In this document: positions 1-64,000 of the stretch, piece by piece
Layout: the number at the start of each line of letters is the position of its first letter
Position numbering within the stretch: the first letter of the stretch is position 1
NCBI GenBank assembly: GCA_900470445.1
Contig: UCAU01000011.1
Coordinates: 41,650 to 105,649 of the forward strand
Direction: 5' to 3'
Length of the DNA: 64,000 nt
Source of the DNA: Hyphomicrobiales bacterium
Lineage (GTDB): Bacteria > Pseudomonadota > Alphaproteobacteria > Rhizobiales > Devosiaceae
Translations under genes and position numbers: made by a program
The notes under the pieces: model-generated
The model's database searches: none
Seen by the model: the letters and a program-made list of their open reading frames with translations, nothing else
What the model was told of the DNA's origin: nothing

Positions 1-23
1 GGTTCGACAAGCTCACCATGAGG
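1..23. repeat. Possible dispersed intergenic repeat (partial)
   Basis: The first 23 bases look like one arm of a short intergenic repeat that I recall from many alphaproteobacterial genomes. It lies just upstream of the frcC start. The window begins here, so the rest of the element cannot be seen. No second copy was noticed in the window. Confidence 0.35.
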
Positions 24-55
24 CCTACTGAAATATACCCTGGGGAGGGGCGTTG

Positions 56-1132
56 ATGAGTGATGACGCAAGCGGCTCGGCCGTAGCGGAAAAGGGATTG
101 GCGGGGGCCGCGCAGGCGGTGGCCAGCTTTGAGGAGGACGCGCCCGGCCCGGTCCGGCGGCTCCAGGCGTTCCTGCACAGTTATCCGACGGCCATTCCCT
201 TCATCGTGCTGATCGTGGCCATTGCGATCTTTTCGGTGGCGGCGGGCAGCAAGTTTTTCGCACCCTTCAACCTGTCGCTGGTGCTCCAGCAGGTGACCAT
301 TATCGGCGTGCTGGGCATTGCCCAGACCCTGATCATCCTCACCGCCGGCATCGATCTGTCCGTCGGGGCGATCATGATCCTGAGCTCCATTGTCATGGGG
401 CGGCTGTCCGTCGTTGCGGGCGTGCCGGTGGAAATATCCTTCGTGCTCGGTATTGGCACCGGCATTCTGTGCGGGCTGATCAATGGCGTGCTGGTGGCAT
501 TGGTAAAGCTGCCACCCTTTATCGTGACGCTGGGCACCTGGTCGATCTATGGCGCCATGATCATCTTCATCTCGCAATCGGAAACCATCCGCAGCCAGGA
601 TATCGCGGCGATCGCTCCCATGCTGCAATGGATGGGGGCCAGGGTCGCACTGGGCGGGGGAGCAATCCTCACGGCCGGCTCCATGGTGATGATCCTGATC
701 GCCGCAACGGTCTGGTACATTCTCAACCGCACTGCGTTCGGCCGGCATATCTACGCCACGGGCGACGATCCGGAAGCCGCGCGGCTGGCCGGTATCAATA
801 CCAAGATGACGCTGATCGGCGTCTATACCTTGGCCGGGTTCATCTGTGCGCTGGCGAGCTGGGTGCTGATCGGCCGCGTCGGCGCGGTGTCCCCGCTCGG
901 CAGCCAGACGGCGAACCTTGATTCCATCACCGCCGTCGTGATCGGGGGCACCTCGCTGTTCGGCGGGCGCGGTTCGATTGTCGGCACGCTGCTCGGCGCG
1001 CTTATCGTGGGCATGTTCCGCAATGGTTTGGCGCTCGCAGGCGTCGACGTGCTCTGGCAGGAATTTGCCGTGGGCGCCCTCATCATCATCGCTGTTACCA
1101 CCGACCAGTGGATCAGGAAGATTTCCGCATGA
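56..1132 (+). CDS. frcC: Fructose-type sugar ABC transporter permease FrcC
   Basis: Inner-membrane permease (358 aa) of a CUT2-family importer, closest in my recollection to rhizobial FrcC, which with FrcB and FrcA imports fructose, mannose and ribose. The protein has several hydrophobic segments beginning near residue 45. It carries the family signature TAGIDLSVGAI near residue 100, an EAA-like loop DPEAARLAGIN near 240, and the conserved end VIGGTSLFGGRGSIVGTLLGA. ATG at 56 is chosen over TTG at 53 because the GGGGAGGGG ribosome site at 42-50 is then 5 bases away. It overlaps frcA by four bases (ATGA). The binding-protein gene frcB is expected just upstream, outside the window. Confidence 0.85.
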   Translation: MSDDASGSAVAEKGLAGAAQAVASFEEDAPGPVRRLQAFLHSYPTAIPFIVLIVAIAIFSVAAGSKFFAPFNLSLVLQQVTIIGVLGIAQTLIILTAGIDLSVGAIMILSSIVMGRLSVVAGVPVEISFVLGIGTGILCGLINGVLVALVKLPPFIVTLGTWSIYGAMIIFISQSETIRSQDIAAIAPMLQWMGARVALGGGAILTAGSMVMILIAATVWYILNRTAFGRHIYATGDDPEAARLAGINTKMTLIGVYTLAGFICALASWVLIGRVGAVSPLGSQTANLDSITAVVIGGTSLFGGRGSIVGTLLGALIVGMFRNGLALAGVDVLWQEFAVGALIIIAVTTDQWIRKISA

Positions 1133-1947
1133 GCCTTGATCAAACGGCCGCGGGCCTTACCGCAACCCCCATCGCCGGCCCCCAGCCCATCCTCAGCGCG
1201 CAAGGCTTGCAGAAGCGCTACGGCAAGGTGGTGGCGCTCGACAATGCCGATTTCGAGCTGATGCCGGGGGAAATCCTGGCGGTCATCGGCGACAATGGCG
1301 CAGGCAAATCAACCCTGATCAAGGCGCTATGCGGCGCCGTGATCCCCGATGCGGGTGTGATCAAGCTCGATGGCTCGCCCGTGCAGTTCAAATCGCCGAT
1401 GGAGGCGCGGCTGGCCGGCATCGAAACGGTCTACCAAAATCTGGCGCTGTCGCCCGCCCTGTCGATTGCCGACAATCTGTTCCTCGGCCGAGAGATGCGC
1501 AAACCCGGCCCGCTTGGCAATATCTTCCGGCTGCTCGACCGCTCGACCATGAACCGGCTGGCCCGCGAAAAGCTGAGCGAATTGGGGCTGATGACCATCC
1601 AGAACATCAACCAATCGGTGGAAACGCTCTCGGGTGGCCAGCGGCAGGGTGTTGCCGTCGCCCGTGCGGCAGCCTTTGGTTCGCGCGTGGTGATCATGGA
1701 CGAGCCCACGGCGGCCCTGGGCGTCAAGGAAAGCCGCCGCGTGCTGGAATTGATGCTCGACGTGAAGCGGCGCGGCCTGCCCATCGTGCTGATCAGCCAC
1801 AATATGCCGCATGTGTTCGAGGTGGCGGACCGCATCCATATCCACCGGCTGGGCAAGCGGATCGCGGTGATCAATCCGAAGGATTATACGATGTCGGATG
1901 CGGTTGCGATCATGACCGGCGCGATGCAACCTCCGGGGATGACCTGA
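1129..1947 (+). CDS. frcA: Fructose-type sugar ABC transporter ATPase FrcA
   Basis: ATPase subunit (272 aa) of the same importer. It has a single ABC domain, as in rhizobial FrcA and unlike the two-domain RbsA. Walker A GDNGAGKST lies near residue 50, the signature LSGGQRQGVAVARA near 165, and Walker B VVIMDEPTAALG just after it, followed by the H-loop in LISHNMPHVFEVADRIH. The sequence agrees closely with my memory of Sinorhizobium FrcA, including the end NPKDYTMSDAVAIMTGA. The ATG at 1129 overlaps the frcC stop, and an AGGAAG ribosome site lies at about 1115-1120. Its stop codon falls inside a hairpin of the following palindromic element. Confidence 0.88.
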   Translation: MSLDQTAAGLTATPIAGPQPILSAQGLQKRYGKVVALDNADFELMPGEILAVIGDNGAGKSTLIKALCGAVIPDAGVIKLDGSPVQFKSPMEARLAGIETVYQNLALSPALSIADNLFLGREMRKPGPLGNIFRLLDRSTMNRLAREKLSELGLMTIQNINQSVETLSGGQRQGVAVARAAAFGSRVVIMDEPTAALGVKESRRVLELMLDVKRRGLPIVLISHNMPHVFEVADRIHIHRLGKRIAVINPKDYTMSDAVAIMTGAMQPPGMT

Positions 1948-2078
1948 TTTTCAGGTGATGCCGGCCTGCGAATGGTGACTTTCTCCGCTTCCGGTGCTCA
2001 CGTACTGATGTACGCTGCGCTCCGGTTCTCGAAAGCCGCCATTCTCGACTCGGCCTGACCTGAAACTCAGGCCATCCC
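1936..2078. repeat. 143-bp intergenic palindromic element
   Basis: The region between frcA and the dehydrogenase reads almost the same on both strands. Its ends are imperfect 27-base inverted repeats, each itself containing a small hairpin (ACCTGA-TTT-TCAGGT at 1942-1956; CCTGA-AAC-TCAGG at 2059-2071). GAATGG (1970-1975) pairs with CCATTC (2039-2044), and the centre GTAC-TGAT-GTAC forms the tip. It resembles a mobile REP/MITE-like repeat. It may also act as a transcription terminator or mRNA stabiliser after frcA. Confidence 0.65.
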
Positions 2079-2102
2079 TCTGTGATCGCCCAGGAAGAAG
2101 AA

Positions 2103-3155
2103 ATGACCAAAGTCCGCGCCCTTGTCCTTGAACGCCAGCATGAACTGGCGCTGCGCGATATCGATCTGCCGCTCGATGTGGGGCCGGGCATGGTCAAGAT
2201 TGCCATTCACACCGTGGGCGTCTGCGGCTCGGATGTGCATTATTACACCCATGGCAAGATCGGGCCATTCGTCGTCAATGCGCCCATGGTGCTGGGCCAT
2301 GAGGCGGCCGGGACCGTCACCGAAGTCGGCGCGGGCGTGACCAATCTCAAAGTGGGCGACCGGGTCTGCATGGAGCCGGGCATTCCCGATCCCAATTCGC
2401 GGGCCAGCCGGCTGGGCATGTATAATGTCGATCCGGCCGTGCGCTTCTGGGCCACCCCGCCCATTCATGGCGTGCTGACCTCCGAAGTCGTTCACCCCGC
2501 CAATTACACCTTCAAGCTGCCCGACAATGTCAGCTTTGCCGAAGGCGCCATGGTCGAGCCCTTCGCCGTGGGCATGCAGGCGGCGGCCAAGGCCAGGATC
2601 ACACCCGGCGATACCGCGGTAGTGCTGGGCGCCGGGCCGATTGGCACCATGGTGGCGATTGCCGCGCTTGCCGGCGGCTGTGCGCGGGTGATCGTGGCCG
2701 ATCTGGCCCAGCCCAAGCTCGATATTGCGGCGCGCTATCAGGGCGTCATTCCGGTCAATATTCGCGAAAAGAATATCGTCGAGGAAGTCGCCCGGCTAAC
2801 CGAGGGCTGGGGCGCCGATGTGGTGTTCGAATGTTCCGGCTCGCCCCATGCCTGGAAGACCATCATGGACCTGCCCCGGCCGGGCGGCGCTATCGTCGTG
2901 GTCGGGCTGCCGGTCGATCCGGTGGCGGTGGATATTGCTGGCGCATCGACCAAGGAGCTGCGGATCGAAAACGTGTTCCGTTATGCCCATCAATATGACC
3001 GCGCCATCGCGCTCATCGCCTCGGGCAAGGTGGATCTCAAGCCGCTGATTTCCGAGACCTTTGCCTTTGAGGATTCGATCAAGGCGTTTGATCGGGCGGT
3101 TGAAGCACGGCCGAGTGATGTGAAGCTGCAGATCCGCGTCGGCAAGGATGACTGA
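2103..3155 (+). CDS. Zinc-dependent xylitol/sorbitol dehydrogenase (D-xylulose reductase type)
   Basis: Medium-chain dehydrogenase (350 aa) of the polyol branch, probably oxidising xylitol or a similar polyol to a ketose with NAD+ in the cytoplasm. Catalytic-zinc ligands are visible in [11 protein letters not shown] (Cys) and LGHEAAGTV (His, Glu). The nucleotide-binding turn is [10 protein letters not shown] near residue 180. The structural-zinc cysteine lobe of classical alcohol dehydrogenases is absent: the segment reads [20 protein letters not shown], which I associate with rhizobial D-xylulose reductases. ATG at 2103 is preferred over GTG at 2082 because AGGAAG lies 5 bases before it. It fits with the preceding sugar importer. 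The exact polyol is not determined. Confidence 0.8.
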
Positions 3156-3444
3156 GGCACGGCAGGTGGTGCTGGATGGTACGTCTTGGCAGAGCCGCGA
3201 TGACGTCTACCGGGCTATCGAAACTGCCATTGGACCCAGCTATTTCGGGCGCAATCTGGATGCGCTGTGGGACATATTACGCACCCCAGAAGATAGCGCT
3301 CTCAAGCCGCCCTACGCGTTGATGGTGCGAGGTGTTGGGGGCACAAACCCCGAGGTCAAGCAAACCATTGAGGCGATCGCCGCGGTGTTTGCCGAGGCGC
3401 GGGCGGCGGACAATCAAGATATCGCGCTGACCATAGAAGAATAA
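3148..3444 (+). CDS. Barstar-family protein (orphan)
   Basis: Small 98-residue protein resembling barstar, the inhibitor of the ribonuclease barnase. The family pattern is visible in the N-terminal LDG-x-x-W strand, the helix [11 protein letters not shown], and the hallmark [13 protein letters not shown], followed by the C-terminal helix and IALTIEE strand. It starts 8 bases inside the end of the dehydrogenase gene, so it is translated from the same message. No barnase-like ribonuclease gene is visible nearby, so the partner is unknown. It could act on another ribonuclease or have a housekeeping role. Confidence 0.75.
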
Positions 3445-3459
3445 TTCAGGGAGACTGCA

Positions 3460-4245
3460 ATGGACCTCAACCTGCGTGACAAGGTCGCCGTCATCACCGG
3501 CGGAACGGTGGGTATCGGGCTGGCTGTCGCCGAAGGGCTGGCGGCCGAGGGGGCAAATCTGGTGCTGGTGGGTCGCGACAAGCTGCGCGGCGATGATGCG
3601 GCAGCGCGTATAGCCGACAGCTTCGGCATTATTGCCACCGCCATCAGCGCCGATGTGGCGACCGCGGAAGGCTGCGAGGCGGTGATCAAGGGTACGGCCA
3701 GGGCCTTTGGCGGGGCCGATATCCTGATCAACAATGCGGGGACCGGCTCGAACGAAACCATTGCCGAGGCCGACGACGCCAAATGGCAATATTATTGGGA
3801 CCTGCATGTGATGGCCGCCGTGCGGCTGGCGCGCGGGCTGGTGCCAGCGATGAAGAAGCGCGGCGGTGGCGTGGTGCTGCACAATGCCTCGATCTGTGCG
3901 GTGCAGCCGCTGTGGTATGAGCCGATCTACAACACCACCAAGGCCGCCTTGATGATGTTTTCCAAGACGCTGGCCAATGAAGTGGTCGGTGACAATATCC
4001 GCGTCAATACGATCAATCCGGGCCTGGTGCTGACGCCGGACTGGATCAAGACGGCCAAGCAGATCGCGGGCGAAGATGGCTGGCAGAAGCACCTGCAAGG
4101 CGTAGCTGACGAAGCCGGTGGCATGAAGCGCTTTGCGACGCCCGAGGAATTGGCGAACTTCTTCGTCTTCATGTGCTCGGACAAGGCGAGCTACTCGACC
4201 GGCTCGACCTATTTCGTCGATGGCGGCTGGCTCAAGACGGTCTGA
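3460..4245 (+). CDS. SDR-family oxidoreductase
   Basis: Classical short-chain dehydrogenase/reductase (261 aa) with an N-terminal nucleotide-binding motif ITGGTVGIGLAVAEG (about residues 12-26), the ILINNAG motif near residue 88, and a YNTTK catalytic Tyr/Lys pair near 155. The C-terminal STYFVDGGW is typical of the family. An AGGGAG ribosome site precedes the ATG. It lies 15 bases after the barstar gene and is probably in the same operon as the xylitol dehydrogenase, so a sugar or polyol substrate is plausible. The sequence does not settle the substrate. Confidence 0.8.
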   Translation: MDLNLRDKVAVITGGTVGIGLAVAEGLAAEGANLVLVGRDKLRGDDAAARIADSFGIIATAISADVATAEGCEAVIKGTARAFGGADILINNAGTGSNETIAEADDAKWQYYWDLHVMAAVRLARGLVPAMKKRGGGVVLHNASICAVQPLWYEPIYNTTKAALMMFSKTLANEVVGDNIRVNTINPGLVLTPDWIKTAKQIAGEDGWQKHLQGVADEAGGMKRFATPEELANFFVFMCSDKASYSTGSTYFVDGGWLKTV

Positions 4246-4305
4246 TCGGAACCAACGAAGCGGGCTCACGGTTGTGACGGCAGCGTCACTACAAGGGCCC
4301 ACGCC

Positions 4306-4830
4306 ATGGATGCCGGCAACGCCATTGGATATGTCGATACCTTCCTGCCCCAGCACATCATCGCCATTCGCCTGGTGATCGCAGCCATTTTGGGCGCCAT
4401 GATCGGGTTCGAGCGGGAGTGGAACACGGCTGAGGCCGGGCTGCGCACGCATATTCTGATTGCGGTGGCGGCGTCGCTGTTCACCATCCTGGCGTTCGAG
4501 ATATTCCACACCATCCAGGGCGAGGGGCATTCCAACCCCGACCCGATCCGCGCCGTGGAGGCGGTCACCGCGGGCATCGCCTTTCTCGGCGCCGGGGCGA
4601 TTTTCCGGCGCGGCGGGGGTGTGCAAGGGCTGACCACGGGCGCGGGTATGTGGCTGGCGGGCGCTGTCGGCGTCGCTGTGGCTTTGGGCTATTACCTGAT
4701 CGCGCTGGGCGTGGCGGTACTGGCGGTGATGATCCTGGCCGTGTTGCGAGCGTTTGCCCATCATGTGGTGGGCCGGGATGCGCAAAATCCTGCGGTCAAA
4801 GGGCCGCGGGGAGAAGCAGATGGAGATTGA
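4306..4830 (+). CDS. MgtC/SapB-family membrane protein
   Basis: Inner-membrane protein of 174 residues with four or five hydrophobic segments and the family motifs MIGFEREW, AGLRTHILIAVAAS, and DPIRAVEAVTAGIAFLGAGAI. MgtC proteins are linked to growth at low magnesium and inside host cells, where they affect the ATP synthase and phosphate uptake. Many bacteria have paralogues of unclear role. This is the short form without the cytoplasmic C-terminal domain of Salmonella MgtC. It is 60 bases after the SDR gene and may be read from the same message. It precedes the hairpin-rich region at 4921-5158. Confidence 0.82.
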   Translation: MDAGNAIGYVDTFLPQHIIAIRLVIAAILGAMIGFEREWNTAEAGLRTHILIAVAASLFTILAFEIFHTIQGEGHSNPDPIRAVEAVTAGIAFLGAGAIFRRGGGVQGLTTGAGMWLAGAVGVAVALGYYLIALGVAVLAVMILAVLRAFAHHVVGRDAQNPAVKGPRGEADGD

Positions 4831-4920
4831 TGGCGCGCGCCGAGGGACATGCGCGCTGCCGATCCTGCCTCTCCCCCCGTACGATCAACGACCGGGAGGT
4901 GTCGCGACCGCGCCCTGTTG

Positions 4921-5158
4921 CCAAGCCCCCTTGGAGTAGGGCCGGCACGCCGCTCCGGCGCAGGTGCAAGCTGCCGGAGGGTTTAGCCAAGTGGCGGAGA
5001 GGGAGCTTGGGAATGCAAGGCCGGCCCGAAGGCAGATCCTGCAGCACCTCTCCGCCGAGGCATGCAACCTGTGGACGCAGGGATTGCATGCCAACCGAGC
5101 TGGACGCGGATGGCGTCCAGAAAAAGAAGCGGCCGCACCGTCGTGAGACGGAGGGCCG
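4921..5158 (+). ncRNA. Candidate structured RNA (tandem hairpins), family unknown
   Basis: A 240-base stretch with no convincing gene holds six strong local stems in series: CCAAG/CTTGG (4921-4934); CTCCGG/CCGGAG with inner CAG/CTG (4953-4979); a perfect 10-bp GGCGGAGAGG (4993-5002) with CCTCTCCGCC (5047-5056) enclosing three small arms; GGCATGCAA/TTGCATGCC (5059-5092) with inner CCTG/CAGG; CTGGACGC/GCGTCCAG (5100-5120); and CGGCC/GGCCG around CCGTC-GTGA-GACGG (5130-5158) with a GNRA loop. I could not match it to RNase P, tmRNA, SRP RNA, cobalamin or other riboswitches. The strand is assumed from the neighbours. It might be a cis-leader of the downstream gene or a separate transcript. Confidence 0.45.
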
Positions 5159-5312
5159 AGCTAACCTTGCATGGTCAAGAATGTCCGCGGAGGCGCCGCA
5201 CCACCGCAAACGAGGTCACGCCGCATTGGGACGCCGACAGCCCGCCTATGCGCGAACCGGACCGTGGGAAACAGGCAAAGCGGGGTAATGCTCAGGTAAC
5301 ATTCGCTTGCGT

Positions 5313-5324
5313 TTTACATGTAAA
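5313..5324. promoter_or_regulatory. Perfect 12-bp palindrome, possible operator
   Basis: TTTACATGTAAA is a perfect palindrome about 20 bases before the earliest probable start of the next gene, in a locally AT-rich patch. Its symmetry and position suggest a regulator-binding site. The regulator is unknown. Confidence 0.35.
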
Positions 5325-5343
5325 GGCACACAATCGCGCCGTT

Positions 5344-7077
5344 TTGCGGGGGAGGTGTGCCGTTCTGCAACCTGCACCAGAGCGCGACCAGATCGTTGCA
5401 GCCCTCGATCATCTGCTCGAGTGGCCCGAAATCGCGCGCTCGCCGCAATTGGCCAAGTTTGCCGCCTATATCGTGGGACGCACGCTGGATGGCGAACAGC
5501 AGGCGATCAAGGCCTATTCCATCGCCGTCGATGTATTCGGCCGGCCAGCTGATTTCGACCCCCAGGCGGACCCCATTGTGCGCGTGCAGGCGCGGCGGCT
5601 GCGGGGCTTGCTCGACGCCTATTATGCGGGGGAGGGTGCGGCCGAACCGGTGCGAATAAAACTGCCGGTGGGGCGCTATGTCCCTGAATTCGAGCTGGTG
5701 GCAGATCCGGCTGAAAAGCCGGCGGCGCCGGTCGCAGAAGATGAGTCAAGGCCGGCGCAGGCGCAGCGGCGGGGTGGCGTAACCCTGTCCTGGTTCGCAT
5801 TGGCCACGATCGCGCTGGGCGCGGCTGCCATTGCCTTTTCGACGGCGACCTGGCAACCGCGCCAGGCGGCACAAGCCTTGGCCACAGGCGCGGTGCAGCG
5901 ACCCAGTCTGGTGGTGGCGGAGTTCCAGAACCTGACCGGGCAGGGACGCAGCGCCCTGCCGTTGTCGGGCCTGGCGATCGAGCTGGTCACGGATCTGGAA
6001 GCCTTCGACACCATGGATGTGCGCTATGACGGCGCGCCGGCACCCGAGCCGGTGGCGGCCGCGGAGTTTGCGCTGAGCGGCATTGCGCGGGTCGATGCCG
6101 ACATGGTGCAATATAGCGCCATTCTCACCGATACGCGGACCAGCGATATCATCTGGAGCGAGGTGATCTCGCTGCCCCTGGCCCGCGCCAGTGAGCCCCT
6201 GGCGCTCGACGAAGTGTCGCGCCGGCTGAGCCTGGTGCTGGGAAGCACGCGCGGACCGGTGCATGCCCAGGCGCGGCAATTTCTGGCCTCAGATGCACCC
6301 ATTGCGGGCAATGAGAACGCCTATCTCTGCCGGGTAGCATTCGATCTCTATCGCGATACGGGCAGCGCCGAGGCGGGCGAGCGCGCCAGTGCCTGTTTTG
6401 CGGCGCTGCCCGCCAGCGAAGGCGAGAAGGCCGGTGTCCTGGCGGCCCAGGCGAGCCTGATCGCCGAGATCGGCACGGCCGAGACCTTGGCCGACCGCTA
6501 CAAGACGGCCGAGACGGAAATGGCGCAAGCCATTGCCGCTGCCCCGATCGATGGCTTCGTCTGGGAGCAGCAGGCGCGGCTGTTTGAAACCATCGGCGCC
6601 ATAGCGCAGGCCGAAGCCGCATTCGGCTCGGCAACCCAGCTCAACCCGGCCAGTGCCGATGCCTTGGCCGGCTATGCCAGGCTGCTGGCCTTTTCCGGCC
6701 GGCTCGACGATGCGCGGGCTCTGGCCGATCAATCGGTGAGCGTGCCGCCCAATCCGCCTGCCTGGTATTTCGGCGTGCCGGCTTTGCTGGCGCTGCGCGA
6801 CCGGGACTTTCCTGCCGCTATTGCCCATGCCGAAATCTATGCCACGGCCGATCGCGAACTGGGGCCGGTGCTGGCGATCATGGCGGCGCAGGAGGCGGGC
6901 AATAGCGCGGTGGTCAATCGCTATTTGCCGCAGGTGCTCGAGATTGCCAGCTTCCGGGCGGCGGGCCTATTGCCGCAATTGCGCAAGCGCATCAGTGACG
7001 CGGGCCTGTTGGGCCGGATCGGCGCGACATTGGCGGCGGCCGGCGTGCCGCCCGCTTCGCTCAATGCCGCGTTCTGA
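5344..7077 (+). CDS. Membrane-anchored regulator-like protein with TPR repeats
   Basis: About 577 residues. The N-terminal domain (first 110 residues) includes SPQLAKFAAYIVGRTLDGEQ, FGRPADFDPQADPIVRVQAR and LPVGRYVPEF. It is the domain I know from rhizobial and acidobacterial proteins often annotated as adenylate cyclase or TPR proteins; the cyclase catalytic domain itself is absent here. A single membrane segment LSWFALATIALGAAAIAF follows, then a TolB-like region starting RPSLVVAEFQNLTG and a TPR-rich C-terminus. The start is uncertain: TTG at 5344 is given, but CTG at 5365 has the better ribosome site (GGGGAGG, 5349-5355). An upstream ATG would run through the hairpin region. The function is probably signalling or regulation; this is inferred. 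Confidence 0.6.
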   Translation: MRGRCAVLQPAPERDQIVAALDHLLEWPEIARSPQLAKFAAYIVGRTLDGEQQAIKAYSIAVDVFGRPADFDPQADPIVRVQARRLRGLLDAYYAGEGAAEPVRIKLPVGRYVPEFELVADPAEKPAAPVAEDESRPAQAQRRGGVTLSWFALATIALGAAAIAFSTATWQPRQAAQALATGAVQRPSLVVAEFQNLTGQGRSALPLSGLAIELVTDLEAFDTMDVRYDGAPAPEPVAAAEFALSGIARVDADMVQYSAILTDTRTSDIIWSEVISLPLARASEPLALDEVSRRLSLVLGSTRGPVHAQARQFLASDAPIAGNENAYLCRVAFDLYRDTGSAEAGERASACFAALPASEGEKAGVLAAQASLIAEIGTAETLADRYKTAETEMAQAIAAAPIDGFVWEQQARLFETIGAIAQAEAAFGSATQLNPASADALAGYARLLAFSGRLDDARALADQSVSVPPNPPAWYFGVPALLALRDRDFPAAIAHAEIYATADRELGPVLAIMAAQEAGNSAVVNRYLPQVLEIASFRAAGLLPQLRKRISDAGLLGRIGATLAAAGVPPASLNAAF

Positions 7078-7410
7078 TCAATGCGTGGATGATTGCGAGA
7101 AGAGATTGATGACGAGCACCCCGGCCAGGATCAGCCCGATGCCGATCAGAGCGGGCAGGTCCAGCGTCTGCCCATAGACGAAATAGGCGATGATCGAGAC
7201 CAGCACGATGCCGACACCGGACCAAATGGCGTAGCCGATGCCCACGGGAATGGTCTGCAGCGCCAGCGAAAAGAAATAGAAGGTGATGCCGTAGCCCACC
7301 ACCACCACGATCGTGGGGACAAGCTGGGTAAACCCGGCCGAGGCGCGCAGGAATGACGTGGCAATCACCTCGCCGACAATGGCGATGGCGAGATAGATCA
7401 GACCGGGCAT
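7078..7410 (-). CDS. Small multidrug resistance (SMR) family transporter
   Basis: Proton-coupled exporter of 110 residues with four membrane helices that works as a dimer. The essential glutamate is in AIAIVGEVIATSFLRAS (residue 14). The later helices contain GYGITFYFFSLALQTIPVGIGYAIWSGVG and the helix-4 pattern LIGIGLILAGVLVINLFS, all typical of the EmrE/QacC branch. Substrates are usually quaternary ammonium and other lipophilic cations. It is a single gene, convergent with the preceding TPR protein, and their stops abut. Confidence 0.88.
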   Translation of the reverse strand: MPGLIYLAIAIVGEVIATSFLRASAGFTQLVPTIVVVVGYGITFYFFSLALQTIPVGIGYAIWSGVGIVLVSIIAYFVYGQTLDLPALIGIGLILAGVLVINLFSQSSTH

Positions 7411-7491
7411 GGCCGCTCCAGGGGCTTGAGGGATATGCGGCTAACTTATGGTGTCGCTGCGGCCCCGCAAACCGGGTTTCTTTGCTCCCGG

Positions 7492-8781
7492 CTAGCCAAA
7501 GATCGCTTGCGCCAGCCCAACAAATCGTACGCCACGCTCCTCGAAATTCTTGAACTGGTTATAGGAGGGCGCCCCGGGCGAGAGGATGATTGCGTCGAAT
7601 TGCTTCCTATAGTCTGCCAGCGTGTGCATGGCGCTGGCGAGGTCGGGCTCCGCCAATACGGTGATGTGGGGTGCCGCCGCTATCGTGGCCGAGGCGAGGC
7701 GGGCGCCGGTGACAGGCAGGCAGGCCAACGTGGTCACGCCATAGCCGGCCAATAGGCTTGCCAATTCCGTATAGTCCTGCTCGCGCTCGTGCCCGCCCGC
7801 GATCAGCGCGATGCGGAAACCCTTATAGGCCGCCAACGCCGCCTTGGTGGCTTCGGGCGTGGTTGAGATCGAGTCATTGACGAAAATGGTGCCGCCGAAT
7901 TGGTGTTCCTCCAGCCGATGCGGCAGGGGCACGAAGGCGGCGATCCCGGCCACCACGCCCTCAAGGCTGGCGCCGGCGGCCAGCGCGATCTGGGCGGCGA
8001 GGCGGGCATTGTCGACATTGTGGCTGCCCTTGAGGCGGGAGCCGATGGCGGCCTTGTCGATGGCAGCCAGTTCCTCCGGCGTCAGCTCGCGCAGCAGGCG
8101 GCGGTGGTCGCGCACGGCATGGGCCACCAGCGCATTGCCCTTGGCGCCGGCGCCCAGTGCTACCGGGAAACTGCCGTCGCGATCGATCAGGTGCAACTTG
8201 TCCGCGTAATAGCGCTCGACCGAGCCGTGCCAGTCGACATGCTCGGGATAAAGATTGGTCACCGCCGCGATATCGGGCAAAAAGTTCATGTCGGCGGTCT
8301 GGTAGCTCGACAATTCGAAGATGACGACCGGGTGCCGGTCGGCAATGTCGAGTGGAGCGACGCCCACATTGCCCGCTAGGCCCGCGTCGATCCCCGAACG
8401 GGTCAGCATCAGATGGGTCAGCGTCGCGGTGGTGGATTTGCCCTTGGTGCCGGTTATGGCGATCACCGTGCGGCCATGACGATAGGTGGCGCCCCAGAGG
8501 TTGAGATTGGACGTCACCGGAATGCCGGAATGGCGGGCAATGTCGAACACCGGCTTGTAGCGCGACACGCCCGGGCTTTTGACGATGAGGCCGAAGCGAT
8601 GGTCACGGATCGCCATGCCCAGGTCGTCCGCCGCAATCTGCTCAGTGCCGGGAATATCGGCCTGCCCGCTATCGACCGTCACATAAAGCTTGAGATCGGG
8701 CTGGCGCGCCTTGAGAAAGGCGGCGGTGGAAATGGCCTCGCGGCCGGCGCCATAGAGCAGGACGGGTTCTTCAAACCGCAT
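7492..8781 (-). CDS. murD2: MurD2-type UDP-MurNAc-L-Ala:L-Glu ligase
   Basis: Mur ligase of 429 residues. A nucleotide-binding-like N-terminus VLLYGAGREA leads to the ATP site ITGTKGKSTTA near residue 115, then FELSSYQTADM, TNLYPEHVDWHGSVERYY and the C-terminal domain ALIAGGHEREQDYTELA. In Xanthomonas, MurD2 adds L-glutamate (not D-glutamate) to UDP-MurNAc-L-Ala, and the adjacent MurL then epimerises it. The assignment rests on MurD likeness plus tight linkage to a MurL homologue. ATG at 8781 follows an AAGGTGG ribosome site and overlaps the end of murL by 11 bases, so the two are translationally coupled. If the genome also has a standard murD, this would be the second one. Confidence 0.75.
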   Translation of the reverse strand: MRFEEPVLLYGAGREAISTAAFLKARQPDLKLYVTVDSGQADIPGTEQIAADDLGMAIRDHRFGLIVKSPGVSRYKPVFDIARHSGIPVTSNLNLWGATYRHGRTVIAITGTKGKSTTATLTHLMLTRSGIDAGLAGNVGVAPLDIADRHPVVIFELSSYQTADMNFLPDIAAVTNLYPEHVDWHGSVERYYADKLHLIDRDGSFPVALGAGAKGNALVAHAVRDHRRLLRELTPEELAAIDKAAIGSRLKGSHNVDNARLAAQIALAAGASLEGVVAGIAAFVPLPHRLEEHQFGGTIFVNDSISTTPEATKAALAAYKGFRIALIAGGHEREQDYTELASLLAGYGVTTLACLPVTGARLASATIAAAPHITVLAEPDLASAMHTLADYRKQFDAIILSPGAPSYNQFKNFEERGVRFVGLAQAIFG

Positions 8782-10111
8782 AGGCAGCCACCTTGGCGGC
8801 AAGGGCCGGGGGGATGTGATGATCGTGGCTGTCGGTCAGGCATTCGGCCATGGCCGCCTGCAGCTTGGGCTCGCCATATTGGGCGAAGAGGTCTGCCTTG
8901 ACCGCGCGCACCACGGCCGCCTCATGCCAGTCGGCATGGCGGGTGAGCGTATAGAGGCACGCCGCTGCTTCAAGGATTTCCCCCACGCATTCCCATGGCT
9001 TCTGCCCGGCAAGACCTGACAGTTCGCGGAACGAGGCCTCGTTATCGAGATTGTCGAGCAGGTCCTTGCCGAAGATCGAGAGCAGCCTGTCCTTGGCCAT
9101 GAAGGGGGCAAAGATCAGGAAGACGAAATGGCATTTGGGGCATTCCCCGCACCAGAGCGGACCGTCATTGCCGGTGAGCCGGAAATTGCGGTTGCAGCTG
9201 GAAAACACCCGATCGAACTTGGTTTCATGCGTGAAGAGCGAAGCGATGCGCGCTTCCGAATAGGGGCGGAGCAGGGAATAATATTTGAGCGCGCCCCCGG
9301 TGGCGTCAGACAGGATCGAGGCAATCAGCAGTTCGAAGCCCAGCGATTTGGAATATTGGTGATTGGTCTCGCGCCCATCGAAGGTGACATTGCCTTCGCT
9401 GGCCGAACGCTCATTGGACAGCACGATCTGGTTGAAGCCGAACAGCACGGCGCAGAGCGCGGCGATCATGGAATTGATCGCCGTCGAAGGCACATGGCCA
9501 TTGTAATAGCCCGGCTCCCTGGACAGCCGGATCATCTCTGCGTCGAGCGTACGCGTGACATAGACCGGCTTAGTGCCGATCTTGTCGATCGAAGTGATGA
9601 TCGGTCCCTTGGGATTGACGGCAAAGGGCGTGAAATCAAGGCCTACCGCGCTCAGCAGATCGACGCTGACCAGCGAATCCTTGCCGCCACCGATCGGCAG
9701 CAAAGCACGGTCGGGCAGGGCCACGATCGGCTTGATGGCCTCGATATCATGCGGCGCCGAAATGGTCAGCTTGCCGAAACGGGCGAGATTATTACGGGCA
9801 TAGAATTCGCCCAGGCCGTTCTCATAGACGTCGATAGCAAAGGCCTGTTCGGCTTCGCTCAGCGCGATATTGGGCGCGACGATCTCGAAGGGCGCGCGCA
9901 GCTTGAAATAGCTGACGCCCAATACGATTGCGGTCAGATCGAGCAGCTTGGCAAAAGCGGGACTGGCCGCCTTTTCGGGATCGGCTTCCGGCAGGGTTAG
10001 GGTCTCGGTAAAGCTCTTGCCGCCCAAGCCATAGGTAAAAATGGCCCGGCCCGTCGCCGGATGGAAGGATGGGCGCTCGATGAGAAATTGTTCGGTCACG
10101 GGGCTGATCAC
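8771..10111 (-). CDS. murL: MurL-type UDP-MurNAc-L-Ala-L-Glu epimerase
   Basis: Protein of about 446 residues resembling MurL, which converts the terminal L-Glu of UDP-MurNAc-L-Ala-L-Glu to D-Glu. This replaces glutamate racemase in the known Xanthomonas route. Visible features are the N-terminal FHPATGRAIFTYGLGGKSF, a PP-loop-like LLPIGGGKDSLVS near residue 140, SNERSASEGNV, and a CxxC-like centre LWCGECPKCHF near 340. The enzyme is ATP-dependent in the described case. The start is uncertain: GTG at 10111 or GTG at 10099. It is followed directly by murD2, the same gene pair as in Xanthomonas. Confidence 0.75.
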   Translation of the reverse strand: MISPVTEQFLIERPSFHPATGRAIFTYGLGGKSFTETLTLPEADPEKAASPAFAKLLDLTAIVLGVSYFKLRAPFEIVAPNIALSEAEQAFAIDVYENGLGEFYARNNLARFGKLTISAPHDIEAIKPIVALPDRALLPIGGGKDSLVSVDLLSAVGLDFTPFAVNPKGPIITSIDKIGTKPVYVTRTLDAEMIRLSREPGYYNGHVPSTAINSMIAALCAVLFGFNQIVLSNERSASEGNVTFDGRETNHQYSKSLGFELLIASILSDATGGALKYYSLLRPYSEARIASLFTHETKFDRVFSSCNRNFRLTGNDGPLWCGECPKCHFVFLIFAPFMAKDRLLSIFGKDLLDNLDNEASFRELSGLAGQKPWECVGEILEAAACLYTLTRHADWHEAAVVRAVKADLFAQYGEPKLQAAMAECLTDSHDHHIPPALAAKVAAYAV

Positions 10112-10248
10112 TCGCGGATGGTGCCACCCATATAGGTGATTTGCAGGCGTGGCGGGAGTAGGGCGCTTGCGCTGTGTCGAATCCGGGCCATGCTGTTCGT
10201 CGTGTGGTTGGAAGCCGGATAATCCGGCACAATTGAGGAGATAGAACA

Positions 10249-10662
10249 ATGCGGGTTCTGGTTTTTGTCAAAGCCAACGAAGACAGCGAAGCGGGCGTGA
10301 TGCCCTCCACCGAACTGCTCAAGGCCATGGGCAAGTATAATGAGGAATTGGTCGAGGCCGGTATCATGAAGGGCGGCGAGGGATTGCAGCCCTCCAACAA
10401 GGGCAAGCGCATCCTGTTCGACGGTTCCAGCCGCACGGTGATCGACGGGCCTTTCACCGAAACCAAGGAATTGGTGGCCGGCTTCTGGATCTGGGACGTT
10501 CGGGATATGGACGAGGCCGTGGCCTGGGCCCGGCGCTGCCCCAATCCGATGGACGGCGGCGGTGTACTCGAAATCCGGCCGGTGTTCGAAATGGACGCAT
10601 TCGGCGATGCCATGACCCCCGAAGTGGCCGAAATCCACAATCGGGTGCGCGACAAAATCTGA
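10249..10662 (+). CDS. YciI/DGPF-domain protein
   Basis: Small cytoplasmic protein of 137 residues with an alpha-beta fold of the YCII/DGPF family: the N-terminal strand MRVLVFVKANEDSEAG, the motif DGPFTETKELVAGFWIWDV near residue 65, and C-terminal CPNPMDGGGVLEIRPVFEM. Members often sit beside ECF sigma factors, but none is visible here. A GAGGAGAT ribosome site precedes the ATG. It is divergent from murL. Molecular function is unknown. Confidence 0.8.
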   Translation: MRVLVFVKANEDSEAGVMPSTELLKAMGKYNEELVEAGIMKGGEGLQPSNKGKRILFDGSSRTVIDGPFTETKELVAGFWIWDVRDMDEAVAWARRCPNPMDGGGVLEIRPVFEMDAFGDAMTPEVAEIHNRVRDKI

Positions 10663-10774
10663 CGTTTGGCCGGCAGTGACAGAGGGCGCTGGTTGGGCTA
10701 GCGTCCGCGCATGTGCCATCCTTCCTTCATGACAAGCCAGCGCCGCGCCACCTCAGCCATGCCGGGGACTTGCC

Positions 10775-11596
10775 TTGCCTGATCCCCGCCTCACCCTGGC
10801 TCGTGGCGGGATTGCCGCCCGGTCGCTGGACGGCATCGTGCCGGCTGCCCGCTATATCGACACTTCCATGCGCCAGACCGCGGTCCCCTCGGCCGCTCTG
10901 CGCCGCGCCCCGTCGCCGGATGCCGAGCAGCTCGATCAAGTGCTGTTCGGCGAATTGTTCGAAGTGCTGGATGAGGCGGATGGCTGGGCCTTCGGGCAGG
11001 CCAAGCGCGATGGCTATGTCGGCTATGTCGAGGCGAGCGCTTTGGGCGAGGTCTCGGCCGCGCCGACCCACAGGGTGCGGGCGCTGCGCAGCTATGGCTT
11101 CAGTGCGCCCAGCATAAAGGCCGCGCCCACCGGACTCTATTCGATGAACGCCATGCTTGCCGCCGAGGGGCAGGAGGGGCGTTTCATCAAGACGGCTGGC
11201 GGCTGGTTCGTCGCGGAGCATCTGGCTGGTATCGAGCAGGCCGAGACGGATTATGTGGCTGTTGCCGAGCAGTTCGTCGGCACGCCTTATCTGTGGGGCG
11301 GGCGCGAGAGCCTGGGGCTCGATTGTTCCGGTCTGGTGCAGCAGGCATTTTACGCCAGTGGCCGCACTTGCCCGCGGGACAGTGACCAGCAGGCGGGGAT
11401 GGGCGGAGCGATCGAAACCCCGGCGCGCGGCGACCTGGTTTTCTGGCGCGGGCATGTGGCGGTGATGCTCAACGAGGCCGATATCATCCACGCCAATAGC
11501 TGGCACATGGCCGTTGCCATCGAGCCCCTGGCCGAGGCCATTGCGCGCATCAGCCGCCTCGGCGGTGGCAAACCCACGGCCTTTCGGCGACCCTGA
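10775..11596 (+). CDS. NlpC/P60 peptidase with SH3-like domain
   Basis: Predicted gamma-D-glutamyl-meso-diaminopimelate-type cell-wall peptidase (273 aa). An N-terminal SH3-like region covers about residues 30-130 (LRRAPSPDAEQLDQVLFGE, DGYVGYVEASAL), followed by the NlpC/P60 domain. Catalytic Cys is in LGLDCSGLVQQAFYA near residue 190 and His in FWRGHVAVML near 225, with a third polar residue in HANSWHM. No clear signal peptide is present, as in cytoplasmic peptidoglycan-recycling members. The start at TTG 10775 follows a GGGGAC-type ribosome site. It converges with the peptide-binding protein and lies close to the murD2/murL pair. Confidence 0.83.
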   Translation: MPDPRLTLARGGIAARSLDGIVPAARYIDTSMRQTAVPSAALRRAPSPDAEQLDQVLFGELFEVLDEADGWAFGQAKRDGYVGYVEASALGEVSAAPTHRVRALRSYGFSAPSIKAAPTGLYSMNAMLAAEGQEGRFIKTAGGWFVAEHLAGIEQAETDYVAVAEQFVGTPYLWGGRESLGLDCSGLVQQAFYASGRTCPRDSDQQAGMGGAIETPARGDLVFWRGHVAVMLNEADIIHANSWHMAVAIEPLAEAIARISRLGGGKPTAFRRP

Positions 11597-11640
11597 GACG
11601 AGGACGCACATTGGCGCGTCCCCGCTTGCGTCAGTTCAGC

Positions 11641-13302
11641 CTATTGCGCGACCGGCCGCAGGGCCAGCAGCTGGAGCAGGCGGCCCGGATTGGCATTGGA
11701 AATCACCGGCGAAACGATGGGATTTTCCGCGCTGGCCCAGCCAGTGAAGCGCTTGGTGCTGTACTGGTAGAAGGACGGGCTGTTGTAGACCGGGATCACC
11801 GGCATGGCCTCCGCGACCTTGAGCTGGATGGCGTCCATGATCGACTTCTGCTCGGCCGGGTCCTTCACCTGGGTATATTTGTTGAGCATCTCGACCACTT
11901 CAGGGTCGGTCCAGCGCTGGGCCGAGGTCCGGCTCTTGCCGAAATCGGCGGGGTTGAACGAGCGAATATAGGGGAAATAGGGATTGGCGGCCGACCCTAT
12001 GGCGTTGAGCGACATCGCGTATTTCGCGCCGATCAGGTCGGAGGCCCACACCGATTCCTCGGGCGTGCTCATCTTCACGTTCAGGCCCGCTTCTTTCAGC
12101 GTCTCGATAGCGATCTGGGTGGCGTCGATCCAGTCGGTCCAGCCATTGGGGATTTCGATGTCGATGGCGATTGGCGTGCCGTCGGGATTGTCGCGGAAAC
12201 CGTCGCCGTCCTTATCGACATAACCCGAGCTTTCGAGCAGGGCCACGCCGGCATCAAGGTCGAACTTGCCATATTGGCCGAACTGGGTGGCGACTTCGGG
12301 ATTGCTGAAGGCCTTGTAGAATTCGCCCAGCATGGAAGGATCTTCGTTGATCACCGGATAGCCATAGCCGGCAATGTCTATGATGGTCTGCCGGTCGATC
12401 AGCATGCTGACCGCGCGGCGGAAATTCACGTCGTTGAAGGCTTTCCTGTTGTTCTCGTCGGGGCTTTCGAGGTTGAGCGTGAACGCCACAAGGCTCGAGG
12501 GCAGGAACCAGTATTTATTGTGCTCGGGGTCCTTGGCGACGAAAGTATTGTCGATATCGGGAATGAAGCTGGTCGCCCAGTCGAGCGTGCCATCGGCCAG
12601 TGCCGACAGAACCTGCGGATTGTCGGCCAGCTGGGGCAGCCGCATGCAATCGACCTTGAGGTTCTCGGCGTCCCAGTAATTGGGATTGCGGCATTGCTCA
12701 TAGACTTGGGGCGTAAAGCGGGTGATTTCGGTGAGCGGACCCGAGCCGACCGGGGTCTCATTGGCGAAGGTGACCGGATCGGCGACATCCTTCCAGATGT
12801 GCTCGGGCACGATGGGCATGGCCACGATGGTGGTAGCGATCAGCGAATTGGGCTGCACCAGGTTGAAGCGCACCGTGCGCTCGTCGACCTTTTCCACCGA
12901 CTCCATCAGCGGCGCCACCGAGTTGAAATCGAGCGCCGGGAATTTCTTGAGATAATCGTAGGTGAACACCACGTCATCGGCGGTGATGGGCTCGCCATCG
13001 GACCATTTGAGCCCGTCACGCAGGGTGAAGCTGATCGATTTAAGATCGTCCGCCAGCTCGAAACTCTCCGCCAGGCGATATTCCCATTTGTTGCCGGCCA
13101 GGCGATTGAAGATGGCCAGCGGCTCGTAGATGAAATCCTTGGTGGTGGCGCGCGCAGAGGTCTGGTTGAACGGGTTGAAATTGCGCACCCAGGTCGTGGT
13201 CTGTTCGGAACTGGCGGTCAGCACCGCCTGGGCGCTGGCGGGCGCTGCGGCCATGGCCAGCGCCAGGGCGGAGGCCGCCAGGATCACTTTGTTCTTCAGC
13301 AC
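11641..13302 (-). CDS. Peptide/nickel-type ABC substrate-binding protein (SBP family 5)
   Basis: Periplasmic binding protein of 553 residues with a Sec signal peptide (KNKVILAASALALAMAAA then PASAQA). The family-5 pattern includes FNQTSARATTKDFIYEPLA near the N-terminus, FTLRDGLKWSDGEPITADDV near 100, and NVNFRRAVSMLIDRQTII-like segments in the middle (written FNDVNFRRAVSMLIDR). GTG at 13302 is chosen because GAGGAG lies just before it and the signal peptide then starts cleanly. No permease or ATPase genes accompany it, so it must share a transporter encoded elsewhere. Neighbouring NlpC/P60 and MepA genes suggest murein peptides as a possible ligand. Confidence 0.82.
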   Translation of the reverse strand: MLKNKVILAASALALAMAAAPASAQAVLTASSEQTTTWVRNFNPFNQTSARATTKDFIYEPLAIFNRLAGNKWEYRLAESFELADDLKSISFTLRDGLKWSDGEPITADDVVFTYDYLKKFPALDFNSVAPLMESVEKVDERTVRFNLVQPNSLIATTIVAMPIVPEHIWKDVADPVTFANETPVGSGPLTEITRFTPQVYEQCRNPNYWDAENLKVDCMRLPQLADNPQVLSALADGTLDWATSFIPDIDNTFVAKDPEHNKYWFLPSSLVAFTLNLESPDENNRKAFNDVNFRRAVSMLIDRQTIIDIAGYGYPVINEDPSMLGEFYKAFSNPEVATQFGQYGKFDLDAGVALLESSGYVDKDGDGFRDNPDGTPIAIDIEIPNGWTDWIDATQIAIETLKEAGLNVKMSTPEESVWASDLIGAKYAMSLNAIGSAANPYFPYIRSFNPADFGKSRTSAQRWTDPEVVEMLNKYTQVKDPAEQKSIMDAIQLKVAEAMPVIPVYNSPSFYQYSTKRFTGWASAENPIVSPVISNANPGRLLQLLALRPVAQ

Positions 13303-13393
13303 TGTTTTCTCCTCTGCATCTGCACCGCCGGGGCGATGCCGTTCTTTTTGCAAGATCGGCCCAAATTCGGAGTCGAAGCAAGAGCCAAACGCC

Positions 13394-14245
13394 TCATCTT
13401 GCTTCGAGGACAGCCGTGCAGGCATTAGGCAAATCCGCCAGCGTCAGCGGTGGGGCCGGCGGGCTGGTGCTGGGCTGGTAGGGGGCATCGGTGAACCAAT
13501 AGTCGAGTTCGGAGCCGCAGCCGTCGCCGGGCGGCACCACATCCTGGTCCTGACAGGACGAAGCTCCAGTTGGGCAGGAAAGCCGGACATGGATGTGGTC
13601 GTCGTGACCATACCAGGGGCGGATCTTGCCGAGAAAACTGCGGTCCCGCCACCGCGTCTGGCACAGCGAGCGCTTTATGCCCGGTGCGACGAAGATGCGG
13701 GCGACGCCCGGCAATTGCGCCGCGCGATAGATCAGCAGGCGCTCGGCTTCACCAAAACGGTTTGGATCGATGTCGCGGCTGCCCTGCTTGAGCACCGAAA
13801 TGGCGGATAGCTCCTCGCGCTCCTGGGCGCTCAGGGTGTGGCCCGGCATGGGCTGCAACCAGAGATCGACATCGAGCCCGATCTGATGGGAGGCGTGCCC
13901 GCTTTTGGCCGGTCCGCCGCGCGGCTGTCCCATATCGCCAACCAAGAGGCCCGGCCAGCCATCCTGCGCCGCAGCCTGGGCAAGCGCACCGATATATTGC
14001 ACCAGCTCGGGCGTGCCCCAGCGGCGGTCACGCGACAATCGCATGGCCTGCCAGCCCGGCCCATCCGTCGCCAATTGCACGGCCCCAGCAATGCAACCCT
14101 TGGCATAGCTGCCGATCGGCACCGAAGGCCCACCGGTCGGACCCGTCACTGCGCTAAACAGGTCACGCGCGGCCTGTTGCCCATGCCCAGGCGCGGCGAG
14201 CAGCAAGAAGGCGGTGAATATGGCACTTAGAAAGCGGAGCTGCAT
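13394..14245 (-). CDS. mepA: Penicillin-insensitive murein endopeptidase MepA
   Basis: Periplasmic zinc (LAS-family) endopeptidase of 283 residues that cleaves D-Ala-mDAP crosslinks in peptidoglycan. The signal peptide is QLRFLSAIFTAFLLLAAPGHG. The metal-site motifs SGHASHQIGLDVDLW (near residue 100) and WYGHDDHIHVRL (near 210) are intact. The C-terminal part has several cysteines (CPTGASSCQDQD, DGCGSELDYWF), which fits an exported, disulfide-bonded enzyme. ATG at 14245 gives the signal peptide at the very start. It lies 91 bases upstream of the peptide-binding protein gene on the same strand and might be co-transcribed. Confidence 0.9.
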   Translation of the reverse strand: MQLRFLSAIFTAFLLLAAPGHGQQAARDLFSAVTGPTGGPSVPIGSYAKGCIAGAVQLATDGPGWQAMRLSRDRRWGTPELVQYIGALAQAAAQDGWPGLLVGDMGQPRGGPAKSGHASHQIGLDVDLWLQPMPGHTLSAQEREELSAISVLKQGSRDIDPNRFGEAERLLIYRAAQLPGVARIFVAPGIKRSLCQTRWRDRSFLGKIRPWYGHDDHIHVRLSCPTGASSCQDQDVVPPGDGCGSELDYWFTDAPYQPSTSPPAPPLTLADLPNACTAVLEAR

Positions 14246-14402
14246 GATCGATACCCGGCCGTGAATCACCCGCCCACTATAGCGCCGAACGTGTCGCAAT
14301 GCCGATCCACACTCGAAAAAGCGGACATTGGGACCGCCGTCAATTGGAGACGCCATGGGTGTGCGATGGGGTTCCCCACAATCTCATAGCCGCGCTACGC
14401 GC

Positions 14403-15212
14403 CTATGAGGCTGGAGAGCCGCCGGTTCCCGCAAAATACTGCCGCGGCGGGGCGCCCAGCATGCGTTTGAACATGGTGGTGAAGGCGGCTGCGCTGTCAT
14501 AGCCGAGGTCCAGCGCGACACTGGTGACTGCTTCGCCATTGGCCAGGCGCGGTAGCGCGCTGAGCAGGCAGGCCTGCTGGCGCCAGAGCGACAGGCTCAC
14601 CCCAGTTTGACGGCGAAATGTCCGGGTGAAGGCGCGGCGGCTCATGGCGAGAGCCCCGGCCCATTCGTCGATCACCAGATGCGGGGACGGGTTTTCGATG
14701 AAGCTGCGGCAGAGCGCGGTGAGGCGCGGCTCGGATGGAAAGGGCAGGCCGAGCGGCATTTCGGGCAATTTGGCAATTTCATCGAGCAGCAGCGCCATGA
14801 CGAGACCCGAGCGCGTGGCGTTGTCTTGCGGAAGGGCGACGGCTTCCACGATCAGCGCACGGGCCAGATCGGTCAGCGCCACCACGCGCACATTGGCCGA
14901 TATGTCGGGCAGAGCCGCGGGCGAGACATAGATCGAGAGCATATGGACATGGCCGATCATGTCCACGGAATGCTCGAGTTCGGGCGGAATCCACAAGGCA
15001 TGTTCGGGTGGCACCATCCAGCGGCCCTGGCTGGACGTCACCATGACGACGCCGGTGCGGGGATATAGCAATTGGGCGCGGCTATGGTGATGCGGCGCGA
15101 CGGCGTGGCCGGCGGGATAGCTCGAGGGCAGGGCGTAAACCGGCGCCGGGGCGGCCTCGATCTGGCGCAGGCGCTGCAGATGATCGCTCTGCCCGTTGAC
15201 GTCCGATTTCAT
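14403..15212 (-). CDS. AraC-family transcriptional regulator
   Basis: Regulator of 269 residues. The N-terminal half is a cupin-like sensor (PAGHAVAPHHHSRAQLLYP, then PPEHALWIPPELEHSVDM), and the C-terminal ~100 residues carry two helix-turn-helix units: WAGALAMSRRAFTRTFRRQT and VALDLGYDSAAAFTTMFKRM. ATG at 15212 is used; a longer reading from 15248 would run into the promoter region. It is divergent from the MFS transporter at 15305 with 92 bases between them, the usual layout for a regulator controlling its neighbour. Confidence 0.87.
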   Translation of the reverse strand: MKSDVNGQSDHLQRLRQIEAAPAPVYALPSSYPAGHAVAPHHHSRAQLLYPRTGVVMVTSSQGRWMVPPEHALWIPPELEHSVDMIGHVHMLSIYVSPAALPDISANVRVVALTDLARALIVEAVALPQDNATRSGLVMALLLDEIAKLPEMPLGLPFPSEPRLTALCRSFIENPSPHLVIDEWAGALAMSRRAFTRTFRRQTGVSLSLWRQQACLLSALPRLANGEAVTSVALDLGYDSAAAFTTMFKRMLGAPPRQYFAGTGGSPAS

Positions 15213-15304
15213 GCTTGGCCCACTCGCGAAGTAAATTGACCAGAACACGAATGCGGGACAGGCGCAATTGGTCTATCGAGAATGCCTCAATATGGAGCTA
15301 TATC

Positions 15305-16525
15305 GTGACGAATAGTGCAGTGGCTGCAGACCGGGAAGCGGGGGAACAGACGGCCTTTGCCGTCATCATGGCAGTGAGTTTCTGCCATCTGCTCAATGAC
15401 ACGATGCAGTCGCTTATTCCCGCGCTCTATCCAATGATCAAGGAGGATTACGGGCTCGATTTCACCCAGATCGGGTTCCTCGGGCTGGTGTTCCAGGTTA
15501 CGGCCTCGCTGCTGCAGCCCTTGATCGGCATCTATACCGACAAGCGCCCGCTGCCCTATTCCCTGCCCATCGGCATGGGCTTTACCCTGATCGGCCTTGT
15601 CGTGCTGGCCTATGCGCATTCCTATTGGATGCTGCTGGTCGGCGCGGGCGTGGTGGGGCTGGGCTCGGCGGTGTTCCACCCCGAATCCTCCCGCGTGGCG
15701 CGGCTGGCCTCGGGCGGACGGCATGGGCTGGCGCAGGCACTGTTCCAGGTCGGCGGCAATTTCGGTTCGGCCGTGGGGCCGCTGCTGGCCGCATTCATCG
15801 TCTTGCCGCGCGGGCAGGGCAGCGTTGCCTGGTTCTCGCTGGCGGCATTGCTGGGCATCGGCGTGCTGTGGCAGGTGGGCAATTGGTATAGCCGCCACCG
15901 CGCCGCCAATCGGAGCCGCAAAGTCCCGGCGCCGGCCGTGACCTTGCCGCGCAAGACCGTCATCATGGCCATCGCCGTGCTGGCCCTGCTGGTGTTCTCG
16001 AAATATGTCTACATGAGCAGCCTTTCGAGCTTTTACACCTTCTACATGATCGAACGCTTTGCCGTGTCAGTGCAGGACGCGCAGATCCTGTTGTTCGTGT
16101 TCCTGGGCGCGGTGGCGATCGGCACGGTAGCGGGCGGGCCCATTGTGGACTGGTTCGGCACCAAATTCGTGATCTGGCTGTCGATCCTGGGTGCGCTGCC
16201 GTTCACCCTGGCGCTGCCCTATGCCGATTTCACCTGGACGGTGGTGTTGACCTTCATCATCGGGGTGATCCTGGCCTCGGCTTTCTCGGCCATTGTGGTG
16301 TTTGCGCAGGAATTGGTGCCCGGCCGGGTGGGCATGATTGCAGGCCTGTTCTTTGGCTTTGCCTTCGGCATTGGCGGAATTGGCGCGGCGGTGCTGGGCA
16401 TCGTGGCGGACCGGACGAGCATCGAGTTCGTCTACCAGATCTGCTCCTACCTGCCGCTGCTGGGCCTGTTGACCATTTTCCTGCCCGATATCGGCAAGGG
16501 CCGGCGCAGCAAGAAGGCGGCATAA
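15305..16525 (+). CDS. MFS exporter, fosmidomycin-resistance (Fsr) type
   Basis: Twelve-helix major facilitator of 406 residues. The N-terminus SFCHLLNDTMQSLIPALYPM, the loop TDKRPLPYSLPIGMG and VFHPESSRVARLASGGRHG are characteristic of the Fsr family of drug exporters. The natural substrate is unknown. GTG at 15305 is used because GGAG at 15294-15297 is 7 bases before it. It is divergent from an AraC regulator that probably controls it. A perfect 12-bp hairpin follows the stop. Confidence 0.83.
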   Translation: MTNSAVAADREAGEQTAFAVIMAVSFCHLLNDTMQSLIPALYPMIKEDYGLDFTQIGFLGLVFQVTASLLQPLIGIYTDKRPLPYSLPIGMGFTLIGLVVLAYAHSYWMLLVGAGVVGLGSAVFHPESSRVARLASGGRHGLAQALFQVGGNFGSAVGPLLAAFIVLPRGQGSVAWFSLAALLGIGVLWQVGNWYSRHRAANRSRKVPAPAVTLPRKTVIMAIAVLALLVFSKYVYMSSLSSFYTFYMIERFAVSVQDAQILLFVFLGAVAIGTVAGGPIVDWFGTKFVIWLSILGALPFTLALPYADFTWTVVLTFIIGVILASAFSAIVVFAQELVPGRVGMIAGLFFGFAFGIGGIGAAVLGIVADRTSIEFVYQICSYLPLLGLLTIFLPDIGKGRRSKKAA

Positions 16526-16531
16526 TTCCTG

Positions 16532-16559
16532 GGGCTCTGCCGAGATATCGGCAGAGCCC
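16532..16559. terminator. Bidirectional terminator-like hairpin
   Basis: Perfect 12-bp stem GGGCTCTGCCGA / TCGGCAGAGCCC with a GATA loop, placed exactly between two convergent genes (MFS exporter and SDR). There is only a weak T run, so termination efficiency is uncertain. Confidence 0.7.
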
Positions 16560-16566
16560 GTCGCTC

Positions 16567-17361
16567 TTAAACGCCGTAGCGCGGTGCGGGTGTTCCCGTC
16601 TGGCTGGCGGCGAACAGGGCATCCTGGGCAGCGTCGAAGCGCGCCCAGAGATCTAGATCCCCCACCGATGGCAAAGTGACCTCTTCGCCGCGATCCAGGC
16701 CTGTCAAGGCTGCGTCGACCAGCGCATCGACATTCATCACCAGCTCGGCCGGAATCTGGTCGAGCGGCAAGATCGTGCCATCGTAGATTTCGGTGGCGAC
16801 CCCGGCGGGCAGCACCGCCTGCACTTTTACGGCAGTGTCCTTCAATTCGGCCTGCAAGCCGCGCGTATACAACAGGACATAGGCCTTGGTGCCGCTATAG
16901 GCCGAGGCGATCGGAGGAGCCTTGAACGCCAGGACCGAGCCGATATTGACGATGGTGCCGCGATTGCGGGCAACAAAGCCGCCCAGTGCAGCGCGCGACA
17001 GCCGTGTCAACGCGGTGATGTTGACGGCAAGCAGGGTATCGATTGCTTCCGGCGCGATCTCCATACTGGCGCCGAGATAGGAGACGCCGGCATTGTTGAC
17101 CAGCATGTCGATCGAAGTATCTGAGGCCAGGATATCGGCGACCTCTGCCATACCGGCATCGCTGGACAGGTCAGCAGTGACGGTTCGCACACTAACGCCA
17201 AAGGCGCCGGTCAATTCGCTCGCGAGCTTCTCGAGTCGGTCGGCGCGGCGGGCGACGAGGATCAGGTCATGGCCGCGGGCCGCCAGACGCTTGGCATAAC
17301 TGGCGCCGATGCCGGAGGAGGCGCCGGTGACCAGGGCGGTGAAACGGGGAGTGACAGGCAT
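16567..17361 (-). CDS. SDR-family oxidoreductase
   Basis: Short-chain dehydrogenase of 264 residues: LVTGASSGIGASYAKRLAAR at the N-terminus, DMLVNNAGVS near residue 88, IVNIGSVLAF, and the catalytic YSGTKAYVLL near 155. The lack of a conserved C-terminal VDGG suggests the less common type with a variable end (RFDAAQDALFAAS). It is divergent from the LysR regulator at 17459, which probably controls it. The substrate is unknown. Confidence 0.82.
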   Translation of the reverse strand: MPVTPRFTALVTGASSGIGASYAKRLAARGHDLILVARRADRLEKLASELTGAFGVSVRTVTADLSSDAGMAEVADILASDTSIDMLVNNAGVSYLGASMEIAPEAIDTLLAVNITALTRLSRAALGGFVARNRGTIVNIGSVLAFKAPPIASAYSGTKAYVLLYTRGLQAELKDTAVKVQAVLPAGVATEIYDGTILPLDQIPAELVMNVDALVDAALTGLDRGEEVTLPSVGDLDLWARFDAAQDALFAASQTGTPAPRYGV

Positions 17362-17458
17362 TTTCTAGTCTCCAAGGGGTGATGGAAAGGAGATAGGACA
17401 AGTCGCTTCTCTGCATTAGACTGAGCAATGTGATTGGGTTTATTGGTCTGGTCGATAA

Positions 17459-18352
17459 ATGAAGCGTGAGGACCTGAGCGATCTGGCGGCGTTCCTGGCC
17501 GTGGCCGAGGAGCGCAGTTTCACGCGCGGCGCGATCCGGCTTGGCCTGTCGCAGGCGACGCTGAGCCAGACGATCAGCAATCTCGAACGGCGCCTGGGGC
17601 TGCGCCTATTGGCGCGCACCACGCGCAGCGTACGCACCACCGAAGCGGGCCAGCGCCTGCTGGAAACGCTGCGGCCGGCCCTTGCCGATATCGATGCGCA
17701 GGTACAGGCGCTCACCGCCTTGAGCGACACGCCCTCCGGCACTATTCGGCTGACCAGCATCCGTTTTGCCGCCCGCGCCCTGGTGCTGCCGGCCCTGTCG
17801 GCGTTCCGCCAGGCCTATCCGCGCGTCAAGGTGGAAATCTCCGCCGAGGATGCCTTCACCGACATCGTGGCGAGCGGCTTCGACGGGGGCATTCGCTTTG
17901 GCCATCAGGTGGAAAAGGACATGGTGGCGGTGCCCATCGGCCCCGATGCCCGCGTGGCCGTGGTGGCAGCGCCGGGCTATTTCGAGCGCCATGGGAAGCC
18001 GGAAAATCCGCGCGATTTGGCCCGGCACGATTGCATCAATTTCCGCATGGCCAGCGCCGGCAGTATCGCCCGCTGGCAATTCTGGGAAAATGGAAGGGCG
18101 CTCGACGTCAAGGTCGATGGCGCCCTCACCGTCAATGACGGCGACCTGCTGGCGCAAGCCGCTCTGGACGGGCAGGGACTGGCCTATATCTTCGAGGATC
18201 AGGTGGCCGAACACCTAAAGAGCGGCCGGCTGCTGCGCTGTCTCGAGGCCTGGTGCCCGCCCTTGCCGGGATACCATCTCTATTACCCCACCAGGCGGCA
18301 GAAGACCCCGGCGCTGGCGGCACTTGTGGAGGCGCTGCGCTATCGCGCGTGA
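17459..18352 (+). CDS. LysR-family transcriptional regulator
   Basis: Regulator of 297 residues. The N-terminal winged helix-turn-helix reads FLAVAEERSFTRGAIRLGLS, then QATLSQTISNLERRLGLRLL, and the effector domain starts at about residue 90 (SGTIRLTSIRFAARALVLPAL). It belongs to the large group related to CrgA/DmlR-type regulators. It is divergent from the SDR gene with a 97-bp gap, so local control of that gene is likely. It converges with the SnoaL-fusion gene. Confidence 0.87.
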   Translation: MKREDLSDLAAFLAVAEERSFTRGAIRLGLSQATLSQTISNLERRLGLRLLARTTRSVRTTEAGQRLLETLRPALADIDAQVQALTALSDTPSGTIRLTSIRFAARALVLPALSAFRQAYPRVKVEISAEDAFTDIVASGFDGGIRFGHQVEKDMVAVPIGPDARVAVVAAPGYFERHGKPENPRDLARHDCINFRMASAGSIARWQFWENGRALDVKVDGALTVNDGDLLAQAALDGQGLAYIFEDQVAEHLKSGRLLRCLEAWCPPLPGYHLYYPTRRQKTPALAALVEALRYRA

Positions 18353-18434
18353 ATGTTTAGCGTTGAGTTTGAACAGCAGGCTAGGTGCGGGCGAGCGGGC
18401 CAGTGGCAACGCTCGCCGCTCCATGATTGATCCC

Positions 18435-20354
18435 TCAGACCTGCGCGTCTTCGGCCAACTGCCCCAGCTTGACCTGCACCAGCAGGCTCAGCTCGTCATA
18501 GACATTCCATTCGTCGACGATCTTGCCGTCCTTCCAGTGATAATGGCTCATGCCCATCACCTGCACGCGCTTGCCGGTCGGATCGCCCAATTCGCCCAAA
18601 ATGCCGTAGCCGAGGTGATGGCCTTCCATCACCCAACGCACGGCGACCTTGGTGCCGCCTTCCTCGCATGGATTGGAGGCGACATGCTGGACTTCATAGG
18701 AAGCGTCCGGCAGCGAGCCGATCAGGCCCAGATGCTGGTGGATGATGGCGGCGACACCATAGAGCTCCTTCATCAGCGGCCCGTGATATTGCGCGGTCGG
18801 GGCATAGTCCCGGGCAATCCGCCCGAACATGCGCTTGACGAAAACCTCGTGCAGCATTTCGATCGTCTGTGCCTCGATATCGTTATGCGCCAGGCTCAAA
18901 TCCGCCTTCTCGCTCGGTCGTGTCTGGCCGAGGAAACGGCGGTTCTCCCCGATATCGAGCGAGGTCAGGCCGGCATCGAATTTCTGCTTGGCCGTGCGCA
19001 TGGCGAAATGGTGCGGATCAAGGCCCAATTGCTTGATGATGGCCATCTGGTCGGCTACCACCCACTCGCGATAGATCATGTTGCGATGCACCATGCAGTC
19101 CGCGATGGTGCGGCTGACAAAGGGCTTGCCGGTCGGCTGGCCCAGATGGCCATATTGGGTGTGCCGGCCCGAGCCGGTCACCAGATGGCTGGTATAGAAG
19201 CCGTCCTTGTCATTGCCGTTCCAGATAACTTGCGTGCCCATGCCGCGGCGCTCGGGAAAGCTGACCAGGCGCTGGATCGTGTCGCGCACCACGTCTTCGC
19301 GGTTGTAGATCGTGCCGGTGGTGCCATAGAGCACGCAATTGTGGGTATAGTGGGTGTAGATCAGCCCGATATCGCGCTCGTCCCAAATTTTGTGGGTGCA
19401 GCGGATGATGTAGTCGACGATGTCGGTATAGATATCGTCGAACCCATCCAGCGACTGGCTGCGCGGCCGGTCGGTGGGCGCCAGATCGGGATAGTCGCGG
19501 CGCTCCACCTGAAGCACGCTCTCCTCCGCCGCCCCGGCGGAACCGCCCTTGGCCTTGGAATTGCTGGTGGTCTCGCTCATGATCGCTCCTCGTTCGTCTG
19601 CCGGAATGGCGTTGATCTCGCCCAGCCAATCGCGCATATGACGCGCCATAGCGGCTGGATTTTCAAGCGGGGCGAAATGCCCCGCCTTGGGAATGGTAAA
19701 AAACCGGGCGCCCGGAATGGCTCGCGCCATTTCCTCATGCACCTCGAGCGGGCAGACCCGCTCTGCCTCGCCCGCCAGGATCAGGGTGGGAACGGCAATA
19801 GCGCCCAGCCGCGGCCGGCTGTCGGCGCGCTGGATCGCCACCTCGGACTGGCTCGCCAGCACATCCGGCCCTGCATTGCGCGCCATCTCGGTGATGAGCT
19901 TTTGCAAACTGGCGTCATCCAGATGTTCCGGCGCCACCAGATTGGCCCAAGCATCTTCGATATAGCTGTCCATCCCTTGGGAGCGAGCCTTGGCCACGGC
20001 CGCCCGGCGCTTGTCGGCATTAGCCTGAGAGTCCGGCCGGGCCGTCGTATCCACCAGCGCCAGCCCGGCGATGCGCTCAGGCGCCTGCGCCAGCATTTCC
20101 AGCGCCACAATGCCGCCGAGCGAAAAGCCGAGCAGTGAAAACCGCTCTGGTGCGACAGCAAGGATGCGCGCGGCAAGCGCCGTCGTGGATGTCGCCCCGG
20201 TCATGTCGCCGACAATCGCCGCGGGCATATCGAGTTCCGCCAGCACTGGCGCAAACAGCCGCTCGTCACACACCGTGCCGGGCAGCAGCAACAAGGGCAG
20301 GGGGCGCGCCACGGCGCCCTCGATAGTTTTCGCGACGGGAATAACTTTGTTCAT
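18435..20354 (-). CDS. Alpha/beta-hydrolase fused in frame to a double SnoaL-like protein
   Basis: One open frame of 639 residues. Residues ~15-245 form an alpha/beta hydrolase (LLLLPGTVCDERLFAPVLAE, nucleophile elbow SLLGFSLGGIVAL, His in KAGHFAPLENP); the acid position reads ILAGEAERVCP. Residues 259-639 contain two SnoaL/NTF2-like segments (IIRCTHKIWDERDIGLIYTH; MGMSHYHWKDGKIVDEWNVY). The SnoaL part has its own start signal: ATG at 19580 with AGGAG five bases before it. The cell may therefore make both the fusion and a separate 381-residue SnoaL protein. Similar hydrolases usually end near the join. An operator of the nearby LacI regulon lies upstream at 20436. The reaction is unknown. Confidence 0.7.
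   Translation of the reverse strand: MNKVIPVAKTIEGAVARPLPLLLLPGTVCDERLFAPVLAELDMPAAIVGDMTGATSTTALAARILAVAPERFSLLGFSLGGIVALEMLAQAPERIAGLALVDTTARPDSQANADKRRAAVAKARSQGMDSYIEDAWANLVAPEHLDDASLQKLITEMARNAGPDVLASQSEVAIQRADSRPRLGAIAVPTLILAGEAERVCPLEVHEEMARAIPGARFFTIPKAGHFAPLENPAAMARHMRDWLGEINAIPADERGAIMSETTSNSKAKGGSAGAAEESVLQVERRDYPDLAPTDRPRSQSLDGFDDIYTDIVDYIIRCTHKIWDERDIGLIYTHYTHNCVLYGTTGTIYNREDVVRDTIQRLVSFPERRGMGTQVIWNGNDKDGFYTSHLVTGSGRHTQYGHLGQPTGKPFVSRTIADCMVHRNMIYREWVVADQMAIIKQLGLDPHHFAMRTAKQKFDAGLTSLDIGENRRFLGQTRPSEKADLSLAHNDIEAQTIEMLHEVFVKRMFGRIARDYAPTAQYHGPLMKELYGVAAIIHQHLGLIGSLPDASYEVQHVASNPCEEGGTKVAVRWVMEGHHLGYGILGELGDPTGKRVQVMGMSHYHWKDGKIVDEWNVYDELSLLVQVKLGQLAEDAQV
19580..19590 (-). promoter_or_regulatory. 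Internal ribosome-binding site and start in the fusion gene
   Basis: Read on the minus strand, AGGAG (19590-19586) followed by five bases and ATG (19580-19578) makes a near-ideal start signal inside the hydrolase-SnoaL frame. It decides whether a separate SnoaL protein is produced. Confidence 0.6.
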
Positions 20355-20435
20355 CCAACCCGGGTCCGCCCCGCCATCGGGGCAGGCCTCGACCAATGGC
20401 CAAGACCGATTTTGCCAAAAAACTCTGGCAAATAT

Positions 20436-20449
20436 TGAATACGTATGCA
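20436..20449. promoter_or_regulatory. LacI-regulon operator A
   Basis: TGAATACGTATGCA differs by one base from the perfect palindrome at 27198. It lies between the divergent hydrolase-SnoaL gene and the first hisD-like gene, so it could control both. Confidence 0.65.
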
Positions 20450-20540
20450 AGATCAAAACGACACCTTGATGTGACGCTCGATGCTAGCAGTCCGCTAACG
20501 CATTCGCGTCATCTGCTACGCTTTTCGGAGTGATCTGCGC

Positions 20541-21839
20541 ATGACCCAAACCCCCGCTTCGCCCTTTCCCGGCGTCACCTATGTCAAAGCCCCCGAGCGC
20601 TCCTCGATCGGCGACAATGCTCCCGTCGAAACCTTGGTCAGCGAGATCATCGCCAATGTTCGCCGCAACGGCGACGCCGCCGTGCGCGAATACTCGGCTA
20701 GGTTCGACAAGTCCGACCTGGAGGTCTTCGAAGTCACTGCAGCGGAACGCGAATCCGCGCTGGCCGAGCTTGATCCGCAGACCCGCAAGGACACCGAGTT
20801 CGCCATCGCCAATGTGCGAAAATTCGCCCAGGCGCAGCTCGCGACCATCCTGCCGCTCGAAGTCGAGACCTTGCCGGGCGTGCATATGGGCCACCGCGTC
20901 ATCCCCATTCAGCGCGTTGGCTGCTACGTCCCCGGCGGCCGCTATCCCCTTCTATCTGCACCGATAATGACCATCGTCCCAGCCAAGGTCGCCGGAGTCG
21001 ACGAGGTCATCGCCTGCCTGCCCCCCAATGCCCACAAGGCCATGATCGCGGGCTGCCATCTCTCCGGCGCCGACCGCATCTTCCGCATCGGCGGCGCCCA
21101 GGCCATAGCCGCCATGGCCTATGGCACCGAGAGCGTTCCGGCCGTCAACAAGATCGTTGGCCCCGGCAATGCCTTCGTCAACGAGGCCAAGCGCCAGGTC
21201 TTTGGCCCGGTCGGCATCGACCAACTCGCTGGCCCATCAGAGATTTTCGTCGTTGCTGACGCCACCGGCGATGCCGAGATGATCGCTACCGACCTGCTGG
21301 CCCAGGCCGAACACGACATCCGCACCCGCGTCGGCCTCATCACCACCGATAGGGCCCTGGCCGAGGCCACGCTGGTCGAAGTGGAGAAGCAACTCGAGAC
21401 CCTTTCCACCGCCACCACCGCACGCGAAGCCTGGATCAACTATGGCGAAATCACCGTCTGCGCCGACGAGGCCGCGATGATCGCCTATTCCGACCTGATC
21501 GCTGCCGAACACCTGCAGGTGCACACGGCGGACAGCAAGGCCTTCGCCAAAAAGCTGAGGAATTACGGGAGCTTGTTCATCGGCGAACTGGCCAGCGTGG
21601 TCTATTCCGACAAGTGCTCAGGCACCAACCATACGCTCCCGACCATGGGTGCCGGCGCCTATACCGGCGGTCTCTGGGTCGGCGCCTATGTCAAGATCGC
21701 TACGCACCAATGGCTCGATGAAGAGGGTGTCAAGCAGGTGGCGCCACCTGCGGCGCGGCAGTCGGCTAGCGAAGGTCTCGAAGGCCACCGCCGCGCCGCA
21801 CAATTGCGGCTAGATCGCATGCAGGCAAAGTCGAATTGA
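20541..21839 (+). CDS. Histidinol-dehydrogenase-family enzyme 1 (catabolic, HpsN-like class)
   Basis: NAD-dependent alcohol dehydrogenase of 432 residues. HisD-family landmarks include [71 protein letters not shown] (zinc-binding His), the catalytic pair in [20 protein letters not shown] (Asp, His) and a C-terminal EGLEGH. The zinc and general-base positions all seem kept. It sits in a catabolic regulon rather than a his operon, so a four-electron oxidation of another alcohol to an acid is likelier; sulfopropanediol dehydrogenase HpsN is a known example. It is followed by a strong terminator. Confidence 0.75.
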   Translation: MTQTPASPFPGVTYVKAPERSSIGDNAPVETLVSEIIANVRRNGDAAVREYSARFDKSDLEVFEVTAAERESALAELDPQTRKDTEFAIANVRKFAQAQLATILPLEVETLPGVHMGHRVIPIQRVGCYVPGGRYPLLSAPIMTIVPAKVAGVDEVIACLPPNAHKAMIAGCHLSGADRIFRIGGAQAIAAMAYGTESVPAVNKIVGPGNAFVNEAKRQVFGPVGIDQLAGPSEIFVVADATGDAEMIATDLLAQAEHDIRTRVGLITTDRALAEATLVEVEKQLETLSTATTAREAWINYGEITVCADEAAMIAYSDLIAAEHLQVHTADSKAFAKKLRNYGSLFIGELASVVYSDKCSGTNHTLPTMGAGAYTGGLWVGAYVKIATHQWLDEEGVKQVAPPAARQSASEGLEGHRRAAQLRLDRMQAKSN

Positions 21840-21840
21840 G

Positions 21841-21870
21841 CTAAAAGGCCCGCGAAAGCGGGCCTTTTAG
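21841..21870 (+). terminator. Rho-independent terminator
   Basis: Perfect 13-bp stem CTAAAAGGCCCGC / GCGGGCCTTTTAG with a GAAA tetraloop, ending in a T tract, immediately after the hisD-like stop codon. It is symmetric, so it could also act on transcripts from the other strand. Confidence 0.9.
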
Positions 21871-21889
21871 GAACTGCATTCACAGTCGT

Positions 21890-22072
21890 CACCCTTCTCC
21901 CCCTGAGGGAGAAGGTGCCTGAAGGGGCACCGAATTCACGAAGGCGAATTTCGGTTGGATGAGGGTCTCTTCCTAACCTTCTGGCACGGGATGGCGCAGC
22001 ACCCCCCTCACCCTGACCTTCCGCTGAACGCGCCAGGTCGTCCCTCTCCCTCAAGGGGAGAGGGTAAGGAGG
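21890..22072. repeat. Intergenic hairpin repeat element
   Basis: The gap between two convergent genes is bounded by CCTTCTCCC/GGGAGAAGG (21893-21915) and CCCTCTCCC/GGGAGAGGG (22042-22064), with GGTGCC/GGCACC inside. This composition, with GGATGAGGG and CCCTCACCC segments, resembles dispersed rhizobial intergenic repeats. A related block with the CCCTCCC…GGGAGGG style occurs at 31855-31942. Confidence 0.55.
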
Positions 22073-22073
22073 C

Positions 22074-22775
22074 TCAGCTGATCTTATCCGCCTCCGCCCA
22101 GGCCGCCCGCAGCTTCTCGACCGTAAAGCCCGGCGCCCTTGCCGCGGTCAGCACCGGCACTTCCTTGCGCATCACCACGTCGATGGCCCAGGCCATGCGC
22201 TCGATATGCTCGGCCGGAATAACCACCGCGCCATGCCGGTCGGCATGGACCAGATCATCGGGGCGCACCGCCATGCCGAATACGGTCACCGGGCAATCGA
22301 GTTCGGTCACATGCACAAAGGCATGGCTCGGCCCGACCGAGCCGGCAATGACCTGATAGCCCTCGTCAAGCATGCCCAGATCCCGCAACACGCCATTGGT
22401 CACCGTGCCGGCAATGCCCAGACCCTTATGCTGGGCCACCTGCATTTCGCCCCAGAAACCGCCAATGGCGTGGGGATAATCGGTGTCCTCGATTACCACG
22501 ACATTGGGGCCTTCTCCCGCCGAAACGTACTCGTAGTACTGCATGCGTAGCGCCCGCACTTCTGCCGCCGGCTTCTGCGCGGGAGACGATGCCCGTATCT
22601 TCGCCGTGCGGGCAAAGCCCACCACCGGCGGCAGGCTTGGATCGGCGCAAACCACCGGCGTCTTGGTAAAACCCTCGGCGGTCCGCCCGCCCATCACATG
22701 CTCCAGCGCATTGCACACTGTGGGCGTGTCGGCCTTGCGCAGAGCACTCAGCACCTGGGCGGAAATTGCAGGCAT
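22074..22775 (-). CDS. RraA/HMG-aldolase-like protein
   Basis: Protein of 233 residues with the RraA fold, which includes the metal-dependent class II pyruvate aldolases for 4-hydroxy-4-methyl-2-oxoglutarate and 4-carboxy-4-hydroxy-2-oxoadipate. The key segment GIAGTVTNGVLRDLGMLDEG contains the conserved Arg-Asp pair, and VRPDDLVHADRHGAVVIP matches the family. ATG at 22775 follows GGAGG. It is 67 bases downstream of the cupin gene on the same strand and probably in its operon, under operator B. It may be an aldolase, decarboxylase or hydratase-like enzyme of this pathway; the substrate is unknown. Confidence 0.78.
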   Translation of the reverse strand: MPAISAQVLSALRKADTPTVCNALEHVMGGRTAEGFTKTPVVCADPSLPPVVGFARTAKIRASSPAQKPAAEVRALRMQYYEYVSAGEGPNVVVIEDTDYPHAIGGFWGEMQVAQHKGLGIAGTVTNGVLRDLGMLDEGYQVIAGSVGPSHAFVHVTELDCPVTVFGMAVRPDDLVHADRHGAVVIPAEHIERMAWAIDVVMRKEVPVLTAARAPGFTVEKLRAAWAEADKIS

Positions 22776-22842
22776 GTCGATCCTCCTTGAAAGCAGAGCG
22801 ACCCCGCCCGGCAAGGGCGAGGCCTGATAGTAGTCCGTCGGG

Positions 22843-23880
22843 CTACTCGGCCGCCTTGGCCTCGGCCCAGACCGCGGCGGCGGGGGCTGCCGCACCACGC
22901 ACCACAAAGGCAATCGCATCGGCCGAAGCCGCATTGCGGAACCCGTGGGCAAGGCCCACCGGCACCGTCAATGTATCGCCAGCACCCAGGATCAGTTTCC
23001 CGTCGGCCCAATTCACTTCCAGCGTGCCGGACTGCACAAAGATCACCTCCTGCTCCCGGCGGCTGTGCGGCGCAATCGTTGCGCCGGTTTCCAGCTTCAG
23101 TCGACGCAGCGCGAAGCCATGCTGCCAATGCCCGATGATCGGTCCGGCTTTGAAGCCGTCCTGGGCATCGACGTCGCCGATCAGCGCGGCCTCTTCGACA
23201 CCTTCGCCGGCCAGCGGCGAACTCGGATTGCCCTTCATCTGCTCGGGTTTCAGCGCATATTTTGCCAATTCCTCGATCGGCGGCGTCGCCAATTCCCTGA
23301 GCTTTTCGGCGCTTGGCGGCTGCTCCAGTTCGGCGCCTTCCGGCACGGTCTCGCCCAGCGTGGTATCGATCAGCTTGCCGCCTTTGAGCAGTTTGAGGCC
23401 GAAATCCTCGGCCATCTGGAACACGCTCGGCGCCCAGACCACCTTGCCGGGGTCGTCATGGCCCAGCACCACGGCGAGGAAACCCGTGCCTTCGTCACGC
23501 TTCTCAAAGCCGCGGAACATGTGGGTGGGGACGGTGGCCACGTCGCCTGGCTCGACGTCGATATAGCCTTCGTCCTTATTCGCGCCGAACACGAAGCGCC
23601 ACTTTCCGGTATGCACCAGGAAGGTTTCCGCCGTCAGGTGGCTGTGCTGGCTGTTGGTACAGCCGAAGGGCTGGCGCGCAGCGCCGAAATTGAAACCATG
23701 CGCCTCGGGAATATGCACGACCTGTGCCGGATTCTCGCTCACGCCCGGCCCGATAATGGTGAAATTCTCCTTGCGGTCCGAACCGGGCGTCCGCGCATCG
23801 ATAAAGGCATTGCGCAGCCCTTTAAGGTCGGCATAGCGCACCAGGCGCTTTTCCATTTCGCTTTGTGTCCACTGGGTCAT
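22843..23880 (-). CDS. Bicupin protein, possible dioxygenase
   Basis: Cytoplasmic protein of 345 residues with two cupin domains. The first has a metal-site pattern QHSHLTAETFLVHTGKWRFV near residue 80 (two His and Glu). The second, near residue 265, reads IAPHSRREQEVIFVQSGTLE. The arrangement recalls gentisate-dioxygenase-like bicupins, but no close assignment is possible. Operator B (23924-23937) lies 44 bases before the start, so it is part of the LacI regulon. RraA follows in the same direction. Confidence 0.72.
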   Translation of the reverse strand: MTQWTQSEMEKRLVRYADLKGLRNAFIDARTPGSDRKENFTIIGPGVSENPAQVVHIPEAHGFNFGAARQPFGCTNSQHSHLTAETFLVHTGKWRFVFGANKDEGYIDVEPGDVATVPTHMFRGFEKRDEGTGFLAVVLGHDDPGKVVWAPSVFQMAEDFGLKLLKGGKLIDTTLGETVPEGAELEQPPSAEKLRELATPPIEELAKYALKPEQMKGNPSSPLAGEGVEEAALIGDVDAQDGFKAGPIIGHWQHGFALRRLKLETGATIAPHSRREQEVIFVQSGTLEVNWADGKLILGAGDTLTVPVGLAHGFRNAASADAIAFVVRGAAAPAAAVWAEAKAAE

Positions 23881-23923
23881 GGGATGGTCCTTTCACTCGC
23901 AAAATCAGAGGGATATTCAGAAA

Positions 23924-23937
23924 TGCATTCGTATGCA
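23924..23937. promoter_or_regulatory. LacI-regulon operator B
   Basis: TGCATTCGTATGCA, with TGCA ends and a central CG, stands just upstream of the bicupin gene and downstream of lacI. It is identical to operator E at 33383. Confidence 0.7.
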
Positions 23938-24014
23938 CAGCGCGCGCTGGCCGCGCGAAATCGCGCGCCAGCCGCTCCATATGATCATGGGGTCGAACAG
24001 GCCGGCGTCGGTCA

Positions 24015-25085
24015 TCATGCCTCCCGCGGCTTGTAGATGCGCTGGCCATCGCGCTCGACAACGCCGCTTTGGGGCAGGCGGGCCGAGGTGCGCACCACGA
24101 GGTCACCCGTCAGGATGCGGTGCTCGGCCTCGATTTCGCCGCTGGCGATCTGGTCCATCAGGATGTCGACGGTAGATTCCACCATGCGTTTGAGCGGCTG
24201 GCTCATCGAAGTGATGCCATAGGATGTCCAGCGCGCTGGCCCGACGTCGTCATAGCCGACAATGGATAGGTCCTCAGGAATCCGCAGCCCGAATTCGTGG
24301 CGCGCGACATCCATCACCGCCACGGCCATGTGGTCATTGGCCACGAACAGCGCCTCGGGACGGTCGGGCCGCGCGAACATCTTCCGCGCAGCGGCCTCCG
24401 CGTCGGGGCGGGAATAATTGCCGGTTTCGATCGTGACCTTGTCAAAACCATGCGCAGCCAGGCCTTCCACAAAGCCCTGCTGGCGGTCGCGATTGGTCGA
24501 GGAATTTTCGAGGCCCGCAATATAGCCGAAGCTCTTGTGCCCGCCGGCCACCAGGAAATCGGCGATGCGCTTGCCGCCCTCGCGGTTGCGCGTGGTGACG
24601 CTGGATACCGCGTCGCGTTCAGTGGTGCGGTTGAACAGCACCACCGGAATACCCGCCGTGGCACATTCTTCCGACAGCTCGGACGACAGCGATGTGGAGG
24701 CCAGAATGATGCCGTCGACCCGATATTGCATCAACTGGTCGAACACAGGATCGCTGTCGCGATCCTTGAAGCCGGTGAACAGCAGCAGGTGGTAATTCTC
24801 TGCTGCCAGCGCCCGGCCCAGCTCTTCCAGCACATCGGGATAGAACAGATTTTCCAGATACGCCATCACCACCGCGATGATGCGCGATCGATTGGTGATC
24901 AGCGAACGCGCGATGGCATTGGGCCGATAACCCAGCACCTTGGCTGAAGCCAGCACCTTTTGCCGTGTCTTGGAGGAGATCGAAGCGCCCGGCGTGAAGG
25001 TGCGAGACACAGCCGATTGCGAGACGCCGGCATGTTCGGCGACCTGGCTGGAGGTGACGCCCGGTTTCTTTATTCCGCTGTCCAT
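24015..25085 (-). CDS. LacI-family regulator of the catabolic cluster
   Basis: Repressor-type regulator of 356 residues. The N-terminal LacI DNA-binding domain reads SSQVAEHAGVSQSAVSRTFT then ISSKTRQKVLASAKVLGYRP, and a periplasmic-binding-protein-like sensor follows (IIAVVMAYLENLFYPDVLEE; LFVANDHMAVAVMD; LSIVGYDDVGPARW). It overlaps the end of the SDR gene by 16 bases and is thus the third gene of the hisD2-SDR-lacI unit headed by operator C, giving autoregulation. The repeated TGCATACGTATGCA sites around it are its likely targets. Effector: presumably the sugar-like substrate or an intermediate. Confidence 0.88.
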   Translation of the reverse strand: MDSGIKKPGVTSSQVAEHAGVSQSAVSRTFTPGASISSKTRQKVLASAKVLGYRPNAIARSLITNRSRIIAVVMAYLENLFYPDVLEELGRALAAENYHLLLFTGFKDRDSDPVFDQLMQYRVDGIILASTSLSSELSEECATAGIPVVLFNRTTERDAVSSVTTRNREGGKRIADFLVAGGHKSFGYIAGLENSSTNRDRQQGFVEGLAAHGFDKVTIETGNYSRPDAEAAARKMFARPDRPEALFVANDHMAVAVMDVARHEFGLRIPEDLSIVGYDDVGPARWTSYGITSMSQPLKRMVESTVDILMDQIASGEIEAEHRILTGDLVVRTSARLPQSGVVERDGQRIYKPREA

Positions 25086-25834
25086 CCGCCATCCACCAGT
25101 AATGCCGTGCCGGTCACCAGTGCCGCGGCATCGGAGGCCAGAAACACGATTGGGCCCATAATGTCTTCCACGCGTCCCAGCCGGCCCAGCTTGATCTTGG
25201 ATAGAACCCAGTTCCTGAATTCAGGATCGCTCAGGGTCTTCGCTGTCAGGTCTGTCTCGATAAAGGTCGGGCAAACCGTATTCACCCGGATATCGCTGGC
25301 GCCCAGCTCGATGGCCATGGCCTTGCTCAGGCCCTCGACGGCAAACTTGCTGGCGGCATAGACCGCGCGGGCCGGGCCGCCGACATGGCCCATCTGTGAG
25401 GAGACATGGATGATCGAGCCCGCCAGGCCCGCCTGCACCAGCCGCGCCACCACCGCCTGGGACACGAACAGCGTCGCCGCCAGGTTGAGATCCATCACCG
25501 CCTGGTAATTGGCCGGGGTGATATCGGCAAAGCTGGAATGCCGCGCCGTTCCGGCCGAGTTGACCAGCACCTGGAAGGGTTCGACATCCCCGACGAACGC
25601 CTTGACCGCATCGCTGTCGGTAATATCCAGCGCCACGCCCTCGGCGGCAAGCCCCGCATCCGCCATCTGGTTGACCACGATTTCGATATCGCCCGCCGTG
25701 CGGGCAGCGATGGTCACCGCCGCACCGGCCTCGGCCAGCGCCACCGCCGCACCCAGCCCGATGCCGCGCGTGCCCCCGGTGACGAGAGCCCGCTTGCCAT
25801 CGAGGCGGAAACTGGGAGTGCGCGGCAGGGCCAT
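25070..25834 (-). CDS. SDR-family oxidoreductase of the catabolic cluster
   Basis: Short-chain dehydrogenase of 254 residues: ALVTGGTRGIGLGAAVALAE near residue 17, VLVNSAGTARHSSF near 88 (NSAG instead of the usual NNAG), HVSSQMGHVGG, the catalytic YAASKFAVEGLSKA near 158, and the C-terminal TGTALLVDGGW. Its ATG overlaps the TAA of the second hisD-like gene, so the two are translationally coupled. An alcohol/ketone step next to the HisD-like dehydrogenase is likely. Confidence 0.85.
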   Translation of the reverse strand: MALPRTPSFRLDGKRALVTGGTRGIGLGAAVALAEAGAAVTIAARTAGDIEIVVNQMADAGLAAEGVALDITDSDAVKAFVGDVEPFQVLVNSAGTARHSSFADITPANYQAVMDLNLAATLFVSQAVVARLVQAGLAGSIIHVSSQMGHVGGPARAVYAASKFAVEGLSKAMAIELGASDIRVNTVCPTFIETDLTAKTLSDPEFRNWVLSKIKLGRLGRVEDIMGPIVFLASDAAALVTGTALLVDGGWTAE

Positions 25835-27162
25835 TATTCGGCAGCCTCCACGCGCGGCGTCGCGCCCGTGCCATAGGGCACATTACGGCCACCATAGCGG
25901 CGCACGCGAATATTGGCCTGTTCGGCATGACCGACAAAGCCCTCGAGCATGCTGAGCCGCGAGCCATATTCGCCGATCATGGCCGAAGCCTCGTCACTGG
26001 TGACGGTCTGCCACGTACAGGTCTTCATGAATTTCCCCACCCACAGGCCACCCGTATAGCGCGCCGCCTTCATCGTGGGGAGGGTATGATTGGTGCCGAT
26101 TACCTTATCGCCATAGGCCACATTGGTGCGCGGCCCGAGGAACAGCGCGCCATAATTGGTGATATTGTCGCGGAACCACATGTCGCGATCGGTCATCACC
26201 TGCACATGTTCGGAAGCGATCCGGTCGGCCTCGGCCAGCATCTCCTCGTAGCTGTCGCAGATGATGACCTCGCCGAAGTCGTTCCACGACTTTCGGGCGA
26301 TTTCGCCGGTGGGCAGGATATCGAGGATGCGCTCGATCTCGGCCATGGTCTCGCGCGCCAGCTTTTCCGAATTGGTCAACAGGATCGCTGGCGAGGTCGG
26401 GCCATGCTCAGCCTGACCCAGCAGATCCGTGGCACACATTTCGCCATCGACAGTCTCGTCGGCGATGACGAGGGTTTCGGTTGGGCCGGCAAACAGATCG
26501 ATGCCGACGCGGCCGAATAGCTGCCGCTTGGCCTCGGCCACGAAGGCATTGCCCGGCCCCACCAGCATGTCGACCGGATGGATGCTTTCGGTGCCGATCG
26601 CCATGGCGCCGATGGCCTGGATGCCGCCCAGGACATAGATTTCATCGGCACCGGCCATGGCCTGTGCGGCGACGACGGCCGGTGCCGGCTTTGCCCCGAA
26701 TGGTGGAGCACAAGTGATGACGCGCTCGCAGCCGGCCACCTTGGCGGTGATCACCGACATATGGGCCGAGGCGAGCAGCGGATATTTGCCACCGGGCACG
26801 TAGCAGCCCACCGCATTGATCGGCACATGCTTGTGGCCGAGCGTGACGCCGGGCAGCGTCTCGATTTCCAGATCGGTCATCGTGGCGCGCTGTGCCTGCG
26901 CAAAGTTGCGCACCTGCGTCTGGGCGAATTCGATATCGCTGAGGTCCTGGTCGGTCAGCTGGTTCATGCAGTGGTCGATCTCGGCCTGGCTCAGCCGGAA
27001 ATCGGTGCGATCCCATTTGTCGAATTTCTGCGACAGCTCACGCACGGCGATGTCCCCGCGCTTCTCGATATCTGCTAGAATGCCCTCGACCGTGGCGCGC
27101 ACCCGGCGATCCGCCTCTGCACGCTCCTCGACATCCTTACCGCGCTTGAGCCAGACTGGCAT
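25834..27162 (-). CDS. Histidinol-dehydrogenase-family enzyme 2 (catabolic, HpsN-like class)
   Basis: Second HisD homologue (442 aa), clearly related to the one at 20541 (shared [19 protein letters not shown] region, [45 protein letters not shown]). Catalytic positions appear kept: Glu-His in ASEHVQVM, Asp/His in [13 protein letters not shown], and the terminal His in EGFVGH. A C-terminal tail ([18 protein letters not shown]) distinguishes it from the first copy. Operator C is 36 bases upstream and GGAGG precedes the ATG. As with the first copy, histidine biosynthesis is unlikely from context. The two may act on different stereoisomers or on successive steps. Confidence 0.78.
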
Positions 27163-27197
27163 TTTTAGCCGCCTCCCGTTCTGTTGGTATCGTATTC

Positions 27198-27211
27198 TGC
27201 ATACGTATGCA
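27198..27211. promoter_or_regulatory. LacI-regulon operator C (perfect palindrome)
   Basis: TGCATACGTATGCA is a perfect 14-bp palindrome between the second hisD-like gene and the amidase gene (both minus strand). It defines the consensus for operators A, B, D and E. Confidence 0.78.
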
Positions 27212-27248
27212 AATTTGTAAATGCGGTCGTCGGGACGACCAGTGTTCT

Positions 27249-28793
27249 CTAATCGGTGACGGCTGGCGGCCGTTGCACGCTGTGGTCGGTAGCCCGCTCG
27301 AAAGCGTGCCCGATCTGCACGATGCCGGCCTCGTCCCGGTGCCGGCCGATGATCTGCATGCCCATGGGCAGGCCATGGTCAAAGCCGATCGGCAGGGCCA
27401 ATACGGGATGGCCGCTGACATTGAAGCCGATGGTGCGCATCGGCGTCCATACAGCCTCCTTCTCGAACGGGGCCGCGGGCAGGGCGGTGGTCAAGGCGCC
27501 GACGGTAACGATGGCATCGTGGCTTTCGAGCAGGTAATCGACGGCCCTGCGGAACCTGTCGCCACACTGCCGGGCCACGGCCAGTTCCTCGTCGGAGACC
27601 GCCAGGCCCGCCGCAAGGCTGAGAAAGGCTCGCCGCCCAAAGGCGTCCGGGTGGTCGCGCAGTTCGGATGCGTGATAGTCGAAGCTTTCCTTGTGCAGGA
27701 TCGTCGCCGCTGCCACCTCGATATCGTCATAGTCCGGCAGCGCGATTTTCTCGATCACTGCACCGAGCTCCGAGAGGGTGGAGATAGCCGCATCCATCGC
27801 CGCCAGCACGGCCGGCTGGGTCTGGCTGTCATTGGCAAACCAGTCGCGGGCATAGCCGATACGCTTGCCAGCAATGGGCTGGCCGAGCAGGCGCATGGCG
27901 GAGCGGTCCGCGGGCAGGTCGGCGATGACATCGAGCGTCATTGCCGCCTCAGCGACACTCGCGCTGATCGGACCGACATGGTCCATGCTGCCGGCCATGG
28001 GCAACACCCCATCGCGCGGGACCAGGTCGAAGCTGGGCTTGAGGCCCACCACGCCGCAATAGAAAGCTGGGCCGCGCAGCGAGCCGCCCGTATCGGTGCC
28101 CAGCGTGGTGCGCAGCAGGCCACCAGCCACGGCAGCGGCGCTGCCCGAGGACGAGCCGCCGGTAATATGCTCGAGATTCCAGGGGTTGCGGGCGGGCGGA
28201 AAGGTCCCCCGGTTGTCAGGGCCGACCGTGCCCCATTCATAGGTGGCAAGCTTGCCGACCACCACGGCGCCTGCACTGCGCAAGCGCCTGATGACTTCGG
28301 CATCGGCATCGGCGACTGCCTGCTTGCGGCCCGGCGCATTGGCTGTGGTAGGCAGGCCCGCGACATCGATCAGGTCCTTGATGCCGATGGGAATGCCCTG
28401 CAGATGGCTGATGTCGAGGCCCGCGGCGAAATCAGCGTCGGCCCGGCGGGCGGCAGCCAGGGCAGTTTCGCGGTCGATGACGTAAAAGGCGCGGTATGCC
28501 GGGTCGCGACGCTCGATGCGCCGGAAACAGGCCTCGACCAGCGCAATGGCGGTCAGCCGGCCATCGCGCAGGCGATTGCCTTGCTCGAACAGCGACAGGT
28601 CGAGCGCAGCGTCAGCCTCTGCATCGCCGTCGCTCAAGCCCACATCGATTTCGGCCAGGCCGTTACGCATCCAGCTCGCGAGCTTATAGACACTCTCCGC
28701 CTCGGCGGCGCTCATGGCCAGGCCGTGGCGCGCGATGCTGTCGGCAAACGCCTCTTCCGATGGGTCGATCGTCACGGCCGGTTCCCCGTGCAT
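27249..28793 (-). CDS. Amidase-signature hydrolase with N-terminal extension
   Basis: Amidase-signature enzyme of 514 residues. The Ser-cisSer-Lys triad is visible: Lys in [11 protein letters not shown], cis-Ser in [15 protein letters not shown] and the nucleophile in [13 protein letters not shown]. About 65 extra N-terminal residues ([20 protein letters not shown] and onward) precede the usual start and could be a small AtzG/GatC-like helical cap, by resemblance only. Its start is one base past the ABC-ATPase stop, so it belongs to the transporter operon. It may hydrolyse an amide or carbamoyl bond in the imported compound. Confidence 0.82.
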
Positions 28794-28794
28794 A

Positions 28795-29853
28795 TCAGTT
28801 GCTCGTCACGATACGCTGGCCGGTGGAGCGGTCAAACAGATGGCAGGCGCTTGGCGCGATATTGACCCGCACCACATCGCCGATTTCGGCGCGATAGTCC
28901 TTGCCCACCTTGATCGAGACCAGCTCGCCCGCCACGCGCAGCGAGATCATGGTCGCTTCGCCCAGCAACTCAACTGTGTAGATCGGCGCTTCGATCTGGC
29001 CGTTGGCTTCCGCCAGAACCGCATCCTCGGCGCGGAAGCCGAGCGTCACCGGACCCTTGGCGGCCTTGGGCAGGCCATCGATCCGAATGCCCGCGCCGGA
29101 GAACACGCCATCCTGGATATCACCAGGAACCAGGTTCATAGCTGGCGAGCCGATAAAGCTGGCAACGAATGTATTGGCTGGCCGGTCGTAAATCTCCATC
29201 GGCGTGCCGACCTGCTGGATCAGGCCCTTCTGCATCACCACCACACGATCGGCCAGGGTCATGGCCTCGATCTGGTCATGGGTCACATAGATCGTCGTGC
29301 GCTTGAGCGTGTGGTGCAGGTTCTTGATCTGCGCCCGGGTCGAGACGCGCAGTTTGGCGTCCAGATTGGACAGGGGCTCGTCCATCAGGAAGGCATTGGG
29401 CTCGCGCACGATGGCGCGGGCTAGGGCAACGCGCTGGCGCTGGCCGCCCGACAGGGCTGCAGGCCGGCGCTGCAGGAAGTCGTCGAGTTCGACCATCCTC
29501 GAGGCCGCCATCACCCGCTCGTGGTGCTGCTCCTGCGGCACCTTCCGCACCTTGAGCGGAAAGCGGATGTTTTCGTAGACCGTCATGTTCGGATAGAGCC
29601 CGTAGCTCTGGAACACCATCGAGATGTCGCGATCCTTGGGCTCGAGCTTGTTGACGAGCCGGTCGCCGATCCAGATCTCGCCCTCGGTAATGTCTTCGAG
29701 ACCGGCGATCATCCGCATGGTCGTGGTCTTGCCGCAGCCGGAAGGGCCAAGCAGCACCAAGAATTCCTGGTCGGCAATGTCGAGGTTGAAATTGTCGACG
29801 CCGACGAAATTGCTCCAGCGCTTGGAGACGTTCTTGAGGCGGATTTGGGCCAT
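28795..29853 (-). CDS. CUT1-type sugar ABC transporter ATPase
   Basis: MalK/UgpC-type ATPase of 352 residues: Walker A LGPSGCGKTTTMRMIAGLED, Q-loop MVFQSYGLYPNMTVYENI, signature LSGGQRQRVALARAI, Walker B AFLMDEPLSNLDAKLR, H-loop TIYVTHDQIEAMTLADRV, then a C-terminal TOBE/regulatory region. It follows the two permease genes with a 4-base gap and precedes the amidase, so all four sit with the binding protein in one minus-strand operon under operators D and E. Confidence 0.9.
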   Translation of the reverse strand: MAQIRLKNVSKRWSNFVGVDNFNLDIADQEFLVLLGPSGCGKTTTMRMIAGLEDITEGEIWIGDRLVNKLEPKDRDISMVFQSYGLYPNMTVYENIRFPLKVRKVPQEQHHERVMAASRMVELDDFLQRRPAALSGGQRQRVALARAIVREPNAFLMDEPLSNLDAKLRVSTRAQIKNLHHTLKRTTIYVTHDQIEAMTLADRVVVMQKGLIQQVGTPMEIYDRPANTFVASFIGSPAMNLVPGDIQDGVFSGAGIRIDGLPKAAKGPVTLGFRAEDAVLAEANGQIEAPIYTVELLGEATMISLRVAGELVSIKVGKDYRAEIGDVVRVNIAPSACHLFDRSTGQRIVTSN

Positions 29854-29857
29854 GAGT

Positions 29858-30745
29858 TTATCCCTTTACTGCGCCGGCCGTGAGGCCCGAGACGATCTGG
29901 CGTTGGAAGAAGAGCACGAGGATGAACAGCGGTACGGTGGCCGAGACCACGGCGGCCACGGCAAACATTACATTGCCCTGTTCCTGCACCGAGCCGAGGA
30001 AGCTCGAAATCTTGGGCACCATGGTCTGGTTGTCCGAGCTCAGCAGCATGGAGGTGACCGCGAAGTCGTTATAGGCGAGCAGGAAGCTGAATAGGCCGGT
30101 CGTCACCACTCCTGGCCACATCACCGGAATGATGACGCGGCGGAAGGCTTCGAAGCGCGAGCAGCCATCCACCATGGCGCTTTCATCGAGATCCTTGGGG
30201 ATCGAAAGAAAAAACGAATGCAGCATCCACAGCGTGAAGGGCTGGTTGATCGCCACCAGAACGATGATCGAGGTCGGCAGCACGCCCCAGATATTAAGCT
30301 GGAAGAAGGGCAGCAAATAGCCCGAGACCAGCGTGATATGCGGCATGGCGCGGAATACCAGCGCGATGATCAGAATCCAGAAGGCATAGCGCTGGCCGGA
30401 GCGGGCGAGCGCGTAGCCGCCCAGCGTGCCCAGGGTGAGCGCGATCACCGTCACCGATACAGTTACGATGGCTGTATTGCCCACCGCGCGCCAGAATTCG
30501 CGCGTGACCCAGGCGCCGTAATAGCCGCTGCCGGTAAAGGTGCTGCCGGTCTGCCGCTCGGTATTGGTGCCGAAAATGGCATTCCACCAGCTCTGACGCG
30601 AGAAGAAGTCCGGCTCGACCTTGAACGACCCCCACACGGTCCACAGGAAGGGAAAGGCCGCCAAGATCACCCACAGGATGATGAAGCCATAGATCAACAG
30701 GTTGAGCGGCAGCGGACGCTTCTGGCTGAGTGTTGCTTCGGACAT
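29858..30745 (-). CDS. CUT1-type ABC transporter permease (MalG-like)
   Basis: Inner-membrane permease of 295 residues with about six helices. The EAA loop reads DLDESAMVDGCSRFEAFRRV near residue 200, followed by the conserved IPVMWPGVVTTGLFSFLLAYNDF. It starts just past the stop of the preceding permease gene. It pairs with that MalF-like subunit to form the channel. Confidence 0.88.
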   Translation of the reverse strand: MSEATLSQKRPLPLNLLIYGFIILWVILAAFPFLWTVWGSFKVEPDFFSRQSWWNAIFGTNTERQTGSTFTGSGYYGAWVTREFWRAVGNTAIVTVSVTVIALTLGTLGGYALARSGQRYAFWILIIALVFRAMPHITLVSGYLLPFFQLNIWGVLPTSIIVLVAINQPFTLWMLHSFFLSIPKDLDESAMVDGCSRFEAFRRVIIPVMWPGVVTTGLFSFLLAYNDFAVTSMLLSSDNQTMVPKISSFLGSVQEQGNVMFAVAAVVSATVPLFILVLFFQRQIVSGLTAGAVKG

Positions 30746-30746
30746 G

Positions 30747-31778
30747 TCAGACCACCTTGTGGTTGAATTCGCGCCAGGTGCGGATCAGCACCGGCATGAG
30801 CAGGATGATGACGCCGATAATGGTCAGCACTGAAGTCGCGCCGGCCGAACCGAACAATTGGGCATCGCCCGAAAGGTCGTTGAAGATCATCCAGCTCAGC
30901 GAGGTCGCGTTGGCTTCGGCCGAAAAGCCGACGATCGGCTCGAAGACGCGGAAATTGTCCATCAATTGCACCAGCGCGACGAAGGTGGCGAGCGGGGCGA
31001 GGTGCGGGATGATCACGTAGCGGATGCGCTCCCAGCGGCTGGCGCCATCAATCATCGCCGATTCCAGCGTATCGCCGGGCACGGTCTGCAGACCTGCATA
31101 GAACACCACGAAGCTGAACGGCGCATTGGTCCAAACGCCATAGAACAGCAGTGACGCCCAGGTCAGCACTGGCGATTGCCGCAGCGACAATGTCGGGTCG
31201 TTCATCAGGTAGCGCAGACTGGCGCCGATAATGCCATTGGGCTGGATCATCCAGTACAGGATCAGCGAACCGATCAGGGGCGTGATGATCATCGGCAGCA
31301 GCGAGAAGAAGATCACCGGACCCTTGGTTACCTTGGGAAGGGTATTGACCGCCAGCGCGATGGCAAAGCCCAGCGCCATGGCCAGCGGCGTGACCACGAA
31401 GCAGAACACCAGCGTGAAACTCAGCGCCTTGTAGAAGGGCAGGTTGTAGATGCGGCTGACAATGTCGCCCAAGCCGGCATTGTCAGCGAGGATCGCACCG
31501 ATCTCGTTTACCGCCAGATGCCCGCGGTTGAGATAGGTGCCCAGGCCATTGAACTGCCCCATCGGCTGTTCGGCCCGCAACTCAGCCATGGCGGCGGTAT
31601 CGACGCGGGTTTCGGTAGTGCAGCCGCCGAAAGGTTGGCAGCTCTCGACCGATACCAGAACGCGGCCATGCTCGACATGAAAGCTCTGCACCACGACCGA
31701 AACGATCGGCAGGGCAATGAACAGCACCATCGCGATCAGCGAGGGCAGGATGAAGGCAAAGAATGTCTTATGCGGCAT
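30747..31778 (-). CDS. CUT1-type ABC transporter permease (MalF-like)
   Basis: Permease of 343 residues. After the first helix (FFAFILPSLIAMVLFIALPI) there is a periplasmic insertion of roughly 90 residues containing two cysteines (VESCQPFGGCTTET), then the usual helices and an EAA loop GDTLESAMIDGASRWERIRYV. ATG at 31778 is preferred to TTG at 31781 on ribosome-site spacing (GGAGG). A 16-bp hairpin lies between this gene and the binding-protein gene upstream. Confidence 0.87.
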   Translation of the reverse strand: MPHKTFFAFILPSLIAMVLFIALPIVSVVVQSFHVEHGRVLVSVESCQPFGGCTTETRVDTAAMAELRAEQPMGQFNGLGTYLNRGHLAVNEIGAILADNAGLGDIVSRIYNLPFYKALSFTLVFCFVVTPLAMALGFAIALAVNTLPKVTKGPVIFFSLLPMIITPLIGSLILYWMIQPNGIIGASLRYLMNDPTLSLRQSPVLTWASLLFYGVWTNAPFSFVVFYAGLQTVPGDTLESAMIDGASRWERIRYVIIPHLAPLATFVALVQLMDNFRVFEPIVGFSAEANATSLSWMIFNDLSGDAQLFGSAGATSVLTIIGVIILLMPVLIRTWREFNHKVV

Positions 31779-31854
31779 CAAGGCCTCCAGAAAGCAGAGC
31801 TAGCCAGTCTTAACGTCGTGGATGAAGCAGGATGTCGCCCCACCACCGCGTGGC

Positions 31855-31942
31855 ACCTCCCCTCGACGGGGAGGTTGGGAGGCGGTTGGCCCCGATATGG
31901 GGCCAACCGCCTCCACCCTTGATCCCTCCCCTCAAGGGAGGG
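31855..31942. repeat. Intergenic hairpin block between binding-protein and permease genes
   Basis: Three stems: ACCTCCCC/GGGGAGGT (31855-31875), a perfect 16-bp stem with arms at 31878-31893 and 31899-31914 and a GATAT loop, and CCCTCCC/GGGAGGG (31924-31942). In the minus-strand mRNA this lies just after the binding-protein gene. There it could stabilise that message or partly terminate it, giving more binding protein than permease. It may derive from a dispersed repeat. Confidence 0.65.
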
Positions 31943-31974
31943 CGCCGACTGAGGTATCGTCGCCTCAAGCCAGC

Positions 31975-33213
31975 TTACAAATACCCGCCTTCCTTGGCAG
32001 CGGTGTCGTATGCCGCCTTGACGTCGGCCAGCGCCTGCTCGGCGTCTTCCGTACCGGCCATGTACTCGGCCAGTTCCGAGGACAGCGCCGTGTGCAGCAG
32101 GCCCATATAGGGTTGCATCGGATAGGCGCGGGCGCCGGCATTGGCCGTGGCGATCACGCCGACCGCGCTCGGACCGGGTTCATAACCGGCCACCAACCAG
32201 GTGGCGACAGCTGGATTGGCCGCGACCATTTCCGGGCTGATGCCATGCACCATGGCCTGGAACGAAGCGGCAGCGTCCTCGTCCGAAATGTTCTTGGCGA
32301 TGGTGAAACCGTCCCACCACAGCGCAACCGCAGGAATCGAGCCGCCGGCAATGGTCGGTGCACCGGCAAGCACGGTGTTCTCCACCACGCCTTCCGCGGC
32401 GCCTTCGCCATTCAGCATGTCGCCAGCCAGCGAACCCCACTGCACCATCATGGCGACCTTGCCGGCCTTGTATTCTGCCTGGATGCCATTGGCGTCGAAG
32501 GTCAGGTAGTCCGGGTCCATATAGGCGGTCAGCGCCTTCATTGTCTCGAGCGTCTTGATGCCGTTCTCGTTGTCGATGGCTAGCTCGGCCGAGCCAGGCG
32601 CGAAGAATTCGCCGCCGGTGCCGAGATAGGTGTTGACGAATTCGGCGGCCAGATCCCAGCCGGGCTTGTCCGAGGCGGCCAGCGGCGTCTCGATGATGCC
32701 GTCGGCCTTGAGCTTTTCGGCTGCGGCCAGCATATCTTCGTAGGACTTGGGCTCGGCAATGCCGGCCTGGTCGAGCAGGTCCTTGCGGTAGAACAGGTGC
32801 TGCGCATTGCCCATGAAGGCGATGGCCACGGTCTTGCCGTCGATCTTGATCAGCTGGTTGGGCTGCAGGCTCTGGCCATATTTGGCCACCAGGTCGTCCA
32901 GCGGGCGGATCAGGTCCGCGTTGAGCAGTGGCACGATCGAATTATTGGCCACCACCGCAACGGTATATTCGGCGGGATTTATGGACAGCGCCGGCACCTG
33001 GAGATTCTTGTGCTCGGTATTGGCATTGGCCGTTACGGTGACCGTGTCGGAGGCGCAGTCCTGGGCCGTGGCGTTGACGAGGCGCAGCGCCTCAAAGTCA
33101 TTGCTGAGAATGCGGACGGAGCCGGTGCCCTCGATGCCGCATTCGGCAAAAGCAACGCCCGCGGTCAGGAGCAGGGCTCCCAGCGAGACGGTGGTCTTCA
33201 GCATAAGATTCAT
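31975..33213 (-). CDS. CUT1-type ABC transporter substrate-binding protein
   Basis: Periplasmic family-1 (MalE-like) binding protein of 412 residues. The signal peptide NLMLKTTVSLGALLLTAGVA is followed by AFAECG. Typical segments are VPALSINPAEYTVAVVANNS, FYRKDLLDQAGIAEPKSYED, YKAGKVAMMVQWGSLAGDML and ALWWDGFTIAKN. ATG at 33213 has AGGAGA in front; a longer frame to 33264 lacks one. It is the first gene of the transporter operon and is preceded by the twin operators D/E, so transport is probably the step most tightly controlled by the LacI regulator. The ligand is unknown. Confidence 0.88.
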   Translation of the reverse strand: MNLMLKTTVSLGALLLTAGVAFAECGIEGTGSVRILSNDFEALRLVNATAQDCASDTVTVTANANTEHKNLQVPALSINPAEYTVAVVANNSIVPLLNADLIRPLDDLVAKYGQSLQPNQLIKIDGKTVAIAFMGNAQHLFYRKDLLDQAGIAEPKSYEDMLAAAEKLKADGIIETPLAASDKPGWDLAAEFVNTYLGTGGEFFAPGSAELAIDNENGIKTLETMKALTAYMDPDYLTFDANGIQAEYKAGKVAMMVQWGSLAGDMLNGEGAAEGVVENTVLAGAPTIAGGSIPAVALWWDGFTIAKNISDEDAAASFQAMVHGISPEMVAANPAVATWLVAGYEPGPSAVGVIATANAGARAYPMQPYMGLLHTALSSELAEYMAGTEDAEQALADVKAAYDTAAKEGGYL

Positions 33214-33360
33214 ATCATTCTCCTGACAGTGACCGGCGCGCCCCTCAGGCCATCCGCCGCCCATCCCTATTGTCGTTCACGCTCCCGCAGCCGTGCCAGG
33301 TCACAAATCTACCTCACACTGCGCCAGTGTCTTCCGCACGTCATAATTGGTAAGCGGGCT

Positions 33361-33396
33361 TGCATACGAATGCAATAGATTTTGCATTCGTATGCA
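33361..33396. promoter_or_regulatory. LacI-regulon twin operators D and E
   Basis: TGCATACGAATGCA (33361-33374) and its exact reverse complement TGCATTCGTATGCA (33383-33396) start 22 bases apart, about two helical turns, allowing side-by-side binding of two dimers. They lie about 150 bases upstream of the binding-protein gene of the sugar transporter. Confidence 0.75.
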
Positions 33397-33667
33397 AATT
33401 GGGGTGTCTAGGCCAATGATCGTGACGTGAAAGTGGTCCGGTCCCGCGGGAGGTTCGGGATGGAGATTTGTGCCTTAGACCGCTTGTGGCCATTTGCAGG
33501 ATGATGAGTGACTCGGGCATTTCGCGGAGGGTTGCGCCGGCTGCAGCTGTTGGACCGAGTTCATCGTTCAAGCGCGCAAAGCCATATGCACATGATTGCA
33601 TGATACCTCATAAAAAATGCCATATAAATTATTCTATGTAACTGATATTGAAGGATAAAATGTAATT

Positions 33668-33681
33668 TGCACGCATGTGCA
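33668..33681. promoter_or_regulatory. Candidate operator for the second LacI regulator
   Basis: TGCACGCATGTGCA has the same TGCA-N6-TGCA frame as sites at 43900 and 44023 near the second lacI-type gene, but a different centre from operators A-E. It lies in the promoter region of the fused-permease operon. Confidence 0.55.
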
Positions 33682-33819
33682 TAATTGTTGCTTCCTTGTA
33701 TTGACTATGTGGCGTCTGCCGTGGAACATTCATTCCAACGCGCCGGGATTGGCGCGTGCTGTCCGATAGAGCTGGCATAACCGGCCTGGCAGCAGGGGGA
33801 TGACTATGGGAGGACCCGC

Positions 33820-33885
33820 ATGATTGGGACCGTGATGTCGTGCGCGCTATTTCTGCGTGCACTGGCCAAGTGGACTGGCCGATGA
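33820..33885 (+). CDS. Candidate 21-residue leader peptide coupled to the permease gene
   Basis: A short frame begins with ATG at 33820, six bases after GGGAGG (33808-33813). It ends with a TGA that overlaps the ATG of the fused permease (ATGA at 33882). The permease itself has no clear ribosome site. The encoded peptide has a short hydrophobic core (VMSCALFLRALAKW). It is probably a translational-coupling device; a functional peptide cannot be excluded. Confidence 0.5.
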   Translation: MIGTVMSCALFLRALAKWTGR

Positions 33886-35732
33886 GCGTGTCGGAAACCT
33901 CATTGCGCCCGGTGCAGGATAAGCGGTCTGTCGCCCAGCCTTCGGCCAGTCAGGCGTTGAAATATCGTCTCAAGGTGGCGATGCGCGAGCCGACGACGCT
34001 GATCGGGATTTTCGCGGCGCTGCTGTTTGCCTATCTGATCCTGGTGCCCATCCTGTCCATGCTGACCGATGCGGCGCGGGTCCAGTTTGGCGATGAGCGG
34101 CGCATTGCTTCGGACATTGGCAGCTTCACGCTCTACTATCTGACGCGCACCTTCCTCTCGCCGATTTCGCGCGATCTGTTCTGGCAGCCGCTGCTCAACA
34201 CATTGTCGGTTGCGGCCGGAGCGATCAGTCTGTCCATGCTGGTGGGTATTCCGCTGGCCTGGCTGATCAGCCGCACCGATATGTTCGCTCGGCGCTGGTT
34301 CGCTACGGCATTGATCGTGCCCTATATGCTGCCGGCCTGGACCTTTGCGCTGGCCTGGACCACGCTCTTCAAGAACCGCACGGTGGGCGGGCAGCCGGGC
34401 TGGTTTGAGGCCATGGGCCTGACGCCGCCCGATTGGCTGGCCTATGGGCAAGTGCCGATCACGGTGATTCTGGCGCTGCATTATTCGCCGTTTATCATCC
34501 TGCTGTTCGGCACGGCTTTGCGCCGGTTCGATAGCCAGCTTGAGGATTCTGCGCGCATTCTGGGCGCCCGGCCGAGCCAGGTGGCCTGGCAAGTGATCTT
34601 GCCGCTGATGCGCCCGGCGCTGCTGTCGGCCATCGTGCTGATCTTTGCCAAATGCCTGGGCGAATTCGGCGTGGCCTATGTGCTGGGCCTGCCGGTCAAG
34701 TTTGACGTGTTGGCGACCTCACTGTTCCGCAATATCGCCTCGCGCCAGACCGGCGTGGCAGCGGTGGTGGCGGGCTCGATCATGCTGATCGGTATCGTGA
34801 CGCTGTTGATCGACGCCAAGCTGGTCAAGGAAGCCCGCCGCTTCGTCACTATCGGCTCCAAGGGCACTATGAACCGCCAGTCGCGCCTCGGCGTGCTGCG
34901 CATTCCGGCGACGGTGTTTGCCGGGCTGATCTTCATGCTCAGCGTTGGACTGCCGCTGCTGACGCTGCTGCTCTCCACCGTTATGAAGCAGCCGGCGCGG
35001 TTTACGCCCGACAATTTCACGCTCGATTACTGGATTGGCACTAATCTCGATACCGTGGCGCTGCGCACCGGCATCCTGCTCAGCCGGGACCTGTGGATGG
35101 CGGCGTGGAACACGCTGTGGATCGTCGGCGTCGCTTCGGTCACCTCGGGCATATTGGGGCTGCTGGTGGGGTATGTCGTGGTGCGCACGCCGCTGCGGCC
35201 GCTCTCGGTGTTCCTGCGGCAGATCACCTTCCTGCCTTATCTGGTGCCCGGCATCGCCTTTGCCACGGCCTATCTCTCGCTCTTTGCCGTGCAGCGCGGC
35301 CCGATCCCCGCGCTCTATGGCACGGTGACCATCCTGATGCTGGCGCTGATTGCCGACCAGATGCCCTATGCCTCGCGCGCCGGTATCTCGGCCATGATGC
35401 AGCTGGGCAAGGACCCTGAAGAGGCCGCACAGATTTCCGGCGCCGGCTGGCTGCGGCGGATGATCACCGTGGTGATCCCGATCCAGAAGGGATCGCTCGT
35501 CACCGGCATTCTGCTGCCCTTCATTTCGGGCATCAAAGGGCTGAGCCTCTTTGTGATCCTGGCCGTGCCGTCAACCGATGTGCTGACCACCTTCTCGCTG
35601 CGCCTGGTCGATTATCACTACACTCAGGCTGCCAATGGCGTGGTGCTGATCATTGCCGGCATCGCCTATTTCGGAACGCTCGCCGCGCAGCGGCTCACCA
35701 AAACCAATATCGCCGAAGGGCTGGGAGGCTAG
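33882..35732 (+). CDS. FbpB/AfuB-type fused ABC permease
   Basis: Inner-membrane protein of 616 residues made of two tandem permease halves of about six helices each, as in iron(III) transporter FbpB and sugar-phosphate transporter AfuB. EAA-type loops appear in each half: QLEDSARILGARPSQVAWQV near residue 225 and KDPEEAAQISGAGWLRRMIT near 510. The first half starts with FAALLFAYLILVPILSMLTD. It is followed after three bases by its ATPase gene. The associated phosphatases point to an organophosphate rather than iron. Confidence 0.85.
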   Translation: MSVSETSLRPVQDKRSVAQPSASQALKYRLKVAMREPTTLIGIFAALLFAYLILVPILSMLTDAARVQFGDERRIASDIGSFTLYYLTRTFLSPISRDLFWQPLLNTLSVAAGAISLSMLVGIPLAWLISRTDMFARRWFATALIVPYMLPAWTFALAWTTLFKNRTVGGQPGWFEAMGLTPPDWLAYGQVPITVILALHYSPFIILLFGTALRRFDSQLEDSARILGARPSQVAWQVILPLMRPALLSAIVLIFAKCLGEFGVAYVLGLPVKFDVLATSLFRNIASRQTGVAAVVAGSIMLIGIVTLLIDAKLVKEARRFVTIGSKGTMNRQSRLGVLRIPATVFAGLIFMLSVGLPLLTLLLSTVMKQPARFTPDNFTLDYWIGTNLDTVALRTGILLSRDLWMAAWNTLWIVGVASVTSGILGLLVGYVVVRTPLRPLSVFLRQITFLPYLVPGIAFATAYLSLFAVQRGPIPALYGTVTILMLALIADQMPYASRAGISAMMQLGKDPEEAAQISGAGWLRRMITVVIPIQKGSLVTGILLPFISGIKGLSLFVILAVPSTDVLTTFSLRLVDYHYTQAANGVVLIIAGIAYFGTLAAQRLTKTNIAEGLGG

Positions 35733-35735
35733 TTC

Positions 35736-36869
35736 ATGCCAACGATCAACCTGCGCGGAGCGCAAAAGAACTACGGCGCCAATTCGGCCAATGCCGTGTC
35801 GGACCTGGACCTCGATATTGGCGACGGCGAGTTCATGTGCCTGCTCGGCCCTTCGGGCTGCGGCAAGACCACGACGCTGCGCATGATTGCCGGGCTCGAA
35901 AACCTCTCCGGCGGCGAAATCCATATCGGTGACCGCATGATGGATTCGGTCACCCACGGCGTGTTCGTGCCGCCCGAAAAGCGGGAAATGGGGCTGGTAT
36001 TCCAGAGCTATGCGCTGTGGCCGCATCTGACCATCGAGCGCAATACCGATTTCGGCCTGCGCCTGCGCAAAGTGCCCAAGGCCGAGCGTGAAGCGCGGGT
36101 CGACAAGGTGATGCGGGCGCTCGATATCGAGAAATACCGTGACCGCTATCCCTCTCAATTGTCGGGCGGGCAGCAGCAGCGCGTGGCTCTGGCGCGCATG
36201 CTGGCGGTCAATCCTGGCGTGCTGCTGCTCGACGAGCCGCTGTCCAATCTGGATGCACGGTTGCGGCTCGAAATGCGGGCCGAGCTCAAACGTATCCATG
36301 CCGAGTTCAAAACGACGATCGTGTTCGTCACTCATGACCAGTGGGAAGCGATGACGCTGGCCACCACGATCGCGGTGATGAGCGAGGGCACATTGCAGCA
36401 GATGGGAACGCCCGACGATATCTACGAGCGGCCGGCCAACCGGTTCGTGGCCGAATTCGTCGGCAGCCCGCCGATCAATATTCTGGACCTGATGGCCGAT
36501 AGACGCAGCGCTTCGGCGCAGGCCATGGGCGCGTTCCTCAGTGAACGCTATGCCAGCCTGGGCGATGTCGGCTCGGTCGGGTTGCGGCCCGAGGCTCTGC
36601 GGATCGACGAGGACGCATCGGTGGTTCCCGCCACGGCGTTTCAGCTGCCCGCAACGGTCACCGGCATTCTGCCTACCGGCGGCAATTGGATTCTCGAATT
36701 GCGCAGCGGCGATGGCACGCTGTTCCTCACCACCCATGAAGCGCCGGAAATTGCGGTGGGTGCGGTGGTGACTGTCTGGGCCAAGCCTAAGGCGCTGCAT
36801 GTGTTCGACCGCAAGGGCCAGCGTCTCGATGCTGCCGACCGGCTGATGCGCACGCCCAAGGCCAAGTGA
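35736..36869 (+). CDS. ABC transporter ATPase (FbpC/AfuC/PotA type)
   Basis: ATPase of 377 residues with an N-terminal ABC domain and a C-terminal TOBE-type region. Walker A is LLGPSGCGKTTTLRMIAGLE, the Q-loop region LVFQSYALWPHLTIERNTDF, the signature LSGGQQQRVALARMLA, Walker B LLLDEPLSNLDARLR, and the H-loop IVFVTHDQWEAMTLATTIAV. GGGAGG precedes the ATG. It energises the fused permease upstream; the first binding-protein gene follows within 30 bases. Confidence 0.9.
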   Translation: MPTINLRGAQKNYGANSANAVSDLDLDIGDGEFMCLLGPSGCGKTTTLRMIAGLENLSGGEIHIGDRMMDSVTHGVFVPPEKREMGLVFQSYALWPHLTIERNTDFGLRLRKVPKAEREARVDKVMRALDIEKYRDRYPSQLSGGQQQRVALARMLAVNPGVLLLDEPLSNLDARLRLEMRAELKRIHAEFKTTIVFVTHDQWEAMTLATTIAVMSEGTLQQMGTPDDIYERPANRFVAEFVGSPPINILDLMADRRSASAQAMGAFLSERYASLGDVGSVGLRPEALRIDEDASVVPATAFQLPATVTGILPTGGNWILELRSGDGTLFLTTHEAPEIAVGAVVTVWAKPKALHVFDRKGQRLDAADRLMRTPKAK

Positions 36870-36895
36870 CAACGAAGATAATCGGAGACGCCTTG

Positions 36896-38008
36896 ATGAC
36901 GAAGACGGTTACTACCGCGATCCTGACCAGCCTTGTGGCCCTGTGCTGCGCCAGCCCCATTCTGGCGCAAGAGAGCGCCGAGCTTGAAGCGATGATTGCC
37001 GCCGCCAAGGGCGAGCCGCCTATCACTGTCTATGCGGTGACCGGCAAGATCGTTGAAACCGCTCAGGCCTTCACCGCCAAATATGGCGTCACCGCCGAAG
37101 GCAAGAAGGTCTCCGAAGCCGACCAGATCGAGCTGCTGCTGCGCGAGCACCAGGCCGGCAACAGCACGGGCGACGTGACCGTGGCCGCCGATGTGGCGGC
37201 GGTGATGGGGCAATTGGTGCCCGAAGGCGTGGTGGAGAATTTCGTGCCGCCCGATCTGGCGGCCAATATCGCGGCGCCCTTGCAGGACCCGCTGGTGCTG
37301 GTCACCGACCCCCATGTCTGGACCTATAATACCGAGGCTTATGAGACCTGCCCCGTAACCAATATCTGGCAGCTAACGGAGCCCGAATGGAGCCGCAAGG
37401 TTGCGATGCTCGATCCACTGGTCAAGCCCGCCTATGCCGATTGGTTCAACCAGCTTGAGACCAATCATGACGCCGAAATGGCGTCGGCTTATGAAGCGCT
37501 CTACGGCAAGCCACTGGTCACCGACGAGAAAAGTGCGACGGCGGCCTGGGTTAAGGCCTATGCGGAAAACCAGCCGCTGGTGGCTGACTCTTCGGCCGTT
37601 GCTGATGCCATTGGCGCGCCGGGGCAGGCCGAGCCCTATTTCGGCATCAGCTCGGTCGCCAAATATCGGGACAATACCGAAAAGGGCTACAAGCTGGGTA
37701 TTTGCGGCGGCATGCAACCCTTTGCCGGCTGGCTCTATCCCGGCTTTGGCATGGTCGCAGCAGGCACCGACAGCCCCAATGCCGCGCGGCTCTTCATCCA
37801 CTATTTGCTGACCGAAGAGGGCATCGCGCCCCAGACCATTGACGGCAAGATTTCGTCCAATAGCACCATTGCGCCCAACCCCGAGGAGGCCTCGGGCGTC
37901 GCCGCTGTGATGGGCGAATTGATGGCCTATGACACCACGACGGCCAAGCTCGATTTCGAGCTGCGCCAGGACTGGCAGGATTTCTGGCGCATCCACTACT
38001 CGCGCTAG
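36896..38008 (+). CDS. ABC substrate-binding protein 1 of a tandem triplet
   Basis: Periplasmic FbpA/AfuA-type binding protein of 370 residues with the signal peptide KTVTTAILTSLVALCCASPI then LAQ. It shares many segments with the next two genes: ITVYAVTGKIVETAQAFTAK, CPVTNIWQLTEPEW, a DPL…Y-DWFNQ block, GAPGQAEPYFGISSVAKYRD, and the C-terminal RQDWQDFWRIHYSR. Two cysteines (in ETCPVTN and LGICGG) recur in all three and may form a disulfide. It is the most divergent member. ATG at 36896 gives the signal peptide at the start. The ligand is inferred to be a phosphorylated compound from the downstream phosphatases. Confidence 0.83.
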   Translation: MTKTVTTAILTSLVALCCASPILAQESAELEAMIAAAKGEPPITVYAVTGKIVETAQAFTAKYGVTAEGKKVSEADQIELLLREHQAGNSTGDVTVAADVAAVMGQLVPEGVVENFVPPDLAANIAAPLQDPLVLVTDPHVWTYNTEAYETCPVTNIWQLTEPEWSRKVAMLDPLVKPAYADWFNQLETNHDAEMASAYEALYGKPLVTDEKSATAAWVKAYAENQPLVADSSAVADAIGAPGQAEPYFGISSVAKYRDNTEKGYKLGICGGMQPFAGWLYPGFGMVAAGTDSPNAARLFIHYLLTEEGIAPQTIDGKISSNSTIAPNPEEASGVAAVMGELMAYDTTTAKLDFELRQDWQDFWRIHYSR

Positions 38009-38079
38009 CGGCAGGTTCGCCGCCCCGCACATAAGCCGAATGGCATGGCGGGGCAGGGAGTGATGAGGGAGGAGACGAA

Positions 38080-39198
38080 ATGTTGAATTTGAAACAAGCG
38101 GGGGTGCTGGTCACCAGTTTTGCCGCACTGCTCGCGGTATCGCCGGCTTTGGCGCAGGAGGCGTTCGATCTGGATGCGCTGATCGCGGCGGCCAAGGGCG
38201 AGGAGCCGATCACTGTCTATGACAGCACCGGCAAGATCGTGGAAATGGCTGACAACTTTACCGCCAAATACGGCGTCAAGGCCGTGGGCACCAAGGTCAA
38301 GGCGACCGATCAGCTCGAAATGATCATCCGTGAAGCCCAGGCCAATAATGTGCAGGGGGATGTGTCGATCATCAGCGATGCCCCGGCCGCCATGGCGCAA
38401 TTGATGCCGGAGGGTTTCGTCACCAGCTGGGTGCCGCCGGATATGGCCGACAGAATAGCGCCAGAATACCAGGACCCGCTGGTCGTGGTCACCAGTGCCA
38501 ATGTGTGGGTCTACAATACGGCACTCTACGATGCCTGTCCGATCAGTAATATCTGGCAGCTGACCGAGCCCGAATGGAAGGGCAAGGTCGCCATGCAGGA
38601 CCCGCTCAACAAGGCGTCCTATGTGGACTGGTTCAACCAGACCCAGGCGCATGGCGATACGCAGGTGGCGGCGGCCTATAAAGAGCAATACGGCAAGGAC
38701 CTCGATACCAGTGGAGAAAGCGCCATGGCCCAATGGGTCAAGGCGCTGGCGGCCAATGGGCCACTGCTGACCGATGCCGATGCTGCGGCCGCTGAAGCAG
38801 TCGCGGCGCCGGGGCAATCGGAGCCTTTTGTGGGCCTCGTGAGCTCGGCCAAGTTTCGCGACAACGCGGAAAATGGTTTTACGCTGGGCCTGTGTAGCGA
38901 GCTAAAGCCTTGGCTTGGCTGGATGTATCCCGGCGTCGGGGTGATCACGGCTGGGAGCAATAGTCCGAACGCATCCAAGCTTTTCATCCACTACGTCATG
39001 ACTGCCGAGGGCATCGCGCCCCAGGCAGAAGACGGGAAAATGTCGACCAATCAAGATGTTGGTCTGCCGGCCGATGAGCCCTCCGGGATCGGAGCGGTGC
39101 TGGATCGGGTGTTTCCCTACAGCATGGCGACCAGCCTTGAGGATTGGGATGCCCGCCAGGATTGGCAGGATTTGTGGCGGTTGAATTATGCCAAATAA
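38080..39198 (+). CDS. ABC substrate-binding protein 2 of a tandem triplet
   Basis: Second paralogue, 372 residues, with a signal peptide (GVLVTSFAALLAVSPALA then QE). It is close to copy 3: AAKGEEPITVYDSTGKIVEM, MIIREAQANNVQGDVSIISD, CPISNIWQLTEPEWKGKVA, YVDWFNQTQ, GLVSSAKFRDN and an end RQDWQDLWRLNYAK. The conserved cysteine pair is in DACPISN and LGLCSEL. A strong GGGAGGAG site precedes the ATG, so it can be translated independently. It may bind a related ligand with different affinity. Confidence 0.83.
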   Translation: MLNLKQAGVLVTSFAALLAVSPALAQEAFDLDALIAAAKGEEPITVYDSTGKIVEMADNFTAKYGVKAVGTKVKATDQLEMIIREAQANNVQGDVSIISDAPAAMAQLMPEGFVTSWVPPDMADRIAPEYQDPLVVVTSANVWVYNTALYDACPISNIWQLTEPEWKGKVAMQDPLNKASYVDWFNQTQAHGDTQVAAAYKEQYGKDLDTSGESAMAQWVKALAANGPLLTDADAAAAEAVAAPGQSEPFVGLVSSAKFRDNAENGFTLGLCSELKPWLGWMYPGVGVITAGSNSPNASKLFIHYVMTAEGIAPQAEDGKMSTNQDVGLPADEPSGIGAVLDRVFPYSMATSLEDWDARQDWQDLWRLNYAK

Positions 39199-39217
39199 GG
39201 CAGGGGGGAATACTGGG

Positions 39218-40345
39218 ATGAACGTTCGATTTCCGAAGGTGAATGCACTCCTGACGACGTCACTTTTGCTGGGCGTGAGCCTCTTGACTGCGCCGGTGAT
39301 GGCGCAGGAATTCAACCTCGATGCGCTGATCGAAGCGGCAAAAGCCGAGCCGCCGATCACCATCTACGACAGCACCGGCAAGATCGTGGATATGGCCGAA
39401 GCTTTCACGGCCAAATATGGCGTGCAGGCGACGGGGCAGAAAGTGTCGGCCAATAGCCAGCTCGAAATGATCATCCGCGAAGCGCAGGCCAATAACGTGG
39501 CAGGCGATGTGGCGCTGATCACCGATGCGCCGGCGGCTTTGGCGCAATTGCTGCCGCAGGGGATCGTGGAAAGCTGGGTGCCGGTGGATATGACCGACAA
39601 GATCCCGGTCTATTTCCGCAATCCGCTGGCGATTTCGACCAATGCCAATGTGTGGACCTACAATACCGAGGTCTATGACAGCTGCCCGGTGAGCAATATC
39701 TGGGAACTGACCGAGCCCAAATGGAAGGGCAAGGTGGCCTTTGTCGATCCGCTGACCAAGGGCACCTATACCGATTGGTTCAACCAGATGCAGACGCATG
39801 CCGACGCCGAACTGGCGGCGGCCTATAAGGCCCATTTCGGCACGGATCTGGATGTGAGCGGGGAGACGGCGACCCAGCAATGGGTCAAGGCCTTCGCGTC
39901 GAACGGGCCGCTGGTGACCGATGGCGATGATCCGGTGTCGGAAGCGGTGGGCGCGCCGGGGCAGGCCGAGCCGTTCTTTGGCCTGATGAGCTCGGCCAAG
40001 TTCCGCGACAATGAGGACAAGGGCTATAAACTGGGCCTTTGCGCCGAGATGACCCCCTGGGTGGGCTGGACCTATACCAAGCTGGCCCTGATCGCCACCG
40101 GCACCGACAGCCCCAGCGCCGCACGGCTGTTCGTCCATTACATCCTGACCGAAGAGGGCATCGCCCCGCAGGTAGCCGACGGCAAGATGTCGACCAATAG
40201 CGAAGTGGGCATTCCCGCCGACGAGCCCTCGGGGCTAGCCGAGCATGTCGCGGCTTTGTTCCCCTATGATGCCAGCACGGGCCTCGATGACTGGGACACG
40301 CGGCAGGACTGGCAGGATTTCTGGCAAATGAACTACCGCAAGTAA
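39218..40345 (+). CDS. ABC substrate-binding protein 3 of a tandem triplet
   Basis: Third paralogue, 375 residues, with a signal peptide (LLTTSLLLGVSLLTAPVMA then QE). It is very similar to copy 2 (ITIYDSTGKIVDMAEAFTAK, MIIREAQANNVAGDVALITD, CPVSNIWELTEPKWKGKVAF, TDWFNQMQTHADAELAAAYK, RQDWQDFWQMNYRK). The cysteine pair is in DSCPVSN and LGLCAEM. ATG at 39218 is used; a start at 39188 would overlap the previous gene and lengthen the signal peptide. A hairpin follows before the phosphatase genes. Confidence 0.83.
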   Translation: MNVRFPKVNALLTTSLLLGVSLLTAPVMAQEFNLDALIEAAKAEPPITIYDSTGKIVDMAEAFTAKYGVQATGQKVSANSQLEMIIREAQANNVAGDVALITDAPAALAQLLPQGIVESWVPVDMTDKIPVYFRNPLAISTNANVWTYNTEVYDSCPVSNIWELTEPKWKGKVAFVDPLTKGTYTDWFNQMQTHADAELAAAYKAHFGTDLDVSGETATQQWVKAFASNGPLVTDGDDPVSEAVGAPGQAEPFFGLMSSAKFRDNEDKGYKLGLCAEMTPWVGWTYTKLALIATGTDSPSAARLFVHYILTEEGIAPQVADGKMSTNSEVGIPADEPSGLAEHVAALFPYDASTGLDDWDTRQDWQDFWQMNYRK

Positions 40346-40389
40346 GCCTCACCCCATCGGCCCGGGTCGCCTCCACGATCCGAGCCTAC

Positions 40390-40414
40390 GGTCCCCGGAG
40401 CTGTTCCGGGGACC
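40390..40414 (+). other. Intergenic hairpin after the binding-protein triplet
   Basis: A perfect 10-bp stem GGTCCCCGGA / TCCGGGGACC with a GCTGT loop and no T tract. It lies between the binding-protein genes and the phosphatase genes. It could stabilise the upstream message or cause partial termination, and might be a repeat-derived element. Confidence 0.55.
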
Positions 40415-40436
40415 ACTTCAAACCGCAAGAGTGTCC

Positions 40437-41315
40437 ATGACCAGCCCCAGTGCCAAGCTACTCCCCCAGCCCGACCTGCTCGATGTGGCGCGCCGCGCTG
40501 CTTTGTTGGTGGGCGATCCGCTGCGCGCCGCGTTCCGCTCGGATATGGCGGTGGATTACAAGGTCGACCTGCATGACATCGTCACCGTGCATGACAAGCA
40601 GAGCGAGGTCAGTATTCGCGACTTCATCATGGGCGAAGTGCCCGATTCGACCTTTCTGGGCGAAGAGGGCGGCTCGACCGGCAATGGCAGAGTGCATTGG
40701 TATGTCGATCCGATCGATGGCACATCCAATTTTGCGCGCGGCATTGCCTTTTGGTGCGTCTCCATTGCCGCAGTGATTGACGATGAAATCGTCGCCGGGG
40801 TCATCTATGACCCGATCGCCGAAAACCTGTTCAGCGCTGACCAGAGCGGCGCCTGGCTCAATGGCAAGGTGTTGCGCTCGAGCGCCGTGACCGATGAGCG
40901 GCAGGCGACTTTGATCACCGGCTATCCCGTGTCGCGCGATTTCCGTATTGACGGCCGGGACGTGGCGCTGGCCGATTTTGGCGAGCTGACCGAGACATTT
41001 TCGACTATGCGCCGCCCTGGCAGCGCGGCGCTGAGCTTGGCCCATGTGGCGGCCGGCTGGGCGGATGCGGCGACGGGCTTTGGCGTCAATGCCTGGGACG
41101 TGACTGCGGCCATCCTGATCCTGCGGCAAGCGGGAGGGCGTTATCAGGGATTGACCATGGGCAAGGTTGCCGAAGGGTCCCCCGACTTTCTGTGCCCTGG
41201 TTATATCGCTACGGGGCAGGGAGGCGATTACCCCACCTTGCAGCGGGTTGCCGAGGGGGTTTCCGCGCGCCGGCAACGCGCCAAGGACGACCTGCCCGGA
41301 GTTGATGTGAAATGA
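40437..41315 (+). CDS. Inositol-monophosphatase-family phosphatase 1
   Basis: Magnesium-dependent sugar/inositol phosphatase fold, 292 residues. Metal-site motifs are intact: FLGEEGGS near residue 80, DPIDGTSNFARG near 100, and AWDVTAAILILRQAGG near 225. ATG at 40437 is chosen over GTG at 40431, a close call. The gene overlaps the second phosphatase by four bases. Family members hydrolyse inositol phosphates, histidinol phosphate, fructose-1,6-bisphosphate or nucleotide 3'-phosphates. Linkage to an AfuABC-like transporter suggests it strips phosphate from the imported compound. Confidence 0.82.
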   Translation: MTSPSAKLLPQPDLLDVARRAALLVGDPLRAAFRSDMAVDYKVDLHDIVTVHDKQSEVSIRDFIMGEVPDSTFLGEEGGSTGNGRVHWYVDPIDGTSNFARGIAFWCVSIAAVIDDEIVAGVIYDPIAENLFSADQSGAWLNGKVLRSSAVTDERQATLITGYPVSRDFRIDGRDVALADFGELTETFSTMRRPGSAALSLAHVAAGWADAATGFGVNAWDVTAAILILRQAGGRYQGLTMGKVAEGSPDFLCPGYIATGQGGDYPTLQRVAEGVSARRQRAKDDLPGVDVK

Positions 41316-42130
41316 ACGTGGTTATGGCTAGCCCCAGCCTAGCGGTCGATCTCGATGCGCGCCAGGCATTCTGTCTGGACCTGGTGCGCACGGCGGGCAC
41401 TATCGCGCGCGATGGCTTTGTACAGCGCTCGGAAGCCCAGATTGCCATGAAGGGACCGCAGGATTTTCTGACCGAGACGGATGCGGCGGTTGAACGCCAT
41501 ATCAAGGCACGGCTTGCCGAGGCTTTTCCGGAGGACGGTTTTCTGGGGGAAGAGACTGGCGGGGTCGTTGTCGGTGAGCAAATCTGGGTGGTTGACCCGA
41601 TCGATGGCACGGCCAATTTTGCCCGGCAGATTCCGCATTTCTGCATTTCCGTCGCTTTGGTATCGGGCGGCGAAACTGTGTTGGGCGCTATCTACAATCC
41701 AGCATTGGACGAGCTCTATTTTGCCCGGCGCGGGCAGGGGGCCGCGCGCAATGGCACCCCGATCTGGGTGGCCGGTACGACGCGGCCGGATGCGGCCTGT
41801 GTCGAACTGGGTTGGTCGACCCGGGTGCCGCAGCATTTCTATCTCGATGCGCTGACCAAAATTCTGGACGATGGCGCCAATGTGCGCCGCGCCGCCTCGG
41901 GCGCGCTGGCGCTGGCCTATGTGGCCGATGGGCGCTCCGATGGTTATGCCGAACTGCATATGCAGCCCTGGGATTGCCTGGCCGGTCTGCTGCTGGTGGA
42001 AGAAGCCGGTGGCGTGGTGGCGCCCTTTCTTGCTGTGAACGGGTTGGCGAAAGGCGGGGCGGTGCTGGCGGCAACGCCGGCCATTGCCGAGGCCATGAGC
42101 ATCTCGACCGGCATTCCGCTGGTTGTTTGA
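41312..42130 (+). CDS. Inositol-monophosphatase-family phosphatase 2
   Basis: Second paralogous phosphatase, 272 residues, with FLGEETGG near residue 75, DPIDGTANFARQIPHF near 95 and QPWDCLAGLLLVEEAGG near 215. It starts within the stop of the first (ATGA), so the two are probably made in equal amounts and could form a heteromer or act on different positions or isomers. No exact substrate can be read from the sequence. Confidence 0.82.
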   Translation: MNVVMASPSLAVDLDARQAFCLDLVRTAGTIARDGFVQRSEAQIAMKGPQDFLTETDAAVERHIKARLAEAFPEDGFLGEETGGVVVGEQIWVVDPIDGTANFARQIPHFCISVALVSGGETVLGAIYNPALDELYFARRGQGAARNGTPIWVAGTTRPDAACVELGWSTRVPQHFYLDALTKILDDGANVRRAASGALALAYVADGRSDGYAELHMQPWDCLAGLLLVEEAGGVVAPFLAVNGLAKGGAVLAATPAIAEAMSISTGIPLVV

Positions 42131-42217
42131 AACCGTGCCGGCAACGCTGCGGACTGCGTTGCCGGACCTTCTGCCAATTGAGTTCGCAATGCCCGGCAAA
42201 CCGGGCCGGAGACTATC

Positions 42218-42841
42218 ATGGACCTTGCCTCCCCGCGCTATGACCGCCCCAAGCTCAGCCGCATCGTGGAGAATGTGGCGCCCTATGGCGTCGATATTTT
42301 CATCAGCGGCATGGAGGGCGCGAGCGATGTTGCGCTGCTGCGCGAGAACGGCATTTCTACCGTGGTCAATTGCGCGGTGAACCTGGATTTCAACTATGTC
42401 ACCGAGCCGGCCGTGGAGGCCAACCAGTCCCAGATCGGGCATGGCGCGGGGGCGATCCGCTATTACAAGCTGGGGCTGATCGATGGGCCGGGCAATCCCG
42501 AGACCATGATGCTGGCCGGCTATTATCTGCTGCAGGGGGCATTCAGCCAGATCCTGCCCGAACGGCCATCCTATCCGCGCCGCGAGCGGGGCAATGTCCT
42601 GGTCAATTGCCGGGGCGGGCGCAGTCGTTCGGTGACGCTGGTGGCTCTATTCCTGCACCATGCCATGCCCGAAATGTTCCCCACCCTGGATATCGCGCTT
42701 GATCATGTGCGCACAAGGCGGCAATTGCGGCCTGATGAATGGTTCGAGGCGCCCAAGCCCATGCTGATTGCATCGGCCCGCAAGGCCTCGGAATGGATTT
42801 CGCGCATCGACGCGGAAACCGAGCGCGGCAAACCGGCATGA
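42218..42841 (+). CDS. Dual-specificity/PTP-like phosphatase
   Basis: Protein of 207 residues with a CX5R phosphatase loop, VLVNCRGGRSRSVTL near residue 130; the residue before Cys is Asn rather than the usual His. A likely general-acid Asp is in GLIDGPGNPE near 90, and the N-terminal FISGMEGASDVALLRENGIS resembles dual-specificity phosphatases. It is 87 bases after the second IMPase gene. Such folds include inositol-phosphate and sugar-phosphate phosphatases as well as protein phosphatases. The context favours a small-molecule substrate. Confidence 0.75.
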   Translation: MDLASPRYDRPKLSRIVENVAPYGVDIFISGMEGASDVALLRENGISTVVNCAVNLDFNYVTEPAVEANQSQIGHGAGAIRYYKLGLIDGPGNPETMMLAGYYLLQGAFSQILPERPSYPRRERGNVLVNCRGGRSRSVTLVALFLHHAMPEMFPTLDIALDHVRTRRQLRPDEWFEAPKPMLIASARKASEWISRIDAETERGKPA

Positions 42842-42853
42842 CGAATGCCGGGT

Positions 42854-43882
42854 CTAAACAGCCGGACGTGGTAACACCGAGCGGCGCCAGATCGGCACAG
42901 GTTTAAACGGAGCAATAGTCGGTGCCCATTCTCCGGGCTCGGTTTGGGACAGTAGCTGCACGATGTGCTCTACCATCTCATCGATAGGCTGACGGAACGT
43001 CGTCAGCGCGTATGAGTCCCAGCCCGCCTGTTCGATATCGTCGAACCCGACAATGCTGACATCCTGCGGTACGCTTAGCCCGAACGAATGCCGCACCGCA
43101 TCCATACATCCCAGTGCCAGCAGGTCGGTGACGCAGAATATGCCATCGGGCGCTGCGCTGCGGCTGAATAATTGCCGCGCGGCCTCGGCGCCCGCAGCGT
43201 ATCCGGTAGGGCCGGCCTTGATGACCGGAATGGACATACCATCCTGCGTGGCAGCGGCCGTGAACGCCTCCTCGCGCGCCATAAGGCTGGGCGTGCCGGC
43301 AGTGGAGGAGACCACGGCGAGCCGCTGGCAGCCGGCCCGGCGCAGCATCAGATAGGCCTCCCGTGCATTCTCTGCGTTCTCCGCAGCGACATTCACCGGG
43401 CCCGCGATATGGTCGCTGCGGTTGATCAGGATGACCCGCTGGCCATTGGCGACGCAACTGGCGATCAGGGAGGCATCGGGGGTGCCGGAGAGTACGATGA
43501 CGCCATCGGCGCGGAAATTGAGGGTCTGGCGCAGGGCGTTGGCGACGCTGCCCGCATCGCCGGTGGTGTTGATCACCATGCCGACCTTGCCGATGGTCTG
43601 CAATTGGCGGGTCATTTCGTCGAGCATGCGGGCCTGGTAGGGCGTGGGGATATCGGAAACGACAATACCCACGATATTGCTGCGCTCATGGGAGAGGCCG
43701 CGGGCCAGGTGATTGACGTGGTAACCGAGCATATCGGCCGCATGCAGCACCTTCTTTCGGGTCGCGTCAGAGACGCTGGCCCCTTCCGTAAAGGTACGCG
43801 ACACGGCCGAGCGCGAGACGCCCGCCAGCCGCGCGACCTCTTCGGCGCTCACAAAGCTGCGGTCTCTGGTATCCGTGCTCAA
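42854..43882 (-). CDS. LacI-family regulator of the phosphatase/transporter locus
   Basis: Regulator of 342 residues. The LacI DNA-binding domain is SAEEVARLAGVSRSAVSRTF and SDATRKKVLHAADMLGYHVN. Its helix-turn-helix shares SAVSRTFT with the regulator at 24015. The sensor domain follows (NIVGIVVSDIPTPYQARMLD; DGIFCVTDLLALGCMD; VSIVGFDDIEQAGW). The start is TTG at 43882. It converges with the phosphatase gene and reads away from the ABC/FAD operon. A TGCA-N6-TGCA site in its own promoter (43900) suggests autoregulation, and the like site at 33668 suggests control of the 33.8-42.8 kb operon. Confidence 0.87.
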   Translation of the reverse strand: MSTDTRDRSFVSAEEVARLAGVSRSAVSRTFTEGASVSDATRKKVLHAADMLGYHVNHLARGLSHERSNIVGIVVSDIPTPYQARMLDEMTRQLQTIGKVGMVINTTGDAGSVANALRQTLNFRADGVIVLSGTPDASLIASCVANGQRVILINRSDHIAGPVNVAAENAENAREAYLMLRRAGCQRLAVVSSTAGTPSLMAREEAFTAAATQDGMSIPVIKAGPTGYAAGAEAARQLFSRSAAPDGIFCVTDLLALGCMDAVRHSFGLSVPQDVSIVGFDDIEQAGWDSYALTTFRQPIDEMVEHIVQLLSQTEPGEWAPTIAPFKPVPIWRRSVLPRPAV

Positions 43883-44262
43883 TCAAACAACCCTCATGCT
43901 GCACGCCCGTGCATGGCCAATTTACTAACGTGCCGAACACCTGTTGTCCAACGGCAAGCGGAGCATACTTCAGACTGTCGCCAGACCGGCGTTGATGCGG
44001 GACGCGGAGGGTGGATTCATTTTGCAATCGCGTGCAATCCAAATCGTTCGGAGGGTCGCCCACCAATTATTGGTACAAACTGTCATTTGATTTTTCCGCG
44101 CCAAACGGAAGCGGAAAACAAAATCTACGATCAAGCCTCAGGCTGAACTCTCCGTCGCGTTTGCCGGTTTCAGCGCCAAAGGGGCGAATTGACAGGGATG
44201 CCGCGCACTTTCAATCTCTACTAAGTTTATGGGATTAGGCGGGTCACTTCCGCTAATGTGCG
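43883..44262. other. Intergenic region between lacI-type gene and ABC/FAD operon
   Basis: No gene is seen in these 380 bases. They hold the operator at 43900, a second TGCA-N6-TGCA site TGCAATCGCGTGCA at 44023-44036, and a stem TTTTCCGC/GCGGAAAA (44092-44118) that could be a terminator or regulator site. Promoters for both divergent units must lie here. Confidence 0.55.
43900..43913. promoter_or_regulatory. Candidate operator of the second LacI regulator (self)
   Basis: TGCACG-CC-CGTGCA is a perfect palindrome around two central bases, 17 bases from the start codon of the lacI-type gene. Confidence 0.65.
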
Positions 44263-45351
44263 ATGGAGATCGAATTGAGCCTGACTACCCTCACCCGTCG
44301 CGGGTTCCTGGGTGCATCCGCCGCCACGGCGGCGCTGGCCGTCCTGCCCGGCCGTGCCTTCGCGCAGGAGACGCTGCCCGAGAAGATTCGGTTCTATGCC
44401 AACCCCGCCGATTACGGCCAGCCTTATACCACCGGCATCCTGGGACTTGCCCATACGCTGGGCTATCTTGAAGACGAGTTCAAGGCGGACGGCGTTGCGC
44501 TCGAATTCACCTATCCGGCGGGCAGTGGCCCGGCTGTCAACGAAGCCATCGCCAATGGTCAGGCTGATTTCGGCCGTTATGGCGGCTTCCCCAATATTAC
44601 GGGCAAGGCGCGCGGCCTGCCGACCAAGCTGCTTGCTTCGGTGGGCGCCGGCCATTCCTATCTGGTGGTCAACAACAACATCGCGGCGAACACGGTCCCC
44701 GAGCTCAAAGGCCTGCGTGTCGCTATCGGCCGCGGCACGGCGCCTCATCTGGCCTTCGTGCGCGTGCTGGAAGAGCATGGCCTGAGCGAAGCCGATGTCG
44801 AGCTGTTCGATCTCGAGGGTGGTGACGAGCTGACCGCTGTCGCCTCGGGCGCAGTCGATATCGGCTGGGGTGGCGCGGGCTATCTGCAACTCGTCAACGA
44901 CGGCAATGCCAGGCTGATCTACACCAATCGCGACAAGCTTAATGCCTCGCGCAATTTCGGTGGCTTCCTCGTCACCGAGGACTTTGCCGCAAACTATCCG
45001 CAGACGACCCAGCGCGTCGTCAACGCCTATGTGAAGGCGGCTCACTTCGCGGCGCAGCCGGAGAATTTCGACGCCGTGCTGGATGCCTATGCCAAGGCCG
45101 GCGAGGACGTTGCGACCCTGCGCAAGGTTTATGAGGGCCTCAGCTTTGCCGAGGAATTGTCGCCCATCATCGATGACTATGTGCGGGCCCAGTATCAGGG
45201 CGGCATTGACTACACCAAGGCCAACGAGCTGATCCGCGGCGACATTGACCTCGATAGCTGGATCGACAGCAGCTTCATCGACAAGGCTATTGCCGATCTC
45301 GGCTTCGCCGACACCTGGAAGAAGCACAAGGCCGACGGCAGCACCGCCTGA
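44263..45351 (+). CDS. Nitrate/taurine-type ABC substrate-binding protein, Tat-exported
   Basis: NMT1/SsuA-like periplasmic binding protein of 362 residues. The twin-arginine signal TRRGFLGASAATAALAVLPG precedes AFAQ. Family features include ILGLAHTLGYLEDEFKADGV, GSGPAVNEAIANGQADFGRY and GLRVAIGRGTAPHLAFVRVL. ATG at 44263 is given; TTG at 44275 has a better-placed GGAG and is an alternative. It heads an operon of two permeases, an FAD oxidoreductase, a ferredoxin and an ATPase. The ligand is unknown, possibly an aromatic, pyrimidine-like or sulfonate compound as in this family. Confidence 0.83.
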   Translation: MEIELSLTTLTRRGFLGASAATAALAVLPGRAFAQETLPEKIRFYANPADYGQPYTTGILGLAHTLGYLEDEFKADGVALEFTYPAGSGPAVNEAIANGQADFGRYGGFPNITGKARGLPTKLLASVGAGHSYLVVNNNIAANTVPELKGLRVAIGRGTAPHLAFVRVLEEHGLSEADVELFDLEGGDELTAVASGAVDIGWGGAGYLQLVNDGNARLIYTNRDKLNASRNFGGFLVTEDFAANYPQTTQRVVNAYVKAAHFAAQPENFDAVLDAYAKAGEDVATLRKVYEGLSFAEELSPIIDDYVRAQYQGGIDYTKANELIRGDIDLDSWIDSSFIDKAIADLGFADTWKKHKADGSTA

Positions 45352-45426
45352 CGGCAGCTTTTGCATACGCATCCATCGGGCGCGTCCGCTGGATGAAACG
45401 GGGCAGCGTCACCGGAAAGGATGTCT

Positions 45427-46269
45427 ATGTCGACCGAGACTTTCACTACCAATCCCGCTTATGCGCGGGCCGGTGGCGGCCTGTTTGCGCGACCGCACTT
45501 TCCGGGCGGCCGTGCGGTGCAGGCCGCCCTCCCACTTGTGCTGCCCGTGGCGATTGCCCTGCTCTGGATCGCGGCCACGCAGTTTCGCTGGGTTTCCGAA
45601 CTCATCCTGCCGCCGCCGAGCCTGGTCTGGTCGAGCGCGGTTGATCTGTTTTCAAGCGGTCAGATTTTCCACGAAGTCGGCGTCAGCCTCGGCCGCATTG
45701 CCTGGGGCCTTTTCATCGGCGGCACGCTGGGCATCATGACCGGCATTCTGATGGCGCGTTCGCCCACCGTTGAAGCCTATATCGGCCCCACGATCCGCGT
45801 CATCTGGCTGGTGCCAGCCCTGGGCTGGCTGCCCTTCCTGATGCTGTTTCTGGGGGTCGGCGAAACGCTCAAATTCGTCATGATCGCCAAGACCTGCTTC
45901 ATGCCCCTGCTGGTCACCAGCTATGAGGGCACCCGCGCGCTGCCGCAGCGCTACCTCGAAGTCGCCAGGGTGCTCGAACTGCCGCGGCGCACGACGCTGG
46001 TCAAGGTGATCATCCCATCCATCCTGCCGTCGCTGTTTGCCGGCCTGCGCCTCGCCCTCAGCAAGGGCTGGCAAGCGCTCGTCGTGGTCGAACTCATCGC
46101 CTCTTCCTCCGGCATCGGTTACCTGATGAACTGGGGCCGCAAGCTCTTCTATCTCGACATCGTCATCGTCACCATGATCGTCATCGGCATTGTCGGCTGG
46201 CTGATCGATTTCGTCATGGTGCGGATCGAAAACCGCCTGACCGTATGGCAGACGAGATCGGTGGGCTGA
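45427..46269 (+). CDS. Nitrate/taurine-type ABC permease 1
   Basis: SsuC/TauC-like permease of 280 residues. The hydrophobic start ALPLVLPVAIALLWIAATQF leads to ELILPPPSLVW, and the EAA loop is ALPQRYLEVARVLELPRRTT near residue 180, followed by IIPSILPSLFAGLRLALSKG. ATG at 45427 is 6 bases from GGAAAGG; ATG at 45421 would be too close. It pairs with the next gene as a heterodimeric channel. Confidence 0.85.
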   Translation: MSTETFTTNPAYARAGGGLFARPHFPGGRAVQAALPLVLPVAIALLWIAATQFRWVSELILPPPSLVWSSAVDLFSSGQIFHEVGVSLGRIAWGLFIGGTLGIMTGILMARSPTVEAYIGPTIRVIWLVPALGWLPFLMLFLGVGETLKFVMIAKTCFMPLLVTSYEGTRALPQRYLEVARVLELPRRTTLVKVIIPSILPSLFAGLRLALSKGWQALVVVELIASSSGIGYLMNWGRKLFYLDIVIVTMIVIGIVGWLIDFVMVRIENRLTVWQTRSVG

Positions 46270-46271
46270 CC

Positions 46272-47045
46272 ATGACCACGCGCACTGCCTCAAAACTGGA
46301 TTTGCGCGGCTTCGTCCTGCCGGCCCTGCTCGCTCTTGGCTGGTGGGTCGTCTCGGCCAATGGCTGGGGCAACAGCTACATCTTCATCACCTATGATCGC
46401 ATCTGGGCCAGCTTTTCCAGCATGGCCGCCGACGGCTCGCTGGCCAGCGCCTTCTTCGGTACGGTGGGTCGCATGGCCGCCGGCTTTGCCATTGGCGCCG
46501 GCTTTGGCGTGGCACTGGGCCTGTTGACCGGCCTCAACCAGACCGCCGGCCGCGTCGTCAGCCCGACTTTTCATGCCATCCGCCAAATCGCTGTCTTTGC
46601 CTGGATGCCGCTGCTCACCGCGTGGCTGGGCATTGGTGGCCAGACCATCATCGCCCTCGTGGCGCTGGCGGCCTTTTATCCCACCGTTATCAATGTCGAG
46701 GCCGGCTGCCGCAATGTGCCCTTGCCCTATCTCGAGGTCGGGCGGGCGCTCGAACTCAGCCGCCGCCAGATGATCACCCGCATCATCCTGCCGGCCGCGG
46801 CACCCGCCATCTTTTCGGGCCTCGAACTGGCGCTGGCCACCGCATGGCTGTCGACTATCGGCGCCGAATATTTCGTCTCTGCCGGGGATGGCCTCGGCAT
46901 CATTCTCTCGGCCTCGCGCATGCGCGGTTCGATGGATGGCGTCATCATCGGCATCATCGCCATCGGCATTGTCGGTTTCGCCATCAATCGCGCCCTCGCC
47001 TATGTGTCGCGACGGGCCTTCAAATGGCGGGCACCCCAGTCATGA
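46272..47045 (+). CDS. Nitrate/taurine-type ABC permease 2
   Basis: Second SsuC-like permease, 257 residues, with an EAA loop NVPLPYLEVGRALELSRRQM near residue 160 and the following ILPAAAPAIFSGLELALATA. It starts just after the stop of permease 1. Its last codons overlap the FAD-oxidoreductase start (ATGA at 47042), linking transport and the enzyme translationally. Confidence 0.85.
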   Translation: MTTRTASKLDLRGFVLPALLALGWWVVSANGWGNSYIFITYDRIWASFSSMAADGSLASAFFGTVGRMAAGFAIGAGFGVALGLLTGLNQTAGRVVSPTFHAIRQIAVFAWMPLLTAWLGIGGQTIIALVALAAFYPTVINVEAGCRNVPLPYLEVGRALELSRRQMITRIILPAAAPAIFSGLELALATAWLSTIGAEYFVSAGDGLGIILSASRMRGSMDGVIIGIIAIGIVGFAINRALAYVSRRAFKWRAPQS

Positions 47046-48604
47046 CGCGCAGAACTGCCGACAAGCTCGATCTGGTTGCCGACGTGCTCGTCATCGGCGG
47101 CGGTCCCGCCGGCTGCTGGGCCGCGCTCAGTGCGCTTGAATCCGGGGCGAAGGTGGTGCTGGCGGAAAAGGGTTATGTCGGCACCTCCGGCGCCACCGCC
47201 GCCGGCAATTCCTCGATTATCAATACCGCGCCCTCCAGCCAGGAGCGCGAAAGAGCCATTGCCGCACGCGAGAGCCGCGGCCTCGGCCTTGTCGATGGCG
47301 CTCTCGTAGACCGCGTGCTCGACGAAGTGTATTTCCAGCTCGATCGCCTCTCGGTCTGGGGCTACGGCTTTCCCACCATCGAGGACGGCTCGTCCTATCG
47401 CGGCTCGATGCGCGGCGTCGACTACCTGCGTTTCCTGCGCCAGAAGCTGATCAAGGGTGGCGCCACTATTCTCGACCAGAGCCCCGCAACCGAACTGCTG
47501 ATGCATGATGGCGCCGCCGCCGGGGCTCGCGGCATCAGTCGGATCGGCGGGGCGCCATGGCAGGTGCGTGCCGGCGCCGTGGTGATCGCCTCGGGCGGCT
47601 GCGCCTTTCTCAGCGGCGCCATCGGTACGCGCAACCTGACCGGCGACGGCTACCTGATGGCGGCTGAAGCCGGCGCCCGCATGTCGGGCATGGATTTTTC
47701 CGGCCAGTACGGCATTTGCCCCGTCGGCGCCTCGGTGACCAAGGGCATCATCTATTTCTGGGCTTCCTTCTTTGACGAAGCGGGCAACAAGCTCGAAGCC
47801 AAGGGCGATCGGCAGGATATCGTGGCGCGTGGCCTAGAGGCGGGTCGGGTCTTTGCCATACTCGACAAGGCCAATGCGCGCGTGCAATCGGGCATGCGCG
47901 GTCAAGCCAATATCTTCATGCCCTTCGACCGGCAGGGCATTGACCCCTTTACCCAGCGCTTTGAGGTCGACCTGCTCTATGAGGGCACCGTGCGCGGCAC
48001 AGGCGGCCTGCTGATTGGCGACGATACGGCGACCGATATTCCCGGATTATACGCGGCGGGCGATGCAGCATCGCGCGAGTCCATGGCCGGTGCGACCAGT
48101 GGTGGCGGCGGCCCCAATTCGTCCTGGGCCCTGGCGACGGGCGTCTGGGCTGGTGCTGCGGCTAGCAAATTCGCCACATCGCTCGGCGAGGCCCATGCCA
48201 GCCGGCCTGCCAGGAGCCTTGCCAACCGGAGCACCGGCCGTGGCAATGACATCGCTGCCGTCCAGGCGAGCATCCAGCGGGAAATCCTGCCCCTCGATCG
48301 CAGCTTCTTCCGCACCGGCACCCAACTCGATGCGTCTGCCGAAGCGCTCGAAACCAGCTGGGCCGACGCCCTTTCCCTGCAGGAGGGCGCCGACTATGCC
48401 AGCGCTCGCGAGACCCTCGCGATGGCGGCCACGGCTCGCTGGATGTTTGCCTCTTCCCGCCAGCGCAGCGAAAGCCGCGGCATTCATCGTCGCAAGGACC
48501 TGCCGCAGACCGACCCTGCCCAGGCGCGGCGCATCGTCTCGGGTGGCCTGGACAGCGTCTGGGCGCAACCGCAAACGGGCCGTGCCCAGAAGGCTGCGCA
48601 ATGA
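47042..48604 (+). CDS. FAD-dependent oxidoreductase (fumarate-reductase/AprA-like)
   Basis: Flavoprotein of 520 residues. The N-terminal dinucleotide fold reads DVLVIGGGPAGCWAALSALE then AKVVLAEKGYVGTSGATAAG, followed by a substrate-domain region and the C-terminal FAD-binding segment DIPGLYAAGDAASRESMAGA and TSGGGGPNSSWALATGVWAG. The fold recalls fumarate reductase and adenylylsulfate reductase alpha chains. It overlaps the ferredoxin gene by four bases, suggesting a two-subunit enzyme like AprAB. There is no signal peptide, so it acts in the cytoplasm on what the transporter brings in. The reaction is unknown. Confidence 0.78.
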   Translation: MTRRTADKLDLVADVLVIGGGPAGCWAALSALESGAKVVLAEKGYVGTSGATAAGNSSIINTAPSSQERERAIAARESRGLGLVDGALVDRVLDEVYFQLDRLSVWGYGFPTIEDGSSYRGSMRGVDYLRFLRQKLIKGGATILDQSPATELLMHDGAAAGARGISRIGGAPWQVRAGAVVIASGGCAFLSGAIGTRNLTGDGYLMAAEAGARMSGMDFSGQYGICPVGASVTKGIIYFWASFFDEAGNKLEAKGDRQDIVARGLEAGRVFAILDKANARVQSGMRGQANIFMPFDRQGIDPFTQRFEVDLLYEGTVRGTGGLLIGDDTATDIPGLYAAGDAASRESMAGATSGGGGPNSSWALATGVWAGAAASKFATSLGEAHASRPARSLANRSTGRGNDIAAVQASIQREILPLDRSFFRTGTQLDASAEALETSWADALSLQEGADYASARETLAMAATARWMFASSRQRSESRGIHRRKDLPQTDPAQARRIVSGGLDSVWAQPQTGRAQKAAQ

Positions 48605-48930
48605 TCGAGATTGTCAGCGAAAGCCGCTGCATCCAGTGCAATCTCTGCGTCAAGGCCTGCCCGGACAATGTCTTCGACGCGGTCGAAGATGGCGCACCGG
48701 TCATCGCCCGCAAGGGCGATTGCCAGACCTGTTTCCTCTGCGAACTCTATTGCCCGACCGACGCGCTCTTCGTCTCCCCGCTGCGCGACCGCGATGATCC
48801 GCGCGAGGAGGCCGAACTCATCGCCAGCGGCGAGATGGGCAGTTTTGCCCGTGCCATGGGCTGGAAAAATGCCAAGCCCCGCGGCACCCACACCGACCTG
48901 ACCTATCGCATGTTCGAGGAGCGTGACTGA
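48601..48930 (+). CDS. Two-cluster [4Fe-4S] ferredoxin-like subunit
   Basis: Protein of 109 residues with two classical cluster motifs: CIQCNLCVKACP (Cys 10, 13, 16, 20) and CQTCFLCELYCP (Cys 41, 44, 47, 51). The C-terminal ~50 residues (REEAELIASGEMGSFARAMG onward) are an extra helical tail. Coupled by a four-base overlap to the flavoprotein, it probably carries electrons to or from the FAD, as the beta subunit of AprAB does. Confidence 0.85.
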   Translation: MIEIVSESRCIQCNLCVKACPDNVFDAVEDGAPVIARKGDCQTCFLCELYCPTDALFVSPLRDRDDPREEAELIASGEMGSFARAMGWKNAKPRGTHTDLTYRMFEERD

Positions 48931-49718
48931 TGCCCGCCATTGCAACCGTCCCAATCCAGCAACCGGTTATCGCCCTTGAGGCCCGCAACGTCTCGCGCGT
49001 GTTCCAGACTGACGCCGGGGAGGTCCCGGCCTTGCGCGATGTGTCGATCAGCGTCGCCCAGGGAGAATTCGTCAGCCTTGTCGGGCCGTCCGGCTGCGGC
49101 AAATCCACCCTGCTGCGCCTAATCGCCGGCCTCGATTTCCCCGATGCGGGCAGCGTCCATGTCGATGGCGAATTGGTGACCGGCCCGTCGCTGTCGCGGG
49201 GCATGCTGTTCCAGGATCATCGTCTGTTACCCTGGCAAACCGTCAGCCAAAATGTGGGCCTGGGCCTGCACAAGTCCAATCTGAGCCCGGCCCAGAAGCG
49301 CGACAGGGTTTCGAGCCTGATCGACCTGGTCGGTCTTGAGGGCTTCGAGACCGCCTTCCCCTACCAGCTCTCGGGCGGCATGTCGCAGCGCGCGGCAATT
49401 GCGCGAAGCCTGGCGCCACGGCCGAAAGCCTTGTTGCTCGACGAACCACTCGGAGCGCTGGACAGCCTGACACGCGCCAAGATGCAGGCCGAATTGCTGC
49501 GCATCTGGAAGCACGAGGGCATCACCATGCTGATGGTGACCCACGACGTCGAGGAAGCGGTATTCCTGTCGGACCGCATCATCGTCATGCATCCGCGCCC
49601 CGGCCGTATCGCCGAAGTCGTGACGCTCGACACGCCCAAGCCACGCAGCCGCGGCGACGCCGAATTCGCCCGGATCAAGGCCAGCATCCTGCACGTCCTC
49701 AACCCAGACGACAATTGA
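48930..49718 (+). CDS. Nitrate/taurine-type ABC transporter ATPase
   Basis: SsuB/TauB-like ATPase of 262 residues: Walker A LVGPSGCGKSTLLRLIAGLD, Q-loop LFQDHRLLPWQTVSQNV, signature LSGGMSQRAAIARSLA, Walker B LLLDEPLGALDSLTR, H-loop MLMVTHDVEEAVFLSDRIIV. Its ATG shares a base with the ferredoxin stop (TGATG). Completing the transporter, it shows that the two redox genes are inserted inside one ABC operon. Confidence 0.9.
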   Translation: MPAIATVPIQQPVIALEARNVSRVFQTDAGEVPALRDVSISVAQGEFVSLVGPSGCGKSTLLRLIAGLDFPDAGSVHVDGELVTGPSLSRGMLFQDHRLLPWQTVSQNVGLGLHKSNLSPAQKRDRVSSLIDLVGLEGFETAFPYQLSGGMSQRAAIARSLAPRPKALLLDEPLGALDSLTRAKMQAELLRIWKHEGITMLMVTHDVEEAVFLSDRIIVMHPRPGRIAEVVTLDTPKPRSRGDAEFARIKASILHVLNPDDN

Positions 49719-49932
49719 CTGGATTTGCACGGCTCCTCTGCTGGTCCAAGTCGAAAGCACGCCTGCGGCAACCAGATCATTGCCCTTTCGCCTGTGGCAC
49801 CCGACAAGGACACGTGGTCCTATCGGGAGAAGATCATGCCCGGCACGGTTGCCTCCATGCGCGCAATGAATACAATGGTGCCGCGAAGGCGTGTGTCCCG
49901 TCCTCGGCCTTCGTCGATCCGGAGTCTGCTAA

Positions 49933-50835
49933 GTGATCTTCAACTGCGACACGCTGGATCTGAGGGCGTTTATCGCGCTTATGGAACTGTCCAATTTCCG
50001 GCGTGCTGCCGATGTCCTCAACATGTCGCAGCCGGCGCTGTCGCGGCGTATCCAGAAGCTGGAGGGCACGGTGGGGGCGCAGCTGTTTCAGCGCACGACG
50101 CGGCAGGTGACGCCGACGGCGATTGGCCGCGAGCTTGAGCCGCTGGCACGGCGGCTGATCGATGAGTTCGATGCATCGCTGTTCTCGTTCCGCGATGTCG
50201 GCGTTCGCCGGGCGGCGCTGATCACCATGGCGTGCCTGCCCACCGCGGCATTTTATTTCCTGCCATCCTTTATCAAGGCATTCACCGCGGACTTCCCCGA
50301 TGTGCGAATCCGGGTGCTCGATCTGACGGCTAATGCCGGGGTCGATGCGGTGTCGCGCGGGGAGGCCGAGTTCGGCATCAACTTCATGGGCGCGGGCAGT
50401 TCCGAACTCGAGTTCCTCCCGCTGGGCGAGGACCCTTTCGTGCTCGCCGCATTGAAGGATCATCCGCTGATGGCCAAAGACGATGTGGAATGGTCGGACC
50501 TGCATGGGCACCGGCTCATTACCGTGGACCGTTCAAGCGGCAATCGCACGCTGCTCGATGCCGCGCTGGCGCGGGCCAATCTCAAGATCAACTGGTTCTT
50601 TGAAACCACCCATTTGTCGACATCGCTGGGCTTTGTCGAAGCGGGTCTGGGCATATCGGTCCTGCCGCGGCTGGCGACGCCGCTGAATGGGCACCCCATC
50701 ATTACCACCCGCCCGCTGCGCTCGCCGTCGCTGTCGCGCACGATCGGGGTGATCAAGCGCCGCAATTTCAGGCTCTCCCCGCCGGCCCAGCAATTCGTGG
50801 ATCGGCTCATGCAGCGCTGGGGCAAGCCAGGTTAG
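49933..50835 (+). CDS. LysR-family transcriptional regulator
   Basis: Regulator of 300 residues: helix-turn-helix ELSNFRRAADVLNMSQPALS then RRIQKLEGTVGAQLFQRTTR, and an effector domain from about residue 90. GTG at 49933 has GGAG eight bases upstream. It converges with the tctA gene, 35 bases away. It may control the prpF-tctCBA operon, whose promoter at about 55,050 has a candidate operator, or the upstream ABC/FAD operon. Confidence 0.86.
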   Translation: MIFNCDTLDLRAFIALMELSNFRRAADVLNMSQPALSRRIQKLEGTVGAQLFQRTTRQVTPTAIGRELEPLARRLIDEFDASLFSFRDVGVRRAALITMACLPTAAFYFLPSFIKAFTADFPDVRIRVLDLTANAGVDAVSRGEAEFGINFMGAGSSELEFLPLGEDPFVLAALKDHPLMAKDDVEWSDLHGHRLITVDRSSGNRTLLDAALARANLKINWFFETTHLSTSLGFVEAGLGISVLPRLATPLNGHPIITTRPLRSPSLSRTIGVIKRRNFRLSPPAQQFVDRLMQRWGKPG

Positions 50836-50870
50836 CGGACCGCCGAGACTGGCCCGGCGATCCACCAGGA

Positions 50871-52379
50871 TCAGGAATTCTCGACGAAGACTTCGTCGCG
50901 CGAGCGTCGAATGGATGGCAGCACGGCCATGACTAGCGCGATAACACCCACCAGGAGCAAGCCGGCCGAGAGCGGGGAGCTAATGAAGGTGGAAGGATTG
51001 CCATTCGATATGATCAGCGCCTGACGCAGCTTTTGCTCGAGCAGATCGCCCAGCACGAAGCCCAGTGCCAAGGGCGCCGCTTCAAAACCCAGCTTGAACA
51101 AGCCATATCCGACTAGCCCGAAAATGGCCGCCATGATCACCTGTGCCGGATCGTTCGAGATGGAGAACAGGCCGATACAGCAGAACACGACGATGCCGGG
51201 AAACAGCAGCCGATAGGGGATTTGCAGCAGTTTCACCCACAGGCCAATGAGTGGCAGGTTGATGATGACCAGCATCAGATTGCCGATCCACATCGAGGCG
51301 ATCAGGCCCCAAAACAGATCCGGATTGCGCTCGATCACCTGCGGTCCGGGCACGATGCCTTGGATCATCATTGCCCCCACCATCAGGGCCATGACCGCAT
51401 TGGGCGGCAGGCCAAGGGTAAGCAGCGGGATGAAAGAGGTCTGGGCGCCGGCATTATTGGCCGATTCCGGCCCCGCCACGGCCGCCGGCATGCCCTTGCC
51501 GAACAGTTCGGGCGTTTTGGACAGGCGTTTTTCGACCGCATAGCTGGCAAACGGCCCCAGAATGGCGCCATTGCCCGGCAGAACGCCCAGGATCGAGCCA
51601 AGCGCGGTGCCGCGCAACATGGGCGCGAGGTTCTGCTTGAGTTCAGTCCAGGTCGGCCAGAGACGACCGATCGAACCTCGCACTACATCACGTTTTTCCG
51701 GGTCGGCCAGATTTTTGAAAATCTCGGAAAAGCCGAAAATGCCCATGGCGATGACGACGAATTCGATGCCGTCATGCAGCATGGGCAGGCCGAACGTCAT
51801 GCGTTCGCGGCCCGTCTCCATATCGGCGCCGATGCATGATAGCAGCACGCCCACCGCAATCATCGAGACGGCCTTGAGGATGGAGCCATGCGCCAGCACG
51901 ACCGCCAGCACCAGCCCCATGATCATCAAGGAGAAATATTCCGCCGGTCCGAACAGCAGTCCGAAACGGGTCATCGGCACGCCGACCGCGGCAATGACGA
52001 TGGTCGCCACGGTGCCGGCGATGAATGAGCCGATGGCCGCCAGGCCCAGCGCCAGACCACCCTGCCCGTTGCGGGCCATCTGGTGGCCGTCAAGGGCGGT
52101 GACCACTGCTGTGGCCTCGCCGGGGATATTGACCAGAATTGCCGTGGTCGAGCCGCCATACTGGGCGCCATAATAGATGCCGGCTAGCATGATGAGCGCG
52201 CCGGTCGGATCAAGCGAGAGGGTCACCGGCAGCAGGATTGCGATGGTGGCGACCGGGCCGACGCCGGGCAAAACGCCGACCAGCGTGCCGATCAGGCAGC
52301 CGAGGAAGCACAGGCCGATATTCTGGAGCGTAAGGGCAACGGTGAAGCCGAGGCCCAGATTGGCAAAGACGTCAAACAT
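50871..52379 (-). CDS. tctA: Tripartite tricarboxylate transporter large membrane protein TctA
   Basis: Large membrane subunit of 502 residues with about twelve helices. Family motifs are GCLIGTLVGVLPGVGPVATI, GIYYGAQYGGSTTAILVNIP near residue 70, and PGNGAILGPFASYAVEKRLS near 270. TTT systems use the membrane potential to import carboxylates caught by a TctC-type binding protein. It follows tctB with a one-base gap. The carboxylate is probably aromatic-pathway related given the PrpF-family gene in the same operon. Confidence 0.9.
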   Translation of the reverse strand: MFDVFANLGLGFTVALTLQNIGLCFLGCLIGTLVGVLPGVGPVATIAILLPVTLSLDPTGALIMLAGIYYGAQYGGSTTAILVNIPGEATAVVTALDGHQMARNGQGGLALGLAAIGSFIAGTVATIVIAAVGVPMTRFGLLFGPAEYFSLMIMGLVLAVVLAHGSILKAVSMIAVGVLLSCIGADMETGRERMTFGLPMLHDGIEFVVIAMGIFGFSEIFKNLADPEKRDVVRGSIGRLWPTWTELKQNLAPMLRGTALGSILGVLPGNGAILGPFASYAVEKRLSKTPELFGKGMPAAVAGPESANNAGAQTSFIPLLTLGLPPNAVMALMVGAMMIQGIVPGPQVIERNPDLFWGLIASMWIGNLMLVIINLPLIGLWVKLLQIPYRLLFPGIVVFCCIGLFSISNDPAQVIMAAIFGLVGYGLFKLGFEAAPLALGFVLGDLLEQKLRQALIISNGNPSTFISSPLSAGLLLVGVIALVMAVLPSIRRSRDEVFVENS

Positions 52380-52380
52380 C

Positions 52381-52902
52381 TCAGAATCCGATCAACCATG
52401 GGGCCACGGGAATGGAAAGCCCCAGGCCATAGCGGAAAACGCCGACGCAGAAGGCTGTCAGCAGGACGGCAAAGATCAGCAATTCGCCGATGCGGGCTTC
52501 CTTGGCGGCCAGGCCCGAACCGATAATGGCGAGCGGAGCCGCGACGGCCATGCCCAATTGGGGGATCGCCAGTGGCCCGAACGAGGAACCACGAATGGTC
52601 AGCGCGAAGGCCACCACGCCGACAAATACCGGCAGGAAGCGGGCCAGCGGCCAAGTTCCCGTGCCCGGGCCGGGCCTGCGATAGGCAAGCACGAGCTGGC
52701 CGATGCCGAGCGCGATGATGATCCCCGCCAGCAGCCGGGGCAACAGGCCGGAACCGACGCTGCCACTCCTGGTTACGAAAGGCAGTTCCAGGCCGGCCCA
52801 GAACATGACGACGCCAAAGACCACCAGAGCCAGGCCGGCAATGCCGTCCTGGCTCCAGGGGAAGCGTGCGCTCGGCGAGCTAGCTTCGTCCGACATGGTC
52901 AT
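52381..52902 (-). CDS. tctB: Tripartite tricarboxylate transporter small membrane protein TctB
   Basis: Small, poorly conserved membrane subunit of 173 residues with four helices (GLALVVFGVVMFWAGLELPF; LLPRLLAGIIIALGIGQLVL; later LLIFAVLLTAFCVGVFRYGL). Placement between tctC and tctA, with an ATGA-type overlap with tctC, makes the call secure. A second ATG two codons in (52896) is an alternative start. Confidence 0.87.
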   Translation of the reverse strand: MTMSDEASSPSARFPWSQDGIAGLALVVFGVVMFWAGLELPFVTRSGSVGSGLLPRLLAGIIIALGIGQLVLAYRRPGPGTGTWPLARFLPVFVGVVAFALTIRGSSFGPLAIPQLGMAVAAPLAIIGSGLAAKEARIGELLIFAVLLTAFCVGVFRYGLGLSIPVAPWLIGF

Positions 52903-53873
52903 TCCACCGAGATTTCGGCTGCGGTAACGACATCGCCCCAGCGCGCGCGTTCCTGAGCCATGTAGGCGGCAAAATCCGCACCAACCAAAGTTGACGGCAC
53001 ACCGCCGTCATTGGCGAGCTTTTCGAGGAATGCAGGATCGGCGAGCACTTCGGCCGTAGCATCGGCCAGGCGCTGGCGGATGTCCTCGGGCAGGCCCTTG
53101 GGGCCGAGCAGGCCATACCAAGCCGAAGCTGTGTAGCCTGCGACCCCGGCCTCTTCGGCGGTGGGCACGTCGGGCAGCTGCGCGAAGCGCTGGGAGCCGG
53201 TGACGGCCAGGGCCTTGAGCGTGCCGTCCTGCGCCAAGCCGATGACGGATGGAATCGTGGTGACCATGAAATCGATGTGGCCGCCCACCAGATCGTTCAC
53301 TGCGGGCCCGGCGCCCTGATAGGGAACGTGGCGGATGTCGATGCCGGCGGTCTGGCCGAACAGCACGGATGCCAGATGGCTGGCCGAGGCATTGCCGGCC
53401 GAACCATAGACCAATTGCTGGGTCTTGGCGGCTTCCACCAGTTCGCCCAAGGTCGCGACTGGCTGCTTGGGGCCGACCACGATGACGAGGGACGCATCGG
53501 CGATCATGGCGATGGGATCGAGGGCTTCGGTCGGATCTGCAGGCAGATGGAACAGGTGCGGATTGACCACCATTGGGCCCTGGTTACCGATCAGCAGCGT
53601 ATAGCCGTCGGGGTCGGCCTTGGCGACCACTTCGGTGCCGATATTGGCCGCGGCGCCGGGACGATTCTCGACGATGACGCGACCATCAAGCGCCTTTTCG
53701 AAACGGGCGGCGAACAGGCGGGCAATGGCATCGGTGCCGCCACCGGCCGCATAGGAAACGATCAGCGTGATCGGCTTATTCGGGTAATCCGACTGGGCCA
53801 TTGCGGGCGCAGCCGAGCCGAGCGTAGCGGCCAGGCCCAGCGCCAAAGCGGCGCGGCGAGAAAATTGCAGCAT
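52899..53873 (-). CDS. tctC: Tripartite tricarboxylate transporter binding protein TctC
   Basis: Periplasmic binding protein of 324 residues (Bug family). The signal peptide FSRRAALALGLAATLGSAAP then AMAQ contains an RR pair that might direct Tat export. Typical segments are YPNKPITLIVSYAAGGGTDA, VIVENRPGAAANIGTEVVAK and DGYTLLIGNQGP. ATG at 53873 with GGGAGGA in front is chosen; the longer frame to 53924 has no signal-peptide logic. It is 53 bases downstream of the prpF-like gene. Confidence 0.9.
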   Translation of the reverse strand: MLQFSRRAALALGLAATLGSAAPAMAQSDYPNKPITLIVSYAAGGGTDAIARLFAARFEKALDGRVIVENRPGAAANIGTEVVAKADPDGYTLLIGNQGPMVVNPHLFHLPADPTEALDPIAMIADASLVIVVGPKQPVATLGELVEAAKTQQLVYGSAGNASASHLASVLFGQTAGIDIRHVPYQGAGPAVNDLVGGHIDFMVTTIPSVIGLAQDGTLKALAVTGSQRFAQLPDVPTAEEAGVAGYTASAWYGLLGPKGLPEDIRQRLADATAEVLADPAFLEKLANDGGVPSTLVGADFAAYMAQERARWGDVVTAAEISVE

Positions 53874-53926
53874 AGTGTCCTCCCTTGGGATCGTTGATTG
53901 ATCCGGCCCTCCTTGGCCGGACATTT

Positions 53927-55000
53927 TCAGACTCTTCTTCGTACCAGCGCCGATCCTTCAAACAGCCGGCGGCATGTTCGCATGACATAGACGACGGGGA
54001 CGTTTCCCGATGCCTGATTTTCAACCCGCACCGTCATACGGCCGGTGGGGTGTTCGAGGGTCAGCTCTGCCGGAGCGGACCAATTGTGCAAAGCCCTGTT
54101 CACCACCGTTCCGGCAACAGTAGCCGCCATGGCGACAGTCACCGCGCCGGTGGTCGCCAGGGCGCTATGGCAGGTGAGGGGTGTGAAATAGCGCACGGCC
54201 AGATCGCCACCCTTGGTCGGTGTGCCGATCAGGATGGGTTTGGGCAGGACCGAATTGGCAACATCGCCAAAACCCATGCGCTCGCCCGCTTTCCGCCGGA
54301 TCGCTTCCAGCTGGCGCATGAAGGTGTCATTCGCCTCGATCTCGCGGGTGGTTTCCGAGCCGGTCAGCCCAAACTCCTCGGCCAGCAGGATGACAGCGGA
54401 GGTGGCGCCGTCGATCAGTGTGGCGCTATGGCCCTGGATGGTTTCCAGTACCGCATCGCTGGGCAGCAGGCGGCCCGTCTTGGCGCCGACCGCGTCATGA
54501 AATGCCAGAAATACCGGCGCGGCGTCGCCGGGCACGCCGTCTATGCTGGCATCGCCCTGATAGCGCACTTCGCCGTGTGGCGTCTGGATGCGGGCCTCGA
54601 TGATCTTGCCGGTATTAACGTTGTGAACCTTGACCCGGGTTTCCCCGTCGCATGCCATCACCAGGCCCGCCGTGATCGCAAAGGGCGCCACCGCGGAGAG
54701 CATATTGCCGCAATTGGGAGCGGTATCGACCTGGGCGGCATCGACCTTCACCTGGGCGAACAGATAGTCCACATCCGCATCGGCGCGGCTTGCGGGGCCA
54801 ACGATCGCCACTTTGGAGGACAGGGTATTGCCCCCGCCAATGCCGTCGATCTGGAGCGGATGGCCCGACCCCATGATCTCGATGAGCAGCGCGTCCCGCG
54901 CGGCCGGATCAGCCGGCAGGTCGCGGGCGAGAAAGAATGGTCCCTTGGACGTTCCGCCCCGCATCATCACGCATGGAATTCGCACTAAATCGTCCTGCAT
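53927..55000 (-). CDS. PrpF-family isomerase, probable 4-oxalomesaconate tautomerase
   Basis: Protein of 357 residues with the diaminopimelate-epimerase-like PrpF fold. The N-terminal IPCVMMRGGTSKGPFFLARD and the ligand loops GIGGGNTLSSKVAIV and DTAPNCGNMLSAVAPFAI are typical. Family members tautomerise 4-oxalomesaconate (GalD, gallate and protocatechuate 4,5-cleavage) or isomerise 2-methylaconitate (PrpF). Sharing an operon with a tricarboxylate transporter suggests import followed by isomerisation of a tricarboxylate-like compound. The exact substrate is not decided. Confidence 0.82.
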   Translation of the reverse strand: MQDDLVRIPCVMMRGGTSKGPFFLARDLPADPAARDALLIEIMGSGHPLQIDGIGGGNTLSSKVAIVGPASRADADVDYLFAQVKVDAAQVDTAPNCGNMLSAVAPFAITAGLVMACDGETRVKVHNVNTGKIIEARIQTPHGEVRYQGDASIDGVPGDAAPVFLAFHDAVGAKTGRLLPSDAVLETIQGHSATLIDGATSAVILLAEEFGLTGSETTREIEANDTFMRQLEAIRRKAGERMGFGDVANSVLPKPILIGTPTKGGDLAVRYFTPLTCHSALATTGAVTVAMAATVAGTVVNRALHNWSAPAELTLEHPTGRMTVRVENQASGNVPVVYVMRTCRRLFEGSALVRRRV

Positions 55001-55343
55001 GGACGGCCACTCCCTGTTCGCCCAAGCAAATGCCCGAGACGATCGGGGATGTGAATTGCGTTGTTTTGGCCAATTGATGCAGAAAACGCATCAATGGGAG
55101 GCTGCCCATTGCCGTGATCCGCATAGGCGTCTCGTAGGCCAAAGCGCCCCGAAAAATACCGGCTTTCGAGGCACCGGCCGATTGGCCGCGGAAGGTGTTA
55201 CATTGACCCTTGGCGCTAACTGGCGGTGGTCCAGAAGCCGTCGATTTTGACTACAACCCGGTGCCGTCTGCGTGCAAGCTCCACAGCCTGCCGTTGCTAA
55301 AGTGTATTCTCTTCGGGCGTGTCTTCTCAGGGAGGCGCGGGCC
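55001..55343. other. Intergenic region between prpF-like and P-loop genes
   Basis: About 340 bases between divergent genes. Apart from the inverted repeat at 55073-55095, nothing gene-like is seen. Promoters for both neighbours should lie here. Confidence 0.5.
55073..55095. promoter_or_regulatory. Candidate operator upstream of the prpF-tct operon
   Basis: ATTGATGC (55073-55080) and GCATCAAT (55088-55095) are perfect 8-bp inverted arms around a 7-base AT-rich centre. They lie about 75 bases before the prpF-like start. The size fits a LysR- or GntR-type site; the LysR regulator at 49933 is the nearest candidate. Confidence 0.5.
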
Positions 55344-55868
55344 GTGGTAAGTGGCGTTATGGGCGCCAAGAACTACTTGATCGAAGGCAGCTCCGGCACT
55401 GGAAAGACGTCGGTCGCCACCGAACTGGAGCGACGTGGTTTTCATGTCGTCCATGGTGATCGGGCCTTGGCCTATGTCGGGGACACCGACATAGGCGAGG
55501 CACTTGAAGGACCCCCGGATGCCGTGGATCGAGTTGTTTGGGGGCACGCGCACTGGATCTGGCCCGTTGAAAACGTTCGGTCCATTGCCGCGGACACCAC
55601 CCATTCCATTACCTTCTTTTGTGGTGGCTCCCGTAATTTCCATAAGTTCCTGGACGTGTTCGACAAGGTTTTTGTGCTCGACATAGATGTCGAGACGTTG
55701 AACAGACGACTGGACGGGCGGCCGAATGAGCCGGGCTTCGCGCCGCAGGAGCGCGCGGTGGTTGTGCGCTACCATAGGAGCGGTGAACACCTTCCCGCCG
55801 GTACTAAAATCGACGCAACCGGAACAATCCCAAGTATTGTCGACCACATCCTTCTCCAATTGAGCTGA
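55344..55868 (+). CDS. P-loop nucleotide kinase-like protein
   Basis: Small protein of 174 residues with a Walker A loop EGSSGTGKTSVATELERRG near residue 15, a VVHGDRALAYVGDTD segment, and VFVLDIDVETLNRRLDGRPN near 120, resembling adenylate- or shikimate-kinase-like enzymes. GTG at 55344 has GGGAGG eight bases upstream; ATG at 55359 is an alternative. It stands alone between divergent and convergent neighbours. The substrate is unknown. Confidence 0.7.
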   Translation: MVSGVMGAKNYLIEGSSGTGKTSVATELERRGFHVVHGDRALAYVGDTDIGEALEGPPDAVDRVVWGHAHWIWPVENVRSIAADTTHSITFFCGGSRNFHKFLDVFDKVFVLDIDVETLNRRLDGRPNEPGFAPQERAVVVRYHRSGEHLPAGTKIDATGTIPSIVDHILLQLS

Positions 55869-55931
55869 CGGCTGCTGTAACAGGTTCCGGCCCAAGGATC
55901 GCAGTCTCAAAAGCTGCCCCCGTCCATTGTG

Positions 55932-55958
55932 ACTTCCGGCCTGATTAAGGCCGGAAGT
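55932..55958. terminator. Terminator-like hairpin
   Basis: Perfect 11-bp stem ACTTCCGGCCT / AGGCCGGAAGT with a 5-base loop between the convergent P-loop gene and SDR gene. A bidirectional terminator is likely. Confidence 0.7.
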
Positions 55959-55994
55959 GGCTCTATTTCCGCCTTCAGCCGGACCGTACGACGG

Positions 55995-56720
55995 TCAGGG
56001 CTTGAACGAGGCCAGTTGGTCGTGCAGCATGGGATAAAGTTCTTCGCCTTTCATGCTCAGCATAGACTTGAGGCTCCGCGTCGGCTCATCTGCCAGGATT
56101 TCCATCGCGCCGTTGGAAACGCCGTCATAGGCCTGTGCGACAACGCTGGCGGCACTCACCTTTGGAACATCCCATCGGGTTGACATCGGTGTGTCGATCA
56201 TGCCGACCAACAGCCCAATGACCTGCGTCTTCTGGGCCTGCAACTGGAACCGCAAGCCATTGGTCGCCGACCACATCGCGGCCTTGGAAACCGAGTATCC
56301 GGTCGACAGGCCAATCCAGGCCGCCGCCGAAAGGACATTGAGAATCGTGCCGCCGCCATGTGTTGCCAGCACCGGGGCAAAGGCGTTGGCAACGCGCAGC
56401 GTGCCAAAGAAATTGGTCTCGAAAATCCGACGCAGCTCTTCCTCGGGGCCGGACATGGAGTCACCGGCGGGGGCGATGGCCGCGTTGTTGATCAGCAGGT
56501 CGACATCGGATGCTAGTGTCGCAGCATCTGCAACAGCCTGGGGATCGGTGATGTCGAGCGTGAGCGCCTGAATCCGTGTGTCGTTCCATTGGCGAGGTGT
56601 ACGCGCCGCCGCATAGACCCTGCGCGCACCGCGCTCCAGCGCCTGGTTCACAAACTGCTCTCCGAGGCCGCCGTTGGAGCCGGTGATTAGTACCGTCCGG
56701 CCTTCGAGTGACTTTTCCAT
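55995..56720 (-). CDS. SDR-family oxidoreductase
   Basis: Short-chain dehydrogenase of 241 residues: VLITGSNGGLGEQFVNQALE at the N-terminus, DLLINNAAIAPAGDS near residue 75, ILNVLSAAAWIG and the catalytic YSVSKAAMWSATNG near 143. It has no VDGG end. It is divergent from the TetR regulator at 56800, with twin palindromic operators between, so it is probably the gene that regulator represses. Confidence 0.83.
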   Translation of the reverse strand: MEKSLEGRTVLITGSNGGLGEQFVNQALERGARRVYAAARTPRQWNDTRIQALTLDITDPQAVADAATLASDVDLLINNAAIAPAGDSMSGPEEELRRIFETNFFGTLRVANAFAPVLATHGGGTILNVLSAAAWIGLSTGYSVSKAAMWSATNGLRFQLQAQKTQVIGLLVGMIDTPMSTRWDVPKVSAASVVAQAYDGVSNGAMEILADEPTRSLKSMLSMKGEELYPMLHDQLASFKP

Positions 56721-56738
56721 TTGAACTCTCTATGTAAG

Positions 56739-56779
56739 TGGGGATTGCCCCCGTAATGCCAAATATGGGGAGTGCCCCC
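56739..56779. promoter_or_regulatory. Twin operators between SDR and TetR genes
   Basis: TGGGGATTGCCCCC (56739-56752) and TGGGGAGTGCCCCC (56766-56779) are nearly identical copies 27 bases apart, each palindromic in its GGGG/CCCC arms. They fill the 79-bp divergent promoter region, as expected for TetR autoregulation plus control of the SDR. Confidence 0.72.
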
Positions 56780-56799
56780 ATTTACGCAAGAAGAATGCC

Positions 56800-57444
56800 A
56801 TGGCGCATTTGCTGTCCAAGCTGGAATCTGCTGACACCACATCCAAGGTCCGCCGGGTGCGGAGCGATGCTTTGCGAAATCGTGAGGCAATTCTGGATGC
56901 GGCGCGCCGAACTTTTGAGGTCGAAGGGGTAATGGCGTCTTTGGACGGCATTGCCGTGCTCGCCGGGGTTGGCAACGCGACGCTCTATCGCAACTTTCCG
57001 ACCCGGGAAGACCTGCTCGCCGCGGTTATTCGGTCGAGCTTCGAAGATGCGCTCGCCTATGGACAAGGGCTCTCAGTTGCGCTCGATCCCGGGCCTGCAC
57101 TGGCAGAATGGCTGGTTGGGTTAGCGTGGCGGCTGCATATTTGGCATGACCTGCCTTATTGCCTGGCCTCTGCCCATGCCGATGCTTCGGCGTCGTTGAA
57201 CGAGGCAAACCGGCCAATGATCAAGGAGACAGAGCGCCTGTTGCAGGCTGCTCAGGCCTGTGGCCAGGCAGTCGTCGCTATTACGGCCGAAGAAGTCTTC
57301 GAACTTGTGCTCGCTTTGTCATGGGCCATCGATCGCTACAATGACACCGAGGCCGTGGCGCGTCGCCGCGTGATGATGGGGATAGTCGGCGTGTTTATGC
57401 CCTTGGACCGGTCCGGCAATCGTGCCGGACCTCACGGTGCCTGA
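56800..57444 (+). CDS. TetR-family transcriptional regulator
   Basis: Regulator of 214 residues. The N-terminal helix-turn-helix domain reads AILDAARRTFEVEGVMASLD then GIAVLAGVGNATLYRNFPTR, followed by an all-helical ligand domain. It is divergent from the SDR gene, with two operator copies between them. The ligand is unknown; many such SDR/TetR pairs respond to small electrophiles or solvents. Confidence 0.87.
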   Translation: MAHLLSKLESADTTSKVRRVRSDALRNREAILDAARRTFEVEGVMASLDGIAVLAGVGNATLYRNFPTREDLLAAVIRSSFEDALAYGQGLSVALDPGPALAEWLVGLAWRLHIWHDLPYCLASAHADASASLNEANRPMIKETERLLQAAQACGQAVVAITAEEVFELVLALSWAIDRYNDTEAVARRRVMMGIVGVFMPLDRSGNRAGPHGA

Positions 57445-57763
57445 GCCGAGGCCCGAGGCGGGAATGGCCTCGATCACGCACCTTCGGCCCTTTGCGCGTT
57501 TTAAGGCTGACGGGCTCTCGTGGCAGTCGCCTTCTCACTCCCATTGGGGTCATTGCGACCCACATATCTGGAAGTTTTGGCAACTATGAATTGCACGTCA
57601 GATACGATCCCATTTTGATCGCCGTCATTGCAGCCAGGACGATATCAAGCTGAACTAACAGCATTTACGTCGGATTGCTCGGCAGCGGCCGTCAAAAGCC
57701 GCCCGCTGCGCCACCGGGGTATTGTCGCGGCCTGACAACTGACCAGCCGGGGCCAGAAACACC
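57445..57763. other. Intergenic region without identified features
   Basis: About 320 bases between the TetR gene and the end of the autotransporter gene (convergent). I see no gene, tRNA or convincing terminator; only weak GC-rich inverted repeats near 57,680-57,710. Confidence 0.5.
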
Positions 57764-60736
57764 CTAAAACTTGACGGTGAGCCCGGCCGTGCCGGCAAAG
57801 CTGTAGCTGCTGCCGAAATTGACCAGACTTGTGTTGACGCCGGCCTGGCCATGGACGGCGTATTTGTCGTCGCCCCAGCTATATGTGCCGCCGATCCCTA
57901 AGCCGCCCCACAGATTGTCCTGTGTGTTGACGAGTTCCACTCCGGCAAGGTCGGTCCTGCTATCGGGAAGGACGTCATAGTAGAGATTGGCAATGCCATA
58001 GGCATGCAGACGGCTGGTGTCGCCGGTTTCATCGATCCAGGCGTCCTGGTAGTCGGCCGAAAGGCCCAGCCGGATGGTTAGGTCATCGCCCTCGGCCAGC
58101 GAAACGGCAGCACCGAAGGCATCGGTGAAGCCATCATAGCTGACATCGGAATAGGTCAGCTGCGCCTGGGGCGTGATCGACCAGTTCTGGTTGAGCGCGA
58201 CCTGCTGGCCCGCCTCGACGCCGATTGCATAGCCAAAGCCGCCATTGTCCGAAACCAGACTGGTCGCGGCGGTAGAGGAGGCAAGCGCACTGTCATACCA
58301 GGTCAGGTTGGCCTGGGCATCGAGGTAAAAGCCGGACGAGCCATACCAGGTCAGTGATCCGCCCAGGCCATAGCCGGTGCTGCTGACTGAACCGTTTCCG
58401 AACACCGAGGTTACATCGCCCGCAATGGTGCCGTATCGCGCTGAAAGTCCTCCGACAAGCTTGCCGGCCTCGCCCGAATAGAGCTGTTGATCAGCCCCGG
58501 CCTGCAATTGCCAGGTATCGACATCGAAATCTGCGGCGGTCGTGGAGAACCTGGAATTCATATCGGCATGGCGGCCGACTATCCGGCCCCAGATGCCGCT
58601 CTTGGCGCCAGCCGCTTCGGGCAAGGCGCCCGTTTCAATCATACCGGCCGTCCAGGACCGGTTGCCGACGCGCTGCTGGAGGGTTTCAAGCTCGTTGAAA
58701 CTCTGCAGCATCGATGCGTAGGCCTCGTAGACCGGAGCTCCGGCCTGATAAAGCGGCCCCGGCGGGGTAGTCCCATTGATCAAGGCGGACCGCAGGTACC
58801 AGTCACCATCGGTAGGCGTGCTGACGCTCCCTTGATACAGGCGATAGGCATAGGCGCCGCCAACGACCGCGGGAGCCCCCTCGAAAGTATAGCTCCCCAG
58901 CAGCGTGAAATCGCCGTCGGAGGCGCCGCCGACATCGACGATTTTGATGCCTTCGTTGGTTTGTGCGCCATTGCCGCCGACATTGATGACACGAACATTG
59001 GTGCTACCGGCCGTGTCGCCGGTCACCGCCAGCAGGTCCGTGGCCGAGCTATCACCGCCCAGAACCGTTTCGATTTCGAGCGTGCCGCCATTGCCGAGAT
59101 AATTACCGGCCACGGTCAGGGTGCCGATCGAATTGCCCGGAGCGATGGTGCCCCCGATAAAATTCGTCGTCGTCCCCACCTGGCCGATGCCCTGCAACCG
59201 CCCACCGATGACCTCAATCGAGCCGCCAAGCGTGCCATCGACCGAGAGAATGCCGTTATACACCCGGGAGACGCCCGACAGGCCCGAACTATCGGCGGTG
59301 AGCGTGGTCTGCCCGGAGCCCACCTGCCAGACGCCGCCCGTCCCGGCGATCGTCCCCGCGAAGGTCACCACATCCGAGCGGTTGAAGGCCAGCACGCCGC
59401 TGTTGGCGACATTCCCCACAACGCTGCCGCTCGTGCCGCCATTGCCCAGCTGCAGGATGCCGGCCGTGATGGTCGTGCCACCGCTATAGCTATTGGCGCC
59501 GGTCAGGGTGAGCGTGCCCAGGCCATCCTTGGTCAGGCTGCCCGCGCCAGTCATGACAGGGGCAATGCCGATATTGTAGCCATTGGTGTCGATGAAGCCG
59601 CCGCCAGCGCCAAGGGTAATCTGCTGAGCGCCATAGGTGCTGAAGAAATTCGTATTGTTCCGGATGGCCCGAACAATGCCGCCATCCAGGGTGACGTCTG
59701 CCGTGCCCAGCCCGCCCCGGAAACCGCTGGTCTCCAGAACCCCGCGCGCACCTGGCGTGCCCAGCACACTCAGCGTGCCGCTAGCCGTCGCGTCCGAAAT
59801 GCCGAGATAGACGCCGGCGTTCGCGTAAACCCGCGCGCCATCTTCGATGGTCATCGCCCCGACCCCGTAATTGCCGAGGGTAAGGTTGAAGCTGGTCATC
59901 TCCCAGCTCGACCCCGGCCCCGTCACGGTGACACTGCCGTCGCTACCGGGGTGGGCGCCCACATAGCCCTGGTTGCTGGTGACGCTGGCGCCGTCTTCAA
60001 TTCGCAGGTCGCCTTGGGCGACCAGACCGACGGTGAGTTGCCCTACCATGGTCCAGGATGCGCCCGAAGTCAGGATGGCCTCACCGTAGGCGTCGGTGCC
60101 GACGACGCCGTCGTTGCTCGATAGAGTGGCACCATCCGAGAGCTCCATTTTGCCTTGCCCCGCAACACCAACATCGATCCGCCCGCCAACCGCGACATGC
60201 CCCCCTGTCGCAATATTGAGCGTTCCTGTCCCCGGATATCCGATGTTCAGATCTTGCCGAAGTGACCAGGTCGAAGCATTGCCCAAACCGTCCGCGCCCG
60301 ACACCGTCACGACGCCGACGCCGCCGGGACCGTTCCCTACATAGCCCTTCCCGCCGCTGACGAACCCGCCCGCCTGAATGTCGAGCGTTCCATTGCCTTC
60401 CTGTCCAATGATGACATCACCAAGATTGTCCCAGCGCGACCCTTGCCCGGAAACCGTGACGACGCCCACGCCGCCCACATCGAACCCCACATAAGCCATA
60501 GCATTGGTCAATGTGCTGCCATTGAGAATGGTCAAGCTACCAGCACCATTCACGCCAATAGTCAGGTCGACACTGCCATCGATGGATGCAGGATCTGACG
60601 GTGCGCTATCCCCGCCAATGGACACTTGCGCCAATGCCGGCGAGAGCGTCGCCAGCGCGACAACGAATGGCGCGCTCGACATGAGCAGGCACCGGCGGGA
60701 CGGCCAAATACTTGGGCGAAAATGGCTTCTTTGCAT
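57764..60736 (-). CDS. Type Va autotransporter
   Basis: Surface protein of about 990 residues. A signal peptide (LLMSSAPFVVALATLSPALA then Q) is followed by a passenger of about 690 residues rich in Gly/Ser/Thr. Repeated units such as VGFDVGGVGVVTVSGQGSRW and VGAHPGSDGSVTVTGPGSSW, with a beta-helix repeat LTLTGANSYSGGTTITAGIL, indicate a beta-solenoid. The C-terminal ~260 residues form the outer-membrane barrel (SGIWGRIVGRHADMNSRFST onward) and end in aromatic Phe, as barrels require. ATG at 60736 is used; GTG at 60739 is equally possible. An AT-rich promoter region precedes it (60,740-60,820). Likely an adhesin or biofilm factor, by inference. Confidence 0.85.
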   Translation of the reverse strand: MQRSHFRPSIWPSRRCLLMSSAPFVVALATLSPALAQVSIGGDSAPSDPASIDGSVDLTIGVNGAGSLTILNGSTLTNAMAYVGFDVGGVGVVTVSGQGSRWDNLGDVIIGQEGNGTLDIQAGGFVSGGKGYVGNGPGGVGVVTVSGADGLGNASTWSLRQDLNIGYPGTGTLNIATGGHVAVGGRIDVGVAGQGKMELSDGATLSSNDGVVGTDAYGEAILTSGASWTMVGQLTVGLVAQGDLRIEDGASVTSNQGYVGAHPGSDGSVTVTGPGSSWEMTSFNLTLGNYGVGAMTIEDGARVYANAGVYLGISDATASGTLSVLGTPGARGVLETSGFRGGLGTADVTLDGGIVRAIRNNTNFFSTYGAQQITLGAGGGFIDTNGYNIGIAPVMTGAGSLTKDGLGTLTLTGANSYSGGTTITAGILQLGNGGTSGSVVGNVANSGVLAFNRSDVVTFAGTIAGTGGVWQVGSGQTTLTADSSGLSGVSRVYNGILSVDGTLGGSIEVIGGRLQGIGQVGTTTNFIGGTIAPGNSIGTLTVAGNYLGNGGTLEIETVLGGDSSATDLLAVTGDTAGSTNVRVINVGGNGAQTNEGIKIVDVGGASDGDFTLLGSYTFEGAPAVVGGAYAYRLYQGSVSTPTDGDWYLRSALINGTTPPGPLYQAGAPVYEAYASMLQSFNELETLQQRVGNRSWTAGMIETGALPEAAGAKSGIWGRIVGRHADMNSRFSTTAADFDVDTWQLQAGADQQLYSGEAGKLVGGLSARYGTIAGDVTSVFGNGSVSSTGYGLGGSLTWYGSSGFYLDAQANLTWYDSALASSTAATSLVSDNGGFGYAIGVEAGQQVALNQNWSITPQAQLTYSDVSYDGFTDAFGAAVSLAEGDDLTIRLGLSADYQDAWIDETGDTSRLHAYGIANLYYDVLPDSRTDLAGVELVNTQDNLWGGLGIGGTYSWGDDKYAVHGQAGVNTSLVNFGSSYSFAGTAGLTVKF

Positions 60737-60846
60737 CACAACCGGGCTAAAAACTAAATAAGTAATGCCCGATGTTGGGAATATAATGCTTAATTATCCT
60801 TTAATTACCTGTCTCGCCCAGGTCGACGTTTTGTAGAAACTGCTGA

Positions 60847-62705
60847 GGGTCGAGATATCTGCCCCAGCGCAACTTCGCAAAGCAGCGTGGCACCGAGGGT
60901 GGCCCAACCTCGACGCCTGGCGAGACTGTCAGCTTCACCGCGACGCTGTCCGGCGCCGTGGCGCCGACCGGCAGCGTTGAGTTCTTCGACGGTGCGACGT
61001 CGCTGGGCAGCGTGCCGCTATCGGGTGTGGAAGCCATGCTTACGCTCTCTACACTCGGTGTTGGTCCGCACGCCATCACCGCCACCTATTCTGGAGATAT
61101 CAACAATGGGTCCAGCACCGGCGGCATTGCCCACTCGGTCAGCCAGATCGTCACAACGGTAACGCTTGCTGCATCCAGCCCTAGCTCGACGCCCGGGCAG
61201 GCGGTGACCTTCACCGCCACGGTGTTGCCGGCCACGACGTCCGGCACTGTCACCTTTCTGATCGACGGGGCCGCCCAGCCTCCATCGGCAATGTCGGGGG
61301 GTGTTGCGACATTGACGACCAGCCTGCTCGGGACCGGTTCGCATGCGATCCTTGCCCGCTACGACGGCGACCCAGCCCATGCCGGCTCGGTGACACCCAC
61401 ACTCGCCCATACGGTGATTGCGCTGGGTTCGGTCACAATTCGGCAGGAGACCGACGGCAACGACGCGGTGTTCGGCTTCTCGTCATCCACGAGCGGCCTC
61501 ACCCTTTCCGTTGCCACTTCCGACGGGCGCGGGGAAAGCGCGGCCATATCCCTCGCGGCCGGGACTTATAGCGTCGCCGCCGACGACATGAGCGGCGCCG
61601 GTTTCGGCCTGACCGGGCTGGTTTGCTCCGATGCCGACAGCACCACCGATATCGCCAGCCGCACGGCCAATATCGTTCTCGATGCCGGCGAAGCGCTGGT
61701 CTGCACCTTCACCTCGGTCCAGTCCGGCGAGAAGACCAGCCGACTGATCGAGAATTTCCTGATCACCCGCGCCGACCTGATCCTGGCCAACCAGCCCGAT
61801 ATCCAGCGTCGCATCGACCGCCTCAACGGCGCCATGCCCTCCGGCGGCAATCCCGTTTCCGCGCTGATGAATTATCTGCCGGGCGTCGTCGAGGGTAGCC
61901 CGCTCACCGTCTCCACCTCGCTCGGCGCCATCGAGCATCTCGCCGGCAATGAGGCAGCCGGCCAGTTCGACATGTGGCTCGAGGGGACTTTCGCCTTGTT
62001 CGACGCCGGTGGTCCGGAAGGCAGTTTCAACACTGCCAGCTTCGGAGCCGATTATCTGGTCACGCCGGACCTGCTCATCGGTGGGTTCGTGCAGGTGGAC
62101 CACCTGTCGCAAAGCTCATCGCTGGATTCGGCGACATATCGGGCACCGGCTGGCTGGCCGGGCCCTATGCCACCGCGCGCCTGACCGAAAGTCTTTATCT
62201 CGACATTCTCGCCGCAGCGGGCACATCCTCAAATCTGGTCAGCCCTTATGGCACCTATGAGGACGGGTTCGACGCCACGCGCTGGCTGCTGAGCGCCTCG
62301 CTGCAGGGCCAGTGGCAATGGGACAACTGGACGTTCAGCCCGCGTGCCCGGGTGAGCTATTTCGAGGAAACCACCAAGGCCTATACCGATAGTCTGGGGG
62401 TCGGCATTGCCTCGATCACTGCTGGTCTCGGCCAGATCGCCGTGGGGCCAGCGATCTCCCACCGCTTCACAGCCGCGGGCAATGTGGTCATCGATACCGG
62501 CCTGCGCTTTGAAGCTATCGCCGATATTCTCAGGACCACAACGGCTTCCGGTTTCGGCAATATCCACGCCCGCATTGAAGGCACGATCGATTTATCTCTG
62601 CCCGGAGGCGCGAAATTCGGCTTGTCGTCGGCCTTTGACGGCATCGGTGGCGATACCGGAACGGTCACCAGCGCAAAGATCAAGGTTAGCCTGCCCTTCA
62701 ACTAG
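60847..62705 (+). pseudogene. Broken autotransporter with Ig-like repeats
   Basis: An open frame runs from 60847 (after a stop at 60844) with no start codon or signal peptide. It encodes bacterial Ig-like repeats (STPGETVSFTATLSGA, SPSSTPGQAVTFTATVLPAT) and the linker to a barrel (SLGAIEHLAGNEAAGQFDMW). Near 62,120-62,131 the reading moves to another frame. There the barrel continues as GFGDISGTGWLAGPYATARL and ends correctly at 62705 in Phe-Asn. So it has lost its 5' end and carries a frameshift. GTG at 60958 would be the only late start. It is divergent from the intact autotransporter and may be a relic of recombination between such genes. Confidence 0.75.
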
Positions 62706-62836
62706 CGCATTACCTGTGTTTCGCGGACACTTTCAACGGGCTGCGGGATACGGTCCCACATCAAAAGCTTTTGGGAACCGGTTGGGGTCCGCATGAGGGG
62801 CTAAGCTGACCTTGATCTCGTACCTGCAAGCCGGGC

Positions 62837-63622
62837 CTAAGGGTCAGGTGTTCCGCAAACGATGACCTGTACTCCGCTCTGGCGCAGGCTCTCTTCGTTC
62901 CTTTGCTCGAGCGGCATCAGGTCGGTCACGAAAGCGGTGAATTCGGAAAATGGCGCCACCCGCACCGCCGCGGTACCGGACCACTTGCTGACGTCGGCAA
63001 CGAGGTAGCGGGTTCTCGAATTCTGCAGAATCGCGTTGGTGATCTGGGATTCTTCGTAGCTGAAGTCGAGCGCTCCGCTGGTGGGGTGCAAACCGCCAGT
63101 GCCCACCACGGCGTGCGTGGCGTGGAACTTTTCGAAGTAGCGAAGGGTATCCGCTCCGACCAAATCCCGGTCGTTGGCCCGCCAAACCCCGCCGGCGAGA
63201 TGCAGCTCGATGCCTTCGACGTCGCCGAGGGTCAGCGCGACATCTACATTGTTGGTGACGACGGTAAGGCCTGAATGTCCCCGCAGTGCCTCGGCCGTAA
63301 AACGGACTGTGGTGCCTATTCCCATGAAAACGGTGGAGCCATCCGGAATGTCTTGGGCAACACGGGCCGCAATGAGCCGCTTGGCTCCACCGTGGAGGCT
63401 GGCGCGCGCATTGATGGAAGTGTTTTGCGGCAGGACGGGCAAATCGACGCCACCATGCAGGCGCCGGGCCAGACCCAGTTCGCACAGCAGGTTGATATCG
63501 CGCCTTATGCTTTGCGTGGTGAGCCCGTATTCGCGCGCCAGCCGGTCGATCTGCTGGGCTCCGCGCGCACCGATGCGCACCAATATGTCGTTCTGTCGGT
63601 CCGAAAGCCGGGGGTCGTTCAT
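62837..63622 (-). CDS. DeoR/GlpR-family transcriptional regulator
   Basis: Regulator of 261 residues. The DeoR helix-turn-helix is RQNDILVRIGARGAQQIDRL then AREYGLTTQSIRRDINLLCE, and the sensor domain contains VFMGIGTTVRFTAEALRGHS and VVTNNVDVALTLGDVEGIEL, a phosphosugar-binding NagB-like fold. ATG at 63622 is used. The next gene upstream on the same strand is a sugar-ABC ATPase (cut by the window edge), so this is probably the local regulator of a sugar or polyol operon. Confidence 0.86.
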   Translation of the reverse strand: MNDPRLSDRQNDILVRIGARGAQQIDRLAREYGLTTQSIRRDINLLCELGLARRLHGGVDLPVLPQNTSINARASLHGGAKRLIAARVAQDIPDGSTVFMGIGTTVRFTAEALRGHSGLTVVTNNVDVALTLGDVEGIELHLAGGVWRANDRDLVGADTLRYFEKFHATHAVVGTGGLHPTSGALDFSYEESQITNAILQNSRTRYLVADVSKWSGTAAVRVAPFSEFTAFVTDLMPLEQRNEESLRQSGVQVIVCGTPDP

Positions 63623-63776
63623 TGACCAGGACCTGCAACAATCCCGCGCGGATGGCGCGCTCTCGGATGCTGCGCCGTCACGGCGCGACCACAAAGGCGA
63701 TGTGGTGCTTGAACTCGCTCAGTGGTCTGAGGCCGGCGATCGGTCATCTTGCATGTCCCCTGGTGACGCCCAGCGT

Positions 63777-64000
63777 TCAATCGGTGCGGCGGCCGGTTTC
63801 CTGGTTGAAGGGATGCAGGTCCGCCGTGCTGACGTAAAGAGCTGTTTCGGCGCCTTCGGTTACAGCCGTGCGGGCCGGTACGGCCGCGACGATAAGCTGC
63901 CCGTTGCCGTCGAGCCGCATATGCAGGTGGCTTTCGCCGCCGATCGGCTCGTAGAGCTCGACCGTGGCGTTCAGCGTGATGTGCGGGCCCTCGGGTGGCG
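63777..64000 (-). CDS. Sugar ABC transporter ATPase, C-terminal part (UgpC/MalK type)
   Basis: Partial gene: the last 73 codons on the minus strand, running off the window. The translation reads about HITLNATVELYEPIGGESHL and onward to HPFNQETGRRTD before the stop at 63777-63779, the TOBE/regulatory end typical of CUT1-type ATPases such as UgpC. It lies 154 bases before the DeoR gene on the same strand. The ABC domain proper is outside the window. Confidence 0.82.
   Translation of the reverse strand, partial: PPEGPHITLNATVELYEPIGGESHLHMRLDGNGQLIVAAVPARTAVTEGAETALYVSTADLHPFNQETGRRTD

Follow-up and report, generated by a model that had tools for sequence, protein, structure and literature searches.

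Based on comparative sequence analysis of a 64,000-nucleotide stretch of Devosiaceae DNA (the window), we identified a gene module that probably encodes a LacI-controlled system for the ABC import of phytate-derived inositol phosphates and their dephosphorylation in the cytoplasm. This reading draws on the gene content of the module and its conservation, on a putative operator and its other sites, and on the phytase and iol genes linked to it in some relatives. An earlier note on this DNA had proposed organophosphate import followed by dephosphorylation, and such a system, with dephosphorylation in the cytoplasm, appears to fit the comparative evidence best.

The module consists of eight genes on the + strand (33840-42841), of which neighbours overlap or are spaced by at most 87 bp (Table 1). 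The permease, ATPase, three solute-binding proteins (SBPs), two IMPases and CX5R phosphatase (DSP) that the earlier note had listed on one strand were all found in place; the convergent LacI gene, the operator-like sites and the rest of the regulon were absent from it. The permease may start 42 bp further in, at the place annotated in Devosia neptuniae. Rfam gave no matches at gathering scores anywhere in the window.

Table 1. Genes and operator-like sites of the module in the window
Feature	Position	Strand	Remarks
Fused ABC permease (two transmembrane modules, one chain)	33840..35732	+	630 aa; PF00528 (BPD_transp_1), 2 stretches
ABC transporter ATPase, TOBE_2 domain	35736..36869	+	PF00005 and PF08402
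Periplasmic solute-binding protein 1 (SBP1)	36866..38008	+	PF13531 (SBP_bac_11); 53% identity to SBP2
Periplasmic solute-binding protein 2 (SBP2)	38080..39198	+	PF13531 (SBP_bac_11); model pLDDT 92.8, FbpA/AfuA/MctA-type fold
Periplasmic solute-binding protein 3 (SBP3)	39188..40345	+	PF13531 (SBP_bac_11); 61% identity to SBP2
IMPase-family phosphatase 1	40431..41315	+	PF00459 (Inositol_P) 2e-50; metal motifs intact; by eye, signal peptide not apparent
IMPase-family phosphatase 2	41312..42130	+	PF00459 (Inositol_P) 7.4e-58; metal motifs intact
VH1-like CX5R phosphatase (DSP)	42218..42841	+	PF00782 3.9e-7; basic P-loop CRGGRSRS
LacI-family regulator, convergent with operon	42854..43882	-	PF00356 and PF13377
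Putative LacI operator TTGCACGCATGTGCAT	33667..33682	.	1 mismatch to TTGCAC-N4-GTGCAA; upstream of permease gene
Weak operator-like site	43899..43914	.	2 mismatches; just upstream of lacI
Operator-like site	44022..44037	.	1 mismatch; upstream of lacI, between lacI and next + strand gene

Conservation was determined at loci found through the permease, using the best 80 of 111 relatives minus three weak or partial loci (L096-L098); a paralog (L079) and two loci truncated where their contigs end (L029, L034) were kept. Among these 77 strongest loci an SBP was present in 77, an IMPase in 76, a DSP in 75 and a LacI gene in 75, and such recurrence of the gene set in nearly all related loci is more than chance. 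A metallophosphoesterase occurred in 66 of the 77 and a Na/Pi transporter in 44, and the number of SBPs per module ranged from 1 to 3. IMPase 2 is the type present in the gammaproteobacterial modules examined, and in Klebsiella and Erwinia an IMPase and the DSP form a single fused protein. The earlier note had also considered that the phosphatases might be expressed separately; both this fusion and the tight gene spacing would in part speak against it. The gene set is widespread and carried by soil bacteria, with carriers among many rhizobia, agrobacteria, devosias, Rhodobacterales, and some vibrios and enterobacteria. It apparently has not been described so far: the earlier note knew of no system of this exact composition, and our search of openly licensed papers likewise found the system nowhere described. 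In S. meliloti 1021 the module is located on pSymB. According to an excerpt of PMC4414408 the ABC operon SMb20155-8 is raised in an ecpR1 mutant and, judged by its position there, this operon may be the S. meliloti copy of the locus.

The transporter has the parts of AfuABC/FbpABC-type importers, namely permease, ATPase and FbpA-type SBP. The best NCBIfam match of the permease was PhnU2 (TIGR03262), at 128.7 bits against a cut-off of 593; the ATPase scored 329 of 458 bits with PhnT2 and had its best match in UgpC (364 of 432 bits), and the SBPs matched no NCBIfam family at 1e-3. The SBP profile reached the V. cholerae G6P-binding protein VcA0625 (8x1a) with an E of 7e-5, over a best stretch of only 38-180, but did not recover Actinobacillus AfuA (4r72/4r73/4r74) at E<=0.01, and the closest fold match of the predicted SBP2 model was a metal-citrate binder. 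By these SBP results, the analogy to AfuABC drawn in the earlier note is loose. As the SBP fold groups equally with FbpA, AfuA, P5PA and MctA, it cannot decide the ligand; sequence and fold were therefore rejected as a guide to it. We consider unlikely an AfuABC-like importer that takes up hexose or heptose phosphates for dephosphorylation or direct use, given the failure to recover Actinobacillus AfuA at E<=0.01 and since it would leave unexplained the phytases, iol genes and DIPP-like NUDIX gene found nearby or beside the operator. The SBP2 model also has its fold in common with the FbpABC ferric importer, of which adjacent tyrosines and bound Fe(III) are hallmarks. That the module is a true iron(III) importer as annotated, with phosphatases nearby by chance, is very improbable in view of the near-constant IMPase and DSP genes, the IMPase-DSP fusion, the LacI gene with its operator, and the links to phytase and inositol genes.

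Both IMPases fall within the IMPase superfamily by PF00459 and metal-binding motifs, and the metal-ligand motifs GEE, DPIDGT and WD were intact in 16 of 16 aligned sequences. Their scores of 115.6 and 161 bits lay below the 332 bits of the inositol-1-monophosphatase equivalog NF008027. By its CX5R P-loop and DSP fold the DSP groups with the VH1-like dual-specificity phosphatases, although it scored 30.4 bits with PF00782, below the gathering score of 33.5; residues C131 and R137 were invariant in 116 of 116 sequences. Its nearest solved relatives are mostly protein phosphatases, and IMPases have many substrates, both of which count against the inositol-phosphate reading. The metallophosphoesterase is calcineurin-like and matched a single PDB protein at E<=0.01, Listeria Lmo2642. 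The NUDIX protein encoded next to a Na/Pi transporter matched 19 PDB sequences, 18 of them named diphosphoinositol polyphosphate phosphohydrolase (DIPP).

A LacI-type operator, TTGCAC-N4-GTGCAA, stands before the permease gene from Devosia to Vibrio and Klebsiella. Its core TGCAC-N4-GTGCA was found in 46 of 51 upstream regions of loci with a similar LacI, whereas no dyad exceeded 2 in shuffles, and the exact operator occurred at 38 sites in 20 genomes, compared with 1 for the reversed control. It was found before none of the ATPase (0/93), SBP2 (0/66) or SBP3 (0/59) genes. With at most 1 mismatch, the full operator preceded only 37 of 79 permease matches. The S. meliloti-type group (LacI 42-46% identical) instead carried it before the IMPase 2 operon (23/37), and the commonest dyad upstream of its permease was GGAAT-N4-ATTCC (14/41). 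Within the window, 5 sites were observed at 2 mismatches where 2.7 are expected, and therefore the weaker sites are not significant alone. Elsewhere in the same genome, on other contigs, a metallophosphoesterase gene has a perfect site some 80 bp ahead of it, and a site with one mismatch lies between a second LacI gene (83% identical) and the Na/Pi-NUDIX genes. No evident link was seen for 5 of 9 sites in this genome (control 1) and for 4 of the 8 sites that relatives carry outside the module.

Additionally, when up to 3 mismatches were allowed, 15 of 95 upstream regions contained a PhoB box, compared with 18 of 475 pieces drawn at random from these loci; the window's own upstream region was not among the 15. 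Seven were gammaproteobacterial, with 2 mismatches (L074, L083, L134, L153) or 3 (L114, L073, L154) at about -24 to -156, whereas the other eight all had 3 mismatches, one sequence being common to three of them. Phosphate control of the module is therefore possible in gammaproteobacteria.

Phytases of three classes adjoin the module. In the three Klebsiella plasmids examined, of four in the tally, the operon is preceded by genes for a PhyK-like 3-phytase (best PDB match 2wnh, 5.9e-83) and a KdgM porin. Divergent genes next to the operon encode a MINPP-like enzyme in Vibrio HDW18 and a beta-propeller phytase in Devosia Root635. A phytase gene on another contig of Devosia limi has a perfect operator site before it. 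The Klebsiella operator has the phytase gene on one side and the permease gene on the other, and its position does not by itself imply that the phytase is co-regulated. Phytase families were rare in carriers (PF02333 in 3/19 and PF00328 in 1/19 genomes or records; PF00328 in 1/12 others), and histidine acid phosphatase (PF00328) as a general partner of the module was rejected as unsupported.

A search for iolD covered G000 and 50 of the best 80 loci. Of 50 carrier genomes, 5 had iolD within 13.4 kb of a DSP gene, where 0.37 were expected; possibly these represent 3 events, not 5 (P about 0.006). Left out of this count were five second DSPs that were weak (37-45%) and one at 51% in G625:C15, 33 kb from an iolD. 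An iolD above the cut-off was missing in 4 of 51 carriers. Of the 5 genomes of one gammaproteobacterial genus that carry a DSP gene, 4 have a lone one next to iol genes. Linkage of phytase or iol genes to the module or its operator, a mark of inositol-phosphate utilisation, was thus found in some relatives; it was looked for and not found in the window's own genome, where no operator occurred within 2 mismatches in 18.6 kb around the beta-propeller phytase on another contig or within 1 mismatch on the 14 kb contig with the iol genes.

The ligand, which the earlier note had left at sugar or inositol phosphates, can probably be narrowed to inositol phosphates because phytases adjoin the module or stand under its operator, iol genes lie nearby and a DIPP-like NUDIX gene lies beside the operator; the sugar phosphates are disfavoured. 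An inositol phosphodiester such as glycerophosphoinositol, split by the metallophosphoesterase and finished by the IMPase, would be consistent with the iol linkage, with the frequency of the calcineurin-like enzyme at the loci or beside the operator and with its match to Lmo2642. However, the phytase neighbours and phytase operator indicate phytate products, and the gammaproteobacterial loci L073 and L074 gave no metallophosphoesterase match in the surrounding DNA examined; we judge a diester ligand improbable.

For phytate-derived inositol phosphates, we propose that secreted phytases, encoded elsewhere in the genome or next to the module in some relatives, would convert phytate to lower inositol phosphates. 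These would be captured in the periplasm by the binding proteins and imported through the fused permease and ATPase. In the cytoplasm the CX5R phosphatase, the two IMPases, and the operator-adjacent metallophosphoesterase and NUDIX hydrolase encoded elsewhere would remove the phosphates, and the resulting myo-inositol would enter the iol pathway. Surplus phosphate may leave through the Na/Pi transporter. We infer that LacI binds the operator and is probably induced by inositol or one of its phosphates. More tentatively, a dedicated proteobacterial regulon might import intact inositol polyphosphates, perhaps pyrophosphorylated, complete their hydrolysis in the cytoplasm, feed iol and export surplus phosphate. 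To our knowledge no bacterial inositol-phosphate importer was known earlier, and this one would be the first if that wider proposal is true. The enzyme set it involves (CX5R phosphatase, DIPP-like NUDIX, metallophosphoesterase and IMPase) parallels eukaryotic inositol-phosphate turnover.

Inositol phosphates rank among the major forms of organic phosphorus in soil, and phytate is a plant form of phosphorus. If true, our reading implies direct inositol-phosphate uptake by the many carriers named above. Models of how phytate is turned over, of cross-feeding and of the release of phosphorus near roots would then change, and the label of iron ABC transporter in databases would prove to be a common misannotation. 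The presence of the module in S. meliloti 1021 makes the question testable at once.

The module resembles bacterial phytate degradation and iol catabolism in that some relatives have phytase or iol genes next to it or with its operator. In the usual scheme phytases are active outside the cytoplasm and the cell takes up free inositol, whereas here the inositol phosphates themselves would be imported. The putative 2-aminoethylphosphonate transporters of PhnS2/T2/U2 type (NCBIfam) have the fused permease architecture in common with it, but the permease scores below their cut-off and the module is without phosphonate genes. P5PAB imports another ligand, pyridoxal phosphate, and phosphatases are not part of its description in the abstract of PMC8427247. 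AfuABC of Actinobacillus pleuropneumoniae and Citrobacter rodentium is alike in its FbpA-type SBP, permease and ATPase labelled as ferric, and it imports phosphorylated organic compounds: according to an excerpt of PMC4546632, its one SBP was reported to bind G6P, F6P and S7P, with His205, Asp206 and Glu229 contacting the sugar. In contrast to this single SBP, the module described here has 1-3 SBPs, together with a LacI regulator, IMPases, a DSP, further phosphatases and an inositol-linked context.

We consider it likely that the module, consisting of a fused permease, an ATPase, three periplasmic solute-binding proteins (SBP1-3), two Inositol_P-family phosphatases (IMPase 1 and 2) and a VH1-like CX5R phosphatase (DSP), serves the LacI-controlled use of phytate-derived inositol phosphates. 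A permease search in one genome per species (84,980 species) found 111 relatives, and the best 80 of these were retained. Gene content was tallied for the 77 strongest loci of those 80, the permease being present by construction. SBP genes were found in all 77, IMPase in 76, and DSP and LacI in 75 each; 66 of the loci have a calcineurin-like phosphoesterase and 44 a Na/Pi cotransporter. Three loci depart from the core: L079 is a transporter paralog with neither phosphatases nor LacI, L053 lacks DSP, which is also absent from its genome, and in L023 no LacI was found within the locus DNA examined. Hosts among the best 80 of the 111 relatives included Rhizobiales, Rhodobacterales, Photobacterium, Vibrio, Saccharospirillum and one Aeromonadaceae MAG, and plasmid records added Klebsiella and Erwinia, in which IMPase and DSP form a single polypeptide. 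SBP homologs were also present in 22 Agrobacterium plasmid records outside the 60 best matches. A DSP search showed the gene to be sparse, with 10 carriers among 249 genomes of the order (5 of the 10 having close relatives) and 6 among 398 genomes of the phylum; both counts include the window's genome.

The core TGCAC-N4-GTGCA of the predicted LacI operator was found upstream of the permease in 46 of 51 regions with a LacI at least 47% identical to that of the window, a set that includes close relatives and whose regions are not independent; the maximum for any dyad in the shuffled-sequence control was 2. The longer site TTGCAC-N4-GTGCAA, scored at up to one mismatch within 350 bp upstream of a gene, preceded 37/79 permease, 38/80 IMPase 2 and 31/76 LacI hits, and none of the ATPase (0/93), SBP2 (0/66) or SBP3 (0/59) hits. 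For the S. meliloti-type group (LacI 42-46% identical) the site preceded the IMPase 2 operon in 23/37, and the commonest dyad upstream of the permease was a different one, GGAAT-N4-ATTCC (14/41). Twenty carrier genomes held 38 exact sites, compared to 1 for the reversed control, and 19 of the 20 had at least one. Thirty lay on the module's contig stretch. Four of the other eight were found upstream of a beta-propeller phytase gene (Devosia limi), a Na/Pi gene (Mesorhizobium MAG) and another FbpA-type transporter (Pelagibacterium lentulum), and beside a LacI (59%) and an ABC transporter (Devosia faecipullorum); four were without evident link.

The window's own genome has nine sites at up to one mismatch, against one for the control, and two of them are inside the window. 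On contig C26 a perfect site lies about 80 bp ahead of a metallophosphoesterase gene, and on C61 a one-mismatch site separates a second LacI (83% identical) from a Na/Pi-PhoU transporter and NUDIX pair, so parts that are often clustered in relatives are scattered here, yet operator-marked. Five of the nine, one of them perfect (contig C43), had no explanation, and no close operator was found at the phytase and iol genes, both on contigs other than the module's. Two tandem palindromes, TTGCAT-N4-ATGCAA, are perhaps operators of another LacI-family regulator.

Coordinates of the module and of other features observed in the window and in related loci
Location	Strand	Feature
window 21527-22075		tmRNA-like gene
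window 33264 (start)	-	divergent sugar-type ABC operon, with the tandem palindromes upstream of it
window 33360-33375		first tandem palindrome
window 33382-33397		second tandem palindrome
window 33840-42841	+	module
window 42854-43882	-	LacI gene, convergent
L112:4107-10592		distant variant
L017:2280-8710		second AfuB-like system (Shinella)
L110:4805-9615		module fragment (R. leguminosarum pR132504)

Phytases of three kinds accompany the module among relatives. On each of the three Klebsiella plasmids examined, the genes for a KdgM porin and for a histidine acid phosphatase (best PDB match 3-phytase 2wnh, 5.9e-83) lie upstream on the same strand. A MINPP-like enzyme is divergent from the module in Vibrio HDW18, with a perfect operator between (best PDB matches 6rxd, a histidine acid phosphatase, at 5e-70 and 7zgf, a MINPP, at 9e-66), and a beta-propeller phytase in Devosia Root635, with sites of one and two mismatches between. 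Most carriers tested lacked the phytase families (PF02333 in 3/19; PF00328 in 1/19 and 1/12).

Among 50 DSP-bearing carrier genomes, five (Devosia Root635, D. naphthalenivorans, Pelagibacterium lacus, P. sediminicola, Neorhizobium SHOUNA12A) had iolD above the NCBIfam cut-off no more than 13.4 kb from DSP, with 0.37 expected (Poisson 4e-5 if the five are independent, 0.006 for three events, assuming a mean genome of 5.2 Mb); the next-nearest iolD among the matches used was 160 kb away. iolD was above the cut-off in 47/51 carriers compared to 85/249 genomes of the order, a comparison confounded by phylogeny. In one gammaproteobacterial genus a lone DSP stands beside iol genes in 4 of 5 DSP-bearing genomes. 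In three of these four stretches all of iolC, D, E, A, B and G were found, and in the fourth (L133) all except iolA; in one (L149) the iol genes were over NCBIfam cut-offs. The own-genome NUDIX protein gave no Pfam family at 1e-3 and 19 PDB matches at E<=0.001 (best 3.3e-7), 18 of them named diphosphoinositol polyphosphate phosphohydrolase, these being variants of a few proteins.

Judged by gene content and neighbourhood, an inositol phosphate as ligand would account for the transporter, LacI, phytase, iol and NUDIX links together. Sugar phosphates, for which AfuABC (PMC4546632) gives a precedent, would explain the transporter and LacI and leave the phytase, iol and NUDIX links unaccounted for, and we regard them as an unlikely ligand; iron would account for the annotation only and is highly improbable. 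If inositol phosphates are imported, the three SBPs may reflect several of them being carried. The Na/Pi transporter would fit as an exit route for excess phosphate, given that PMC11389368 describes YjbB, a Na/Pi cotransporter, as promoting Pi export. Use for carbon or for phosphorus may differ between lineages, because several gammaproteobacterial operons have a PhoB-like site besides the LacI site, two of these in genomes without iolD over the cut-off.

Some related systems were also observed. A distant variant (L112, L113, L111, L099-L103) pairs a DSP 31-45% identical to that of the window with an MBL-fold hydrolase; its SBP, permease and ATPase differ from those of the module, and most of its loci have a LacI. 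A second AfuB-like system with its own IMPase adjoins the module in Shinella, where it has two PhnS2-like SBPs and two-component genes, and in L035, L056, L059, L060, L063 and L093. Besides IMPase and DSP, the R. leguminosarum fragment encodes a pair of NUDIX hydrolases, a HAD phosphatase, a YvcK/CofD-like protein and a further transporter of the FbpA type. Elsewhere in the window, the tmRNA called by ARAGORN, with an unusual tag, is probably a false positive, as Rfam gave no tmRNA at gathering score there.

No description of the module or regulon was found in searches of a CC-licensed library, most subscription journals being outside the search, and in a survey of bacterial inositol use (PMC9430895) 'ABC transporter' and 'phosphatase' were both absent from the main text. 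The importer type itself is known; the new element would be the joining of an FbpA-type organophosphate importer with a predicted inositol-phosphate dephosphorylation regulon.
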